Positions 1 to 64,000 of a DNA stretch of 64,000 nt are shown here, piece after piece. Source of the DNA: Deltaproteobacteria bacterium (GTDB lineage Bacteria; Myxococcota_A; Polyangia; Haliangiales; Haliangiaceae). Within the stretch, counting starts at the first letter, position 1. Each line of letters opens with the position of its first letter. The notes beneath the pieces were generated by a model. It was given only the letters and a program-made list of their open reading frames with translations. It did no database searches and was not told the origin of the DNA. The DNA lies in assembly GCA_025353585.1 (NCBI GenBank), contig JANXOM010000253.1, positions 1 to 64,000 of the forward strand, in the 5' to 3' direction. The position numbers and the translations under genes were made by a program.

Positions 1-966
1 GTGCACGAGCCGGCCGTGTCCGGGGATGGCCCGCGGCTCCGGGTGGTGACGACCGGCGAGAGCGACGACCGCGACGTGGCGCGGCTCGTGGAGCCCGAGC
101 GACCGCCCGTGACGTTCGCCGACGTCGGCGGCCTCGATGACGTCAAGACGCAGATCGAGAAGCGGATCATCCTGCCGTTCCAGAAGCCGGCGCTGTTCGC
201 GAAGTTCAAGAAGAAGGCGGGCGGCGGCATCCTCATGTACGGCCCGCCGGGGTGCGGCAAGACGCTGCTCGCGCGCGCCACGGCCGGGCAGTGCAAGGCC
301 ACGTTCGTCAACATCGCGATCGAGGACGTCCTCGACATGTACATCGGCGAGAGCGAGCGCAAGCTGCACGCGCTCTTCGAGAAGGCGCGCAGCTCCACGC
401 CGACCGTGATGTTCTTCGACGAGCTCGAGGCGCTCGCGGGGAAGCGGCAGTACGCGCGCGCGGATTCGTCGTCGAAGCTCGTGAGCCATTTTCTGTCGGA
501 GATGGATGGCTTCGCGCAGAACAACGCGGGCGTGCTGATCCTCGCCGCCACCAACGTGCCGTGGGCCATCGACCCCGCGTTCCGTCGGCCGGGCCGCTTC
601 GACCGCGTGCTGTTCGTGCCGCCGCCGGACCGCGTGGCGCGCGCGTCGATCCTGAAGATCCTGCTCTCGGGGCGGCCCGCCGCCGCGAGCCTCGACCTCG
701 ACGTGCTCGCCGTGAAGACCTCCGGCTTCTCGGGCGCGGACCTCGAGAACCTCGTGGACACGGCCGCCGACCGCGCGATCGCCGCGTCGCTCGAGCGCAA
801 CACCGAGGTGCCGATCGACGCGGGCCACCTCGCGTCGGCGCTCGCCGAGGTGAAGCCCACGACGATCGAGTGGCTCACCACCGCGCGGAACTACGCGCGC
901 TACGCCAACGAGGGCGGCCAGTACGACGAGGTCCTCGAGTTCCTGCGCCGCCACGGGAAATCATGA
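1..966 (+). CDS. AAA+ ATPase, CDC48/VCP/FtsH-like single AAA module (may begin upstream of the window)
   Basis: Walker A GPPGCGKT, Walker B VMFFDE, SRH AATNVPWAIDPAFRRPGRFDR. GTG at nt 1, so the true start may lie outside the window. Confidence 0.85.
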   Translation: MHEPAVSGDGPRLRVVTTGESDDRDVARLVEPERPPVTFADVGGLDDVKTQIEKRIILPFQKPALFAKFKKKAGGGILMYGPPGCGKTLLARATAGQCKATFVNIAIEDVLDMYIGESERKLHALFEKARSSTPTVMFFDELEALAGKRQYARADSSSKLVSHFLSEMDGFAQNNAGVLILAATNVPWAIDPAFRRPGRFDRVLFVPPPDRVARASILKILLSGRPAAASLDLDVLAVKTSGFSGADLENLVDTAADRAIAASLERNTEVPIDAGHLASALAEVKPTTIEWLTTARNYARYANEGGQYDEVLEFLRRHGKS

Positions 967-1442
967 GCGCCTACCACATCGCCGACGTGCCCCTCGAGAC
1001 GTCGCTCTCCGCGTACGTCGTGCGCCCGCAGGTCCCGCTCGCGGCGGCCATGTTCGCCGGCGCGTGGCTGGCGTGGCCCTGGTTCGCGTTCAACGCGATC
1101 GCGATGGGCAGCCCGACCCGGAAGAAGGAGGTCGCGCTGTGCGCGGGCGCGTTCGCCGGCACGCTCGTGCTCGCGGTGGTCCTCGTGGCGCTCGTGCGCA
1201 CGGGCGTGATCACGAGCTCACTGTGGTGGCGGCTCGGGCTCACCGCGATCGTCGCCTTCAAGCTCACGATGAGCTACTACATCTCGACGGTGCAGGAGCG
1301 GACGTTTCACGTGTACCAGTACTACGGCGGCAAGTTGACCAGCGGACGCGTCGCGCTCATCGGCGGCTATCTGGCGCGCGAGATCGTGCTCGGGCTCGTC
1401 GCGGGCCCGGTGTGGGCGATCATCGTGTCCGGCGGGATCTAG
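963..1442 (+). CDS. Hypothetical integral membrane protein
   Basis: ATGA overlap with the upstream AAA ATPase gene; several hydrophobic segments (MSAYHIADVPLETSLSAYVV...). Confidence 0.7.
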   Translation: MSAYHIADVPLETSLSAYVVRPQVPLAAAMFAGAWLAWPWFAFNAIAMGSPTRKKEVALCAGAFAGTLVLAVVLVALVRTGVITSSLWWRLGLTAIVAFKLTMSYYISTVQERTFHVYQYYGGKLTSGRVALIGGYLAREIVLGLVAGPVWAIIVSGGI

Positions 1443-1455
1443 GGAGCCAGGAAGC

Positions 1456-2388
1456 ATGGAAGAGCGACAGATCCAGGTCCTGCTCGAGCAGGCCTACGCG
1501 CAGCGGCAGCTCAGCAACTGGAAGGGCGCGATCGACCTGTGCCAGCGCGCGCTCGCGATCGATCCGGACAACGGCAAGGCGCACGCGGCGCTCGGCGTGT
1601 CGCTGCTCGGCGCGCGCCGGCTCTCGGCCGCGCTCGTGGAGATGCGCATCGCGCTCGGCCTCGACGGCAACGAGCCGTACGTCCACTACGCGGCGGCGAT
1701 GATCCTGCGCGCGGCGCGCAAGCTCGACGACGCGTGGGCCCACTGCCTGATCGCGATCGGCGACGCGGAGGCCGACGCCGGCGCGTACGTGCTCGGCGCG
1801 CAGATCCAGGTGCTGCTCGGCGATCGCGCGAAGGCGCGCGAGCTCCTCGGCGAGGCCCTCGAGCTCGAGGCGGCGCACACGGGCGCGCTCACGCAGCTCG
1901 CGCGGCTCGAGCTGAGCGTGGGCAATCACGCGACGGCGGCCGAGCGGGCGCTCGCGGCGCTGCAGTCGGCGCCAGGGAACACCGATGCGCACGTCGTGGC
2001 GGGGCTCGTCGACCTCGCGCGCGGCGATGTGGCGTCGGCCGAGACGCACGCGCGGTTCGTGCTGACCCAGGACGGCAACGACGAGGGCGGCCTCGGCTTG
2101 TTCGTCGCGATCAAGGTGCGGCGGAGCCCGGTGCTCGGGCTGTGGTGGCGGCTCAACTCGTGGCTGACGACGGGCGACGACGGTCGGCGCGTGGCGCTGA
2201 TGATCGCGATGTTCGTGCTGGCGCGCGTGCTCATCATCGTGACCGACGAGGCGGGCTTCCCGACGGTGTCGCGCGCGCTGTGGTTCGTGTGGCTCGGGAC
2301 CTGTGTCTACACGTGGATCGGGCCGCTGGTGTTCCGCTACTGGCTCAAGCAGGAGCTCGACGACGTGAAGCTCGATCCCACGTTCTAG
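1456..2388 (+). CDS. TPR-repeat protein with C-terminal membrane segments
   Basis: TPR-like helices (AIDLCQRALAIDPDNGKAHAALGVSLLGARR) then hydrophobic C-terminus; co-directional with the two preceding genes. Confidence 0.75.
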   Translation: MEERQIQVLLEQAYAQRQLSNWKGAIDLCQRALAIDPDNGKAHAALGVSLLGARRLSAALVEMRIALGLDGNEPYVHYAAAMILRAARKLDDAWAHCLIAIGDAEADAGAYVLGAQIQVLLGDRAKARELLGEALELEAAHTGALTQLARLELSVGNHATAAERALAALQSAPGNTDAHVVAGLVDLARGDVASAETHARFVLTQDGNDEGGLGLFVAIKVRRSPVLGLWWRLNSWLTTGDDGRRVALMIAMFVLARVLIIVTDEAGFPTVSRALWFVWLGTCVYTWIGPLVFRYWLKQELDDVKLDPTF

Positions 2389-2401
2389 CCGCGCGGCCGC
2401 G

Positions 2402-3892
2402 TCACGTGAGCTCGACGCGGTAGCGCGCCTTCCCGTCGATGCCCCAGAGCTGCACGACGAGCGCCTCGCGGGAGACGTCGAGGGTCCCGAAGCTCTGCAG
2501 GCCGTCCCACGGCGCGAGGTTGGCCTGGCCCGGCGGCGGCGCCCACTGGAACGCGATCTCGGGGCCGAACGTGGCGTCGAGCGGGTTCGGCCCGAAGGTG
2601 CCGGCGTGGATCGGGCCCGCGATGAACTCCCAGAACGGATCGAAGTCGGTGACGGTCGCGCGCCGTGGCTCGTAGTGGTGGGCGGCCGCGTAGTGGACGT
2701 CGGCGGTGAGCCAGACGACGCCGGTGACGCCGGCCGCCTTGATGCCGGCGAGGATCGCGGCCAGCTCGTGCTCGCGGCCGGTGAGCGCGGGCGTGCCATC
2801 GGCGAAGCCCTCGATGCGGGCGTCGTCGGGGCCATCGCCGATGCGCACGCCGATCGGCTGGTCGCACGCGATGATCTTCCAGCGCGCGGTGGAGCGGGCG
2901 AGGGCGGCGATCGTCTCGCGGACCTGCGCGGCGCCGAGCATGGCGGTGCCCGCGCCGCGGTCGTTCGGCGAGCGGAACGAGCGGCAGTCGAGGACGACGA
3001 CGTCGAGCAGCGGGCCGTAGCGCACGACGCGCTGCACGGGGCCCGGCGGCATGGGCGTCCACTCGAGCATCGCGCGGCGGGCGTAGCCGGCGAGCGTGGA
3101 GGCGTCGCGCTCGCGCGTGTAGCGCGGATCGTCGAGCTGCTCGCCGGGCCACCAGTTGTCGTGCGTCTCGTGGTCGTCCCACTGCGCGAGGATCGGGACC
3201 TCGCGGGCGAGCGCCTGCACGTGCTCGTCCTCGAGGTTGTAGGCGAAGCGGGCGCGGAAATCGTCGATCTCCTGCGCGACGCGGGCCACGCGCTCGTTCG
3301 ACACGTTCGTCCACACGCGGCCATCGGGGAGCGTCTTCGTGGGGAGGATCGGGCCGTCGCCGTAGATCATGTCGCCCGAGTGCAGGAGAAACGCGGGGCG
3401 GGCGGCGAGGAGGGCCGCGTAGCCGCGCATGCCGCCCCACGCGGGGTTGCGGCCGTAGCCCTGGCCGCACGTGTCCCCGGTCCACGCGAAGCGGAACGGC
3501 GCGTCGCTCGCCGCCGGCGTGACGAACGTGCCGGCGACGACGTCGCTCGTGCCGCGGGCGGCCTCGCGCTCGAACCGCACGCGGTAGGCGATGGTCTGGC
3601 CGGCGGGCAAGGCGGGGAGGGCCACGGTCGCCGCGAAGCCGGCGTCGGGGCCGACGACGGGGCCGCGCACGGTGCCGCGCTGGCGGGAGCCGGCGGCGGT
3701 CTCCCAGTCGACGAGCATGCGCGCGGGCTCGTCGCAGCGGGCCCAGACGAGGGCGCGACCGGTCTGGACATCGCCCGCCTGGACGCCGTGCGTGACGCGC
3801 GGGCGCGAGGCCTGGATCAGCGGCGCGCGCGTACATGCGTAGAGGCCGGCCGCCGACAGCGCCCCACCGACGAAGCCGCGACGCGTGATCAT
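2402..3892 (-). CDS. PhoD-like alkaline phosphatase D family protein, Tat signal
   Basis: MITRRGFVGGALSAAGLYAC Tat/lipobox start; WTGDTCGQGYG, LLHSGDMIYGDGP, QWDDHETHDNWW, WLTADVHYAAAH motifs. Confidence 0.85.
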   Translation of the reverse strand: MITRRGFVGGALSAAGLYACTRAPLIQASRPRVTHGVQAGDVQTGRALVWARCDEPARMLVDWETAAGSRQRGTVRGPVVGPDAGFAATVALPALPAGQTIAYRVRFEREAARGTSDVVAGTFVTPAASDAPFRFAWTGDTCGQGYGRNPAWGGMRGYAALLAARPAFLLHSGDMIYGDGPILPTKTLPDGRVWTNVSNERVARVAQEIDDFRARFAYNLEDEHVQALAREVPILAQWDDHETHDNWWPGEQLDDPRYTRERDASTLAGYARRAMLEWTPMPPGPVQRVVRYGPLLDVVVLDCRSFRSPNDRGAGTAMLGAAQVRETIAALARSTARWKIIACDQPIGVRIGDGPDDARIEGFADGTPALTGREHELAAILAGIKAAGVTGVVWLTADVHYAAAHHYEPRRATVTDFDPFWEFIAGPIHAGTFGPNPLDATFGPEIAFQWAPPPGQANLAPWDGLQSFGTLDVSREALVVQLWGIDGKARYRVELT

Positions 3893-3928
3893 GCCGGCCA
3901 ACGGTACCCGATCGGCTATGCTTGAAGC

Positions 3929-5188
3929 GTGCTGCAACGCGAAGTGATCGGACGACCGACTGCGCGGTGGATCGGGCTCGCGGCGCTCGGCGTCGGGCTG
4001 TGTACGGCGGCGCTCCTGGCATCACCGGCGCGGCGGCCCGCGTCCCCGGTGGTGCGCGTGGCCATCCGCGTCGACTGCCGTGACGCGGCAGCATGCGCGC
4101 TCGCCGAATCCTGGTCCGATGACGTGTGGAGCGAGGAGCGCGGCGCGGGTCTACCGCTCGACCTCGTGGTGGCCAGCGATCGGCTCCCGCTGCTCGCCGC
4201 GCAGGGCGTGACCTGGCAGGTCCTCGTCGCCGACATCGACGCGGTCGCGGCCGACGAGCACGCGCGGCTCGCGCAGCCGGCGGTGGCGGACAAGGGCGGC
4301 GACTGGTTCGCCGAGTACCGCGACTACAAGGCGATCACCACGCACCTCGAGGAGCTGACGGCGCTCGCGCCGGGCCTCGTGTCGATGCAGGCGATCGGCA
4401 ACTCCCTCGAGAACCGGCCGCTGTGGGCGTTGAAGTTCGGCGGCAGCGCGCCCGGCAGCACGAAGATGATGGTCAACGGGACGCAGCACGCGCGCGAATG
4501 GATCGCGGCGATGACCACGACGTGCGTCGCCGACCGGCTGATCCGCGGGTACGCGACGGATCCCGCGATCCGGGACTTCGTCGATCACACGGAGCTGTGG
4601 GTCGTGCCGGTCGTGAACCCGGACGGCTACCAGTACAGCTGGAGCACGAACCGCTACTGGCGGAAGAACAAGCGCGACAACCACGGCGTCGATCTCAACC
4701 GCAACTTCGACCTCGCGTTCGGCGGCGCCGGCTCGAGCGGGCTCAAGGCCGCGGAGAACTACCGCGGGCCGTCCGCGTTCTCCGAGCCGGAGTCGGCGGC
4801 GATCCGCGATCTCATGCTGCGCGAGAAGTTCGCGCTCAGCATCGACTTCCACGCCTACAGCCAGCTGCTCCTCTACCCGTGGTCGTACTCGAGCAAGCCG
4901 GCGAAGGATCGCGACAAGCTGGCGGCGATCGGCGACCGCATGGCGTCGGCGATGTACGCGACGCACCAGGTCTCGTACAAGCTCATCTCGGGCGTGGAGC
5001 TGTACCCGGCGTCCGGCTCGCTGATGGACTGGGCGTACGGCGAGGCCGGCGCCCTCGCGTACACGATCGAGCTGCGGCCGAAGGGCCCGGGCGGTCGGGC
5101 CGGCTTCGTGCTGCCGCCGAGCGAGATCCGTCCGACGTGCGATGAAGGCCTCGCGGCGGTGCTCGAGCTGCGCCGTTCGTATCGGTAG
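3929..5188 (+). CDS. M14 family zinc carboxypeptidase
   Basis: NGTQHAREWIA, VVPVVNPDGYQYSW, GVDLNRNF, SIDFHAYSQLLLYPWSY, AYTIELRPKGPGG. Confidence 0.9.
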   Translation: MLQREVIGRPTARWIGLAALGVGLCTAALLASPARRPASPVVRVAIRVDCRDAAACALAESWSDDVWSEERGAGLPLDLVVASDRLPLLAAQGVTWQVLVADIDAVAADEHARLAQPAVADKGGDWFAEYRDYKAITTHLEELTALAPGLVSMQAIGNSLENRPLWALKFGGSAPGSTKMMVNGTQHAREWIAAMTTTCVADRLIRGYATDPAIRDFVDHTELWVVPVVNPDGYQYSWSTNRYWRKNKRDNHGVDLNRNFDLAFGGAGSSGLKAAENYRGPSAFSEPESAAIRDLMLREKFALSIDFHAYSQLLLYPWSYSSKPAKDRDKLAAIGDRMASAMYATHQVSYKLISGVELYPASGSLMDWAYGEAGALAYTIELRPKGPGGRAGFVLPPSEIRPTCDEGLAAVLELRRSYR

Positions 5189-5228
5189 CGTACGCTGCGC
5201 TCGCTTGTCGGTCGAACCTCTGCCCGGT

Positions 5229-6098
5229 GTGTCGCGCCCGTCTGCGCACGCGCAGCTCCACGCGATCGTGGTCCTGTGGGGTTGCACGGCGATCCTCGGT
5301 CGACACATCTCGATCAGCGCGGTGCCGCTCGTGTGGTACCGGCTCGTGCTGGTCGTCATCGCGATGGCCGTCCTCGTACCGGCGCGGCGGATCCCGGTGC
5401 GGGTACCGCTGCGCGCGGCGCTGCGCTACGCGATCGTGGGCGCGCTGATCGGCATCCATTGGTTGTGCTTTTACGGCGCGATCAAGCAGGCCGGCGTGGC
5501 GACGGCCGTGATCACGCTATCGACGATCGCGTTCTTCACGGCCGTCTTCGAGCCGATCGTATTTCGACGGCGCGTCGCGGTCGACGAGCTGGTGATCGGC
5601 GCGGTGGTGGTCGTCGGCGTGGCCCTCCTCATCCAGGTCGAGCTCGAGGTCGATGCGCTCGGGCTCGCGCTCGGGTTCGCATCGGCGCTGTTCGCGGCCG
5701 TCTTCAGCACGTTGAACGGGCGTTACACGCGCGACGAGATCCCCGAGCGCTTGATGCTCTACGAGATGAGCGCGGCGGCGATCGTGGTCAGCCTGTGCTT
5801 CCTCGTCGCGCCCGACCAGTTCGTCTCCCCGGCCGCGCTCTCGGGCGCGGACGTGGGCTGGCTCGTGGTCCTCGCCGTGCTGTGCACGGTGGTGCCGCAG
5901 GTGTGGATCCTCCACGTGCTGCGCGTGCTCTCGCCGTTCACCGTCGCTGTCAGCACGAACCTCGAGCCGGTGTACGCGCTGATCCTGACGGCGGTCCTGT
6001 TCCCGGCCGACGCGCCCCTCGGCCTGCGCTTCTACCTGGGCGCCGGCGTCCTGCTCTCGCTCGTCGTCATCAACGGCGTGCGCAAGAGCCTGAAGTAG
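5229..6098 (+). CDS. DMT/EamA family transporter
   Basis: About 10 hydrophobic segments in two EamA-like halves; GTG at 5229 chosen over the longer ORF that overlaps the upstream gene. Confidence 0.8.
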   Translation: MSRPSAHAQLHAIVVLWGCTAILGRHISISAVPLVWYRLVLVVIAMAVLVPARRIPVRVPLRAALRYAIVGALIGIHWLCFYGAIKQAGVATAVITLSTIAFFTAVFEPIVFRRRVAVDELVIGAVVVVGVALLIQVELEVDALGLALGFASALFAAVFSTLNGRYTRDEIPERLMLYEMSAAAIVVSLCFLVAPDQFVSPAALSGADVGWLVVLAVLCTVVPQVWILHVLRVLSPFTVAVSTNLEPVYALILTAVLFPADAPLGLRFYLGAGVLLSLVVINGVRKSLK

Positions 6099-6100
6099 GG

Positions 6101-6127
6101 GGGGACGCTGTCAAGTTTGTCAACTCT
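6101..6127 (+). repeat. REP-like repeat copy A: GGGGACGCTGTCAAGTTTGTCAACTCT
   Basis: Perfect 27-bp inverted match to copy C (6998-7024). Confidence 0.85.
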
Positions 6128-6166
6128 GCCAAGATCAGGTTCGCCAATGATTCCGTCGGCTTGATC

Positions 6167-6193
6167 GGGGACGCTGTCAATTCTGTCACCTCT
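6167..6193 (+). repeat. REP-like repeat copy B: GGGGACGCTGTCAATTCTGTCACCTCT
   Basis: Direct repeat of copy A, offset 66 bp. Confidence 0.8.
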
Positions 6194-6227
6194 GGGCGAA
6201 GCGCGTCGGTCACCGGTATCCTGCCCC

Positions 6228-6998
6228 ATGGCTCGTCGGCGCAGCCCAGACGACGGACATGGCTTCCTGCGCGCGATCCGCCTCGAGCGGGATCAGGTCG
6301 CGTCGTTCGACGTCTATCCTTTCTCGATCCCCGCGATCCGTCAGCTCGCGGAGCTCGCGCTCGATCCGAAGGTCACGTTCTTCGTCGGTGACAATGGCGC
6401 CGGCAAGTCGACCCTGATCGAAGCGCTCGCCGTCGCGTGCGGCTTCAACGCCGAGGGCGGCACGAAGAACTTCGACTTCGCGACGCGCCGCTCGGAGTCC
6501 GAGCTTCACGCGTTCATCCGCGTCGTGAAAGGCATCCGACGCCCGATGGCCGGCTTCTTCCTGCGTGCCGAGAGCTTCTACAACGTCGCGACCGAGATGG
6601 AGAACCTCGGCGTCCAGTACGGCGACATCTCGATGCACGCCCAGTCGCATGGCGAATCCTTCCTCGCGCTCGCGCGCGATGGGTTCCGGGACAATGGCCT
6701 CTACTTGCTCGACGAGCCGGAAGCGGCGCTCTCGCCTCAACGACTGCTGTCTCTCCTGGCCATCATCCATCGACTGGTCGAGACGACGGGGAGCCAGTTT
6801 GTCATCGCGACGCATTCGCCGATCCTGATGGCGTATCCGGGCGCTCGGATCTACCAGCTCGACGCAGCGGGCATCGCGCCCATCGCGTACGAGGTGACAG
6901 AGCACTTCCGCATCACGCGCGACTTCTTGAACCACCGGCAGAGCTATTTCGCGAACCTGTTTGCGCCGCCGGGAGGCGAACCCGAAGCGGACTCGTGA
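6228..6998 (+). CDS. Stand-alone ABC/SMC-like AAA ATPase (COG3910-type predicted ATPase)
   Basis: Walker A GDNGAGKST, LLDEPEAALSPQRLLSLL, ATHSPILMAYPGA; no second domain. Confidence 0.85.
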   Translation: MARRRSPDDGHGFLRAIRLERDQVASFDVYPFSIPAIRQLAELALDPKVTFFVGDNGAGKSTLIEALAVACGFNAEGGTKNFDFATRRSESELHAFIRVVKGIRRPMAGFFLRAESFYNVATEMENLGVQYGDISMHAQSHGESFLALARDGFRDNGLYLLDEPEAALSPQRLLSLLAIIHRLVETTGSQFVIATHSPILMAYPGARIYQLDAAGIAPIAYEVTEHFRITRDFLNHRQSYFANLFAPPGGEPEADS

Positions 6999-7024
6999 GA
7001 GTTGACAAACTTGACAGCGTCCCC
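6998..7024 (-). repeat. REP-like repeat copy C (inverted)
   Basis: AGAGTTGACAAACTTGACAGCGTCCCC is the exact reverse complement of copy A. Confidence 0.85.
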
Positions 7025-7064
7025 GGTCAAGGTGCTGACTTTGTTCGTCATCATGCCGGAGCTG

Positions 7065-7090
7065 GAGTTGACAAACATGACAGCGTCCCC
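7065..7090 (-). repeat. REP-like repeat copy D (inverted)
   Basis: GAGTTGACAAACATGACAGCGTCCCC; outer end 66 bp from the equivalent end of copy C. Confidence 0.8.
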
Positions 7091-7158
7091 GGGGGGCGCC
7101 CGGGGGGCGGAGGGCCGTGGCGTTTCACATGGTCGAGGCAATGTGACACCGTGCGCGC

Positions 7159-8949
7159 ATGGCCGCTCGCCTCGATCTCTTGCTTCTGCTCGCCTCCTCG
7201 GCGTCCCTGCTCGCGTGCTCGGCTCCGGCCGCGCCGCCACCCGCCGCGCCGGCGAGGCTCCCGCCCGCGCTCGGGCATGGCCCGGTCATGCAGCCCGGCG
7301 CGGCTGACGCGGCCATCGCGAAGGTCGAGGCCGAGTACCTGGATACGTTCGGCAAGCTGTCGCCCGTCGACGCCACCAACGCCGGCGACCACCGCTTCGA
7401 CGGCGCCTGGCCCGACGTGAGCCCCGCTGGCGACGCGGCCGCGCGCGCCTACGCCCAGGGCGTCCTCGCGAAGCTCGCCGAGATCCCGACCGGCATGCTC
7501 GGCCCGCAGAACCAGATCGACGCGCAGATCCTCGGCGATCAGATGAAGTTCACGCTGTTCGCGCTCGACCAGCTGAAGACGGCGGACCTCGATCCCGCCT
7601 ACTACACCGACATCGTCGGCGAGGGCCTCGACCCCCTCGTCAACCGCAACTTCGGCACGCCCGCGTCGCGCATCGCCGATCTCGCGAAGCGCCTCGATGG
7701 CATCCCGGCCGTCCTCGCCGCCGCGCAGGAGCGCCTCGCGCACCCGGCGAAGGTCAACACCGAGACCGCGATCCAGCAGACCGACGGGCTCATCGATCTC
7801 GTCGAGCACGAGCTCGCCACCCGCTTCCCCGCCGACAAGACGACGCTCGCCGACAGCTCGGCCCGCGCCGCGAAGGCGCTCCACGCGTTCCGCGACTTCC
7901 TCGCGAAGGATCTCCTCGCCCGCTCGGACGGCTCGTTTCGCCTCGGCCGCGAGAAGTTCGCCGCGAAGCTCGCCTTCGTCCTCGAGGACAAGGTCGACAT
8001 CGACGCCATCGCCGCCGGCGCGCACGCGCTCCTCACCGAGACGCAGGAGGCGATGGTCGACACGGCGAAGCAGATCTGGGCCGCCGATCGCCTCGGCCCG
8101 CTGCCGCCGCTCGAGACGCTGGTCCAGCGCAAGGCGTTCGTGAAGAAGGTCCTCGACCTCGTCGCCAAGAATCGCCCCACGAACAAGTCGATCGTCGCCG
8201 ACGCGAAGGGCCTCCTCTCCAAGGCCACCGCCTTCGTGCGCGAGAAGGACCTCGTCCGCGTACCGGACGAGTCGGTCGCGGTCATCGAGATGCCGGAGTA
8301 CCGCCGCGGCGTGGCCATCGCGTACTGCGACTCGTCGGGCCCCCTCGAGAAGACGCCGGAGACGTTCTTCGCCATCGCGCCCACGCCGGCCGACTGGAAG
8401 CCGGACCGCGTGGCGTCGTTCTATCGCGAGTACAACCAGTCGATGCTCGCCGACCTCGCGATCCACGAGGCGATGCCGGGCCACTACCTGCAGCTGATGC
8501 ACAATAACCAGTTCGCCTCGAAGCTGCGCGCGGTGTTCTCGAGCGGCGCGTTCGTCGAAGGCTGGGCCGTGTACAGCGAGTGGCTCATGGCAGAGAAAGG
8601 CTTCGGCGGCCCGCGCGTGAAGCTCGAGCGCCAGAAGATGGTGTTGCGGCTCGCGGCGAACGCGATCCTCGACCACGACATCCACGCCGGCCAGATGGAA
8701 GAGAAGGACGCGCTCGCGCTGATGACGGGCGAGGCGTTCCAGGAGGAGGGAGAGGCCGTCGGCAAGTGGAAGCGCGCCCGCCTGACGAGCGCACAGCTGA
8801 CCACCTACTACTACGGCTTCACCCAGCTGCTGGAGCTGCGCCGCGCCGCCGCCCAGCAACCGGGCTTCACCGAGCGCGCGTTCCACGACCGGCTCCTCTC
8901 GTACGGCTCGCCCGCGATGAAGTTCATCCGCACGCTCATGGCCCCGTAG
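7159..8949 (+). CDS. DUF885 family lipoprotein (putative metallopeptidase-like)
   Basis: Lipobox LLAC; HEAMPGHYLQLMHNN and FVEGWAVYSEWLM are DUF885 hallmarks. Confidence 0.85.
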   Translation: MAARLDLLLLLASSASLLACSAPAAPPPAAPARLPPALGHGPVMQPGAADAAIAKVEAEYLDTFGKLSPVDATNAGDHRFDGAWPDVSPAGDAAARAYAQGVLAKLAEIPTGMLGPQNQIDAQILGDQMKFTLFALDQLKTADLDPAYYTDIVGEGLDPLVNRNFGTPASRIADLAKRLDGIPAVLAAAQERLAHPAKVNTETAIQQTDGLIDLVEHELATRFPADKTTLADSSARAAKALHAFRDFLAKDLLARSDGSFRLGREKFAAKLAFVLEDKVDIDAIAAGAHALLTETQEAMVDTAKQIWAADRLGPLPPLETLVQRKAFVKKVLDLVAKNRPTNKSIVADAKGLLSKATAFVREKDLVRVPDESVAVIEMPEYRRGVAIAYCDSSGPLEKTPETFFAIAPTPADWKPDRVASFYREYNQSMLADLAIHEAMPGHYLQLMHNNQFASKLRAVFSSGAFVEGWAVYSEWLMAEKGFGGPRVKLERQKMVLRLAANAILDHDIHAGQMEEKDALALMTGEAFQEEGEAVGKWKRARLTSAQLTTYYYGFTQLLELRRAAAQQPGFTERAFHDRLLSYGSPAMKFIRTLMAP

Positions 8950-8976
8950 CACGAGGTTTGTGTAGGCTGTTGAGCG

Positions 8977-10635
8977 ATGCTCGCCCGTGCCCGTGTCGTC
9001 GCTGCCTCGCTCGCGCTCCTCGCCGCCGGCGCGTGCAGCAAGAAGTCCGCGCCGCCCGTCGAGAACGGCAGCGCGGCCGTCGCACCCACCGGCGCGCTGA
9101 AGGGCGTAAAAGTGCTCCTCGGCGGCCGCGCGGGCGCCGGCGCCGAGCCGTTCGCGCCGAGCACCGAGGGCTTCAAGTTCCCGAACTACGGCAACGAAGA
9201 GGGCATCGAGAACCTCACGGCCGCCGAGCTCGAGCGCATGTTCGGGGACCAGGTCTGCGCGGACCGAGAGGGCACCACGTGCCTCCTCACGCCGCCCGCC
9301 CAGCGCTGGATGGAGCAGACGAACAAGGCGATGGACAGCGGCCACTGCGAGGGCCTCGCGACGATGGCGCTCCTGTTCCAGCTCGGAAAGCTCAAGGCCT
9401 CCGATTTCGGCGCGCCGACGGCGTTCGAGCTCGCGATCACCGACAACAAGAAGCTGCAGCACGAGGTGGCGCTGTGGTGGTCGACGCAGACGATCGCGCC
9501 GATGAGCTCCGCCGAGATCCGGACGCTCACGCCGAACGATGTCGTCGACACGCTCGCCACCGCGTTCCAGTCCGGCACCGAGAGCTACACGATCGGCATC
9601 TACATGCCCGACGGCTCGGGCGGGCACGCGACCACGCCGTACGGCATCGTCGACAAGGGCGACGGCAAGGCGTGGATCCTCCACTACGACAACAACTTCC
9701 CCGGGGAGGAGCGGCACATCGAGGTCGACCGCGCCGCGAACACGTGGGCGTACTTCACGGCGGCCGATCCGAAGGAGCCGGGGTCCGCGTACACCGGCGA
9801 CGCGACGACGAAGTCGCTGACGCTCGCGCCGACGAGCGTGCGCACCGGCAAGCTCCTGTGCCCGTTCTGCGGCAACGTCGACGCGGACGGTGCCGACGCC
9901 GGCGGCGACAAGGGCGCGATGCGCCAGATCTCGCTCGAGGGCGGCGCGGATCTGCTCATCACCGACGACGCCGGCAAGCGCATCGGTCATGTCGACGGCA
10001 AGCTGGTCAACGAGATCGCGGGCGCGAAGATCGTCGAGATGAAGGGCGAGGCGCGCCGCAGCGAGCACGAGCCGATCTACGACGTGCCCGTCGGCCACCC
10101 GCTGACCGTCACGCTCGATGGCTCCACGCTCAAGGGCAAGGAGTCGACCGACGTGACGCTGCTCGCCGCCGGCTACACGCTCGGCGTGTACGGCGTGGCG
10201 CTGTCACCGGGCGAGAAGGACACGATCCACTTCTCGTCCGACTGGCGCGAGATCAGCTACCAGACCGACGACGACGAGACGCCCGAGATCGAGCTCGGCG
10301 TCGAGACGACGGGCGCCGACTACGAGCTCGACATCCACGCCGCGGGGGAGACGGGCGGCCAGCGCGTGGACGTGGGCCTCGACGTGAAGGACGGCGTCCT
10401 GACGGTGCAGGCGAGCGCGAAGGACGGCACCGCCACGTACGAGGTCGAGATCCATCGGATCGACAAGCGCGGCGAGCAGGTGTTCAAGCACAACGGCGTC
10501 GCGGTCGGCGCGGCCGACAAGTTTGTCTTCCACTACGCCGACTGGAAGGGCAACGGGACGCCGATGAAGGCAGGCGTCGACAAGGGCGGCGACGGCTCGA
10601 TCGACGAGACCGAGGACCTCGGCGACGAGGACTAG
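8977..10635 (+). CDS. Hypothetical lipoprotein
   Basis: Signal peptide with lipobox (LLAAGAC|SKKS), long coding frame; no family recognised. Confidence 0.65.
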   Translation: MLARARVVAASLALLAAGACSKKSAPPVENGSAAVAPTGALKGVKVLLGGRAGAGAEPFAPSTEGFKFPNYGNEEGIENLTAAELERMFGDQVCADREGTTCLLTPPAQRWMEQTNKAMDSGHCEGLATMALLFQLGKLKASDFGAPTAFELAITDNKKLQHEVALWWSTQTIAPMSSAEIRTLTPNDVVDTLATAFQSGTESYTIGIYMPDGSGGHATTPYGIVDKGDGKAWILHYDNNFPGEERHIEVDRAANTWAYFTAADPKEPGSAYTGDATTKSLTLAPTSVRTGKLLCPFCGNVDADGADAGGDKGAMRQISLEGGADLLITDDAGKRIGHVDGKLVNEIAGAKIVEMKGEARRSEHEPIYDVPVGHPLTVTLDGSTLKGKESTDVTLLAAGYTLGVYGVALSPGEKDTIHFSSDWREISYQTDDDETPEIELGVETTGADYELDIHAAGETGGQRVDVGLDVKDGVLTVQASAKDGTATYEVEIHRIDKRGEQVFKHNGVAVGAADKFVFHYADWKGNGTPMKAGVDKGGDGSIDETEDLGDED

Positions 10636-10643
10636 TCTACGAC

Positions 10644-11204
10644 CTACTTCTTGCGGGCGTAGAGGCCCTGCAGCTTCGCCGTGCCGAGCGAGTTCGCCAT
10701 CACGTTGAAGCCGACGTACGCGGCGGTGGCCGTCGGGGGGATGTCGAGCTTGTCGGTCTTGAGCGCGAACAGCGTGAAGTTGTAGTGGTGGTTGCCCGAG
10801 CCCGGCGGCGGGCAGGGGCCGCCGTAGCCGGGCGCGCCAAAGTCGGTGTTCTGCTGCACGGCGCCCTTGGGCAGCGCGCTGCCGTCGGCCTTGCCGGCGC
10901 CGGCGGGGAGCGTCTTCGCGTCCGCCGGGATGTTGTAGACGACCCAGTGCCACCAGCCCGAGCCGGTCGGCGCATCGGGGTCGTGGACCATCAGCGCGAA
11001 GCTCTTCGTGCCGGCGGGCGGGTTGGTCCACTCGAGCTCGGGCGAGGTGTTGTCCCCGGTGCAGCCCATGCCGTTGAAGGCCTGCTTGTCGGCGAGCGCG
11101 GCGCCGGCCTTGAAGTCCTTGCTAGTCAGAGTGAACGGGGCGGCGCTCGCGGTGGCGGCGAGCGTGACGGTGGCGAGACAGACGGCGAGAACGGTCCTGG
11201 TCAT
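10644..11204 (-). CDS. YbhB/YbcL family (PEBP, Raf kinase inhibitor-like) protein
   Basis: SPELEWTNPPAGTKSFALMVHDPDAPTGSGWWHWVVYNIPA, GYGGPCPPPGSGNHHYNFTLFAL. Confidence 0.9.
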   Translation of the reverse strand: MTRTVLAVCLATVTLAATASAAPFTLTSKDFKAGAALADKQAFNGMGCTGDNTSPELEWTNPPAGTKSFALMVHDPDAPTGSGWWHWVVYNIPADAKTLPAGAGKADGSALPKGAVQQNTDFGAPGYGGPCPPPGSGNHHYNFTLFALKTDKLDIPPTATAAYVGFNVMANSLGTAKLQGLYARKK

Positions 11205-11307
11205 TGGTAATCTCCTGGGTCGCATCTGACACCGAGCGGGGCCGATCGTCTCGGCCGCCGGTACGCCTCACGCGGCGCGGCGTGGAACGATTTGTTGCGC
11301 CGGCTTG

Positions 11308-11336
11308 ACTGACCGGCGGTCAGTGACCTACGGTCA
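11308..11336. promoter_or_regulatory. Candidate TetR operator(s)
   Basis: ACTGACCGGCGGTCAGT near-palindrome (11308-11324) overlapping TGACCTACGGTCA (11324-11336), just upstream of the tetR ATG and facing the PEBP gene. Confidence 0.6.
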
Positions 11337-11341
11337 GCCAG

Positions 11342-11956
11342 ATGAACGCGCGCCAGCTCGCCGCGGACGACACGCGCCGGCGGCTGTACGTCGCCGCGGT
11401 CGCGCTGTTCGCGGACGCCGGCTATCACGCGACCACCGTCGACGCGATCGCGAAGCGCGCGGGCGTCGCCAAGGGCACGTTCTTCGTCCACTTCGCGACG
11501 AAGGACGCGGTGCTCGTCGATCTCGTCCGCAAGCAGACCGCCGTCGCCCGCGCGGCCCGCACGGCCGCGCTCGTCCACGGCCCGATCGCCGCGCTGCGCG
11601 CCACCGTGCTCGCCCTCGGCGCGGAGGCCGGTCGCTCGCGCGAGCTGTCGCGCGCCGTGCTCGCGGCCACGCTCGAGAACCCGGCCGTCTCGCAGGACGC
11701 CGATGACCTGTTCGGCCTCGTCCTCGCCGATCTCATGACGGACGCCCGCGCCGTGCGCCCGCACGACCACGAGACCCTCGCGCGCGGCCTCATGGGCGCG
11801 TACCTCGGCGCCGCGTTTCACTTCACGTCGAGCCGCACGGCCCCGGGGCTGACCGAGCTCCTCGTGCCCCTCGTCGACGCCTTGCTTCGTCCACCCCTTG
11901 CTCTGGAGCCTCGCCATGCGCCGCCTGCTGCTCATCGTCCTCGCCGCCGCAGTTAA
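11342..11956 (+). CDS. TetR family transcriptional regulator
   Basis: N-terminal HTH: RRRLYVAAVALFADAGYHATTVDAIAKRAGVAKGTFFVHFATKDAVL. Confidence 0.9.
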   Translation: MNARQLAADDTRRRLYVAAVALFADAGYHATTVDAIAKRAGVAKGTFFVHFATKDAVLVDLVRKQTAVARAARTAALVHGPIAALRATVLALGAEAGRSRELSRAVLAATLENPAVSQDADDLFGLVLADLMTDARAVRPHDHETLARGLMGAYLGAAFHFTSSRTAPGLTELLVPLVDALLRPPLALEPRHAPPAAHRPRRRS

Positions 11957-12899
11957 CGCCGGATGCGGTGGGAGCCCGGCCGCCGGGACGCCCGACGCCA
12001 TCGCCGGAACCGACGCGGGCTCCGGCTCGGCCGCGGCGCCGGACGCCGCCATCACCCCCGCCGCCTGCAGCGGCCTCCCGGCGGCGACCGGGGACAGCGT
12101 GTGGACGGTGACCTCGAGCGGCGTGCCGCGCGTCGTCACGGTGCACGTGCCGCCGCACTACGACCCCACGAAGCCGACCGCCCTCGTCCTGAACTTCCAC
12201 GGCTTCACCTCGGACTCGATCGGCGAGGACGTGCTGTCGCAGATGGATCCGAAGGCGGACGCCGAGAACTTCGTCGTCGCGTATCCGCTCGGCACCGGCA
12301 CGCCGCTGTCGTGGAACGCCGGCGCGTGCTGCGGCACGGCGGAGGCCACCGGCGTCGACGACATCCAGTTCGTGCGCGACATCCTCGACGCGGCGCCCGC
12401 GAAGCTGTGCGTCGATCCGAAGCGCATCTACGCGACCGGCATGTCGAACGGCGGCTTCCTGTCGAACGAGCTCGGCTGCGACCTCGCCGATCGCATCGCG
12501 GCGATCGCGCCCGTCGCCGGCGTGCTCGGGATCCCGGCCGCGAGCTGCACGCCCGCGCGCCCGATGCCGGTGATGCACTTCCACGGCACGCTCGATCCGC
12601 TGGTCCCGTGGGCGGGCTCGGCGACGCTCGGCTTCATCTCCGTGGACGATTCGATCGCGGGCTGGGTCGCGCGCGATCACTGCACCGGCGCGGCCGTGCA
12701 GACGTTCTCCCATGGCGACGCGAGCTGCGCGACCCACCAGCAGTGCGCCGGCGGCGCCGAGGTCACGCTCTGCACGATCACGGGCGGCGGCCACACCTGG
12801 CCGGGCGGCACCCCGGTGCCGACGCTCGGCTACACGTCGACCGACATCTCGGCGACGGATCAGATGTGGACGTTCTTCGCCGCGCACCCGCTGCCGTAG
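11916..12899 (+). CDS. Poly(3-hydroxybutyrate) depolymerase-like esterase, lipoprotein
   Basis: MRRLLLIVLAAAVNAGC lipobox; ALVLNFHGFTSDS, IYATGMSNGGFLSNELGC, GGHTWPGG. Confidence 0.8.
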   Translation: MRRLLLIVLAAAVNAGCGGSPAAGTPDAIAGTDAGSGSAAAPDAAITPAACSGLPAATGDSVWTVTSSGVPRVVTVHVPPHYDPTKPTALVLNFHGFTSDSIGEDVLSQMDPKADAENFVVAYPLGTGTPLSWNAGACCGTAEATGVDDIQFVRDILDAAPAKLCVDPKRIYATGMSNGGFLSNELGCDLADRIAAIAPVAGVLGIPAASCTPARPMPVMHFHGTLDPLVPWAGSATLGFISVDDSIAGWVARDHCTGAAVQTFSHGDASCATHQQCAGGAEVTLCTITGGGHTWPGGTPVPTLGYTSTDISATDQMWTFFAAHPLP

Positions 12900-12909
12900 C
12901 GGACTCCGC

Positions 12910-14460
12910 TCAGCGCGACATCCCCATCTCGCTCGACTTGAGCTGCGGGCGCTTCGGGTCCGGCCAGTCGATGTGAAACATCTCGCCGCGCGGCGCGTCG
13001 ATGCGCTCGTAGGTGTGGGCGCCGAAGAAGTCGCGCTGCGCCTGCAGCAAGTTCGCCGGGAGGACCTCGGCGCGGTAGCTGTCGAAGTACGACAGCGCGC
13101 TCGCGAACACCGGGACCGGCGTGCCGTCGAGCGCCGCGCGCGCCACGACCTTGCGCCAGTTGTCCTGCGTCTTCTTCACCTGCTCGACGAAGTACGGATC
13201 GACCAGCAGGTTGTCGAGCGTCTTGTTCTTCTCGAACGCCTCGGTGATCTTCTGCAGGAAGCGCGCGCGGATGATGCACCCGCCGCGGAAGATCTGCGCG
13301 ATCGCCGCGAGGTTCAGGTTCCACTTGTACTCGGTCGACGCCTGCGCGTAGAGCGCGAAGCCCTGCGCGTAGCAGCAGAGCTTGCTGCAATAGAGCGCGT
13401 CCCGCACGGCGTCGACGGTGATCGGCACCGCCGCGCCCAGACCCGTCGGACCCGAGAGGAGCTTCGACGCGCGAACGCGCTCGTCCTTCTGGCTCGAGAT
13501 GAGCCGGGCGAACACGGCCTCCGCGACGGACGCGGCCGGGATACCGAGGTCGAGCGCGTTGACGCTCGTCCACTTGCCCGTGCCCTTCTGGCCGGCGGTG
13601 TCGAGCACCACGTCGACGAAGGGCTTGCCCGTGACGGGATCCTTCTGCTGGAGGACGTCCGCGCTGATCTCGATGAGGAACGAGTCCAGGTCGCCCTGGT
13701 TCCACTCCTTGAAGATCGCGCTGATCTCGGCCGGCGACTTGCCGAGCGAGTGGCGGAGGATCGAGTAGGCCTCGCAGATGAGCTGCATGTCGCCGTACTC
13801 GATGCCGTTGTGCACCATCTTCACGTAGTGCCCGGCGCCGTTCGGGCCGATGTACGTCGTGCAGGGCACGCCGCCCTTGATCGGCTTGCCGGGGGCGGCG
13901 CCCTCGAGCGGCTTGCCGGTCTTCTCGTCGACCTTGGCCGCGATCGCCATCCACACCGGCTTCAAGATCTCCCACGACTCCGGCTTGCCGCCCGGCATGA
14001 GCGACGGTCCGAAGCGCGCGCCTTCTTCGCCACCGCTGACGCCCGAGCCGACGAAGAGCAGGCCCTTCTCCGTCAGCGCCTTCTCGCGGCGGATCGTGTC
14101 GGTGTAGAGCGCGTTGCCGCCGTCGACGATCACGTCGCCCTTGTCGAGGTGCGGGACGAGCGAGTCGATCACCGCGTCCGTCGGACCGCCGGCCTTGACG
14201 AGGATGACGATGCGCCGCGGCTGCTTGATCGACTTGACGAAGTCGGCGAGCTCCGCGCCCGGGACGAGGCTGCCGCCGCCGTCGCCGAACACCGTCGGCG
14301 GGTTGGCCGCGACGAACTTCTCCGTCGTCGCGGTGGTGCGATTGTAGACCGCGACCTTGAAGCCGTGGTCGGCCATGTTGAGGACGAGGTTCTGGCCCAT
14401 GACGGCGAGGCCGACGAGACCGATATCTGCGGAATTCGGAGCAGGCTTAGCGAGCGTCAT
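12910..14460 (-). CDS. gnd: 6-phosphogluconate dehydrogenase, decarboxylating
   Basis: [69 protein letters not shown]-like [12 protein letters not shown]. Confidence 0.95.
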
Positions 14461-14528
14461 ACGTTCCCCCCTGTGATCGTAACGGTTAACCATATTAGGC
14501 ACATGCCGTTTCGATCCATGCTCGGGGC

Positions 14529-16016
14529 ATGTCGGTTTCGGCGGCCAAAAGTCGCGTGATGCAAGCTCGGTCCGCGCTCGAGTCGGGGCGCGGGGACGAC
14601 GTCGATCAGGTCCTGCAGGCGGCGGAGAACTTTCTCGCCGACGCGACACCGGAGGAGAAGGCGCCGATCCTCGCCGAGATCCGGGCGCTGCGCGAACAGC
14701 TCGCGGGCACGATGAAGTCCGAGGACCGGCGCGCGCTGTCCGCCGCGCAGGGCAAGATCCGCCAGGCGCGGTCCGCCGTCGAGGAGGAGAACTTCTTTGG
14801 CCTCGAGGAGACGCTCGGCGCCGCCGAGAAGTTCCTCGCCGCGATCAGCCCGGCCGTGAGCGACCACGCGGACATCGCCGCCGCGAAACAGGAGATCGGG
14901 ACGCTGCGCGCGCGTGGCCGCGGGCTCAAGGTGTCACCGGGCGGGGCCCCCGTGGCCTTCGCCGCCGCGCCCGCCGCCGCGGGTGGCGTTGCGCCCGTGA
15001 CGTCGCACGTGGTGCACGAGGCCGTGGCCGTCCCCGCCGCGCATGCGTCGGCGATCGCCGTCGAGACACCGCGCACGCCCGTCGACTGGGAGTACGCCGC
15101 GATCAAGGAGCGCGTCGGCGCGGCGTGGGGCGACATCTATCCCGACATCCAGGGCTGGGAGCACGAGGCGCTCCCCCTCGACGCGGGCCCACTCGACGAG
15201 CCGCTGCTCCCGCTCACGCGTGCGGCGGTCGTGCGCATCGGCTACATGCTGCGCGATCCAGCGACGCGCGCGAACCGCAGCGATCCCAACTTCGAGGCCG
15301 CGTACGTCGCGTCCGAGCAGCAGTTCGACGCGGCGGCCGCGCAGCTCGCGAACGCGTACCACGCCGTCCTCGGCGCGGCCGAGGCGCTGCCCACACCGGG
15401 GCGCCGCGCGGATCTCGATCGCCCGGTGCAGATCGCAGCCAGCGCCGAGATCGCCCTGCACGGCACCACGTATCGCGACGCCGTCGCGACGCGCGCGCGT
15501 CAGCTCGCGGCGCGCTGGCAGGCCGAGCACGTCACCATCGTCCGCCCGCACGTGCCGCAGGCGGAGGCCCTCGCGCGCGTGGCGGACGCGGCGTGGCCGA
15601 TGATCATGCAGCGCACCGACGTCCAGCCCGAGCTCGACCCGACGAAGCTCGCCTCGCGCGGCAAGACCGTCCTCCTCCGCGGCGTCATCAACCGCTGCGG
15701 CTGGGAGCTCGGCGGCCCGGGCTACGACTTCGCGATCCGCGCGGGGAGCGCCCCGCTCGCCGGTGCCTTCGAGCCGCACGTCGTGGCGGCGCTCGAGCGC
15801 GCGTACGCGGCCGGGCTCGAGGTCAGCGACCGCATCGCGTGGGACGTCATCGGCGTCGTCGATGGACCCGACACGATCGGCGAGCGCACGCTCGTCACGC
15901 TCGAGGACGGCGCGACCCACCTCGAGATCGGCGTGATCGAGGAGTGGCGCCGCATCGTGTGCTTGCGCCTCAAGATCATCGCGCTGCGGGCCGGCCCCGT
16001 CGCCGTCGGCCCGTAG
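14529..16016 (+). CDS. Hypothetical protein with N-terminal alpha-helical repeats
   Basis: Uninterrupted frame, N-terminal heptad-like duplicated segment ([29 protein letters not shown] / [29 protein letters not shown]). Confidence 0.6.
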
Positions 16017-16054
16017 ACGCGCGCTCACGGGACCAGAGTGAGGACGCGGTCCCT

Positions 16055-16201
16055 ACGCTTACCGCAGAGTCGCGGCGAGTGAGGAGCGAGCGTGAGGCTT
16101 GGTGCGCACGCCCCAACGGGTGCAGCCGTCGCGTCAGCGGAGGCAACCCCTCTCCCGCTGCCCCTCACTCCCCGCGCGCTTTGCGACTTTGCGGTAAGCG
16201 T
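16055..16201. repeat. Large palindromic dispersed-type repeat between convergent genes
   Basis: ACGCTTACCGCAGAGTCGC (16055-16073) and GCGACTTTGCGGTAAGCGT (16183-16201): 19-bp inverted arms, 1 mismatch, with weaker flanking symmetry. Confidence 0.75.
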
Positions 16202-16227
16202 CGGGCAGACTTCCGCCCCGCGCGTCG

Positions 16228-18423
16228 CTACTTGAGGCCGCGCTGCTTGAGGAGCGCGTCCGCGTTCGGCTCGCGGCCTCGGAAGTCGAGGTAGAGCTGG
16301 TGCGCGTCCTTCGTCGCGCCCTTCGACAGGACGCTGTCGCGGTACTTCTTGCCGTTCGCCGCCGTCATGCCGCCGTGCTCGGCGAACCACGCCGCGCTGT
16401 CGGCCGCGAGCACCGCGGTCCACGCGTACGCGTAGTAGCCGGCCGCGTAGCCGCCGGCCCAGATGTGGGTGAAGTACGGCGTGTGGTAGCGCGGCGGCAC
16501 GGGCGGGAAATCGACGCCGTGCTTCTTCAGCGCGGCTGCCTCGAACGCCTCGGGATCCTGCACGGGCGCGCTCGCCGGCAGCGCGTGCCACTCGAGGTCG
16601 AGCAGCTGGCTCTCGAGCGTCTCCAGGGTGTCGTAGCCCTGGTTGAACGCGCGCGCCTTCTTGATCTTCGCCACGAGCTCCGCCGGCATCGCCTCGCCGG
16701 TCTTGTAGTGCTTGGCGTAGTTCGCGAACACCGTCGGCTCGAGCGCCCAGTTCTCGTTGAACTGCGACGGGAACTCGACGAAGTCGCGCGGCGTGTTCGT
16801 GCCCGACATGTACGGGTACTTCACCTTCGAGAACAGGCCGTGGAGGCCGTGCCCGAACTCGTGGAACATCGTCGTCACTTCGTCGAACGTCAGCAGCGCC
16901 GGTTGGCCCGCCGCCGGCTTCGGGATGTTCAGGTGGTTCGCGACGACCGGCTTCTCGCCGAGCAGGTCGCTCTGATCGTTGTAGCTGTTCATCCACGCGC
17001 CGCCGTGCTTGCTCTCGCGCGCGAACGGGTCGGTGTAGAGGAGGCCGATGCTGCTGCCGTCGGCATCGAGCACCTCCCAGACGCGGACGTCGGGGTGGTA
17101 GACCGGCAGGTCGGTGCGCTGCTTGATCGTGACGCCGTACATCTGATGCGCGGCGAAGAACACGCCGTCCTTCATCACGTGGTCGAGCTCGAAGTAGGGG
17201 CGGATCTGCGCGTCGTCGAGCGCGTACTTCGCCGTGCGGACCTTCTCCGAGTAGTACTGCCAGTCCCACGCGGCGAGCTTGAAGCCGCCCTTCTCCTTGT
17301 CGATCACCTTCTGCAGCTCGGCCGCCTCGGCCTTCGCGTGCGAGACGGCGGGGCCGCTCATCTGGCCGAGCAGCTTCATCGCCGCCTCGGGCGTCTTCGC
17401 CATCTGGTCGTCGAGGATGTAGCTCGCGGCGCTCGAGAACCCGAGGAGCTTCGCGCGCTGGGCCCGGAGCTGGGCGAGCCGCCCGACGAGCTTCGTCACG
17501 TCCGTGTCGCCGCCGTGGTGGCCGCGGGCGATCGAGGCCCGGAAGATCTTCTCGCGCAGCGCGCGGTTCGAGAGCGACGCCAGCGCCGGCTGCGTCGTCG
17601 TGTTCACCAGCGGGATGAGCCATTTGCCCGGGAGCTTGCGCGTCGTCGCCGCTGCCGCGGCCGCCGCGATGTCGGCGTCCGACATGCCGGCGAGGTCGGC
17701 CACGTTGTCCACGACCACCGCGCCCGCGTTCATGTCCTTGAGCTGCAGCTCCCCGTACTTCTGCTGCAGCGTCGAGACCTCCTCGTTCATGCCGCGAAGC
17801 GTCGCCTGGTCGGCCGCGCCGAGCTGCGCGCCCGCGCGCACGAAGTCGAGGTGGTAGCGCTCGAGGAGGCGCTTGTCCACGGGGTCGAGGCCGAGCTTGT
17901 CGCGCTGCTTGTAGAGCGCGTCCACGCGCGCGAACAGCTTCGCGTCGAGGTGGATGTCGTCGTCGTGCTTCGCGATCATGGGCGCGACGTCCGCCTCGAT
18001 CTTCTGCATCTTGTCGTCGGTCAGCGCCTGCGCGAGGTTGCCAAAGATGTAGTTGACGCGCGTCCACGCCACGCCCGTGCGCTCGAGGGCGACGATCGTG
18101 TTGTCGAACGTCGGCGCGTCGGCGCGGTCGGCGATCGCGCGGATCTCGGCCGCGTGGAGCCGGTTCGCCTCGACGAAGGCCGGCATGTAGTCGTCCTCCT
18201 TGATCTGGTCGAACGGCGGCGCGTGCTCGTACAGCGAGCTGAGCGCGAGGAGCGGGTTCGCGCGCGGCGGCGCGGGCGGCGAGGGAGCCGGGGCCGGGGC
18301 CGTCGGCGCGGGTGGCGTCGGGTCCGCGGCCGCGACCGTCGGGCCGACGGGGGCAGGAGCCTGCGCGTTACCGCCGCACGCGGCGAACAGGAGCACGGCG
18401 AGCGAGATCCGTAGATTGGTCAC
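16228..18423 (-). CDS. dcp: M3 family metallopeptidase (peptidyl-dipeptidase Dcp-like), lipoprotein
   Basis: FHEFGHGLHGLFSKVKYPYMSGTNTPRDFVEFPSQF zinc motif and M3 C-terminal YYAYAWTAVLAADSAAWF. Confidence 0.85.
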   Translation of the reverse strand: MTNLRISLAVLLFAACGGNAQAPAPVGPTVAAADPTPPAPTAPAPAPSPPAPPRANPLLALSSLYEHAPPFDQIKEDDYMPAFVEANRLHAAEIRAIADRADAPTFDNTIVALERTGVAWTRVNYIFGNLAQALTDDKMQKIEADVAPMIAKHDDDIHLDAKLFARVDALYKQRDKLGLDPVDKRLLERYHLDFVRAGAQLGAADQATLRGMNEEVSTLQQKYGELQLKDMNAGAVVVDNVADLAGMSDADIAAAAAAATTRKLPGKWLIPLVNTTTQPALASLSNRALREKIFRASIARGHHGGDTDVTKLVGRLAQLRAQRAKLLGFSSAASYILDDQMAKTPEAAMKLLGQMSGPAVSHAKAEAAELQKVIDKEKGGFKLAAWDWQYYSEKVRTAKYALDDAQIRPYFELDHVMKDGVFFAAHQMYGVTIKQRTDLPVYHPDVRVWEVLDADGSSIGLLYTDPFARESKHGGAWMNSYNDQSDLLGEKPVVANHLNIPKPAAGQPALLTFDEVTTMFHEFGHGLHGLFSKVKYPYMSGTNTPRDFVEFPSQFNENWALEPTVFANYAKHYKTGEAMPAELVAKIKKARAFNQGYDTLETLESQLLDLEWHALPASAPVQDPEAFEAAALKKHGVDFPPVPPRYHTPYFTHIWAGGYAAGYYAYAWTAVLAADSAAWFAEHGGMTAANGKKYRDSVLSKGATKDAHQLYLDFRGREPNADALLKQRGLK

Positions 18424-18456
18424 GGGCGGACCCTATCACTGGTCGCGCGACGAGCG

Positions 18457-19971
18457 TCACGCCAGCTGCGCGTGCAGCTCGAGCCCGGCGCGCACCGTGC
18501 CCGCCACGCTCGGGTAGCCGGCCGTCGCGTTGACGAGCCAGAGGTTCCGCAGCGGCGTCTCGTGCGGCAAGCGCTGTGGCCCGACGAAGCGCGGCGTCAG
18601 CGCCACGCCGTACGCGTTGCCGGCCGGCGCGTTGCAGAAGCGCTCGTTCGTCGCCGGCGTCCCCATCACGCGGATCGCGAGGTGCTTCGAGAGCCCGGGG
18701 ACGTAGCGCTCCTCCACGATCTGCACGAGCCGGTCGCGCACCCGCTTCTTCTCGAGGTTGTAGCGCCGGCGATCCGTGTCGCGCAGCGTGCGCCACGGCG
18801 CGTACGGGGCGCTCGTCGCGAGCTCGAGGATCTGGTGGCCGGGCGGGCAGAGCCCCGGCGCGTCCGTGTGGAGCGTCGGCGTGGACATGAACAGCCACGG
18901 ATCGGAGTAGTCCTGCCCGACGAGCTGGCGGCGATAGATCGCGTTGATGTCGTCCGTGGGGTAGTGCCACACGTTCCAGGAGCCGAACCCGTGGTCGCGG
19001 AGATCGATCCCCGCGACGCCGAGGTACAGCGTGATGTTTCCGGACGAGTACGGGTAGCGCAGCCGCGCGCGGTACGCCGCCGGGAAGTCCGCGCCCGCGG
19101 CGAGCTCGGCCGTGCGCGCCGGGTCCACGTTGGACACGTAGCGGGCCGCGGTGTGCACGGTCCCGTCCGCCGTGCGCACGCCGGTCACGCGGCCGCGCTC
19201 GACGACGATCTGCTCGACCGTCTGGTTCAGCCGGATCTCGCAGCCCGGCTGCGCGCGGATGAAGTCGGCGATCGAGCCCACCAGGTGCTGGAAGTGCTTC
19301 TTCGGGTAGTACGCGCCGCGGTCGTACCCGCGCACGAGCGCGACGTGCAGCATCAGCGACACCTCGGCCGGCGGCAGCAGGTAGTCGCCGGCTTGCCCCG
19401 CGAGCACGGTCTGCAGGCGCGCGGGCAGGCCGAGGTGGTCGTAGAGCCGCTGCAGCGTCCACTTCTGGTAGCGGAGCAGGTGCGGGAAGCGGAGCGGCGC
19501 CGTCGCGTAGTCCCGCCACGTCAGCGGCTTCGGCAGCGTGTCCATCTCGCGGCCGATCGCGGCGACGGTGTCGAAGTACCGGCGCAGCGCGCGCGCGTCG
19601 TGCGGGAAGCGGCCGATCAGCCGGTCGCGATACTTCTCGAGCCCGTTGCAGACGCGGTAGCGCTCGCCCGCGACGACGATGTGGTCGAAGCCCTCGGGAT
19701 CGAGCCGGTGGAACTGCACCTCCTCGGCGAGCCCGAGGCGCGCGAGCAGGGTGTGCACGGCCTCGCCCTCGCCGCAGTTGAAGATGTAGTGGACCTGCGC
19801 GCAGAAGCGGTACGCGCCGACGCCGAACGTGTGCGCATAGCCGCCCGCCGTGTCGTGCGCCTCGAGCACCAGCACGCGGCGGCCATCGGCGGCGAGCTGC
19901 GCGGCGACCGTGAGCCCGGCCATGCCGGCGCCGATGACGAGATCGTCGAACGCAGCGGCGGGGCGGGGCAT
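18457..19971 (-). CDS. FAD-dependent phytoene desaturase/carotenoid isomerase-like oxidoreductase
   Basis: DDLVIGAGMAGLTVAAQLAADGRRVLVLEAHDTAGGYAHTF Rossmann fold and C-terminal LWLVNATAGYPSVAGTVRAG. Confidence 0.85.
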   Translation of the reverse strand: MPRPAAAFDDLVIGAGMAGLTVAAQLAADGRRVLVLEAHDTAGGYAHTFGVGAYRFCAQVHYIFNCGEGEAVHTLLARLGLAEEVQFHRLDPEGFDHIVVAGERYRVCNGLEKYRDRLIGRFPHDARALRRYFDTVAAIGREMDTLPKPLTWRDYATAPLRFPHLLRYQKWTLQRLYDHLGLPARLQTVLAGQAGDYLLPPAEVSLMLHVALVRGYDRGAYYPKKHFQHLVGSIADFIRAQPGCEIRLNQTVEQIVVERGRVTGVRTADGTVHTAARYVSNVDPARTAELAAGADFPAAYRARLRYPYSSGNITLYLGVAGIDLRDHGFGSWNVWHYPTDDINAIYRRQLVGQDYSDPWLFMSTPTLHTDAPGLCPPGHQILELATSAPYAPWRTLRDTDRRRYNLEKKRVRDRLVQIVEERYVPGLSKHLAIRVMGTPATNERFCNAPAGNAYGVALTPRFVGPQRLPHETPLRNLWLVNATAGYPSVAGTVRAGLELHAQLA

Positions 19972-20050
19972 GGCCGGAAGCGATACCACGCCGGCCCCGG
20001 GCCTCGGGCGGGTGCGGTCGGAGCGGTGCACGCCTGGTGAGGCGTCGGCC

Positions 20051-20124
20051 GCGGCGCGGAGGCCTGCGGCGGTTGCCGGCTCCGGGGACAACCGCACGTG
20101 GCGGTGCGGGCGAACGCGGGCGAC
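20051..20124 (+). repeat. Left inverted repeat flanking RAYT remnant
   Basis: GCGGCGCGGAGGCCTGCGGCGGTTGCCGGCTCCGGGGACAACCGC; 45 bp with 2 mismatches to the reverse complement of 20947-21020, plus a shared GCGAACGCGGGCGA block. Confidence 0.8.
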
Positions 20125-20134
20125 CGAGAGCGGG

Positions 20135-20629
20135 CTAGCCAGGCCGCTGCGCCGGCGTAGCATTCATCGAGATCGCCGTGGCCGTGGCCCACCCCGCGCG
20201 GACGAGCCAGGTCGCCGGCGCGCTCACCGCGAGCGGCTCGTTGCGCTCGGGCATCCGCCACACCGGCTCCGCGCGCCAGCCGGCGAACCGGCTCGCGGAC
20301 GAGAACCCGTCGAGGATCCAGTGGTCCCGGCCACGGCCGTGCTGCTCCTGGTGCGTCCGCCAGTTGTTCAGAAAGGTCGTCGATCGCGTTCCGGCACTGC
20401 ACGGCGAGATTGCGCGATCGCATCTCGATCGCCGGAGCCCGCCGCCGACGCGCTCGACGCGGATCACCACGCGCGCGCGCTCGGCCGATGTGATCGCGGC
20501 GCGCCGGCGGTGCGGCTCGGACTTGCGCGCCTTCGTGTGCTTGCGGCCCGCGTTCTTGCGCCTGCCGCCGTGGGTGTCGAGCACCATCTCCGTCTGGACG
20601 CCGCGCTTCCCACGCTGACATCCGACCAC
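20135..20629 (-). pseudogene. REP-associated tyrosine transposase (RAYT, Y1_Tnp-like) remnant, catalytic core deleted
   Basis: RAYT-like N-terminus (THGGRRKNAGRKHTKARKSEPHRRRAAITSAERARVVIRVERVGGGLRRSR) joined directly to a RAYT-like C-terminus (FLNNWRTHQEQHGRGRDHWILDGFSSASRFAGWR...PATWLVRAGW); the HUH and Tyr region is absent. Confidence 0.7.
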
Positions 20630-20946
20630 CCTCGCTTGATTGCGCCGATATGTTTCTGGGCCCTTTGCACGTCGACTGCGTCGGCGCAGAGCCTGTGGAT
20701 GGTGCCGGCTCCGAGAACATACGGATCGCAGAGGCAGAGCGTCGAGCCCGTTGCTTTCGCGGCGAGTACCGGTCGCGGCGCGCCGGGCCAGACCGATGAT
20801 GTGCGGCCTTTGCTGCCCTGCCGAACCGAACCGAAGGGTTGGGGGCGGGGCGACAGGGCCTGTGCGCGTTGTGAAAACACGGCCCGGCCGCGCTCGCCGG
20901 GGCCGCGGTGCAGTTCTTCAGGGCGCGACGGGCACCCGCGCGTCGC

Positions 20947-21020
20947 GATCGCCCGCGTTCGCCACCGCGCCGCAAGCGGTTGTCCTCGGAGCCGGCAACC
21001 GCAGCAGGCCTCCGCGCCGC
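20947..21020 (-). repeat. Right inverted repeat flanking RAYT remnant
   Basis: Reverse complement GCGGCGCGGAGGCCTGCTGCGGTTGCCGGCTCCGAGGACAACCGC matches 20051-20095. Confidence 0.8.
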
Positions 21021-21141
21021 CGCCGTCGCCGAACCGATCGTGAGCCCACGCTAGCTCGTCCGAGCGCGCCGCCTCGTCGCGACGAGCAACGCCTGGCTGT
21101 GCCTTCGTTGGCTCGACTTCGCCAGCGTGTCCGCGGCGCGC

Positions 21142-21312
21142 TTACTCGCGGTACACCTCCGCCAGGAGCGCCTCCGCCTCCTCGAGCTCGTGGCGGCTGC
21201 GCGCGCGTCGGTAGAGGCCGTAGAGCGCGACCACGACGGCCACGCCGAGCCCGCTCGCCACGAGCCACACCGTGCGCGTGTACTCCGCGCCGTGGCCGGC
21301 CAGCGTGCTCAT
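21142..21312 (-). CDS. Small single-TM protein (56 aa)
   Basis: MSTLAGHGAEYTRTVWLVASGLGVAVVVALYGLYRRARSRHELEEAEALLAEVYRE; start overlaps the stop of the upstream gene. Confidence 0.55.
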   Translation of the reverse strand: MSTLAGHGAEYTRTVWLVASGLGVAVVVALYGLYRRARSRHELEEAEALLAEVYRE

Positions 21313-21995
21313 CACCGCCCCCCCGGCGCGGACCCGGGCGCGAAGACCGTGTCGAAGCCGCCATCGAACGCCGTCTCGCTCGCGATGATCGGCGAGGCGA
21401 GCGCCACGTATTGCATCAGCGCCGCCGAGAACAGCACCACCAGGATCGCGACCGGCACGAGCGACGCGGCCCGGTGCGGCTCGCCCGCGAGCTTGCGCTT
21501 CACCGCGCGCGCGAACAGCAGCGTCGCCGTCGCGAGCGCCACGTAGACCGAGCCGAGCGAGAGCGGGACGCCGGCCCGCGCGCTCGTGTGGTAGTAGATC
21601 GCGACGAGCGGGGCGAGCGTCGCGAGGACGAGCGTGCCGCCGAAGATCGACGTCGCGAACGCGTTGATGAGATCCGCGGCCGCGAGCTTCGCGTTGGCGA
21701 GCCGCAGCGCGACCACGCCCGCCGGCAGCGCCGTGAGCGCCGAGAGCAGGATCACCATCGGCACCTTGTAGACGTTCGCGAGGGCGAGCGCCGCCGACGA
21801 GCTCCCCGCCGCGACACCCCACAACGCGGACAGCACCAGGCCCGCGAAGAGCGCCCGCAGCGTCAGCATCACCTGGCTCGCGCGCGTGGTCGGATGTTCG
21901 AGCTCACCGCGACACGTGAGGGTCATCAGCTCCGAGAGCTGCGACGGTGAAGACGGAGACGAAGCGTGACTGGACATGGACGACATGGACGACAT
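21312..21995 (-). CDS. Hypothetical integral membrane protein
   Basis: Multiple TM segments; SD-like GGAGG 6 nt before the first of three tandem ATGs. Confidence 0.65.
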   Translation of the reverse strand: MSSMSSMSSHASSPSSPSQLSELMTLTCRGELEHPTTRASQVMLTLRALFAGLVLSALWGVAAGSSSAALALANVYKVPMVILLSALTALPAGVVALRLANAKLAAADLINAFATSIFGGTLVLATLAPLVAIYYHTSARAGVPLSLGSVYVALATATLLFARAVKRKLAGEPHRAASLVPVAILVVLFSAALMQYVALASPIIASETAFDGGFDTVFAPGSAPGGR

Positions 21996-22155
21996 GGACG
22001 ACCTCCACGGCGAGAGGCAGCAAGCAGTGGTCCAACCACTGCGCGCCCGACCTCGCCAGGTCGTGCCGGGCATCACCGGCCGGTGCCGCGTCGTGCCGGC
22101 GCGCGTGACGCTCGCGCACCACACCGGTGCGCCGACCTGTCACGGCTCGACGGAC

Positions 22156-23820
22156 TCACTGCAGCGGCACGTCCGCGACGACGTAGTTGCTCGCCGACGT
22201 GACCGTCGGGCTGCCGAGCTGGATGCCGGCAAACGACGGCAGCGGCAGCGTCGCCAGCGCGCTCGACGCCTGGCCGGAGATGAGCCCCCACGCGCCGGTC
22301 GCGATGCCCTCGATCTGCGTGCCGGTCAGCGGCAGCGCGCCGTCTTCGACCTGCGAGAGGACCTGCGCGTAGACGGTCGGGGTGTCGAGCGCCATCGTGA
22401 GCGTGCCCGATGGTGTGCCGGCGAGCTCGATGCCGGTCTGCAGCGAGAGCGCGAACTTCTGGAGCTCGGTGCCCGCGTCGTCCTGCACGGAGACAAGCGC
22501 GTCGCCGAGCGCGAGCTGCAGCTTGCCGTTCGGATCCGTCGCGGCCGTCGGGGGCAGGGACAGCGTCAGCACGAGCTTCGTGCCGGCGGGGTCGAGGAGC
22601 GCGGCGACGGGGCCGAGCTGCGATAGCGGCACCGCCTTGTCGAACGCGCCGGCCGCCCACAGGCCCGCGAAGAGCTGGTTCACCAGGTCGTTCGCGACGG
22701 CGATGCCGAGGTTCGGCGAGTCATCCATCATCGCCTCGGAGCTCGTCGTCGCCTCGGTGAGGAACATGCCGCCGCCGCCGCCCGCGACGTTGACCGTGGT
22801 GTCGACGCCGATGAAGAGGCCGGTCGGCGAGAGCGTCGCCGCGGTCGGCGTGATCACGAGCGAGGTGTCGGCGCCGAGGACCGGCGTGGAGACGGGGTTC
22901 GCGAGGAGGCCGGCGAGCTTCGCGTTCGCGATGGACGGGACCTTGCTCTGGATCGCGCTCCCGAGCGCTCTCTCGATCTTGCTGCGCACGGTGCCCTCGA
23001 CGAGCCCGCTGATCTGGCTCGGGACGCCGCTGACCTGGAGGTCGAAGCCGTCGAGCGTGACCTGCGTGCTCGGCAGCGACGTGGCGAGCGCGCCGCCCCG
23101 GACGTCCACCCCGAGGTTGCCGGTGATGTGCGCCTTGGTCGCGCTGACGGTGATGGTGCCGCTGCCGCCGATGCAGGCGACCTTGAAGCTCGCGTGGAGC
23201 TTCACGACCACGTTGGAGATGACGACCTCGGTGGCGAGCGCGTTCGTCTGCGGATCGAGCGTGACGCCCAGATCGGAGAGGTCGACGCTCGTGATGTTGA
23301 CGGTGGCGCCGAGGCAGCCGCCGTTGTTGTAGACCGGGTTCAAGGTCTGCGCGATGGCGGTGTAGTCGATCGCCTGCGCGTCGGAGGCGACGGTGTTCGC
23401 GATCGTGGCGAGGACGGCGCGGCTCGCGTGGGTGCCGATCGGCGCCGCGAGCGTGCCGTCGCTCGGGGCGAGGGCGCCGGCGAGGACCGCGCGGACATCG
23501 CGGACGTCGTGGCCGGCGCTGTCGAGCGCGTGGGTCTCGAGGACGTCGATGCCGTCGGCGACCGCGACGGTGCTGGTGAAGGAGCCGTCCGCGGCGAGGG
23601 CGACATCCGCGTGGTCGACCGTGACGTGGAGCCCGGAGCCGCCGGTCGCGTGGCCGGTGACGGTGACGCTCTGGCCATCGACCGTGGTGCCGCGGGTCGG
23701 GGTGTCGATCGTGAGGGTCGGCACGGTGGCGTCGGGGCCGCCCGGGCCGCCGGTGCCCGGGGTGGCCGAGCTGCATGCGCACAGACCAGCGAGGAGCACG
23801 GCGGCAACGTTCTGCTTCAT
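22156..23820 (-). CDS. Large lipoprotein, Ig-like N-terminus and possible TULIP/BPI-like fold
   Basis: MKQNVAAVLLAGLCAC lipobox; VTLDGFDLQVSGVPSQISGLVEGTVRSKIERALGSAIQSKVPSI resembles BPI-like segments (weak). Confidence 0.65.
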   Translation of the reverse strand: MKQNVAAVLLAGLCACSSATPGTGGPGGPDATVPTLTIDTPTRGTTVDGQSVTVTGHATGGSGLHVTVDHADVALAADGSFTSTVAVADGIDVLETHALDSAGHDVRDVRAVLAGALAPSDGTLAAPIGTHASRAVLATIANTVASDAQAIDYTAIAQTLNPVYNNGGCLGATVNITSVDLSDLGVTLDPQTNALATEVVISNVVVKLHASFKVACIGGSGTITVSATKAHITGNLGVDVRGGALATSLPSTQVTLDGFDLQVSGVPSQISGLVEGTVRSKIERALGSAIQSKVPSIANAKLAGLLANPVSTPVLGADTSLVITPTAATLSPTGLFIGVDTTVNVAGGGGGMFLTEATTSSEAMMDDSPNLGIAVANDLVNQLFAGLWAAGAFDKAVPLSQLGPVAALLDPAGTKLVLTLSLPPTAATDPNGKLQLALGDALVSVQDDAGTELQKFALSLQTGIELAGTPSGTLTMALDTPTVYAQVLSQVEDGALPLTGTQIEGIATGAWGLISGQASSALATLPLPSFAGIQLGSPTVTSASNYVVADVPLQ

Positions 23821-23964
23821 CGTGCTGCGCTCGAAGTGCAACGCCGGGGCCGTCGCCGGACGCGCGCAACTTGCTGGAGTTGTTGGTGCAGACTGTCGTG
23901 GGCGGGAAGCTCGAGGCTCCGATCGCTGCCCCGCACGGTGGGCAGTCGCCAGGGACGGGAGGCC

Positions 23965-24687
23965 CTAGGCGGCCAGCGGCTGCACGATGGACTCGCCCGC
24001 GACGTCGATGGCGACCAGCGTGCGCTCCGGCACCTCGAGCCAGGCCTCGTCCGTGAGGCGCTCGCTGGCCACGATCGCGGCGGCGGTGCGGCGCTCCTCC
24101 TGCGCCGTGTGGCGCACGAGGGTGAACAGTGACCGGCCGAGGCGGTGGGCGTAGAGGCGCTCGCCACACGAGAACAAGAAGGTGGCGGAGCCGAGGCCGG
24201 CGAGGGCGTGGAGCTCGGCGACGCCCGTGGTGAGGCCGCGCGCGATGTCGCTGGCCTCGTCGACGCGCGTCAGCAGGAACGCGAACAGGCGCTCGCTGTC
24301 GGTGTCACCCTCGATCTCGGCGAGGCGGGCGGCCGACGAGCGGGCCACGAGCGCAGCGACGGCCTTCACGGTGCCGTTGTGCGCGAACACGAAGGCGCCG
24401 CGGCGGAAGGGATGCGTGTTGGCGAGCTTCGCCTCGCCGACGGTCTTCTGCCGGACATGGGCGACGAGGAGGCGGGTCGCGACTTGATCGACGAGCTCGT
24501 CGTACTTCGCGCAGCGCGCGGCGCACTCGGTGCTGCGGTGGAGCATCCAGTCATCCTGCGTGCGGAGCGCGACGCCCCAGCCATCCGGGTGCTCGTTCGA
24601 CAGGGTCCGCAGGCTCCGCGGCGCATCCCGGAGCAGCTCGCGCGCCTGGATCGGCCGCGCCGCCGTGAGACCGAACATTCGACACAT
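23965..24687 (-). CDS. Class II glutamine amidotransferase (YafJ-like)
   Basis: MCRMFGLTA catalytic Cys near the N-terminus, NEHPDGWGVAL, THPFRRGAFVFAHNGTVK. Confidence 0.9.
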   Translation of the reverse strand: MCRMFGLTAARPIQARELLRDAPRSLRTLSNEHPDGWGVALRTQDDWMLHRSTECAARCAKYDELVDQVATRLLVAHVRQKTVGEAKLANTHPFRRGAFVFAHNGTVKAVAALVARSSAARLAEIEGDTDSERLFAFLLTRVDEASDIARGLTTGVAELHALAGLGSATFLFSCGERLYAHRLGRSLFTLVRHTAQEERRTAAAIVASERLTDEAWLEVPERTLVAIDVAGESIVQPLAA

Positions 24688-24737
24688 CGCTATCTCTCCA
24701 CTATATGCAACGTCGGCGCTCGGGCGAGTATTCAGAG

Positions 24738-25172
24738 ATGGCCTTCCGTCCGTTCGAGGCGCGCTGCCTCGCTGCCGTGCTGCTCGTCGCGTGCGGTGGC
24801 AAGGACGCCGCGCCGCCACCCGTCGTCGTCCGCGTTCCTCCTACGAGGGCCGCGCCTTCCCCCGGTGTCAACCCCGCGCTCGCGACGGCGATGGCGGCGC
24901 ACATCGACGCGCGCTGCTTGCCGATCGTCGCGAAGGCGTGCGGGTGCGTGTACGCGTGCGCGAAGGGGATCAGCACGGACGGGACGCGCTGGACGGTGAC
25001 GTCGGCGGCCTGGAAGGGGACGCCGCTGGCGGCGACGATCGAGCCATGGTGCGTGGGCGGGGCGTGCACGGATGCGTTCGCGGCGGAGATCGTCTGCGAT
25101 GGGATCTGCGCGCCGAAAGCGGCGGACGCGACGTGCCACATGAACAAGGATCTCGAGTGCGTCGGGGGCTAG
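24738..25172 (+). CDS. Hypothetical Cys-rich lipoprotein
   Basis: Lipobox LLVAC; several Cys residues; short co-directional gene overlapping the next. Confidence 0.55.
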   Translation: MAFRPFEARCLAAVLLVACGGKDAAPPPVVVRVPPTRAAPSPGVNPALATAMAAHIDARCLPIVAKACGCVYACAKGISTDGTRWTVTSAAWKGTPLAATIEPWCVGGACTDAFAAEIVCDGICAPKAADATCHMNKDLECVGG

Positions 25173-25837
25173 CCGCGCTGCTGCTGCTCCTGCTGCACCT
25201 TCGGGCGACCGGCGTGGCGCGCGCGGATGACGCCGCGGATCTGGCGGCGATCACGGCCGCCGTGCCGGTGTGCGACGCGGCGCGCGCGCACTGCTTCGGG
25301 CTGCAGCTGCACGTAGTGGCGGGCGAGCGCGGCGGGTTCGTCGTGACGCCGGCGTGGATCGCGGCGCAGGTGGCGACGGCGAACAAGCACTTCGCGGCGC
25401 TCGGCGTCGGCTTCCAGCTCGCGGGCGTGGACGGCTTGCCGGCGAGCGCGGCGCACATCGAGACGCGTGGCCAGCGCAACCAGCTCGCGGCGCACCTCGG
25501 GGGCCCGGTGGTGCACGTGTTCTTCATCGCGAAGCTGGCGGACGTCGACGAGCCGGGCGCGCCGGTCTACGGCGTCACGTGGCGCGTGCCGAAGGACGAC
25601 CGCAAGTACGTCATCGTCGCCGGCAATGCGTTCGAGCGCACGCTGGCGCACGAGCTCGGCCACGTCTTCGGGCTGCCGCACTCCGAGTACGCGATCAGCA
25701 TCATGAACAAGACGAAGCGCGATCAGCCGCCGATGGACGAGCGCCGGTTCGCCGACGAGGAGCTGGCCGCGATGAAGCCGACCGTGGCGGAGCTCGTCCG
25801 CCACAAGGTGCTGGCCGAGCTGAAGCCGGCGTCGTGA
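25157..25837 (+). CDS. Secreted zinc metalloprotease (matrixin/metzincin-like)
   Basis: Signal peptide and HELGHVFGLPHSEYAISIMNK metzincin motif with Met-turn. Confidence 0.85.
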   Translation: MRRGLAALLLLLLHLRATGVARADDAADLAAITAAVPVCDAARAHCFGLQLHVVAGERGGFVVTPAWIAAQVATANKHFAALGVGFQLAGVDGLPASAAHIETRGQRNQLAAHLGGPVVHVFFIAKLADVDEPGAPVYGVTWRVPKDDRKYVIVAGNAFERTLAHELGHVFGLPHSEYAISIMNKTKRDQPPMDERRFADEELAAMKPTVAELVRHKVLAELKPAS

Positions 25838-26106
25838 CGGGGGACGAGCTCCTCGCGGAGGTGATCGTGACGGGGAGGCGGGCGTTTCCGTCCCTGCCGG
25901 ATCTCGAGGTGATCGAGCGACCGGGGTGGCTGCAGATCATCACGCCGTCGATCGCGCCGTCGTCCTCCCGACGCACCGCGGTCAGGGCCTCTACGGCGCG
26001 CTCGTCCACGCGCGGCTCGCCCACGCGAGCGAGGCGACCTCGGCCCCGATCCTTGCCCAGCTCGGCTTCGCCACCGTCTGCCGCTCCCAGATGTTCTTCG
26101 GCTCGC
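25834..26106 (+). pseudogene. GNAT acetyltransferase remnant
   Basis: GTG overlaps the protease stop. N-terminus in one frame (VTGDELLAEVIVTGRRAFPSLPDLEVIERPGWLQIITPS); THRGQGLYGALVHARLAHASEATSAPILAQLGFATVCRSQMFFG in another frame; shortened middle. Confidence 0.6.
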
Positions 26107-26109
26107 CGC

Positions 26110-26372
26110 GGGGACGGTGTCACACCTGTCAACCTGGGCGTTGTGACAACCATAGTCATTTCAGCTGCTTGACCAGGGACGGTGTAACACCTGTCCGGGT
26201 GTGGTCTGGTCCTGCCGACCGCGGGAGGCGACGTCGCCGGTCGCCTACTGCCCGTCCGATCGTCCGTCGCTCCGCGGGTCGGGCGGACAAGTGTTACACC
26301 GTCCCCAGGTAACATCCTGGAATCATCGAAGTATTTCCACGGCTCGGGTTGACAGGTCTTACACCGTCCCCC
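26110..26372. repeat. REP-like nested inverted doublet ('empty' cassette)
   Basis: GGGGACGGTGTCACACCTGTCAACC (26110) and AGGGACGGTGTAACACCTGTCCGG (26175), 65 bp apart; inverted GGACAAGTGTTACACCGTCCCC (ends 26306) and GTTGACAGGTCTTACACCGTCCCC (ends 26371), 65 bp apart. Confidence 0.85.
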
Positions 26373-26390
26373 GGTGGGGTAAACCAGGGC

Positions 26391-28586
26391 GTGAGCCAGC
26401 GCGTCGCCCATCGCATCTGTCCGCTGTGCGAGGCCTGCTGCGGCCTCGAGATCGCGCTCGATGGGGACCGCGTCACCAGCATCCGCGGCCACGCCGAGGA
26501 TGTCTCGTCGCACGGGTTTATCTGCCCGAAGGGCGCGGCCCTCGGCGAGCTGCACACGGATCCGGATCGCCTCCGCGCGCCGATGATCCTGCGCGACGGC
26601 GTGCACGTGGCCGTGACATGGGACGAGGCGTTTGCCGAGATCGAGCGCCGCCTCCCGCCGCTCCTCGCGGCCCACGGCCCCGCTGCCGCCGCGGTCGTCC
26701 TCGGCAACCCGACGGCGCACAAGGCCGGCCTCCTGCTCTACGGCGCGCGCCTCACCCGCGCCCTCGGCACGACCAACGTGTTCTCCGCCTCGACTCTCGA
26801 CCAGATGCCGAAGCAGCTCGCCGCCGGCTGGATGTTCGGCCACTGGCTCTCGGTCGCCGTGCCCGACATCGCGCGCACGGACCTCCTCGTCGTCCTCGGT
26901 GCGAACCCGCTCGCCAGCAACGGCAGCATGTGGACCGTCCCCGACTTCCGCGGCAAGGCAAAGGCCCTGCAGGCCCGCGGCGGCCGCATGATCGTCATCG
27001 ACCCGCGGCGCACAGAGACGGCCGCCCTCGCCGACGAGCACCACTTCATCCGCCCCGGCGGCGATGCGTTCCTGCTCCTCGGCCTCGTCCACACGCTGTT
27101 CGCCGAGCAGCTCGTCCGCCTCGGTCGCCTCGCCGAGCACACCGACGGGCTCGCCGCCGTCGTGGCCGCCGTCGCCGACTTCGCGCCCGAGGCCGTCGCG
27201 GCGCGCTGCGGCATCGCGGCGGCCACCATCCGGGCCCTCGCGCGCGACCTGGCCACCACGCCGCGCGCCGCGCTCTACGGCCGCATCGGCACCTGCACGC
27301 AGGAGTACGGCACGCTCGCGTCGTGGCTCGTCGACGTCATCAACGTCCTCACCGGCCACCTCGACGCGCCCGGCGGCGTGATGTTCCCGAAGGCCGCCGC
27401 GTTCGCCGCGAACACCGCCGGCGCGCCCGGTCGCGGCAAGGGCGTCACCACCGGCCGGCGTCGCAGCCGCGTGTCGGGCGCGCCGGAGGTCTTCGGCGAG
27501 CTGCCGATGACGTGCCTCGCCGAGGAGATCGAGACGCCGGGCGCGGGCCAGGTTCGCGTGCTGTTCGCGATCGGCACGAACCCGGTCCTGTCCGCGCCGA
27601 ACGGCCCGCGCATCGCCGCCGCCCTCGCGCAGCTGGAGCTGATGGTCAGCTTCGACATCTACCTCAACGAGACCTCACGCCACGCGCACGTGATCCTGCC
27701 GAGCTTCTCCGCGCTGGCGGACCACCACTTCGACGTCGCGTTCCCGCAGCTCGCGTGGCGCAACACCGTCCGCCACAGCTCGCCGCTCGTCCCGCCGCCC
27801 GCCGGCCACCCGCCCGAGTGGGAGATGCTCGTCCGTCTGATCGGCATCGTGCGTGGCCGCGGCGCCGCCGTCGATGTCCGCGCGCTCGACGACGAGCTCA
27901 CCGCCGAGGACGTACGCCGTGTCGCCGGCCCCGCGACGGAGGCGATCCTCGCCGCCTCCGCCCACCACACCGGCCCCGACCGCCTGTTCGATCTCGCGCT
28001 GCGCGCCGGCCCGTATCGGCTGACGCTCGATCAGGTCCGCGCCGCACCTGCGGGCCTCGATCTCGGCGAGCTCGCGCCGCGGATCCCCGAGGTCCTCCGC
28101 ACCCCATCGGGCAAGATCGAGCTCGCGCCGCCGCTGCTGATCGAGGATGTCGCCCGCGCCCGCGCCGACCTCGCGCGCCCGGTACCGGACCTCGTCATCA
28201 TTGGCCGCCGCCAGCTCCGCTCGAACAACAGCTGGATGCACAACCTTCCGATGCTCGCGAAGGGCGCGTTCCGCGGCACGGCCCTCGTCCACCCGACGGA
28301 CGCGGCGCGCCTCGGCCTCCGCGCCGGCGGGCGCGCCACCATCACGCGCGCCGGTCACGCCGACCGCAGCATCGCCGTCGAGGTCGAGCTCAGCCCCGAT
28401 ATCATGCCCGGCGTCGTCAGCCTCCCGCACGGCTGGGGCCACGACCTGCCGGGCGCGCGGCTCGCGACGGCGGCGAAGCGCCCGGGCGCGAACCTCAACG
28501 CGATTCTCGACGACCAGCTCCGCGATCCGCTGTCCGGCAACGCCGTGCTCGGCGGCGTCGCGATCGAGATGCGCGCGCTTGCCTGA
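26391..28586 (+). CDS. Molybdopterin-dependent oxidoreductase (formate dehydrogenase/nitrate reductase-like)
   Basis: CPLCEACCGLEIALDGDRVTSIRGHAEDVSSHGFICPKG 4Fe-4S motif; molybdopterin domains; C-terminal molydop_binding VVSLPHGWGHDLPGARL. Confidence 0.9.
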   Translation: MSQRVAHRICPLCEACCGLEIALDGDRVTSIRGHAEDVSSHGFICPKGAALGELHTDPDRLRAPMILRDGVHVAVTWDEAFAEIERRLPPLLAAHGPAAAAVVLGNPTAHKAGLLLYGARLTRALGTTNVFSASTLDQMPKQLAAGWMFGHWLSVAVPDIARTDLLVVLGANPLASNGSMWTVPDFRGKAKALQARGGRMIVIDPRRTETAALADEHHFIRPGGDAFLLLGLVHTLFAEQLVRLGRLAEHTDGLAAVVAAVADFAPEAVAARCGIAAATIRALARDLATTPRAALYGRIGTCTQEYGTLASWLVDVINVLTGHLDAPGGVMFPKAAAFAANTAGAPGRGKGVTTGRRRSRVSGAPEVFGELPMTCLAEEIETPGAGQVRVLFAIGTNPVLSAPNGPRIAAALAQLELMVSFDIYLNETSRHAHVILPSFSALADHHFDVAFPQLAWRNTVRHSSPLVPPPAGHPPEWEMLVRLIGIVRGRGAAVDVRALDDELTAEDVRRVAGPATEAILAASAHHTGPDRLFDLALRAGPYRLTLDQVRAAPAGLDLGELAPRIPEVLRTPSGKIELAPPLLIEDVARARADLARPVPDLVIIGRRQLRSNNSWMHNLPMLAKGAFRGTALVHPTDAARLGLRAGGRATITRAGHADRSIAVEVELSPDIMPGVVSLPHGWGHDLPGARLATAAKRPGANLNAILDDQLRDPLSGNAVLGGVAIEMRALA

Positions 28587-28779
28587 CCGCTGCTAGCTCG
28601 AGCGAGGCGTTACCGCCAAGGCGCCCCGGCGCAGGCGAACCTGGAGCTCGCCGCGCGGCCCGCCGCCGCCGCTGCGCCTGCTCCTCGGCGCGGACGCGCT
28701 CGTCCTCGCGAGCGAGGACACGCAGGGCCGGCTCGCGGTGAACGCGCAGCGGCGCGCGCGGCGCGCGTCGCGGGACGGG

Positions 28780-29205
28780 CACGCCTATTGTCCCGAAGCG
28801 GCTCGAGCTCGCGCGGCGGCGCACGGCGGCGGACGAGCCCCGGCTCGGTCGGCGTTCGGCTAGGCCAGCCGGTTCGACGCGCCGGTCGAACGCAGCGTGT
28901 TCGACGCGCACGTGCTGACGCTGCCGTTCGTCACGCACGACGCGGATCTCGTCGCGGTGCTCGCGCCCGGCCTCGAGGCGGCGTTCGCGTCCAGCGCGCA
29001 CGCGCGCACGCGCGTCGACGACGTTCGCCGCGCGCGGCGCCGCAAGATGTGATGTGCGGCGAGCGGCCGTCCGCCGACAGGCGCGCCGCCGAGCTCCACC
29101 TGCGCGCACGCTGCAGCGCCGGCGCGGCGAGCTCGGGACCTCGGACCAGGCGCTCCTCGACGACGTGCGCCAGAGGCCGCGCGAACCCTATCGGTGACGA
29201 CCGAC
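28780..29205 (+). pseudogene. AraC family regulator remnant
   Basis: Pieces spread over frames: PKRLELARRRT; SRFDAPVERSVFDAHVLTLPFVTHDADLVAVLAPGLEAAF; CGERPSADR...AAELHL; TLQRRRGELGTSDQALLDDVRQ; separated by in-frame stops and frameshifts. Confidence 0.6.
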
Positions 29206-29242
29206 CTCGAACCAGTGACGCGCCGGGGCTCTTCGATGCCCG

Positions 29243-30223
29243 TTACTTGATGACGACGAGGTAGTGAAACGACGCGGTGGCGCCCCAGACCGCGAAGTTG
29301 ATCCCCGTGCCGGCCTGCGTGGCGATCGACGTCGGCGCGATCGAGGCGCCACCGATCGAGCACTCGATCTTGTTCGCCCCCGTGACGCCGTGCACGGTGT
29401 AGACGGCCTCGTGGCCGGCCGCGACGTCCGGGCTGCCGCCGCCGTTGATGCCCGGGTGGAAGCCGCCGTTCCCGAACGTGACGAGGTCGTCGAACGGGTC
29501 GCCGTTGTTGGCCTCCGTGTCGATCATCTCGCCGCAGCCGGCGCCGGTGCCGAAGGTCGTCGTCCGCGAGAAGCGGGTCATCAGCGCCGCGCCGAAAAAC
29601 TCCTGGTTCGGTGTGTTCGTGAGCGCGCCGTACGTGACGCTCGTCGTGATGTACGCGTTGGGGAAGCCGAGCGAGTTGGCCCAGAAGATCTCGAGGTCGG
29701 TCCCGTGGATCACGAGCGAGCCTCCCGTGACCGTCGCCGAGACGTTGCCGGCGGATTGCCAGTCGGCGACCTCGGTCGGATTGTTGAACGGCAGGAACAA
29801 CAGGATCTGGTTGCCGCCGACCTTCGGCTGCGGATCGCACGCATCGCCGACGCCATCCGCCACTGCGCCGACGGTCGTCTCGCCGACGTCTGACTGATCG
29901 ACGTTCGCGATGTGGGGACAGTTGTCGCAGACGTCGCCGACGCCATCACCGTCCTCGTCCGCCTGCGACGCGTTCGCCGTCATGGGGCAGTTGTCGTTGC
30001 GGTCGGGAACGCCGTCACCGTCGGTGTCCACCGGCGGGGCGTCCGGCGATCCGGTATCCGCGCGCGCCGCGCCATCGACGGTCGCGTCTCCGCCCTGCGG
30101 CGGTCCGTCGTGCTGCGCCTGCGCGTCATCGCCCGCCTGGTTCCCTGCGCCCGATGGCGCGAACGAGCAGCCGGCGAGCAGGCTCACGGTCAAGACCAGC
30201 GGGCGGACGTGCATCACCTCCAT
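29243..30223 (-). CDS. Lipoprotein with thrombospondin type 3 repeats
   Basis: DTDGDGVPDRNDNCPMTANASQADEDGDGVGDVCDNCP; lipobox LLAGC. Confidence 0.8.
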   Translation of the reverse strand: MEVMHVRPLVLTVSLLAGCSFAPSGAGNQAGDDAQAQHDGPPQGGDATVDGAARADTGSPDAPPVDTDGDGVPDRNDNCPMTANASQADEDGDGVGDVCDNCPHIANVDQSDVGETTVGAVADGVGDACDPQPKVGGNQILLFLPFNNPTEVADWQSAGNVSATVTGGSLVIHGTDLEIFWANSLGFPNAYITTSVTYGALTNTPNQEFFGAALMTRFSRTTTFGTGAGCGEMIDTEANNGDPFDDLVTFGNGGFHPGINGGGSPDVAAGHEAVYTVHGVTGANKIECSIGGASIAPTSIATQAGTGINFAVWGATASFHYLVVIK

Positions 30224-30275
30224 CGTACCGCAGGATCTCCGCAGAGATCGTGGCCGAACGCACACCCCGGCGCCG

Positions 30276-33200
30276 CTATCGCCGCGAAAAGCCGGGCGCG
30301 AACACCTCGGCCATCCGCACGGGCTGCTGGATGTCCTGGCCGCTCATCCACCCCGCTGCGCCGGCGATGCGGGCCGCGCCATCCTCGTCGCCCAGGAGCT
30401 GGCCGCAGCGCAGCCGCGCGACGGCCGCGCACAGGGGGAAGTGCTGCTCGACGGAGAGCTCGGCCACGGCCTCGAGCCGTGCGATCGCGGCGCGCCGGTC
30501 GCCCGTTTGAAAGCTCGCGGCCGCGAGGAGGAGCTCGCTCCAGATCGTCGCGTAGTTGATGCGCTGGGCGGCGAGCCGGCGCGCGCGGTACTCGACCTCG
30601 GCCACGTTGCCCTCGCACGCGGCGATGCGGCCGAGCAGCCAGTCCGAGATCGCGCGCGCGATCTGGATCCGGAACAGCAGCGAGCGTTCGGCCGCGTCGA
30701 GGCCCGGCCGCGCCCACGCGCCCTGGCTCGCTCCATCACCGCGATACAGCGCGAGCTCCACGCGAGCCCGCAGCTCGAGGAAATGTTGGAGGTGGTAGCG
30801 GCCCGGCTCCGGCGCGGTCCACACGCGCTTGTCGAGCTCCGCGCCGGCGAGGTCGGGGCGGTCCTGCGCGAGCCACAGCACGTTGAACCAGCGCGTGAGG
30901 CTTGCTTCGGTGTAGCGGTCGTCGCGGCGCTGCGCGTCGCGCAGGTACGCGGTGTAGAGCGGCCGGAGCTCGCCCCACGCACCCTGGTAGTCGGTCGCGC
31001 GCAGGCGGTGCAGGCGGATCGTGGACTGCTCCCACGCCACGCCCGGCAGCGCGCGGAACCGGCCGTCGGCGTCGGTGAAGTGCGAGACGGCCGCGCGAAA
31101 GCGCCCCGCGTAGTACGCGGCGAACGCGTCCGCGAGCACGAGGTACGCGTCCATCCAGGTGTCGCGGCGGCCGCGCGCGATGCCGCGCGCCACCACGACG
31201 AGCGCCTCGGCGCGCTCGCGACCTACTTCGCCTTCCTGGGCGCGGTAGATCGCCTCGAACACGACCGCGCGCAGGAGCCGCCGCGGATCACCCGCGCCGA
31301 TCGCGAGGCGCAGCGCGCGCGCCTGGAAGTCCGCGCCCCGGACATTGTCCACGAGGATGAGGCCGATCGAGGTCGACTGGTAGACGTCGAGCTTGCGCAG
31401 GAGCGTCGCGGGGATGTCGCGCGTGGGGCGCTCGTAGAGCACGACCGGCTCGCGATCGAGCGAGGCGCGCACGGCCTCGAGGGACGCGAGCGATTCGCGC
31501 GGGCTCGCGGGGACGCGCTCCCCGAGCTGCTCGAGCACGGCGCCGAGCTCGGTGAGGCCGCGCTCGACGTGTCCGGACGCGAGGAGCTGGTCGGCGGCGC
31601 GGCGGCGGCAATCGAGCTGCGTCTCGTCGTCGACCTCGGCGCCCGCGGCGAGGAACTCGTCGGCGGCTTCCGCGCCGCGGCCCGCGCTCGCGAGCGCCTC
31701 CGCGAGCTGCACGTGGAGCGCGCGCGCGTGGACCGCATCGCGCGGGCCGGCGGCGAGGGCGGCCCGCAGGAACGCGGCCGCGCGATCGAACGCGAGGAGC
31801 GACAGGGCCCGCGCGGCGGCGCGCTCGGCGAGGTCGCGGCCGCGCGCGGCGTCGCCGGCGGCGAAGAGGTGCCGCACGACGAGCTCGGGCGAGCTCTCGC
31901 CGACGCCGGCGCGCAGCATCGCGTGCGCGAGCTTGCCCGATAGCTGCGCGAACAGGACGCACTCCATCCGCGTGACGACCGACTCGCGCACGCGGTCGTG
32001 ATAGGGCTCGAGGACGGTCTCGCCGCTCGCGTCGGCCGAGGTCTTGACGAGCCGCGCGGCCCGCACGGCCGCGATCGACGGCGCCGCGCGCGTGGCCGTG
32101 AGCGCGCCGGCGTCCGCGGCGGTCTTCTGGCCGATCGGCATGCCCGCGACGGCGATGATCTGCAACAGATGGCGCGGCTCGGCGTCGAGGGCGAGCGCGC
32201 GCTGCCACAGCGCATCGTCGAGGTGCGTCGTGGGGCCATCGCCGGCGTGCACCGCCATGTGGTGGGCGAGCTCGGCGAGGAACAGCGGGTGGCCGGCGGC
32301 CTCCCGCGCGATCTCGTCGCGGCGAGCAGGCGACGCGGCGTCCGGCGGGAGCAGGCGCTCGACGAGCTGGGCGGCGTCGGCCGGCGGCAGCGGCCCGAGC
32401 GCGATCCGGCGCGGCGTGGTGCGCGCGGCGGCGGCGAGCTCGCCACCCGGATCGAGGCGCGCCTCGCCCGTGCGCACGGACGCCAGGAACGCGAGCGGCG
32501 GCGCGCTGTCCGGGTGCAAGAGCTCGCGGAGCAGCAGCAGGCTGTCCGCATCCGCCCACTGCAGATCATCGACGAACAGGACCAGCGGCTGGCGCGCGGC
32601 GACGCGGCGGAGCACGTCGACCAGCGCCGCGAACGCCCGGGTGCGCAGCTCGAGCGCCCCGCACTCCGGCTCGGGCGCGCGCGAGGCCGCGAACAGCTTC
32701 ACGCGCCGCAGCACCGGGAAGAGGCGCCCGGCGAGCGAGGCCTCCGCCGGCACGAGATCCCACGCGAGCTCGCGGTCCATCGTCACGAGCGCGCGCGACA
32801 GCGCATCGACGATGCCGTCGAACGCCTTGTACGGCACCGTCTCCTCGGCGAAGCACCGGCCGCGCAGGATCATCGCGCCGCTATGCTCCACCTCGGCGAG
32901 GAAGTGCTTCACGAGCGCCGACTTGCCGAGGCCCGAGGGCCCCTCGACGAACACGGACACGGCGCCGCCCCGCGAGTCGGCGAGGGCCGCGCGCAGGGTC
33001 GCGAGCTCCGCGTGCCGCCCGACGAACACGTCCGCGGCGTGCGGCAGGGGCGCCGCCGCCGTGCTCCCGAGCATGCGCAGGACCTCGGGGCCGGTGGGGC
33101 GGTCGGTCGCCTGCGGCGCGAGGAGGCGCTCGCACAGCGCGGCGAGATCTGGCGGGATCCCGGCCGCGATCGTGCTCACGACCGGCGGCGGCTCGCGCTT

Positions 33201-34052
33201 CGCGGCGAGGAGCTCGGGGATCGTGCCGCCCGCGAACGGCAGCTGGTTCGTCAGCACCTCGAACAGGATCACGCCGACCGCGTACCAGTCCGCCGCCGCG
33301 CCCACGGTCGCCCCGGGCTCGCCTTGCTCGGGCGCCATGTACGCGGGCGTGCCCGCGATGCCGCGCACCTGCGCGATCTCGGCGAGGAGCGTCGCGTCCG
33401 CGACGAGCCCGAAGTCCATGATCACGACGCGGCCCGCCGGCGTGACGAGGATGTTGGCGGGCTTGAGGTCGCGATGCACCTTGCCCGCGGCGTGCAGCGC
33501 GACGAGCCCGCTCGCGAGCTGGGTGAGCGCGCGGCGCAGGCGATGCTCGTCGAACGGGAGGTCCGCGATCGCGGGCGCGAGGGCGGGGAGGAGCGGCGCG
33601 CTCGCCCGCGTCGGCACGCCGAACTCGAGCATCGTGCCGGTGTTCGGCCGCGGGACGGGTGTGAGCGCGGGGGCCGGGGTCTCGTGCGTGATCGCGTCCC
33701 GGCGGCGGCGCCGCTCGGCCGCGTAGTCCGGGCGCAGCCACGTCATGAAGTCGCAGCCTTCGACGAGCTCCATCGTGAAGAACCACTCGCCGCCGCGCTC
33801 GAACAGCTCGTAGAGGTTCACGAGGTTCGCGTGGTTGAGATCCGCGACGGAGCGGAACTCGTTCTTGAAGTGATAGAGGAACGTCGCGTCGAGCGTGCGC
33901 AGCGTCTTGAGCGCGACCGTCATGTCCCGCGTGGTGTCGTGCGCCTCGTAGACCACGCCCATGCCGCCCTCGCCGAGCGTGCGACGGATCTCGAACCGGC
34001 CGGGGTCGCCAGGCTGCACCGCCGCCAGGATACCCGCTACGGTGTCCGGCAT
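30276..34052 (-). CDS. Serine/threonine protein kinase fused to AAA ATPase and TPR-like region (PknK-like architecture)
   Basis: RTLGEGGMGVVYEAHD, VHRDLKPANILVTPAGRVVIMDFGLV, GTPAYMAPEQ; second ATPase EGPSGLGKSALVKHFL, LVLFVDDLQWADADSLLLLRELL. Confidence 0.9.
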   Translation of the reverse strand: MPDTVAGILAAVQPGDPGRFEIRRTLGEGGMGVVYEAHDTTRDMTVALKTLRTLDATFLYHFKNEFRSVADLNHANLVNLYELFERGGEWFFTMELVEGCDFMTWLRPDYAAERRRRRDAITHETPAPALTPVPRPNTGTMLEFGVPTRASAPLLPALAPAIADLPFDEHRLRRALTQLASGLVALHAAGKVHRDLKPANILVTPAGRVVIMDFGLVADATLLAEIAQVRGIAGTPAYMAPEQGEPGATVGAAADWYAVGVILFEVLTNQLPFAGGTIPELLAAKREPPPVVSTIAAGIPPDLAALCERLLAPQATDRPTGPEVLRMLGSTAAAPLPHAADVFVGRHAELATLRAALADSRGGAVSVFVEGPSGLGKSALVKHFLAEVEHSGAMILRGRCFAEETVPYKAFDGIVDALSRALVTMDRELAWDLVPAEASLAGRLFPVLRRVKLFAASRAPEPECGALELRTRAFAALVDVLRRVAARQPLVLFVDDLQWADADSLLLLRELLHPDSAPPLAFLASVRTGEARLDPGGELAAAARTTPRRIALGPLPPADAAQLVERLLPPDAASPARRDEIAREAAGHPLFLAELAHHMAVHAGDGPTTHLDDALWQRALALDAEPRHLLQIIAVAGMPIGQKTAADAGALTATRAAPSIAAVRAARLVKTSADASGETVLEPYHDRVRESVVTRMECVLFAQLSGKLAHAMLRAGVGESSPELVVRHLFAAGDAARGRDLAERAAARALSLLAFDRAAAFLRAALAAGPRDAVHARALHVQLAEALASAGRGAEAADEFLAAGAEVDDETQLDCRRRAADQLLASGHVERGLTELGAVLEQLGERVPASPRESLASLEAVRASLDREPVVLYERPTRDIPATLLRKLDVYQSTSIGLILVDNVRGADFQARALRLAIGAGDPRRLLRAVVFEAIYRAQEGEVGRERAEALVVVARGIARGRRDTWMDAYLVLADAFAAYYAGRFRAAVSHFTDADGRFRALPGVAWEQSTIRLHRLRATDYQGAWGELRPLYTAYLRDAQRRDDRYTEASLTRWFNVLWLAQDRPDLAGAELDKRVWTAPEPGRYHLQHFLELRARVELALYRGDGASQGAWARPGLDAAERSLLFRIQIARAISDWLLGRIAACEGNVAEVEYRARRLAAQRINYATIWSELLLAAASFQTGDRRAAIARLEAVAELSVEQHFPLCAAVARLRCGQLLGDEDGAARIAGAAGWMSGQDIQQPVRMAEVFAPGFSRR

Positions 34053-34971
34053 GGGCCGCTTCGACGACCGCGCGACGCAACCAGGCCGTGGTCCGGCCGA
34101 CATCTTGCGGTGGAAGTTCGGTCGGGGCGAGCCGCGCCGCGCCGACTACGCCGTGCTCGACGCCGTCCGCCCGGGCACCCAGACCGGCGGGGCCGCCGCG
34201 CTCGCCAGCGGCGAGCCGTGCGCGGTGTGGATCGGCCACGCCACGTGGGCGTTCCGGCTCGGCGGGCAGCTCGTCGTGGTCGATCCGATCTGGTCGCGCG
34301 CGATCGGCGGGGCGGTGCGGCGGCTCGTCGAGCCGGGCGTACCGCTCGCGGAGATGCCGCCGATCGACGTCGTGCTCGTCACGCACGACCACCGCGATCA
34401 CATGGATCTGCCGACGCTTCGCAAGCTCCCCGACACGGCGACCTACATCGTGCCGCTCGGCAACGGCGCGCGCCTCGGGAAGCCGAACGTCGTCGAGCTC
34501 GACTGGTGGCAGTCGCACACGCTCGGCGCGCTGACGATCACGCTCGTGCCGGCGCGCCACTGGTCGATGCGGATGCCGTGGAACCGCAACGACACGCTCT
34601 GGGGCGGCTACGTCGTGCGCGGGCCCGAGGGCGCCGCGTATCACTCGGGCGACACGGCGTGGGGCGAGCACTTCGCGGAGATCGGCCAGCGGCTCGGGCC
34701 GATCGACTGGGCGATGCTGCCGATCGGCGCCTACGCCCCGCGCTGGTTCATGGAGCCGCAGCACATGGATCCCGACGAGGCGGCGCGCGGGTTCGAGGCG
34801 CTCGGCGCGCGGAACCTGCTCGCGATGCACTGGGGCACGTTCAAGCTCCCCGACGAGGCCGTCGGCGAGCCGCCCGAGCGCCTGCGCGCGTGGTGGCAGG
34901 CGCGTGGGTTGCCGCCGGAGCGGCTGTGGATCTGCGATGTCGGCGAGGCGCGGCCGCTCAGGTCAGCTTGA
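34051..34971 (+). CDS. MBL-fold metallohydrolase (NAPE-PLD/UlaG-like)
   Basis: VWIGHATWAFRLGGQLVVVDPIW, VLVTHDHRDHMD, ARHWS, YHSGDTAWG, MHWGTFKL. Confidence 0.9.
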   Translation: MGRFDDRATQPGRGPADILRWKFGRGEPRRADYAVLDAVRPGTQTGGAAALASGEPCAVWIGHATWAFRLGGQLVVVDPIWSRAIGGAVRRLVEPGVPLAEMPPIDVVLVTHDHRDHMDLPTLRKLPDTATYIVPLGNGARLGKPNVVELDWWQSHTLGALTITLVPARHWSMRMPWNRNDTLWGGYVVRGPEGAAYHSGDTAWGEHFAEIGQRLGPIDWAMLPIGAYAPRWFMEPQHMDPDEAARGFEALGARNLLAMHWGTFKLPDEAVGEPPERLRAWWQARGLPPERLWICDVGEARPLRSA

Positions 34972-35962
34972 CGAGCGTCTTGCCGAAGTTCTTGCCCTCG
35001 AGCATGCCGATGAACGCGGCCGGGGCGTGGGCGAGGCCGTCGGTGATGCTCTCGCGCATCTTGATGCGCCCGCCTGCGAAGTGATCGCCGAGCTCGGCGA
35101 GCGCCGCCGGCCACTTGTCCATGTGCTCGCTCACGATGAAGCCGCGCAGGGTCGCGCGCGAGGTGAGCAGCGCGCCGAAGTACTTCACCGGCAGCGGCGC
35201 GCCCGTCGCGTTGTACTGCGAGACGAGCCCGCACAGCGGGATGCGCGCGAACGGGTTGAGCCGTTTGAGCACCATGTCGAGGATCGCGCCGCCGACGTTC
35301 TCGAAGTAGATGTCGATGCCATCGGGCGTGGCCGCGCGCAGCTGCTGCTCGAGGGTCGGATCGCGGTGATCGAGGCACGCGTCGAAGCCGAGCTCCGACG
35401 TCACGTACGCGCACTTCTCCGCGCCGCCCGCGATGCCGATCACGCGGCAGCCGTGGATCTTCGCGAGCTGCCCGACGACGGCCCCGACCGCGCCCGACGC
35501 GGCCGCCACCACGAGGGTCTCGCCGGCTTTCGGACAGCCGATCTCCGTGAGGCCGTACCACGCGGTGACGCCGGGCATGCCGACGGCGCCGAGGTACGCC
35601 GACGCAGAGATGCGCGAGGTGTCGACCTTCATGAGGCCCTTGCCGTCGGTGACCGCGTAGCGCTGCCAGCCGAGCGTGCCGACGACCGCCGCGCCCACGG
35701 GGAGCTTCGGGTGGTTCGATACGACCACCTCGCCGACGGTGCCGCCGATCATCACCGCGCCGAGCTCGGTCGGCTTCGCGTACGACTTCGCCTCGCTCAT
35801 GCGACCGCGCATGTATGGATCGAGCGACAGGTACGTGTTCCGCACGAGGACCTCGCCGTCGCCCGGATCGCGCAGCTCGGTCTCCACGAGGCGGAAGTCG
35901 GTCTCCGTCGGCGCGCCGACGGGCCGCGCGGCGAGGAGCACCTGCTGGTTCTTGGTCGGCAT
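34958..35962 (-). CDS. NADP-dependent MDR oxidoreductase (zinc-independent, leukotriene B4 dehydrogenase/CurA-like)
   Basis: ARPVGAPTETDFRLVE, YLSLDPYMRGRM, LGMPG-like VGMPGVTAWYGL, VVAAASGAVGAVVGQLAK, YFENVGG. Confidence 0.9.
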   Translation of the reverse strand: MPTKNQQVLLAARPVGAPTETDFRLVETELRDPGDGEVLVRNTYLSLDPYMRGRMSEAKSYAKPTELGAVMIGGTVGEVVVSNHPKLPVGAAVVGTLGWQRYAVTDGKGLMKVDTSRISASAYLGAVGMPGVTAWYGLTEIGCPKAGETLVVAAASGAVGAVVGQLAKIHGCRVIGIAGGAEKCAYVTSELGFDACLDHRDPTLEQQLRAATPDGIDIYFENVGGAILDMVLKRLNPFARIPLCGLVSQYNATGAPLPVKYFGALLTSRATLRGFIVSEHMDKWPAALAELGDHFAGGRIKMRESITDGLAHAPAAFIGMLEGKNFGKTLVKLT

Positions 35963-35997
35963 CCGCGCATGATGCCCCGGGGCGGTATCCTCCGCGC

Positions 35998-36924
35998 ATG
36001 AAGACACGCCGGATCGGCTCGCTCGAGGTGTCCATCGTCGGGCTGGGCTGCAACAACTTCGGCGGTCGGCTCGCCGCGGACGCCACGGCCGCCGTGGTCA
36101 ACGCGGCGCTCGACGCGGGGGTCACGCTGTTCGACACCGCCGACATCTACGGCAACACGCAGAGCGAGGTCCTGCTCGGCAAGGCGCTCGGCGCGCGCCG
36201 CGAGGGGATCGTCCTCGCGACGAAGTTCGGCCACGGCGCATCGGGCCTGACCGGCGGCGCCGCATACGACTACGTCAAGAGCGCGTGCGAGGCGAGCCTC
36301 CAGCGGCTCGGCACGGACCGCATCGATCTGTACCAGCTGCACACGCCGGATCCGAAGACGCCGATCGCCGCGACGCTGGCCGCGCTCGCCGAGCTGGTGC
36401 ACGAAGGCAAGGTGATCGAGATCGGCTGCTCGAACTTCACCGTGGCGCAGCTGCGCGAGGCAGCGGCGGCGGTGGCGCCGGGGACGGCCGGGTTCGCGAG
36501 CGTGCAGAACGAGCTGTCGCTTTTGCACCAGGACGGACAGGCGGACGTGCTCGCCGAGTGCGCGCACGAGAACCTCGGCTACCTGCCGTACTTCCCGCTC
36601 GCGTCCGGCATGCTGACCGGCAAGTACCTCGGCGCAGCCGCGACGACGGCGACGGGCCGGCTCGCGAACGGCGGGGCGCTCGCGGACCAGTACCGGAGCG
36701 CGGAGAACGTGGCGCGCGTGGAGCGGCTCGCGGCGCACGCGGCGGCCACCGGCCACACGCTGCTCGAGCTGGCGTTCGGCTGGCTGCTCGCGCACGGGCC
36801 GGTGGCGTCGGTGATCGCGGGCGCGACGACGGCGGATCAGGTGCGCGCGAACGTGGCCGCGGCGGGCTGGGACCTGGCCGCGGACCCCGACGCGAAGGCG
36901 GCGATCGATCGGCTCGCCCAGTGA
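35998..36924 (+). CDS. Aldo/keto reductase
   Basis: MKTRRIGSLEVSIVGLGCNNFGG, LFDTADIYG, DRIDLYQLHTPDP, EIGCSNF. Confidence 0.9.
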   Translation: MKTRRIGSLEVSIVGLGCNNFGGRLAADATAAVVNAALDAGVTLFDTADIYGNTQSEVLLGKALGARREGIVLATKFGHGASGLTGGAAYDYVKSACEASLQRLGTDRIDLYQLHTPDPKTPIAATLAALAELVHEGKVIEIGCSNFTVAQLREAAAAVAPGTAGFASVQNELSLLHQDGQADVLAECAHENLGYLPYFPLASGMLTGKYLGAAATTATGRLANGGALADQYRSAENVARVERLAAHAAATGHTLLELAFGWLLAHGPVASVIAGATTADQVRANVAAAGWDLAADPDAKAAIDRLAQ

Positions 36925-36938
36925 CGCTATCGTGAGGG

Positions 36939-37916
36939 ATGGACGAGCTCGAGGCATCGGTGCGCGCGAGCTGGAGCCGGGAGGCGATCGCGGTCTACGG
37001 CGATCACCTGCAAGCCATCGGCGATCCGCGCGGCGAGCTGGTGGCGATCGACCTGCGCATCGACGAGGGCGGCGGGTCGGCCGAAGTGCGGGCGCGGCGG
37101 ATCGAGCTCGTGGCGGCGTGGTTCGGCGATCGGTTGCCGCCGGGGATCGTGCGCCACGGGTTCGTCGACGTCGATGCGACCAGCGCGACGCCGGACTCGC
37201 AGCTCGCGCTCGCCCTCGGCGGCCCGGGCGCGGCGTACGTGCGCTCGGTGGCGATCGCGGGCCCGCCGGAGCTGCTGCACCGCGCGCTGACCATGCTCGT
37301 GGAGGCGCCGCGGCCGTGGCTGACGCGCCTCGTGCTGCGGCAGTGGAACGAGGGCAGGGGCCCGACGATCGACCACGCCGCGTGCGACCGGCTCGCGCGC
37401 GCGCTGCCGCACCTGCGGGAGCTCGAGGTGGATGGCCGGCGCGTGCTCGGCGAGCTCGTGCACCCGGCGCTGCGGCGGATGCGCGTCTCGGGCTTCGACG
37501 CGGTGGCGTCGCTCGTCGATGCGGGCGAGGCGGTGGACATCGAGGAGCTCGACTTCGCGCTGCACTGCCATTACGCGAACGAGCACGCGGCCCCGGTCGC
37601 GGCGGTGCGCCGCGGGCTGCTCGCCGCGGGTCGCTGGCGCGCGCTGCGGGCGCTGGATCTATCGCGCAACGAGCCTGGCCGCCTCGAGCCCTTCACGCTC
37701 GGCGGAGACGTCGACATCTTCGCGTTCCTGCACGAGCGCGACGTCCGCCGGCAGCTGGAGATCCTGCACCTGCCGTCGCCGGCGGCACCGGGGAGCGTGA
37801 TGTCGCTGCAGCTCGCGCTGGCCGAGATGCCGCGCCTGCGCGAGCTCGTCTTCCACGGCGCCCGCCCGGCCCTCGTCACCCACCCGTCGGCCACCGTCCG
37901 CGCCATCCCCCGCTGA
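36939..37916 (+). CDS. TIGR02996-like domain protein with LRR-like C-terminal region
   Basis: AIAVYGDHLQAIGDPRGELVAIDLRID matches the short 'Y-D-L...GDPRGE' domain; leucine-rich segments follow. Confidence 0.65.
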   Translation: MDELEASVRASWSREAIAVYGDHLQAIGDPRGELVAIDLRIDEGGGSAEVRARRIELVAAWFGDRLPPGIVRHGFVDVDATSATPDSQLALALGGPGAAYVRSVAIAGPPELLHRALTMLVEAPRPWLTRLVLRQWNEGRGPTIDHAACDRLARALPHLRELEVDGRRVLGELVHPALRRMRVSGFDAVASLVDAGEAVDIEELDFALHCHYANEHAAPVAAVRRGLLAAGRWRALRALDLSRNEPGRLEPFTLGGDVDIFAFLHERDVRRQLEILHLPSPAAPGSVMSLQLALAEMPRLRELVFHGARPALVTHPSATVRAIPR

Positions 37917-37935
37917 CGCGCCCTCACCCCTGACA

Positions 37936-37992
37936 GGGGCCTGGCCCCATTGTTAGTCCGAAGTTCGGACACGGAAAATGGGGCCTGGCCCC
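37936..37992. repeat. Palindromic REP-like element (two GGGGCCTGGCCCC cores) between convergent genes
   Basis: GGGGCCTGGCCCC at 37936-37948 and 37980-37992 flanking GTCCGAAGTTCGGAC. Confidence 0.85.
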
Positions 37993-37993
37993 A

Positions 37994-38653
37994 TCAGTCG
38001 GTGCGGCCGTGGGGCGGGACCACGATGGGCCGGACGCCCGCCGCGTCGATGTCGATGACGGTCGGCGGCCGCTCGCACTCCCAGGTCGTGACGTTCGCGA
38101 ACAGCGTCGGGCCGATCGGGAAGATGCCGCCGTCCGTGTGGATATGGCCGAACATGTGGAGGCGCGGCGGGGCGGCCTGCACGCGCGCGAGGAGATCGCG
38201 GCAGCCGATGCGGCCGGCGACGGGCGTGTGGTCCCCGATGCCGGCTGGCGGGCAATGCGTGACGAGGATGTCGAGGCCGGCGGGGATGCCGGCCCACTTC
38301 TCGGCGAGCGCGGCGCCGCGCGGCAGGTTGAAGGCCCAGTCATGGAACGCCGGCTGCCACGGGCTGCCGTAGATCCGCAGCCCGCCGACGAGCGCCTCGC
38401 CGTCCTGCAGGTACGTCACGCCCGAGAACAGCGCGCGCGCCGCGGCGGCGTCGTGCACGAACGCCCAGTCGTGGTTGCCGGCGACGAGCACCTTGTGCGC
38501 GTGCGGCAGGCTCGCGATCCACGCCGCCGCCTCCGCGAGCTCGTCGAGATCGCCGCCGCGGCACAGGTCCCCGGCGTGGACGAACACGTCGCCATCGGGG
38601 ACGTCGAGATCGCCGTGGAACAGGTGCGTGTCCGCGACCGCGACGATGCGCAT
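37994..38653 (-). CDS. Calcineurin-like metallophosphoesterase
   Basis: MRIVAVADTHLFHG, VFVHAGDLCRGG, KVLVAGNHDWAF, LVTHCPP, FGHIHTDGG. Confidence 0.9.
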   Translation of the reverse strand: MRIVAVADTHLFHGDLDVPDGDVFVHAGDLCRGGDLDELAEAAAWIASLPHAHKVLVAGNHDWAFVHDAAAARALFSGVTYLQDGEALVGGLRIYGSPWQPAFHDWAFNLPRGAALAEKWAGIPAGLDILVTHCPPAGIGDHTPVAGRIGCRDLLARVQAAPPRLHMFGHIHTDGGIFPIGPTLFANVTTWECERPPTVIDIDAAGVRPIVVPPHGRTD

Positions 38654-38677
38654 CGCCCTAGCTTACGCCGGGCCTGC

Positions 38678-40309
38678 TCACGCCGGGCGAGCGGCGAGCG
38701 CGCGCACGTCGTCGGGGGTGTCGACGTCGACCGCACCGTCGGGCCAGGCGATCGCGATGACGGGCCCGGTCCGCAGCAACTTCCCCGCGCCCTGATCGCC
38801 CGTCAGCGCCAGCAGCGCGGGCCACTCCGCGCGGTCGAAGATCGCGGGCGCGGCCAGGATGTCCTCGAACTGCGAGGCCGCGATCGGCGCGCCCGCGAGC
38901 CACGCATCGCGCAGCGCCGCGAGGTGCGCCGTCGTGAGCAGCGGCTGGTCGCCCAGCACCACGAGCAGCGCGTCCGCGCCCGTCGCCTCGGCCCACCGCA
39001 CGCCCGCGTGGATCGACGACGCCATGCCGTCCGCCCACGCCGCGTTCTGCACGAGCGCCACCGGTAGCGCGGCGAGCGCGCCCGCCACGTCGTCCGCGCG
39101 CGCGCCGAGCACCACCGCGACCGGCCCCGCGTGCAGCGCGACCGCCGTGCCCGTCACGCGCCGCACGAGCGGCTCGCCGCCGAGCTCGACCAGCTGCTTC
39201 GCGTGCCCGAGGCGGCGCGATCCGCCCGCGGCGAGCACGATCGTCGCGACGTCGCTGTGCAGCCGACGCGCCCGATGGCGCAGCGGGCTCCCCGGCGCGC
39301 GCTGCATCACCGCCTGTACCTCGGCCACGATCGCGAGCGCGATCTGCTCCGGCGTCTCGGCGCCGAGGTCGATGCCGATCGGCGCGTGCAGCCGCGGATC
39401 CCGCGCGCCCTCGGGCACGCCGAGCTCCGCCAGCAGATCGCGGGTGCGCCGCGCCGGCCCGAGCACGCCGATGTACGCGGCCCGCGACGCGAGCGCCACG
39501 CCGATCGCCGCCCGATCCGCGCCGAGCTGGTGGTGCATGATCACGACGTACGCCGACGCCGCCGCGTCGATAGCGGCCGCGAGCCCGGCGAGGTCACCGC
39601 CCGTCGACAGCCGCTGCTCCGCGGCCAGGAAGCGCGACGGTTCGCGGATCACGCGGTCGACCACCGTCACGCGAAACCCGACGGACCTCGCGAGCGTCAC
39701 GACCGGCGCGGCGTCGTGCCCGCTGCCGAGGACGAACAGCTGCGGCGAGGGCGCGATCACCTCGACGAGCACCGTCACGCCGGCGAGCGCGTGCACGCCG
39801 GGCGCGCCCGTCCCCGCCGCGGCGAGCGCATCCCACACCGGCCCCGCGGGCACCGGCCGCTGCAGCGCGCACGGCGGCCCGACGGCGAGCCGCATGCCGA
39901 TCTCGACGCCCGGTACCGTCGACCCGATGACGGTCACCAGCGTCCCCGCGCGCTCCTCCGCGAAGCACGCCCGCGCGAAGGCGAGCGCGTCGTTGTCGCC
40001 GCCCGCGGGCACGAGCTCCATCAGCACGTCGACGATCCCGTTGCACCCGAGCCACGGCTCGCCGCTCTCCTCGGTCGAGTCGTACGTGACGACGACGGCG
40101 CCGTCGCGGCAGCGATGCGCCCCGCGCAGCATGACGTCGCCCTCGAGGCACCCGCCGCTCACGCAGCCCGAGAGCCAGCGGTCGCCGGCGACGAGCATCC
40201 GCGCGCCCGGCCGCCGGTACGACGAGCCCGCCACGCGCACGACGGTCGCGAGGAGGTACGCCTCGTCCGTGTGGACAGCCTCACGCGTGATGCGCTCGAG
40301 CTCGTTCAT
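38678..40309 (-). CDS. XdhC/CoxI family protein fused to MobA/MocA-like nucleotidyltransferase
   Basis: N-terminus VRVAGSSYRRPGARMLV, GCVSGGCLEGDV; C-terminus TIVLAAGGSRRLGHAKQLVELGGEPLVRRV, LLVVLGDQPLL. Confidence 0.9.
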   Translation of the reverse strand: MNELERITREAVHTDEAYLLATVVRVAGSSYRRPGARMLVAGDRWLSGCVSGGCLEGDVMLRGAHRCRDGAVVVTYDSTEESGEPWLGCNGIVDVLMELVPAGGDNDALAFARACFAEERAGTLVTVIGSTVPGVEIGMRLAVGPPCALQRPVPAGPVWDALAAAGTGAPGVHALAGVTVLVEVIAPSPQLFVLGSGHDAAPVVTLARSVGFRVTVVDRVIREPSRFLAAEQRLSTGGDLAGLAAAIDAAASAYVVIMHHQLGADRAAIGVALASRAAYIGVLGPARRTRDLLAELGVPEGARDPRLHAPIGIDLGAETPEQIALAIVAEVQAVMQRAPGSPLRHRARRLHSDVATIVLAAGGSRRLGHAKQLVELGGEPLVRRVTGTAVALHAGPVAVVLGARADDVAGALAALPVALVQNAAWADGMASSIHAGVRWAEATGADALLVVLGDQPLLTTAHLAALRDAWLAGAPIAASQFEDILAAPAIFDRAEWPALLALTGDQGAGKLLRTGPVIAIAWPDGAVDVDTPDDVRALAARPA

Positions 40310-40388
40310 CTGTGCGAGGACGACCTATACCCCGCCCGGCCGCGATGCGTCGACGCTCCCCGGTCGAACCGCTCGGCTTGACCATCGC

Positions 40389-40703
40389 ATGCTCGGGGCG
40401 AATGATCTGGTGCGCGACCCTGTCCACGGCGATCCCTCGCTCGCCGTCGCGCTGCGCGAGCTTCCGCTGCCTCCGATCAACCGACTCCTGTTCGAGTCGT
40501 CGCCCGTACGCGGTGGCTTCGCGGTCGTTCCGAGCGGCCCGTCCCGCCGCGCGTGGCTCGTCGTCGGTCCCGTGGCGGGGCGCTACCTCTCGCGACTCGA
40601 GGTCGCCGGCTCCGAGGCGGCCGCTCGCACGATTGCCGCCCGATGGGCGGCCGAGACCGGCCTGGACTTCCTGGTGACGAACTGCCTCCACGACCGCGAC
40701 TGA
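40389..40703 (+). CDS. Hypothetical protein
   Basis: MLGANDLVRDPVHGDPSLAVALRELPLPPINRLLFESSPVRGGF...; good frame ending before the palindrome; weak evidence. Confidence 0.45.
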   Translation: MLGANDLVRDPVHGDPSLAVALRELPLPPINRLLFESSPVRGGFAVVPSGPSRRAWLVVGPVAGRYLSRLEVAGSEAAARTIAARWAAETGLDFLVTNCLHDRD

Positions 40704-40706
40704 CTC

Positions 40707-40770
40707 GCGTCCGGCAGCCGGCCAAAAACAATGGGGCCTGGCCCCATTTTGGTGTCCGGTGGCCGGACGC
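40707..40770. repeat. Palindromic REP-like element (single GGGGCCTGGCCCC core) between convergent genes
   Basis: GCGTCCGGCAGCCGGCCAAAAACAATGGGGCC-T-GGCCCCATTTTGGTGTCCGGTGGCCGGACGC: long imperfect hairpin. Confidence 0.85.
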
Positions 40771-40787
40771 GTGGCGTGGGGGGCCCG

Positions 40788-41258
40788 TTACGGCTGCCGC
40801 ACGAGCACGCCGTCACCCGGGCCGTCGACCGAGCGCAGCGCCGGCGCCGCCTTCTCGCAGTCGCGCAGGAACGTGAAGCGCTCCACGGGCGAGATCCGCT
40901 GGGTCGCCCCGCCGCCGTTGGCCTCGCGGTACGTGATCTCGAGTCGCTGCCGCGAGAGCGCCGGCGCGGAGAGCAGGTTGCTCGACAGCCGGATCGCATC
41001 GATCTGCGCCCACGCGATCACCTGGCGGACCACGCCGTAGCGCACCTCGATCCCCGCCGCGCTCACCGTGTAGCGCATCGGGAACACCAGCCCGCCGAAC
41101 ACCGCGAGCACCGTCGCCAGCGCGACCGCCGCCGCCGGGACCGCCGGCCCGTGCCCGTGGGCGGCCACGATCGCCGCCGCGGGCGCCAGGATCGGGACGG
41201 CCAACGCGAGCCAGACCCAGGCGTCGACCCGCGAGCGATGGACATGGACGTTCGTCAT
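40788..41258 (-). CDS. PH-domain-like (bPH/DUF304-type) membrane protein
   Basis: Two TM segments then YTVSAAGIEVRYGVVRQVIAWAQIDAIRLSSNLLSAPALSRQRLEITY. Confidence 0.7.
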   Translation of the reverse strand: MTNVHVHRSRVDAWVWLALAVPILAPAAAIVAAHGHGPAVPAAAVALATVLAVFGGLVFPMRYTVSAAGIEVRYGVVRQVIAWAQIDAIRLSSNLLSAPALSRQRLEITYREANGGGATQRISPVERFTFLRDCEKAAPALRSVDGPGDGVLVRQP

Positions 41259-41268
41259 CGCTTCCATC

Positions 41269-42279
41269 ATGCCCGGGATCGCGCGAATCTCGGGCGTGGC
41301 CGCCGAGCACGGCATCTCTGTCGCGCTGCTCCGCCCTCTGGCGGAGCTGGTGGGGCGGCTCGATGCCGACCCGGCCGAGTTCCTCGCGAGCCTCGGCGTC
41401 GACGATGCGGCCGCGCCCACCACGTACGTCGACGGCGACGAGGTCGACCGCCGCCTCGACGCCATCGCTGCCCGCCGCGGTGACCCGACCTTCGGCCTCA
41501 CCCTCGCGCGCACCGCGGTCGCCTGGCCCCTGGGCATCTTCGGCCACCTCGTCTGGACGAGCGGCACCCTCCGCGACGCCCTCGCGCGGGCCGTCCGCTT
41601 CTACGGCATGGTCACGCGCCGCGTCACGCTGACGCTCGTCGAAGACCGCGGGCGCTGCTTCCTGCGCCAGCACGGCGTGGCCGGCATCCCGCGCGGCGCC
41701 GTCCTCACCGAGTATCCGTTCGCCTCGCTGGCCCTGCGCGCGCGCCCCGCCACCGACAATCGCTTCGCCCTCCGCGCCGTCCGCTTCATGCACGCGAAGC
41801 CGGCCGCGCTCGGGCCCGCGTATCGAGACGTGTTCGGCGTGCCCGTCGAGTTCGGCGCGGCCCTCGACGAGCTCGAGCTCGACGCCGCCCAGCTCGACCT
41901 CCGCCTCGCGTCCGCCGACCCGATCACCGGGGCCGTCCTCGAGTCCACCGTCGCGCGCCTCACCGACACGCAGAGCCGCAGCCCGTTCCTCGATCGCGTC
42001 CGCCGCGCCGCCGCGCGTCACCTCGGCGAGGTCGTCTCGCTCGAGATCCTCGCGACCGAGCTCGGCACGAGCCCGCGCACGCTGCGCCGGCACCTCGAGC
42101 AGGAGGCCAGCTCGTTGCGGACGATCGTCGACGAGCTGCGTCGCGAGCGCGCCGACGTGCTCCTCGCCGCCGGGACCCCGATCAAGGAGATCGCGTTCGG
42201 CCTGGGCTTCTCCGAGCCGAGCGCGTTCAGCCGCGCGTACAAGCGCTGGACCGGCAAGGCGCCGCGCCCCGGGACCTGA
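41269..42279 (+). CDS. AraC family transcriptional regulator
   Basis: Arabinose-binding-2-like N-terminus; C-terminal HTH LGTSPRTLRRHLEQEASSLRTIVDELRRERADVLLAAGTPIKEIAFGLGFSEPSAFSRAYKRWTG. Confidence 0.95.
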   Translation: MPGIARISGVAAEHGISVALLRPLAELVGRLDADPAEFLASLGVDDAAAPTTYVDGDEVDRRLDAIAARRGDPTFGLTLARTAVAWPLGIFGHLVWTSGTLRDALARAVRFYGMVTRRVTLTLVEDRGRCFLRQHGVAGIPRGAVLTEYPFASLALRARPATDNRFALRAVRFMHAKPAALGPAYRDVFGVPVEFGAALDELELDAAQLDLRLASADPITGAVLESTVARLTDTQSRSPFLDRVRRAAARHLGEVVSLEILATELGTSPRTLRRHLEQEASSLRTIVDELRRERADVLLAAGTPIKEIAFGLGFSEPSAFSRAYKRWTGKAPRPGT

Positions 42280-42358
42280 CCGCCCGCGGGCAGCCCGGTC
42301 ACGTGTTTGGCCCGTGGCGGTCATTCTCCGCGGGGGCCGGCGGGTGTCTGTTCGCCCC

Positions 42359-43267
42359 ATGACGAAGCGCAGCCTGTCCTGGGTCCTCGGCCTCCTCGCC
42401 GCGTGCGGCGGTTCGACCAGCGGCAACGGCGGCCCCGACGCGACGCCCGGCTCCGGCTCGGGGACGCCCGACGGCGGCGGCGTCATCAACTCCGCCACCC
42501 CGACGATCCCGACGCCGACCGGCACGTGCCCGACCCTCGCGAACGGCGACGTCACGTTCGCCCCCGCCGGCATGGCGCCGCGCAAGGTCAAGCTGAACCT
42601 CCCGGACCACGCCGCGCCCGGCCAGCTCGTCTTCTACTGGTACGCGACCGGCAGCGGCACGTTCGAGTCCGCGTACTCGCTCGGGAGCACGCTCTCCGCG
42701 ATCACCGCCGCCGGCGGCACGGTCGCCACGCCGTACGCCGACGCGAGCGCCGGCCAGTTCGAGTGGTTCATCGTCAACCAGAGCCCGAAGCAAGACGACT
42801 TCCTGCTCGCGGACGAGGTCGTGGGCTGCCTCTCGCAAGCCGGCTACGTCGACCCGAAGCACATCCACGCGATGGGCATGAGCGCCGGCGCGCTGCAGAC
42901 CACCGCGTTCAGCTTCATCCGGGCGTCGTACGTGGCGAGCGTGGCGACGTACTCGGGCGGCATCCCGCCGCAGTTCATGCCCGTCGACCAGGATCCGACG
43001 AACAAGTTCGCGGCGCTGATCTTCGACGGCGGCGCGACCGACGACGTCTTCGGCGTCGACTTCCAGGCCGCGAGCAAGGCGTACAAGGCCAAGCTCGACG
43101 CGGATGGCCACTTCACCGCGATCTGCGATCACGGCAAAGGTCACGACATCCCTCTCGACGCGGCCCCGAGCGTGGCCGCGTTCTTCACGGCGAACGGCTG
43201 GGGCGCGTGGCCGAGCCCGTACGCGAGCGGCCTGCCGTCGACGTTTCCGTCGTACTGCTCGCTGTAG
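42359..43267 (+). CDS. Alpha/beta-hydrolase (PHB depolymerase-like) lipoprotein
   Basis: Lipobox LLAAC; IHAMGMSAGALQTTAF nucleophile-elbow-like; CDHGKGHDIP. Confidence 0.65.
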   Translation: MTKRSLSWVLGLLAACGGSTSGNGGPDATPGSGSGTPDGGGVINSATPTIPTPTGTCPTLANGDVTFAPAGMAPRKVKLNLPDHAAPGQLVFYWYATGSGTFESAYSLGSTLSAITAAGGTVATPYADASAGQFEWFIVNQSPKQDDFLLADEVVGCLSQAGYVDPKHIHAMGMSAGALQTTAFSFIRASYVASVATYSGGIPPQFMPVDQDPTNKFAALIFDGGATDDVFGVDFQAASKAYKAKLDADGHFTAICDHGKGHDIPLDAAPSVAAFFTANGWGAWPSPYASGLPSTFPSYCSL

Positions 43268-43619
43268 GTCCGACCGCAGCGCCCGACATGCGTTCGTGTG
43301 CGGGTCGGCGGCGCGGTCGCTCGCGGACCCGGGCACGGGATCGCCCTCGGGGCCGGGGCGACGATCAACTTCTTCGCGGCTCGCCGCTCTCCCGGCCGCT
43401 CCTCACCATGCTCGCGCTCGTGCGCTGCGGCAGCGGTCGTCGGGATCGAGTGCTGGCAGACCCGGAGCAGCCGAGGTGCTCGCGCGCCCGGCCACGAGGG
43501 CGGTCTCGTGCCCGAGCGCGGCCACCGGTCCGAGGGCGCCCACGCCGCCGGTCCCGCGCCCGCACACGATCCAGGGCGAACGCCGGCGCGATCGCACACG
43601 CCGGAGGCCCCGCGGTCCG

Positions 43620-44321
43620 CTAGATCCCGGCCACGCCGAGCAGCCGTCCGATCCCGGCGGTCACGAGCATCGCCAGCGCCCCGCCGAGCGTCACGCGCAG
43701 CGTCGCCCGCGGGATCGACGCGCCGGCCAGGCTGCCGCCGAGCGCACCGAGGCTCGCCAGCGCCACCAGCGTGACGGCCGCGATCGTCTCGAGCCGCAGC
43801 GACGCCGGCGCGATCAGCAGCCCCGCGATCGGCAGGAGCGCGAAGGTCGCGAAGCTGACCGCCGAGATCCACGCCGCCTGCACGGGGCGCGCGAGCTTGT
43901 GCGGATCGATGCCGAGCTCGTCGCGCAGATGCGCGTTCAGGCTGTCCCGCGCCGTCAGCTCCGTGGCGACCTGCAGCGCCAGCTCGCGGTCGAGCCCGCG
44001 CTTCGCGTAGATCGCCGCGAGCTCGTGGAGCTCGTGCTCGGGGTCGTCCTGGAGCTCGAGCCGCTCCTTCTCGATGTCGGCCTGCTCGGCGTCGCGCTGG
44101 GAGCTGACCGACACGAACTCGCCGATCGCCATCGACATGGCGCCCGCGACGAGGCCCGCGATGCCCGCCACGAGGATCGGCTCCTTCGCCGCCTGCGCGG
44201 CCCCGACGCCGATCATCAGGCTGGACGTCGACACGATCGCGTCGTTCGAGCCGAGCACGGCCGCGCGGAGCCAGCCCGAGCGGCCGCTCTTGTGGGGTTC
44301 GCGATGACGTCGCCGCTTCAT
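43620..44321 (-). CDS. VIT1/CCC1 family Fe/Mn transporter
   Basis: LRAAVLGSNDAIVSTSSLMIGVGAA, AGLVAGAMSMAIGEFVSVSSQRDAEQAD. Confidence 0.9.
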   Translation of the reverse strand: MKRRRHREPHKSGRSGWLRAAVLGSNDAIVSTSSLMIGVGAAQAAKEPILVAGIAGLVAGAMSMAIGEFVSVSSQRDAEQADIEKERLELQDDPEHELHELAAIYAKRGLDRELALQVATELTARDSLNAHLRDELGIDPHKLARPVQAAWISAVSFATFALLPIAGLLIAPASLRLETIAAVTLVALASLGALGGSLAGASIPRATLRVTLGGALAMLVTAGIGRLLGVAGI

Positions 44322-44396
44322 GTGCAACAGCCTATCCCGTGTTGCGGACCGTGGCGCGGTGGGAACCGCACACGACGGTCGCGTTAGGATGCCCGT

Positions 44397-45134
44397 ATGA
44401 CCGCGATCTCGATCAAGACCGACGACGGCACCTGTCCCGCGTACACCTTCGAACCCGCGAGCGGCGGCGGCGCGCATCCCGCCGTCCTCGTCTTCATGGA
44501 CGGCGTGGGCATGCGCCCGGCGCTGCACCCGCTCGCGCAGCGCATCGCCGACCAGGGGTACTTCGTGTTGATGCCCGATCTGTTCTATCGCCTCGGGTCG
44601 TACACCGCGCCTGACATGCGCGACCTGTTCAAGACCCCCGAGGTCGGTAAGGCGTGGTTTGGCAAGGTGGCCGCCGTCGCGCAGCCCGCCATGGTCATGC
44701 GCGACGTGGCCGCATACCTAGCGTACCTCGACGCGCAGCCCACCGTGAAGCACGGCAAGCTCGGCGTCACCGGCTACTGCATGGGGGGGCGCCTCTCGTT
44801 CATCGCCGCGGCGACGTTTCCCGATCGCATCGCGGCGGCCGGGTCCTTCCACCCCGGCGGCCTCGTGAGCGATGACCCGGGGAGCCCGCACCTGCTCGCC
44901 TCGAAGATCAGCGGCCACGTCTACGTCGCCGCGGCGACCGAGGACGCGAACTTCACGGCCGCGCAGCAGCGGACGCTCGACGACGCGCTCGCCGCCGCGC
45001 ACGTGCCCCACACCGTCGTCGAATACCCGGCCAAGCACGGCTGGGTTCCCATCGACTCGCCGATCCACGACGCCGCGCAGGCCGATCGGCACTTCGACGC
45101 GCTGAAGGAACTGTTCGCCGCCACGCTCGGGTAG
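44397..45134 (+). CDS. Dienelactone hydrolase family protein
   Basis: LVFMDGVGMRPALHPLAQRIADQGYFVLMPDLFYR, GVTGYCMGGRLSFIAAA, KHGWVPIDSPIHD. Confidence 0.9.
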   Translation: MTAISIKTDDGTCPAYTFEPASGGGAHPAVLVFMDGVGMRPALHPLAQRIADQGYFVLMPDLFYRLGSYTAPDMRDLFKTPEVGKAWFGKVAAVAQPAMVMRDVAAYLAYLDAQPTVKHGKLGVTGYCMGGRLSFIAAATFPDRIAAAGSFHPGGLVSDDPGSPHLLASKISGHVYVAAATEDANFTAAQQRTLDDALAAAHVPHTVVEYPAKHGWVPIDSPIHDAAQADRHFDALKELFAATLG

Positions 45135-45275
45135 GCGAGCCACCGCGACCATGTAGGCAGCTGCGAAGCTCTCTGAGAAATCATCGCGAGCGGCCCCATC
45201 TCGCGGTCGTCTCTCGATCGGAATCCCCTCCCGTACCCCATCTCGTGAAGCGCGTTGTGTTTACATGGGCGCCCT

Positions 45276-48200
45276 ATGTCGACCGTGTTTCGTACTTATA
45301 GAGGCCGCGCTGTCGCGCTCGCGGCGTGCTTCACGCTCCTGTCTTGCAACTCGCCAACCGCGAGCACGCCGGACGCGCCGAGCACGTCCTCCGTCCAGGA
45401 AGCGCTCACCGGCCACGACGGTGCGCTCGCCGTCACCACGGCGAACACCGTCGTCAATCAGTACGCGGTGCTCGGCGCCGATGTCGTCGCGGGAGCCACG
45501 AGCATCACCATCACCAACGCGGGCGACTTCACGCAGGCGGGCGCGTTCACGTCCGCCTTCGGCGCCGGCGATCTCGTCATGCTGTACCAGCCGCAAGGCG
45601 CGGCGATCGATGCGACCGATTCGGCCGCGTACGGCGCGGTCGGCGCGGCGGGCGGCGGCGGTGCGGGCAGCTACGAGCTCGCGCACGTCACAAGCACGAG
45701 CAACGGCGGTACGACGATCGCGCTCGAGACGAGCTGCGGCGGGCTCGCGCACGCCTACACCACCGCGGGCCACACCGAGGTCGTGCGCGTCCCGCAGGCC
45801 ACCACGATCACTGTCTCGGGCACCGGCTCGATCACGGCGACCGCGTGGGACGGCGCGCGCGGCGGCGTCGTCGCGCTGCAGGCGCAGACGTCGATCACCG
45901 TCGACGGCGCCGGCATCGACGCGAGCGGCAAGGGCTTCCGCGGCGGCGTCATCGATAACCAGACAACCGGCCCGCCGGGCACCGTGACGTTCCGCGCCGC
46001 CGGCGCCGCCACGGGCGCCGAGAAGGGCGAGGGCATCGCGGGCTTCGAGGCGAAGTACGACGCTTCGTTCAACGGGCGCTTCGGGCGCGGGGCGCCGGCG
46101 AACGGCGGTGGCGGCGGCGATGCACACAACGCGGGCGGCGGCGGCGGCGCGAACGGCGACAGCGGTGACGCCTACACCGGCGCGGGCAACATGGACGGCA
46201 CGGTCACCGGCGCGTCGGCGTGGACGCTCGACCCGGACTTCATCAGCAACGGCAACGCGCTGACGACCTCCGCCGGCGGCGGGCGCGGCGGTTACACGTT
46301 CGCGGCCGCGAACAAGGACGCGCTGACGGTCGGGCCGGGCACGGCGACGTGGAACGGCGATAGCCGCCGCAGCGTCGGTGGCTTCGGCGGTCACCCGGTC
46401 GCGAACAACCCCTCCTCGCGCCTCTTCCTGGGCGGCGGCGGTGGCGCGGGCGATGGCAACAACAACTCCGCCGGTGCCGGCGGCGCGGGCGGCGGTCTCG
46501 TCCTCGTGATCGCCGACAGCGTCGCGGGCGGCGGCGCGATCCAGTCGAACGGTGCCGGCGGCTTGAACACGCACGGGACGAACAACGACGCGCCCGGCGG
46601 CGGCGGCGCGGGCGGAACGGTCGTCATCAAGGCGACGACGCTCGCGGGCGTCGCGCTCCACGCGGACGGCGGGGTGGGCGGTAACCAGCTCGCCATCAAT
46701 AACGAGTCTGAAGGTCCGGGCGGCGGCGGCGGTGGTGGCTACATCGCGGTCGCGGCCGGCTCCGTCACGCAGACCGCGCTCGGCGGCGCGGGCGGCACCT
46801 CGCTCAGCACGGGCGTCACCGAGTTCCCGACCAACGGCGCCACCGCCGGCGGCGCGGGCGAGACCAACGCGACGGTCACGAGCCTCGCGGTCTGCGCGGC
46901 CGATGACCTCTCGGTCACGGTCACCGATGGCGCCACCACGGCGACGCCGGGCACCGCCGTCACCTACACGATCGTCGTCACGAATGGCGGCGCGGACGTC
47001 ATCAACGGCGCCTCGCTGACCGACGCGTTCCCCGGCTCGCTCTCGGGCGTCACGTGGACCTGTACGGCGTCGGCGGGCTCCACGTGCTCCGCGGCCTCGG
47101 GAACCGGCGACCTCGCCGAGCTCGTCAAGCTCGCGCCGAGCGGAACGGTCACGTATGTCGTCACCGGCACGGTCGACTCCGCGGCGACGGGCACGCTGTC
47201 CGACACGGCGAAGATCGCCACGCCGGCCGGCATCACGGACGCAGCTCTCGCGAACAACACTGCGACGGACAGCGACACGCTCGTCGGCTCCGCGGACCTC
47301 TCGCTCGCGATCACCGACGCGCCGGACCCCGTCACGGTCAACGGTACGCTGACGTACTCGCTCGCCGCGACCAACGCGGGCCCCAGCGCGGCGCAGAGCC
47401 TCACGGTCACGGACACGCTCCCCGCCGGCACGACGTTCGTCAGCGCGAGCGGCGCGGGCTGGACCTGCAGCGCGCTCCTCCAGGTCGTGACGTGCACGCG
47501 CACGACGCTCGGCGTCACCACGTCCCCCGCCATCGCGATCGTCGTGACGGCGCCCGCCACCGCGGGAACGATCGTCGACAACGCCACGATCAGCGCGACC
47601 ACCGCCGATCCGAACAACGGCAACAACAGCGCGAGCGCGTCGACGACCGTCTCGGCGTCCGCGGATCTCTCGATCGCGATCACGGACGCGCCGGACCCCG
47701 TGGCCGCGGGCGGCACGCTGACCTACACCGTTGCCGTCAACAACGCCGGTCCCACCGCCGCGACGAGCGTCACCGTCACCGACACGCTCCCCGCCGGCGT
47801 GACCTTCGTCAGCGCCACGGGGACCGGCTGGACCTGCAGCGTCGCGGGCCAGACCGTCACGTGCACGCGGGCCACGGCCGCGGCCGGGGCGCAGCCGACC
47901 ATCGCCATCGTCGTCACCGCGCCCACCGCGGGCGGCTCGATCACCGACACCGGCACGGTCTCCGCGACGACCGCCGACCCGAGCGTCGGTAACAACACCG
48001 CCTCCCAGTCCACGACCGTCTCCGCCTCGGCCGACCTGGCGCTGACGATCAACGATTCGCCGGACCCGGTGACGGCGGGCGGCACGCTGACGTACACGCT
48101 CAGCTCGACGAACGGCGGCCCGAGCGTCGCGCAGACCGTCACGTTGACCGACACGCTCCCCGCGGGCACGACGTTCGTCAGCGCGAGCGGCGCGGGCTGG

Positions 48201-51200
48201 GCCTGCACCGTCGCCGGCCAGGTCGTGACCTGCACGCGCGCGACGGCGGCGGCCGGTGCCCAGCCGACGGTCACGATCGTCGTCACGGCGCCCACGACGG
48301 CCGGCACGCTCGTCGATACGGGCACGATCGGCGCGACGACGAGCGACCCGGACAGCAGCAACAACACCGCGACGGCCTCCACGACCGTCGCTGGCTCCGC
48401 GGATCTCGGCATCGCGATCAGCGACTCGCCGGACCCGGTCGCCGCGGGCGGTAACTTGACCTACACGGTCACCACGACCAACGGCGGCCCGAGCGCGGCC
48501 TCGACGGTCACGGTGACGGACACGCTCCCCGCGGGCGCGACGTTCGTCAGCGCGAGCGGCGCCGGCTGGGCCTGCACCCAGTCGGGCGGCGTCGTCACCT
48601 GCACGCGCGCCACCGCGGCCGCCGGCGCGCAGCCGCCGATCAGCATCGTGGTGACGGCCCCGGCCGCCGGCGGCTCGATCTCGGATAGCGCGACCATCGC
48701 GGCGACCACGCCGGACCCCGATCCGTCGAACAACAGCGCCACGCAGACCAGCACGGTCAGCGCGTCGGCGGACCTGGCGATCACGCTGAGCGACGCGCCG
48801 GACCCCGTCACGGCGGGCGGCACGCTGACCTACACCGCGACGGTCACCAACAACGGCCCGAGCGCGGCGACCAACGTCACCGTGACCGACACGCTCCCGG
48901 CGGGCGCCACGTTCGTCAGCGCGACCGGCACGGGCTGGTCGTGTAGCGCCGCCGGCCAGGTCATCACGTGCACGCGCGCCGCGGCGGCGGCCGGGGCCCA
49001 GCCGCCGATCGCGATCGACGTCACGGCGCCGACCGCGGGCGGCTCGATCACCGACACCGCGACCGTCGCGGCGACGACCGCGGATCCGAACGCGGGCAAC
49101 AACACCGCCTCGCAGTCGACGGCCGTGTCCGCGTCGGCGGATCTCGCCGTCGCGGTCGCGGACGCGCCGAGCCCCGTCACGGCGGGCGGCACGCTCACCT
49201 ACACCGTCAGCTCGACCAACGGCGGCCCGAGCGCGGCGGCGACGGTCACGCTGAGCGACACGATCCCGGCCGGCACGACGTTCGTGAGCGCGGCCGGCAC
49301 GGGCTGGGCGTGCTCGACGGCCGGCCAGCTCGTCACGTGCACGCGCGCGACGGCCGCGGTCGGCGCGCAGCCCGACGTCACCATCGCCGTGACGGTCCCG
49401 ACGACGGGCGGGACGATCGTCGACAACGCCTCGATCGGCGCGGTCACGAGCGATCCGGACGCCTCCAACAACACGGCGACGGTCAGCACCACGGTGACGG
49501 CCGCCGCGGATCTCGGCGTCGCCATCACCGACTCGCCCGACCCGGTCGCGGCGGGCGGCACGCTGACCTACGCCATCACCACGACCAACGCGGGCCCGAG
49601 CACGGCGTCGACCGTCACCGTGGCGGACACGCTCCCCGCGGGTGCGACGTTCGTCAGCGCGAGCGGCGCGGGTTGGACCTGCACGCAGACGGGCGGCGTC
49701 GTGACCTGCACGCGCGCCGCCGCGGCGACGGGCGCGCAGCCGCCGATCTCGATCGTGGTGACGGCCCCCACGGCGGGCGGCTCGATCACCGACAGCGCCA
49801 CCATCGGGGCGGTGACGGCGGATCCGGATCCGTCGAACAACAGCGCCACGCAGACGAGCACGGTCAGCGCGTCGGCCGATCTCGCGATCACGCTGACCGA
49901 CTCGCCGGACCCCGTCCCGGCGGACGGCGCGCTGACGTACACCGCGACCGTCACGAACAACGGCCCGAGCACCGCGACGAACGTCAGCGTGACGGACACG
50001 CTGCCGGCCGGCTCGACGTTCGTGAGCGCGACCGGCACCGGCTGGACCTGTTCGGCCGCGGGTCAGGTCGTCACCTGCACGATCGCGTCGGCGCCGGTCG
50101 GCGCGCAGCCGCCGATCAGCATCGTCATCGCGGCTCCGGCGAGCGGTGGCGCGATCTCCGATACGGCGCACGTCGCGGCGACGACCGCGGATCCGGCGGC
50201 CGGTAACAACACGGCCACCCAGACGACGACCGTGACGGGCGTGGCGGATCTCGCCATCGCGCTCACGGAGGCGCCGGACCCGGTGACCGCGGGCGGCACG
50301 CTGACCTACACGGCGACCGTGACCGACAACGGCCCGAGCACCGCGAGCACGGTCACCGTGACCAACACGCTGCCCGCCGGCTCCACGTTCGTGAGCGCGA
50401 CGGGCGCGGGCTGGACGTGCACCGAGGCGAGCCTCGTCGTGACCTGCACGCGCGCCGCGGCCGCCCTCGGGGCCGAGCCGCCGATCACGATCGTCGCGAC
50501 GGCGCCGACCGCGGGTGGCCCGATCACCGACAGCGCGTCGGTCGCCGCCCTCACGGCCGACCCGGATGCGACGAACAACACGACGAGCATCGATAGCAAC
50601 GTCACCGCGAGCAGCGACCTCGGCGTCACGGTGTCCGCGTCCCCCGATCCCGTCACCGCGGGCGGCACCATCACGTACACCGTCGACGTCACCGACGGCG
50701 GCCCGAGCGACGGCGGCACGATCACCGTGACCGACACGCTGCCCCCGGGCGCGACCTTCATCATGGCGAGCGGCACGGGCTGGACCTGCACGCAGGTCGG
50801 TCAGGTCGTCACGTGCACGGCGCCGTCGTCGGGCTCGGGCGCGCAGCCGCCGATCACCATCACCGCGACCGCGCCGACCGAGGGCGGCTCGGCGACGGAC
50901 ACCGTCACGGTCTCGTCGACCGTCGCCGACCCGAACCCGGTGAACAACACCGCGAGCACGACCACGACCGTCTCGGCGAGCTCCGATCTCGCGATCGCGG
51001 TGTCCGCGGCGCCGTCGCCCGTCAGCGTCAGCTCGGGTCTCACCTTCACGGTCGCCGTCACGAACCTCGGCCCGAGCACCTCGGACACGGTCACGGTGAC
51101 CGACACGCTGCCGGCGGGCGACACGTTCGTCAGCGCGAGCGGCACCGGCTGGACGTGCTCGGCCGTCGGCCAGGTGGTTACCTGCACGACGCCGTCGCTG

Positions 51201-53900
51201 CCGGCCGGCGCGGCGCCGCCGATCACGATCGTCACGACCTCGCCCGGCACGACCGGGTCCATCCTCGACACGGCGACCGTCGCCGCGCTGACGCCGGACC
51301 CCGCGACGGCCAACAACACGGCGACGGTCACCGTCGACGTGACGCAGAACGCGGACCTCGGCGTCACGATCACCGGCTCGCCGGACCCCGTGACGCCCGG
51401 CGGCACGCTGACCTACACGGTCGGCGTCACGAACAGCGGCCCCGCGACCGCGACGGGCGTCGTCGTCACCGACACGTTCCCCGACGGCGTCACGATCGTC
51501 AGCGCGGGCGGCCCGGGCTGGACCTGCACGATCACCGGCCAGACGGTGACCTGCACCGAGGCCAGCCAGCCGGCCGGCATGGCGCCGCCGATCACGATCG
51601 TCGTGACCACGCCCACCGGCAGTGGCGGGCTCTCGGACACCGTCACGGTCACCTCGGCCACGGCGGATCCGAACATGACGAACAACACGGCGACCTTCAC
51701 GAGCGCGACCGGCACGGACGCCGACCTCGCGATCGAAGTGCGCGAGGACGTCTCGACGGTCCAGGTCGCCGGCAAGGTGACCTACCAGCTGTTCATCTCG
51801 AACCTCGGCCCGGCCGCCGCGACGAACGTCGTCGTGACGGACGTGCTCCCCGGTGACAGCGTCGCGACGCTGACGGCGAGCGGCAACGGCTGGACCTGCG
51901 TGGCGGAGCGCTGCACCCGCGCGACGGTCGACGCCGGCGCGACGTCGTCCATCACGATCGTCGTGACGGCGCCGAGCTCGGTCGGCACGTTCACGAACAC
52001 GGGCACCGTGTCCTCCGACACGAGCGACCCCGTGCAGGCGAACAACACGTCGAGCATCACGATCGACGTCACGGACACCGGCTTCGGCGTCCGCGGCGGC
52101 GGTTGCAACACGTCGGGCAACGGCGGCGCCGGCGGCATGCTCGTCGTCCTGGGCGCCCTCGCGCTCACGGTGCGGCGAAGGCGGCTCGCGCTCGTCGCGG
52201 GGCTCGGCGCGGTCGCGCTCGTCACGCTGACGGCGGCGCCGGCGAGCGCGCAGATCGCGGGGAGCCCGCAGACGTTCACCGTCGAGCGGTTTCGCCTCGC
52301 GACGGATGGCGATGGCCTCATCAACGTCGAGTGGGCGGACGTCCTCCCGCGCGGGTCGTGGAACCTCGCGGCGTGGGTCGGCTACGCGAACGATCCGCTC
52401 GTCGTCTACGACAAGACCACCAACGAGCGCGTCGAGTCCCTCGTGCACCACCGCCTCGGTGGCAGCATCCAGGGCGCGGTCAGCGTCACGAAGTACCTGC
52501 AGCTCGGGCTCGAGGTGCCGATGATCTTCGATCAAACGAACCAGGGCATCGAGACGCTACCCGCGCCCGATTCGCCGAAGTTCGGGGACATCCGCTTCCT
52601 CCCGAAGCTCGTCCTCCGCAAGGGCGGCGGCGTCGGGCACGACCGCGTCAGCGTGGCCATCTTGCTCGGCATCACCGTGCCGAGCGGCGGCTCTTCGGGC
52701 TACGCGGGCGACGACAACGTCACGTTCCAGCCGGAGCTCCTCGTGTCGCGCCCGATCGGCGCGGTGCGGCTCTCCGGTAGCGTCGGCTACTACCTCCGCA
52801 AGGAGACGAAGTTCGCGAACCTCGACGTCGATGACGAGATCGACGTCCGCCTCGGCGTCGGCTATCGGTTCGCTGACCGCACGTCGGGCTGGCATGCACC
52901 GCTCGAGCTCGACGCGACGTTCGATGCCGCGACGCCCGCGAAGAGCCCGTTCTCGCACATCAACACCGACCCCTACGAGGTCGACATCGGCGCCGGCTAC
53001 AAGGTCCACCGCGACGTCACGGTGTACGGGTTGGGCGGGATGGGTATCGGCGCCGGCTTCGGCGCCCCGGACTGGCGCATCCTCGCCGGCGTGCGCTACA
53101 CGCACACGCCGCCCGCGCCGCCGAAGGTGATCCCGCCCAAGCCGGAGCCGGTCGTCGTGCCCGTCGTCGTGCCGGTCAAGGAAGACCCCGACACCGACGG
53201 CGATGGCCTCAAGGACAGCGTCGATAAGTGCCCGAACGAGCCCGAGGACAAGGACGGGTTCCAGGACGAGGACGGCTGCCCCGATCCGGACAATGACGCC
53301 GACGGCACGCCGGACGTGACGGACAAGTGCCCGCTCGTCGCCGGCCCGGTCGACAACGCGGGCTGCCCCGACCCGGATCGCGATGGCGACGGCGTCGTGG
53401 ATCGCCTCGACAACTGCCCCGACGAGAAGGGCACGCCGGAGAACGCGGGCTGCCCGACGAAGCAGCTCGTGAAGATCACGGACACGAAGCTCGAGATCCT
53501 CGAGAGCGTGTACTTCAAGCTCGACAAGGCCGTCATCGAGGCGCGCTCGTTCGCGCTCCTCGACAACGTCGCCCAGGTGCTCGGCTCGCACGACAAGCTC
53601 GTGATCCAGGTCGAGGGCCACACCGATAGCCAGGGCAAGCCGGCCTACAACAAGGACCTGTCGCAGCGGCGCGCGCAGGCGGTCGTCGACTACCTCGCGA
53701 AGAAGGGCGTCGACAAGGCGCGGCTCAAGCCGGTCGGCTACGGTCAGGACAACCCGGTCGCGGACAACAAGACCGCCGCTGGGCGCGCCCAGAACCGGCG
53801 CGTGGTGTTCCTCATCGTCACCGGCACCGAGGGCGCGAACATCGAGAACCACCAGCAGGGCGCGGGCGACGACACCAAGGAGCCGGAGAAGAAGAAATAG
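45276..53900 (+). CDS. Giant lipoprotein: Gly-rich region, 14 DUF11-like repeats, internal MYXO-CTERM-like signal, internal signal peptide, beta-barrel, TSP3 repeats, OmpA domain
   Basis: MSTVFRTYRGRAVALAACFTLLSC lipobox; repeats 'SADLxIAITDxPDPVxAGGTLTYTV...LPAGxTFVSAxGxGWTC...'; RGGGCNTSGNGGAGGMLVVLGALALTVRRRR; LALVAGLGAVALVTLTAAPASA; DTDGDGLKDSVDKCPNEPEDKDGFQDEDGCPD; OmpA C-terminus VQVEGHTDSQGKPAYNKDLSQRRAQAVVDYL. Confidence 0.9.
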   Translation: MSTVFRTYRGRAVALAACFTLLSCNSPTASTPDAPSTSSVQEALTGHDGALAVTTANTVVNQYAVLGADVVAGATSITITNAGDFTQAGAFTSAFGAGDLVMLYQPQGAAIDATDSAAYGAVGAAGGGGAGSYELAHVTSTSNGGTTIALETSCGGLAHAYTTAGHTEVVRVPQATTITVSGTGSITATAWDGARGGVVALQAQTSITVDGAGIDASGKGFRGGVIDNQTTGPPGTVTFRAAGAATGAEKGEGIAGFEAKYDASFNGRFGRGAPANGGGGGDAHNAGGGGGANGDSGDAYTGAGNMDGTVTGASAWTLDPDFISNGNALTTSAGGGRGGYTFAAANKDALTVGPGTATWNGDSRRSVGGFGGHPVANNPSSRLFLGGGGGAGDGNNNSAGAGGAGGGLVLVIADSVAGGGAIQSNGAGGLNTHGTNNDAPGGGGAGGTVVIKATTLAGVALHADGGVGGNQLAINNESEGPGGGGGGGYIAVAAGSVTQTALGGAGGTSLSTGVTEFPTNGATAGGAGETNATVTSLAVCAADDLSVTVTDGATTATPGTAVTYTIVVTNGGADVINGASLTDAFPGSLSGVTWTCTASAGSTCSAASGTGDLAELVKLAPSGTVTYVVTGTVDSAATGTLSDTAKIATPAGITDAALANNTATDSDTLVGSADLSLAITDAPDPVTVNGTLTYSLAATNAGPSAAQSLTVTDTLPAGTTFVSASGAGWTCSALLQVVTCTRTTLGVTTSPAIAIVVTAPATAGTIVDNATISATTADPNNGNNSASASTTVSASADLSIAITDAPDPVAAGGTLTYTVAVNNAGPTAATSVTVTDTLPAGVTFVSATGTGWTCSVAGQTVTCTRATAAAGAQPTIAIVVTAPTAGGSITDTGTVSATTADPSVGNNTASQSTTVSASADLALTINDSPDPVTAGGTLTYTLSSTNGGPSVAQTVTLTDTLPAGTTFVSASGAGWACTVAGQVVTCTRATAAAGAQPTVTIVVTAPTTAGTLVDTGTIGATTSDPDSSNNTATASTTVAGSADLGIAISDSPDPVAAGGNLTYTVTTTNGGPSAASTVTVTDTLPAGATFVSASGAGWACTQSGGVVTCTRATAAAGAQPPISIVVTAPAAGGSISDSATIAATTPDPDPSNNSATQTSTVSASADLAITLSDAPDPVTAGGTLTYTATVTNNGPSAATNVTVTDTLPAGATFVSATGTGWSCSAAGQVITCTRAAAAAGAQPPIAIDVTAPTAGGSITDTATVAATTADPNAGNNTASQSTAVSASADLAVAVADAPSPVTAGGTLTYTVSSTNGGPSAAATVTLSDTIPAGTTFVSAAGTGWACSTAGQLVTCTRATAAVGAQPDVTIAVTVPTTGGTIVDNASIGAVTSDPDASNNTATVSTTVTAAADLGVAITDSPDPVAAGGTLTYAITTTNAGPSTASTVTVADTLPAGATFVSASGAGWTCTQTGGVVTCTRAAAATGAQPPISIVVTAPTAGGSITDSATIGAVTADPDPSNNSATQTSTVSASADLAITLTDSPDPVPADGALTYTATVTNNGPSTATNVSVTDTLPAGSTFVSATGTGWTCSAAGQVVTCTIASAPVGAQPPISIVIAAPASGGAISDTAHVAATTADPAAGNNTATQTTTVTGVADLAIALTEAPDPVTAGGTLTYTATVTDNGPSTASTVTVTNTLPAGSTFVSATGAGWTCTEASLVVTCTRAAAALGAEPPITIVATAPTAGGPITDSASVAALTADPDATNNTTSIDSNVTASSDLGVTVSASPDPVTAGGTITYTVDVTDGGPSDGGTITVTDTLPPGATFIMASGTGWTCTQVGQVVTCTAPSSGSGAQPPITITATAPTEGGSATDTVTVSSTVADPNPVNNTASTTTTVSASSDLAIAVSAAPSPVSVSSGLTFTVAVTNLGPSTSDTVTVTDTLPAGDTFVSASGTGWTCSAVGQVVTCTTPSLPAGAAPPITIVTTSPGTTGSILDTATVAALTPDPATANNTATVTVDVTQNADLGVTITGSPDPVTPGGTLTYTVGVTNSGPATATGVVVTDTFPDGVTIVSAGGPGWTCTITGQTVTCTEASQPAGMAPPITIVVTTPTGSGGLSDTVTVTSATADPNMTNNTATFTSATGTDADLAIEVREDVSTVQVAGKVTYQLFISNLGPAAATNVVVTDVLPGDSVATLTASGNGWTCVAERCTRATVDAGATSSITIVVTAPSSVGTFTNTGTVSSDTSDPVQANNTSSITIDVTDTGFGVRGGGCNTSGNGGAGGMLVVLGALALTVRRRRLALVAGLGAVALVTLTAAPASAQIAGSPQTFTVERFRLATDGDGLINVEWADVLPRGSWNLAAWVGYANDPLVVYDKTTNERVESLVHHRLGGSIQGAVSVTKYLQLGLEVPMIFDQTNQGIETLPAPDSPKFGDIRFLPKLVLRKGGGVGHDRVSVAILLGITVPSGGSSGYAGDDNVTFQPELLVSRPIGAVRLSGSVGYYLRKETKFANLDVDDEIDVRLGVGYRFADRTSGWHAPLELDATFDAATPAKSPFSHINTDPYEVDIGAGYKVHRDVTVYGLGGMGIGAGFGAPDWRILAGVRYTHTPPAPPKVIPPKPEPVVVPVVVPVKEDPDTDGDGLKDSVDKCPNEPEDKDGFQDEDGCPDPDNDADGTPDVTDKCPLVAGPVDNAGCPDPDRDGDGVVDRLDNCPDEKGTPENAGCPTKQLVKITDTKLEILESVYFKLDKAVIEARSFALLDNVAQVLGSHDKLVIQVEGHTDSQGKPAYNKDLSQRRAQAVVDYLAKKGVDKARLKPVGYGQDNPVADNKTAAGRAQNRRVVFLIVTGTEGANIENHQQGAGDDTKEPEKKK
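46900..52080 (+). repeat. Tandem intragenic array of about 366-bp units (DUF11-like)
   Basis: 14 units counted by the ADL/SDL...PDPV start motif; unit about 122 aa. Confidence 0.85.
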
Positions 53901-53963
53901 GCGGCCGACCAGGGGGACCACATTGCGCGGGGCACCGCGCGGCAGCTCTGGTAGCCTGGCCCC

Positions 53964-55535
53964 GTGAACCTTCTTCGCGGCGCGGTGGCGGTCCTCCTCG
54001 TCGCGAGCTGTCGGTCAGAGGCTCACCCGGGCGGCGCAGACGGCGCCCTTCCCGACGGCCCGACCGACGGCCGGCAGGACAGCGGGCCACCGGAGCTCGA
54101 CGCGCCGAACCCGGACGGCTTCACGATCACGCCGGGCGCGCCCGACCGCTTCCTGCTCGTCGGCACGGTCGTCACCCCGGCCGTCACGCTCGACGGCGCC
54201 GTGCTCGTCGAGGGCAACACGATCACGTGCGTCGATACGGCGGCGACGTGCATGGCCGCGCCCGGGGCCGCCGGCGCTACGGTCATCGACACGAAGGGCA
54301 TCATCAGCCCGGGCCTCATCGACACGCACAACCACATCCTGTTCGACATCTTCGACAACGACGACTGGGGCCCGTCGCAGCTCTACATGGACCACGACCA
54401 GTGGCCGGCCGAGCCGCGCTACATCGCGATGCTCGACGTCAAGCAGTGCCTCGCCGATGACTCGCAGGGCAAGCCCGCGTGGTGCGGGCCCGCGGGCTAC
54501 GGCACGTCGGCCACGAGCCTGCGCTGCGAGATGGACAAGTTCGGCGAGCTCAAGGGGCTCATCTCGGGCACGACGAGCATCGTCGGGTTGCCGGGGACGA
54601 GCGCCGGCTGCTTCGGCTCGCTCGCGCGCTCGATCGACGTCGCGCAGAACGAGCTGCCGGTGGACAACGTGCAGACGAGCGCGCTGTTCCCACCGTCGGA
54701 TCCGAACGGCGTGTGCGCGAACTACGCGAACGGCAAGACCAAGGCGTTCCTCGTGCACGCGGGCGAAGGGCTCGATGCGAAGGCGCTGGGCGAGTTCGCG
54801 AAGCTCGGGACGTCGACGACGCCGCCGAACTGCCTCTACGCGCCGCAGACCGCGATCACGCACGGCACGGCGTTCACGAAGACCGAGCTCGATCAGATGG
54901 GCGCGGCCGGGATGAAGCTCATCTGGTCGCCCCAGTCGAACGTCACGCTGTATGGCACCACGGCGGATATTCCGACCGCGCTCGCGGCGGGCGTGACGGT
55001 GGCGATCGCGCCCGACTGGTCGATGGGCGGCAGCCAGAACATGCTCGACGAGCTGCGGTTCGGCGACGCGTGGGACGACGCGCACTGGAACAACCTGCTG
55101 ACGCCGCAGGACCTCGTGACGATGGGGACGGCGCACGCGGCGCAGGCGCTCGCGCTCGATGGCCAGCTCGGCTCGCTCGCGGTCGGGCACCTGGCTGACA
55201 TCTCGGTGTACGCGGGCGACGTGGCGCACCCGTTCGACGCGATCCTGGCGGCCAAGCCCACGAACGTGCGGCTCGTGATGGTGGGTGGCGTGGTGCTGTA
55301 CGGCGATCAGGGGCTGCGGTCCGCAGGGCCCGCGTCGCCCGGCTGCGAGGAGCTGGACGTGTGCGGCACGTCGAAGTTCCTGTGCGTCGCCACGAGCGAC
55401 AGCTCGAACAAGCTGAACCAGACCTTCGTGCAGATCGCGACGGTGCTCGGGACGGCGCTCGCTGCGGCGGATGCGGCGACGCCCGGCGACGGCTTCACGT
55501 TCGCGCCGCTGCCGCCGCTCGTGCATTGCGACTGA
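53964..55535 (+). CDS. Amidohydrolase family lipoprotein
   Basis: Lipobox LLVASC; GLIDTHNHILFD, FLVHAGEG, TAITHGTAF, VTVAIAPDWSMGGSQNML. Confidence 0.85.
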   Translation: MNLLRGAVAVLLVASCRSEAHPGGADGALPDGPTDGRQDSGPPELDAPNPDGFTITPGAPDRFLLVGTVVTPAVTLDGAVLVEGNTITCVDTAATCMAAPGAAGATVIDTKGIISPGLIDTHNHILFDIFDNDDWGPSQLYMDHDQWPAEPRYIAMLDVKQCLADDSQGKPAWCGPAGYGTSATSLRCEMDKFGELKGLISGTTSIVGLPGTSAGCFGSLARSIDVAQNELPVDNVQTSALFPPSDPNGVCANYANGKTKAFLVHAGEGLDAKALGEFAKLGTSTTPPNCLYAPQTAITHGTAFTKTELDQMGAAGMKLIWSPQSNVTLYGTTADIPTALAAGVTVAIAPDWSMGGSQNMLDELRFGDAWDDAHWNNLLTPQDLVTMGTAHAAQALALDGQLGSLAVGHLADISVYAGDVAHPFDAILAAKPTNVRLVMVGGVVLYGDQGLRSAGPASPGCEELDVCGTSKFLCVATSDSSNKLNQTFVQIATVLGTALAAADAATPGDGFTFAPLPPLVHCD

Positions 55536-55562
55536 CCGCGGTCGGGGCGGTGCGCGGAGCCG

Positions 55563-56573
55563 TTACGGGACCAGCACGGCGCGGAAGCGCACCGTGTTGT
55601 TCATCATGTGGGCGTACGCGGCCTCGGCGTCGGCCAGCTTGAAGACCTCGACCCGCGGGCGCACGCCCGTGAGCGCCGAGAAGGCCATCGTGTCCTCGGA
55701 GTCGATGGAGCTGCCGCTCGGCCAGCCGGCGATCGACTTGCCGCTGAGGAGGCCCATGACGTTGACGGCGAGCGGCGTGAACGGCGCGGCCACGGCGAGG
55801 AGCTTGCCGCGCGGCTTGAGGCCGCCGACGGTGTCGGCCATGGCATCCGCGCTCGGCGCGGTCGCGAGCACCACGTCGGCGCCGCCGAGCTTCTGCAGGC
55901 CGTCGGCCGCGGAGCCGAGCGCCGTGTCGATGTACTCGTGCGCGCCGAGCTCGGCCGCGAGCTTCGCCTTGTCGGCGCCGCGCGAGATCGCGATGACGCG
56001 GAAGCCCATCTTCGCCGCGTACTGCACCGCGAGGTGGCCGAGGCCGCCGATGCCCTGCACCGCGACGGTCTGGCCCGCGCGCGCGCCGCTGTTGCGGAGC
56101 GAGTTGTAGGTCGTCACGCCCGCGCACAGCAGCGGGCCGGCCTCGACCGCCGACAGCCCCTCGGGGATGCGCGCGAGCGACTCGCTCGGCACGACCGCGT
56201 ACTCCGCGTAACCGCCGTCGTGGCTGATGCCGGTGACCTTGCCCGCCGCGCAGTTGATGAACAACCCGCGGCGGCACGCGTCGCACTCGAAGCAGTGGCC
56301 GCCGTGCCAGCCCACGCCGACGCGGTCGCCCGCCTTCCATGCCGTCACGTCCGGACCGACGGCGTCGATGCGGCCCGCGATCTCGTGGCCGGGGATGCGC
56401 GGCAGCGTGATGCCGGGGTACGCCCCGGACTTCGTGAACAGATCGCTGTGGCAGACGCCGCACGCCTCGACCTTCACGCGGACCCAGCCGGCGCCGGGCG
56501 TCGGGATCTCGCGCTCGACGAGCTCGAACGGGGCATTCGCGGTCGTGACCTGGACGGCTTTCATCGTGGGCAT
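55563..56573 (-). CDS. adhP: Zinc-dependent alcohol dehydrogenase
   Basis: VEACGVCHSDLFTKSGAYPGI, PGHEIAGRIDAVG, VGVGWHGGHCFECDACRRG, GIGGLGHLAVQYAAKMG. Confidence 0.9.
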   Translation of the reverse strand: MPTMKAVQVTTANAPFELVEREIPTPGAGWVRVKVEACGVCHSDLFTKSGAYPGITLPRIPGHEIAGRIDAVGPDVTAWKAGDRVGVGWHGGHCFECDACRRGLFINCAAGKVTGISHDGGYAEYAVVPSESLARIPEGLSAVEAGPLLCAGVTTYNSLRNSGARAGQTVAVQGIGGLGHLAVQYAAKMGFRVIAISRGADKAKLAAELGAHEYIDTALGSAADGLQKLGGADVVLATAPSADAMADTVGGLKPRGKLLAVAAPFTPLAVNVMGLLSGKSIAGWPSGSSIDSEDTMAFSALTGVRPRVEVFKLADAEAAYAHMMNNTVRFRAVLVP

Positions 56574-56658
56574 GACGCGACGCTACGCGTCCGCCGCCTC
56601 CGCTCACAAGCGCCGGCCGCCTGCCTGTGCGGGCAGGTCAGCCGCGCCCTGGAGCGGC

Positions 56659-57207
56659 TCAGCGCTGCGCCTGGGCGACGTTCGGGTTCGCGAAGTAGGC
56701 GCGCAGGTGCGTGAGGTCGCTGCGGACGCGCTCCGTACGGAGGCGCTGCAGCTTGTTGTCGCTGACGAACAACCCGGTGAAGCCGTGGACGTCCGCGAAC
56801 ACGCGCGAGTGGACGCGGGTCGTGCCCTGCGTCGGGCCGGGCGTGAACACGATGTCCGCCCAGACCTCGGCGCGACCACCGGTGTCCTCGAACCAGAGCT
56901 TGTGGGCGGCGGGGACGTTGTGAAAGTGCACGTTGTCACGGTGGTCATCGCTGTAGACGAAGGTGACGCGGGCGTCGATGCCCTGCTGCCGGGTCACGTT
57001 GACCTGGCGGATGTCCGGGAAGATCGCCGCCCAGCGCGGGTAGTCGACCGCCGCCTGATACGCGACATCTGGATCCGTGGCGATGATGGTGTCGCCCTCG
57101 GTGATGTTGTCGTCATCCGCGCTCTCGTGCACGCGAATGTCCGCGGGGGCCGCCAGAGCGGTGCCAGTGGAACCCAGGACCAACGCGAGAATGAGAGCGG
57201 ACCGCAT
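56659..57207 (-). CDS. Secreted SRPBCC/START-like protein
   Basis: Signal peptide MRSALILALVLGSTGTALA; VAYQAAVDYPRWAAIFPDIRQVNVTRQQGIDARVTF. Confidence 0.65.
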   Translation of the reverse strand: MRSALILALVLGSTGTALAAPADIRVHESADDDNITEGDTIIATDPDVAYQAAVDYPRWAAIFPDIRQVNVTRQQGIDARVTFVYSDDHRDNVHFHNVPAAHKLWFEDTGGRAEVWADIVFTPGPTQGTTRVHSRVFADVHGFTGLFVSDNKLQRLRTERVRSDLTHLRAYFANPNVAQAQR

Positions 57208-57509
57208 GACGACCTCCGACTTTCTGACTAACGCGTAGAGCAAGGGTTGCGCCAGAAAACGACCGCCGTGAGTTCGGGCACATGGCCCCGCCCTGATCGG
57301 TCTCCTGGCGACGTGGGCCCGTCACCTGACGGATGGGCATACACGTGGCAACGACAGGCAGACCCGCTGGGATAAACCGTTGCGGCCATCGTTGCTTAGT
57401 ACCCGTACGAGGCAAAACCTTCGCCGGATTTGTCGAACGCAGTGTTCGCCGGTGCGCGCGCGCGACGCGCCAGCCTGACCACGCGTGCGCGGACGCCGTA
57501 GAATCAGCC

Positions 57510-60107
<2,598 letters not shown>

Positions 60108-60195
60108 GCGCGGAGCGACTCGCACCGCCGAGCCGCCGCGGACGCCGTGCGTGCAGGACCGCGAGGCTTGTTCACCTTCGCCGCCATGTCTATTC

Positions 60196-60211
60196 GTAAC
60201 GAATGCGTTAC
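60196..60211. promoter_or_regulatory. GTAAC-N6-GTTAC inverted repeat, downstream site
   Basis: GTAACGAATGCGTTAC, overlapping the 3' end of the SRPBCC gene. Confidence 0.4.
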
Positions 60212-60666
60212 TCGTTGTTCAGCGCGCGACCGGCGTCTTCGAGCGCGGCGAGGACGAGGGCCCCCGACGCGTCGTAGCGGGGTGCGCGCGCGTCGAACAG
60301 GTCGGCGTTCGCCGGAGTCGGGCCGTGCACGATCGATACGCGGGTCCCGGCCGCGCCCTCGGCCGTGAAGCGGATCTCGACGCGCGTCGGGGGCTCGCGA
60401 TCCGTGCCCGGATCCCAGTCGAGCACGAGGCGCGCTGGCGGCTCCCACGCCAGGACCGCGCCGAGCTCGATCTCGGTGCCCGCGCGGCCCCGCGCGAAGA
60501 ACCGGCCGACCGCGGACAGGACGATCGTGCTGTCCGCCTCCCCGGTGTGGCGGCGCGCGGGCGGCCACCACGCGGAGATCCGCCCGGTGAACACCTCGCA
60601 GGCACGCGCGGGCGGGCAGGGGAGCATGACCGACCGCGTGACCGGCGCGTGCGCGGCGGCCATCAT
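60208..60666 (-). CDS. SRPBCC domain (AHSA1-like) protein
   Basis: SVMLPCPPARACEVFTGRISAWWP, ARLVLDWDPG; overlaps the upstream ArsR gene by 4 nt. Confidence 0.8.
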   Translation of the reverse strand: MMAAAHAPVTRSVMLPCPPARACEVFTGRISAWWPPARRHTGEADSTIVLSAVGRFFARGRAGTEIELGAVLAWEPPARLVLDWDPGTDREPPTRVEIRFTAEGAAGTRVSIVHGPTPANADLFDARAPRYDASGALVLAALEDAGRALNNE

Positions 60667-60968
60667 CGACGCGTTCGCGCGTCGGCCTTCGCGATCACGG
60701 CGAGGCGCTCGAGGGCCACGTCCCAGAAGTCGTCGATGAACTCACGCACCGAGGCGAAGCCCTGCAGCCGGACGGCGTACACGGACTGCCGGCCCTGGCG
60801 CGTGGCCTCCACGAGCCCGGCTTCTTCGAGGAGCCGCACGTGCCGCGAGATCGCCGGGCGGCTGACCGGGAACAAGTCCGCGATCTCGTGGACGGCGAGC
60901 GGCCGGCCGCGCAGGGCGGCGAGGATCTCGCGGCGCACCGGGTTTCCGAGAGCATCGAGCGCGTGCAC
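60663..60968 (-). CDS. ArsR-type HTH regulator
   Basis: LDALGNPVRREILAALRGRPLAVHEIADLFPVSRPAISRHVRLLEEAGLVEATRQGRQSVYAV. Confidence 0.95.
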   Translation of the reverse strand: MHALDALGNPVRREILAALRGRPLAVHEIADLFPVSRPAISRHVRLLEEAGLVEATRQGRQSVYAVRLQGFASVREFIDDFWDVALERLAVIAKADARTRR

Positions 60969-60984
60969 GTAACCCGGACGTTAC
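60969..60984. promoter_or_regulatory. GTAAC-N6-GTTAC inverted repeat abutting arsR start codon
   Basis: GTAACCCGGACGTTAC immediately 5' of the GTG start of 60663..60968. Confidence 0.5.
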
Positions 60985-60999
60985 CACGCGAGCGGCCGA

Positions 61000-61551
61000 T
61001 CATTTCGGTTCCGTCAGCAGCGCGACCAGGCGCACGATTTCCGCGTCGGGGTGCTGCTGGCTCACGTACGTGTGGTTACAGCTCACCGACGGGCCGCGCT
61101 CGACGATCGCCGCTGCCCCCGGCGTCGCGCCACACGCGAAGAAGACCTGCCCGCGCCGGCGGTAGTGCACCTCGGCGCCGGGCACGCCGCGCGGCGAGAG
61201 CTCCAGCGTCACCTCGACCGGGCTACCCGTGCGCAGCACGTCGTGGTGCGCGAGCAGGTAGTCGCCCGCGCGCAGCCGCAGCACGCGCGCCTCCACCACG
61301 TGCAGCTCGCGGCCCGTCTCCTTGGTTGCGAGCGCGGCGAGCGCGGCGAGGAGCGCCGGCTCGTCAGGCGGGGCGCCCACGTCGTAGCTCCCGCGGTCGT
61401 ACAGGGCGTAGCGGGTGTAGCCCGCGCGCGCGATCCGCTCGCGGATCTCGGCGGCCAGGGCGCGGCCCACGACCTCGGGCACCTCCGTCGCGAGGCGCGC
61501 GCCGAAGAGCTCCTCGATCTTTGCCTCGGCGCTCACCTCCACGGGTGTCAC
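61000..61551 (-). CDS. 2OG-Fe(II) oxygenase-like protein
   Basis: LRLRAGDYLLAHHDVLRTGSPVEVTLELSPRGVPGAEVHYRRRGQVFF; 4-nt overlap with the next oxygenase. Confidence 0.55.
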   Translation of the reverse strand: MTPVEVSAEAKIEELFGARLATEVPEVVGRALAAEIRERIARAGYTRYALYDRGSYDVGAPPDEPALLAALAALATKETGRELHVVEARVLRLRAGDYLLAHHDVLRTGSPVEVTLELSPRGVPGAEVHYRRRGQVFFACGATPGAAAIVERGPSVSCNHTYVSQQHPDAEIVRLVALLTEPK

Positions 61552-62144
61552 GCGTAGAACCAGCCGGCGAGCGACAGCCGCACTCCGCCGCGCACCTCGC
61601 GCACCTGGTGCAGCGACACGTCGCTCACGTCGAACACGACGAGCCGGTTCGCGCGCGCCTCGATGACGAGCGCGCTATCGGTGGCCGTGTAGGCGCCATC
61701 GGCGCCGACCGTGCACCTGTACAGCTCGAGCTCGCCGCCGCGCGGCGGTTCCGGCGTCGGGAGGTAGTACGCGAACGCGAGGACGCGCGCGAGCCCGTCC
61801 TGGTGGTCCGTATGCGGCAGCAGGTAGTGTCCGACGCGATACGCGTACGCGCGCAGGTCCGCGCGCGCGACCGGCTTGCCGGTGATCCGCGACAGCGGGC
61901 CCGCGAGGGCCGCGCCGAACGCCGCCCGGACCGCGCGCAGCTCCGCGGTCTTCGGCTCGGGCGCTGTCGCGTCGAACGCGAACAGATCGCCGGCGTACGG
62001 CTCCACGCCCTCTTCGTCGAGGATCTCGAGGAGCGCGGGCAGCGCCGCGGGCGCCATGAAGTCCTCGATCACCACATGTGGGAACGGGAGGGCGGCCCGC
62101 CACGCGCGCGTGAGAACCGCTTCGTCCGCGGGGAGCTGCCACAC
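61548..62144 (-). CDS. 2OG-Fe(II) oxygenase (prolyl hydroxylase-like)
   Basis: YRVGHYLLPHTDHQDGLARVLAFAYYLPTPEPPRGGELELY...NRLVVFDVSDVSLHQVREVRGGVRLSLAGWF. Confidence 0.85.
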   Translation of the reverse strand: MWQLPADEAVLTRAWRAALPFPHVVIEDFMAPAALPALLEILDEEGVEPYAGDLFAFDATAPEPKTAELRAVRAAFGAALAGPLSRITGKPVARADLRAYAYRVGHYLLPHTDHQDGLARVLAFAYYLPTPEPPRGGELELYRCTVGADGAYTATDSALVIEARANRLVVFDVSDVSLHQVREVRGGVRLSLAGWFYA

Positions 62145-62157
62145 GGTCGTCAGCGTA

Positions 62158-62832
62158 TCACCAGGGGTAGCGGCCGCCCTTGTAGTCGAGGAACTCGCCG
62201 CTGTCGACGAGCGTGGCCTCGTCGATCACGCGCAGGATGCCGCGCGCCGACTCGGCGACGGGCGTCGGGGCGCCCGGGCCGCCCATGTCCGTCTGCACCC
62301 AGCCCGGGTTGACGACGACGGAGATGATCTTGTCACCGCGCAGGTCGACGGCGAGGGAGCGCGACATCATGTTGAGCGCGGCCTTCGCCATCCGGTACGA
62401 GTAGAAGCCGCCGCTGGTGTTGTCGGCGATCGAGCCCATGCCGGACGTGATGTGCGCGAGCCTCTTACCGGCGCCGCGGCGCAGGTTCGGCAGGAGCGCG
62501 AGCGAGACCCGCAGCGGCCCGAGCGCGTTCGTCTCGTACGTCTTCGCCGCGTCCGCGTAGTCGACGCCGCGTAGCGACTGCTGGCTCCCGCCGTACACGC
62601 CCGCGTTGTTGATCACCAGATCGAGCGGGGTGTCCGCCAGCTCGCGCGCGAGGCTCGCCACGCTCGCGTCATCGTTGACGTCGAGGCGATGGAGCGTGAC
62701 GCCCGCGACTGCGCGGAGGGCCGTGCTGTCCGGGTCACGGACCGCGGCATGGACGGCCTCGCCCCGCGCGGCGAGCTGCCGGACGAGCTCCAGCCCGATG
62801 CCTCGGCTCGCGCCGGTGACGAGTGTTTGCAT
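62158..62832 (-). CDS. SDR family oxidoreductase
   Basis: MQTLVTGASRGIGLELVRQLAARG, LVINNAGVYGG, YRMAKAALNMMSRSLA. Confidence 0.95.
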   Translation of the reverse strand: MQTLVTGASRGIGLELVRQLAARGEAVHAAVRDPDSTALRAVAGVTLHRLDVNDDASVASLARELADTPLDLVINNAGVYGGSQQSLRGVDYADAAKTYETNALGPLRVSLALLPNLRRGAGKRLAHITSGMGSIADNTSGGFYSYRMAKAALNMMSRSLAVDLRGDKIISVVVNPGWVQTDMGGPGAPTPVAESARGILRVIDEATLVDSGEFLDYKGGRYPW

Positions 62833-62870
62833 GCTCGCACCGTACCCGCCGAGGCGCGCTGGACAAGGCG

Positions 62871-64000
62871 CTACGGCGCCGGCGCGGACGGAAACTTCAG
62901 CGCGAACGTCTGCGTGGCGGGCGCGTCCGCGACGGTGAGCGGGACGCAGGCGCCGGTGATGCACGCGCGATACGCGCCGGGGCCGATGCCGGCGAGCTCC
63001 ACCGCGTTGTCCTGGCAGCGCGCGACGCCGACCAGGTCATCGCTCGTCGGCGGCCCTGCCCCGGGGAGCGCGAGCGCGAGCCGCTTGCACGGCGCGCCGG
63101 TCACCGTGATCTCGACGGTGACGGTCTTCGTCGGCAGCACGAGCTTGACCGCGGCGCGCTGGTTCGCGAGGACGAGCGCGTGCACCGCCGGCACGCCGGG
63201 CTTGCCGGGGAGCGGCATCACCCCGACGACGTAGTCGCCCGCCGGGAGGCCATCGAGGTGGAACGCGCCCGAGACGTCGACATCCGCGGAATGGACGTCG
63301 GTCCGGTTCGCCGCCGGCCGCGCGTTCACGAGGCCGAGCCCGCCGGGGTAGTTATCGATCGTGCCGTCGATGCCGCCCGCCGCCGCGAGCACGAAATCGA
63401 CGGTGGCGTCGCCGGAGGGCAGGGTGGTCGCGGGCGACGTGCCGTGGGTGGCCTCCACGGCCGTGATCTGCGTGTGCGGCATCGGGGCGATGCCGTCGAA
63501 GAGGTACGCCCCGGCGGCGTCGGTCGTCGTCTGATACTCGCCCTGGAACCACTGCTTCACGGGCGCGTCGTCCGTGCGGGGCGCGCCGCGCCCGACGAAG
63601 ACGTCCGCGCCGGGCACGGGAGCCCCGCTCCCGTCGCGCACGTGGCCGCCGATCCGCTGGCCGTGGGCCATCGCGATCTCGCCGAGGTCGGTCGTCTTGC
63701 CCTTCTCGATCGTCACGCGGATGATCTTCTGCGCCGTCCCCGGACCGAGGATGACCAGGCCGCACATGCCCGGCTCGACGCCGCGCACCGTGAAGCGACC
63801 GTCGGGCGAGCGCTCCGCGATCGGCTCGCCCATGAACGCCCATTCGGGATGCTCGGTGATGAGGATCCCGTAGTACGGCACCGGCTGGCCGTCGAGCGTC
63901 ACGCGGCCGACGAGCGTGGCCGGCGGCTCGAGCGTCAGCTTGACGTCCTTCGTGCCGGTCGTGACCGGCAGGCCCTCGCCGACCTTGCGCGACTTCTGGT
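62871..64000 (-). CDS. Carboxypeptidase-regulatory-like repeat protein (5' end outside window)
   Basis: Open frame continues to the window edge (...KDVKLTLEPPATLVGRVTLDGQPVPYYG); HVRDGSGAPVPGADVFVGRG, TTDAAGAYLFDGIAP. Confidence 0.75.
   Translation of the reverse strand, partial: QKSRKVGEGLPVTTGTKDVKLTLEPPATLVGRVTLDGQPVPYYGILITEHPEWAFMGEPIAERSPDGRFTVRGVEPGMCGLVILGPGTAQKIIRVTIEKGKTTDLGEIAMAHGQRIGGHVRDGSGAPVPGADVFVGRGAPRTDDAPVKQWFQGEYQTTTDAAGAYLFDGIAPMPHTQITAVEATHGTSPATTLPSGDATVDFVLAAAGGIDGTIDNYPGGLGLVNARPAANRTDVHSADVDVSGAFHLDGLPAGDYVVGVMPLPGKPGVPAVHALVLANQRAAVKLVLPTKTVTVEITVTGAPCKRLALALPGAGPPTSDDLVGVARCQDNAVELAGIGPGAYRACITGACVPLTVADAPATQTFALKFPSAPAP

What the first reader, a model, noticed from the sequence alone, without database searches (positions are those of the whole stretch)
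52095..52262. MYXO-CTERM-like sorting signal fused in frame to a Sec signal peptide: possible bacterial surface polyprotein
Seen: the DUF11-like repeats end in RGGGCNTSGNGGAGGMLVVLGALALTVRRRR (Cys motif, TM helix, Arg cluster). MYXO-CTERM proteins normally stop there. Here no stop follows, and the same RRRR becomes the n-region of VRRRRLALVAGLGAVALVTLTAAPASA|QIA, a textbook type I signal peptide. The mature part is about 549 aa with beta-barrel-like region, Pro-rich linker, TSP3 repeats and OmpA peptidoglycan-binding domain. Established: MYXO-CTERM tails are processed at the cell surface in myxobacteria, and in M. xanthus TraA (MYXO-CTERM) works with TraB (OmpA-type barrel) from adjacent genes. 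Inference: one translation product is cleaved twice, giving a surface-anchored adhesin and its own OM barrel partner at 1:1. The resemblance to TraA/TraB is architectural only.
Basis: partly seen in the sequence, partly recalled or inferred. Interest (0 to 1): 0.85.

Follow-up and report, generated by a model that had tools for sequence, protein, structure and literature searches.

The report
Fused surface adhesin–barrel polyprotein of myxobacteria
One giant gene in a myxobacterium encodes a sticky surface protein joined in frame to its likely outer-membrane partner by a built-in pair of cutting signals; the same join recurs across the phylum, so a design published for one protein and called rare is common and can be tested in the laboratory.

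Summary
The 2881-codon ORF 45255-53900 (most likely start ATG 45276) runs without a stop from 14 DUF11 repeats through an internal MYXO-CTERM (Cys 52104, TM helix, RRRR 52173-52184), whose Arg cluster doubles as the n-region of a type I signal peptide (ASA|Q, Q at 52251). A 12-stranded barrel, TSP3 repeats and an OmpA domain follow (AlphaFold pLDDT 90).

It is not an artefact. I found 67 homologous barrel ORFs with the same in-frame junction in at least 16 family-level groups of Myxococcota, including a single-contig genome. About 61 relatives are separate genes, several directly after a MYXO-CTERM gene with a 4-bp ATGA/GTGA overlap, as in traA-traB. One genome (G036) carries this adhesin head and the barrel as two genes 21 nt apart. 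The fused or split state changed at least 9 times on the tree. Fused genes lack the ribosome-binding site that split ones have.

There is a precedent: M. xanthus MXAN_5598 was described so in mBio 2025, as an atypical case. New here are the breadth, the conserved Arg-cluster/signal-peptide hinge, the repeated fusion and fission, and an N-terminal lipoprotein signal. Cleavage is still inferred.

The parts
45276..45347 (+). N-terminal lipoprotein-type signal peptide, MSTVFRTYRGRAVALAACFTLLSC, lipobox LLSC (alternative LAAC)
   Evidence: sequence; orthologous heads start with FAAC, LAAC, AAGC and VGC motifs; processing inferred
45348..46910 (+). Adhesin head, Gly-rich; aa 52-347 resemble the N-terminal domain of gliding protein AgmC
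   Evidence: NF047640 171.6 bits, below its cut-off of 275; orthologues 52-68% identical; AlphaFold model poor, pLDDT 54
46911..52080 (+). About 14 DUF11 Ig-like repeats of ~123 aa
   Evidence: PF01345 938.7 bits, 14 stretches; tandem period 369 nt
52092..52184 (+). Internal MYXO-CTERM: GGGC (Cys 52104-52106), TM helix, RRRR 52173-52184
   Evidence: TIGR03382 25.8 bits > 15.85; TIGR03901 20.1 vs 20; same segment in 63 fused homologues
52170..52250 (+). Internal type I signal peptide VRRRRLALVAGLGAVALVTLTAAPASA, n-region shared with the MYXO-CTERM Arg cluster
   Evidence: sequence; AxA|Q conserved against shuffled controls; separately encoded relatives carry it as a normal N-terminal signal peptide
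52251..53897 (+). Mature C-terminal product of 549 aa (from Gln), stop TAA 53898-53900
   Evidence: AlphaFold pLDDT 90.1, 60-row alignment
52359..53105 (+). 12-stranded beta-barrel
   Evidence: 12 long strands at residues 37-285; Foldseek: FapF 5o68 TMt 0.59-0.65, COG4313 channel 4rl8 TMt 0.69
53106..53470 (+). Pro-rich linker and TSP3 calcium-type repeats
   Evidence: PF02412 28.3 bits; sequence
53511..53798 (+). OmpA peptidoglycan-binding domain
   Evidence: PF00691 83.6 bits; Foldseek 5wtp TMt 0.85

Best explanation
The ORF is a secreted precursor of two surface proteins. The N-terminal half, a lipoprotein-type signal, an adhesin head and a DUF11 stalk, is exported by Sec. The MYXO-CTERM helix stops it in the inner membrane with RRRR in the cytoplasm. 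The next hydrophobic segment re-enters the membrane as a signal peptide and exports the C-terminal half. A myxosortase cuts at the Cys and frees a lipid-anchored adhesin for the cell surface (in M. xanthus by type II secretion). Signal peptidase I cuts at ASA|Q and frees a 549-residue protein that folds as a 12-stranded outer-membrane barrel with an OmpA peptidoglycan-binding tail. Both halves are thus made together at 1:1, probably as partners like TraA and TraB. Fusion replaces the translational coupling of the 4-bp-overlap operons seen in relatives. Shown: the intact frame, the conserved junction, the split relatives, the fold model, and a myxosortase-family protease and a T2SS secretin in the genome. 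Inferred: topology, both cleavages, surface location, partnership.
For: Open frame and motif scores. 67 fused homologues in at least 16 family-level groups, including single-contig genome G199. The closest whole-length relatives, G001 and G012, are also fused. G036 carries the same head + DUF11 + MYXO-CTERM ending in RRRRGR-stop, then 21 nt later in the same frame a Shine-Dalgarno-like sequence and GTG starting a barrel-TSP3-OmpA gene (45% and 29% identity to the two halves). Split relatives with ATGA/GTGA overlaps: L090, L099, L147, L188, L190, L210. AxA|Q conserved. TIGR03901 matches (E <= 0.01) in 50 of 64 internal segments. Full SD (5/5) plus start codon: fused 4.5% (shuffled 5.6%), split 42.4% (shuffled 10.4%). 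Mrt_core protease 108 bits, cut-off 100. GspD over cut-off. Barrel + OmpA fold. Published: MrtX cleaves MYXO-CTERM proteins, and the internal MYXO-CTERM in MXAN_5598 is proposed to be processed (PMC11980579). MXAN_5598 product found in outer-membrane vesicles (PMC4158809).
Against: There are no protein data, and neither cleavage is shown for any internal MYXO-CTERM of this type. SignalP and TMHMM were not available. TIGR03901 is only at its cut-off for the window. My segment extraction for the Cys alignment required a Cys, so its invariance is partly by construction (the GGG before it is not). The internal signal peptide could act as an uncleaved signal anchor. Surface display by T2SS is extrapolated from M. 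xanthus.
Confidence: 0.72

Rival explanations
1. Only signal peptidase I acts. The internal MYXO-CTERM is a vestige of the ancestral adhesin and now serves as a plain stop-transfer helix, so the adhesin stays anchored in the inner membrane while the barrel is released.
For: MYXO-CTERM model TIGR03901 scores only around its cut-off in the window. Some members have weak Arg clusters, such as L045 and L076 with RRAH.
Against: The GGGC motif and Arg cluster persist across 64 diverged segments and TIGR03901 matches 50 of them. 26 of 29 checked genomes carry a myxosortase-core protease over cut-off. An adhesin left in the inner membrane would have no obvious use.
Confidence: 0.13
2. The precursor is never cleaved and works as one trans-envelope protein, hairpin in the inner membrane and barrel in the outer membrane.
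For: One continuous ORF; the OmpA domain could tether the protein to peptidoglycan.
Against: AxA|Q is kept far above shuffled controls. Only 36 residues lie between the cleavage site and the first barrel strand, about 12 nm if fully extended, short for a periplasm (inference). Split relatives make the same two parts as separate proteins.
Confidence: 0.06
3. The barrel half is translated separately from an internal start such as GTG 52170.
For: About half of the fused members have an ATG or GTG near the Arg cluster; GTG 52170 is in frame.
Against: No Shine-Dalgarno enrichment in fused members against shuffles, clear enrichment in split members; no ATG with a full SD in any of 67 fused members, against 30% of split ones. 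Start position is not conserved.
Confidence: 0.05
4. Sequencing or assembly error removed a stop or frameshift.
For: The window comes from a 437-contig draft genome.
Against: Same junction in the G001 and G012 orthologues and in 64 other loci, including two in single-contig genome G199. Mean chance of an open 60-codon junction is 0.35 per locus under shuffling.
Confidence: 0.01

Closest known systems
MXAN_5598 of Myxococcus xanthus (PMC11980579, mBio 2025)
   Same: Large adhesin, internal MYXO-CTERM, then OM beta-barrel and OmpA domains in one ORF; the authors propose gene fusion and processing of the N-terminal part.
   Different: Described as one atypical case, beside ftsA/ftsZ; the discussion read here does not mention a second, internal signal peptide. 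Here the neighbours differ, the passenger is head + DUF11 with a lipoprotein signal, and the architecture is widespread. Direct sequence comparison was not possible.
TraA/TraB outer membrane exchange pair
   Same: MYXO-CTERM adhesin followed by barrel-TSP3-OmpA protein; the 4-bp overlap operon equals the split state of this family; a near-TraB barrel is matched by the family profile (86 bits).
   Different: Two genes; no PA14 domain in the window adhesin; TraB model score 254 of 700.
MYXO-CTERM / myxosortase sorting
   Same: Cys motif, TM helix, Arg cluster; myxosortase-family protease in the genome.
   Different: Not at the C-terminus: 571 codons follow.
FapF and COG4313 12-stranded channels
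   Same: Barrel fold by Foldseek.
   Different: Only 12-16% sequence identity in the structural alignment; no TSP3/OmpA tail in the matched region; transport function not implied.

Membership tests
MYXO-CTERM proteins (TIGR03901/TIGR03382) | Cys motif + TM helix + Arg cluster at model cut-off | tested here: met
   TIGR03382 25.8 > 15.85; TIGR03901 20.1 vs 20, borderline
MYXO-CTERM proteins (TIGR03901/TIGR03382) | Located at the C-terminus of the ORF | tested here: not met
   No stop; 571 codons follow RRRR before the stop
MYXO-CTERM proteins (TIGR03901/TIGR03382) | Myxosortase encoded in the genome | tested here: met
   Mrt_core NF040914 108-109.5 bits, cut-off 100; MrtX/MrtC/MrtP models below their own cut-offs
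MYXO-CTERM proteins (TIGR03901/TIGR03382) | Cleavage and lipidation at the Cys | not testable with these tools
   needs protein chemistry
Type I signal peptide | Positive n-region, hydrophobic core, AxA site | tested here: met
   sequence; conservation against shuffles; SignalP not available
MXAN_5598-type fusion | Adhesin + internal MYXO-CTERM + OM barrel + OmpA in one ORF | tested here: met
   description in PMC11980579
MXAN_5598-type fusion | Gene next to ftsA/ftsZ | tested here: not met
   ftsZ is on contig C103, window on C238; no listed barrel hit lies beside ftsZ
MXAN_5598-type fusion | Sequence homology to MXAN_5598 | not tested
   M. xanthus genome not reached in the held collections
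TraB | NF033763 at curated cut-off of 700 bits | tested here: not met
   254 bits, best stretch in the TSP3/OmpA part
TraB | OM barrel + TSP3 + OmpA | tested here: met
   TraB layout from PMC6372800
TraA | PA14 domain | tested here: not met
   no PA14 among Pfam hits
OmpA family (PF00691) | score above gathering cut-off | tested here: met
   83.6 > 27.2 bits

The most novel reading that the evidence does not exclude
A phylum-wide class of bacterial surface polyproteins in which the 12-stranded barrel is not just a partner but the dedicated outer-membrane exit or display platform for the adhesin made on the same chain, so that the fusion is a self-contained surface display system independent of type II secretion.
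Probability: 0.1. Interest if true: 0.85.

Novelty: new member of a known kind. Interest (0 to 1): 0.6.

Why it matters
Bacterial C-terminal sorting signals normally sit at the end of the chain. Here dozens of genes across Myxococcota place one in the middle and reuse its Arg cluster as the start of a second signal peptide. If cleavage is confirmed, these are true secreted polyproteins, unusual in bacteria, and a natural test of whether myxosortase accepts internal substrates. The repeated switch between a 4-bp-overlap operon and an in-frame fusion is a clear case of how translational coupling turns into fusion. The conserved pairing also points to many undiscovered adhesin-barrel pairs of the TraA/TraB kind.

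Tried and rejected
Assembly artefact: rejected by homologues. Internal start at GTG 52170: rejected by the start/SD comparison; a first count used unequal search windows and was redone. Membership in TraB or TraA: rejected by curated cut-offs and missing PA14. MXAN_5598 orthology through ftsZ neighbourhood: no ftsZ near any locus; the TraB model found no genome over its cut-off in the phylum sample, so no Myxococcus-like genome was at hand; a search centred on Anaeromyxobacter was not accepted by the tool. Structure of the adhesin head: too poor to use, pLDDT 54. DNA-level search in plasmids: no match. Literature on AgmC: none in the library. The first automatic classification missed the window itself and called L148 fused by mistake; both were corrected by eye.
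Full report
OBSERVATION. The ORF 45255-53900 (+) is open for 2881 codons. The most likely start is ATG 45276, followed by a lipoprotein-type signal ending LLSC. A head domain resembling AgmC-N (171.6 bits, cut-off 275) precedes 14 DUF11 repeats. At 52092-52184 lies R-GGGC-...-RRRR, which scores 25.8 bits with TIGR03382 (cut-off 15.85) and 20.1 with TIGR03901 (cut-off 20). No stop follows. VRRRRLALVAGLGAVALVTLTAAPASA|QIAG reads as a signal peptide, and TSP3 and OmpA domains follow.

NOT CHANCE, NOT ARTEFACT. A search with the C-terminal half in 56 relatives found the closest hits mostly in open frames of 1400-3700 aa. Reading the junctions showed the same order throughout the fused members: GGGC, hydrophobic segment, Arg cluster, second hydrophobic segment, AxA|Q, then the conserved mature start. 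Profile A1 of the barrel found the domain in 142 of 189 phylum genomes and in named Kofleriaceae, Myxococcales and other Myxococcota drafts. After de-duplication and checking by eye I count 67 fused ORFs and 61 separate ones. Fused genes occur in at least 16 family-level groups, twice in the single-contig genome G199 (L168, L169). The nearest named relatives suggest that the window organism is a Kofleriaceae-type myxobacterium.

THE SPLIT STATE. In several separate relatives the preceding gene ends in MYXO-CTERM and overlaps the barrel gene by ATGA or GTGA: L090, L099, L147, L188, L190 and a near-TraB pair L210. Others have short gaps (L097, L116, L193). The published traA-traB genes also overlap by four bases (PMC3325183). 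Most telling is G036: the same adhesin head and one DUF11 repeat, MYXO-CTERM ending RRRRGR-TGA, 21 nt, then in the same frame a Shine-Dalgarno-like sequence and GTG starting a 574-aa barrel-TSP3-OmpA gene. The two genes are 45% and 29% identical to the two halves of the window protein. This is the unfused form of the same protein.

HISTORY. On an IQ-TREE tree of 84 barrel domains the fused/split state needs 16 changes, of which well-supported branches force at least 9. The direction is not inferred. L090 (split) is sister to L040 (fused) with 100/98 support.

TESTS OF THE JUNCTION. In fused members [AV]xA precedes the mature start in 91% against 44% in local shuffles, and [AV]xA|Q in 45% against 3.3%; split members, where it is a normal N-terminal signal peptide, give 97% and 46%. 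A full Shine-Dalgarno with a start codon is no commoner in fused junctions than in codon shuffles (4.5 vs 5.6%), but clearly enriched in split genes (42.4 vs 10.4%). Internal initiation is therefore unlikely. Of 64 internal MYXO-CTERM segments, TIGR03901 matches 50 and TIGR03382 28 at E <= 0.01. The extraction required a Cys, so its invariance is partly by construction.

STRUCTURE. The mature C-terminal part was modelled with 60 sequences at mean pLDDT 90.1: 12 long strands, then TSP3 and OmpA. Foldseek matches FapF (TMt about 0.6) and the COG4313 channel (0.69) for the barrel and OmpA domains for the tail. TraB is described as OM barrel, TSP3 and OmpA (PMC6372800), and profile A1 matches a near-TraB (L210, 612 of 700 bits to the TraB model) at 86 bits. 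The window protein itself reaches only 254 of 700 bits with the TraB model, so it is a homologue, not a TraB.

PASSENGERS. The N-terminal parts vary: DUF11, DUF4215/myxo_disulf_rpt, TSP3 and cadherin. The junction and barrel stay. Among 25 fused proteins with complete 5' ends about half show a lipobox and the rest mostly a type I signal (rough regex).

MACHINERY. The genome holds a myxosortase-family protease (Mrt_core 108 bits, cut-off 100) and a T2SS secretin. In M. xanthus MrtX cuts MYXO-CTERM proteins, and T2SS carries them to the surface (PMC11980579).

MECHANISM. Topology follows from the sequence: passenger in the periplasm, first helix outside-in, RRRR in the cytoplasm, second helix inside-out, barrel in the periplasm. 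The RRRR satisfies the positive-inside rule for both. I expect cleavage by myxosortase at the Cys and by signal peptidase I at ASA|Q, giving adhesin and barrel at 1:1. The cuts are inferred, not shown.

PRIOR KNOWLEDGE. The mBio 2025 myxosortase paper already notes one such protein, MXAN_5598, as atypical, suggests gene fusion and processing, and compares it with TraA + TraB. Its product, named OmpA domain protein, was detected in outer-membrane vesicles (PMC4158809). The kind is thus known; the present work shows it to be widespread, with a conserved hinge and repeated fusion/fission. The window gene is not beside ftsZ, unlike MXAN_5598.

VERDICT. Real, conserved, and most likely a doubly processed surface polyprotein; a new member of a kind known from one published example, with a much wider distribution than reported.

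Noticed in passing
window 45261-52535 (-): A 2424-aa open frame antisense to the DUF11 gene; typical mirror frame of 73-75% GC DNA, no evidence for a gene.
   Followed up: no
L062 (G000:C246): Second fused paralogue in the same genome, open frame 1823 aa, non-DUF11 passenger, distant barrel (69 bits).
   Followed up: partly
L045 junction: A Ser-Thr microsatellite-like tract (STSTSTSTSPSTSTST) lies in the cytoplasmic loop between the two hydrophobic segments, so the loop tolerates length change.
   Followed up: no
L210 (G036:C117): A near-TraB gene (612 of 700 bits) overlapping by GTGA an upstream ORF that ends in a MYXO-CTERM-like tail.
   Followed up: partly
window 45336-45347: Lipobox at the N-terminus, so the adhesin could carry lipid at both ends (N-terminal lipoprotein and C-terminal MYXO-CTERM).
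   Followed up: partly
window 53964-55535 and 44397-45134: Neighbours: a lipoprotein-like amidohydrolase downstream and a YghX-like hydrolase gene upstream; no obvious functional link.
   Followed up: partly
L181 and L198: Tandem pairs of solo barrel-OmpA genes on one contig in some genomes.
   Followed up: no
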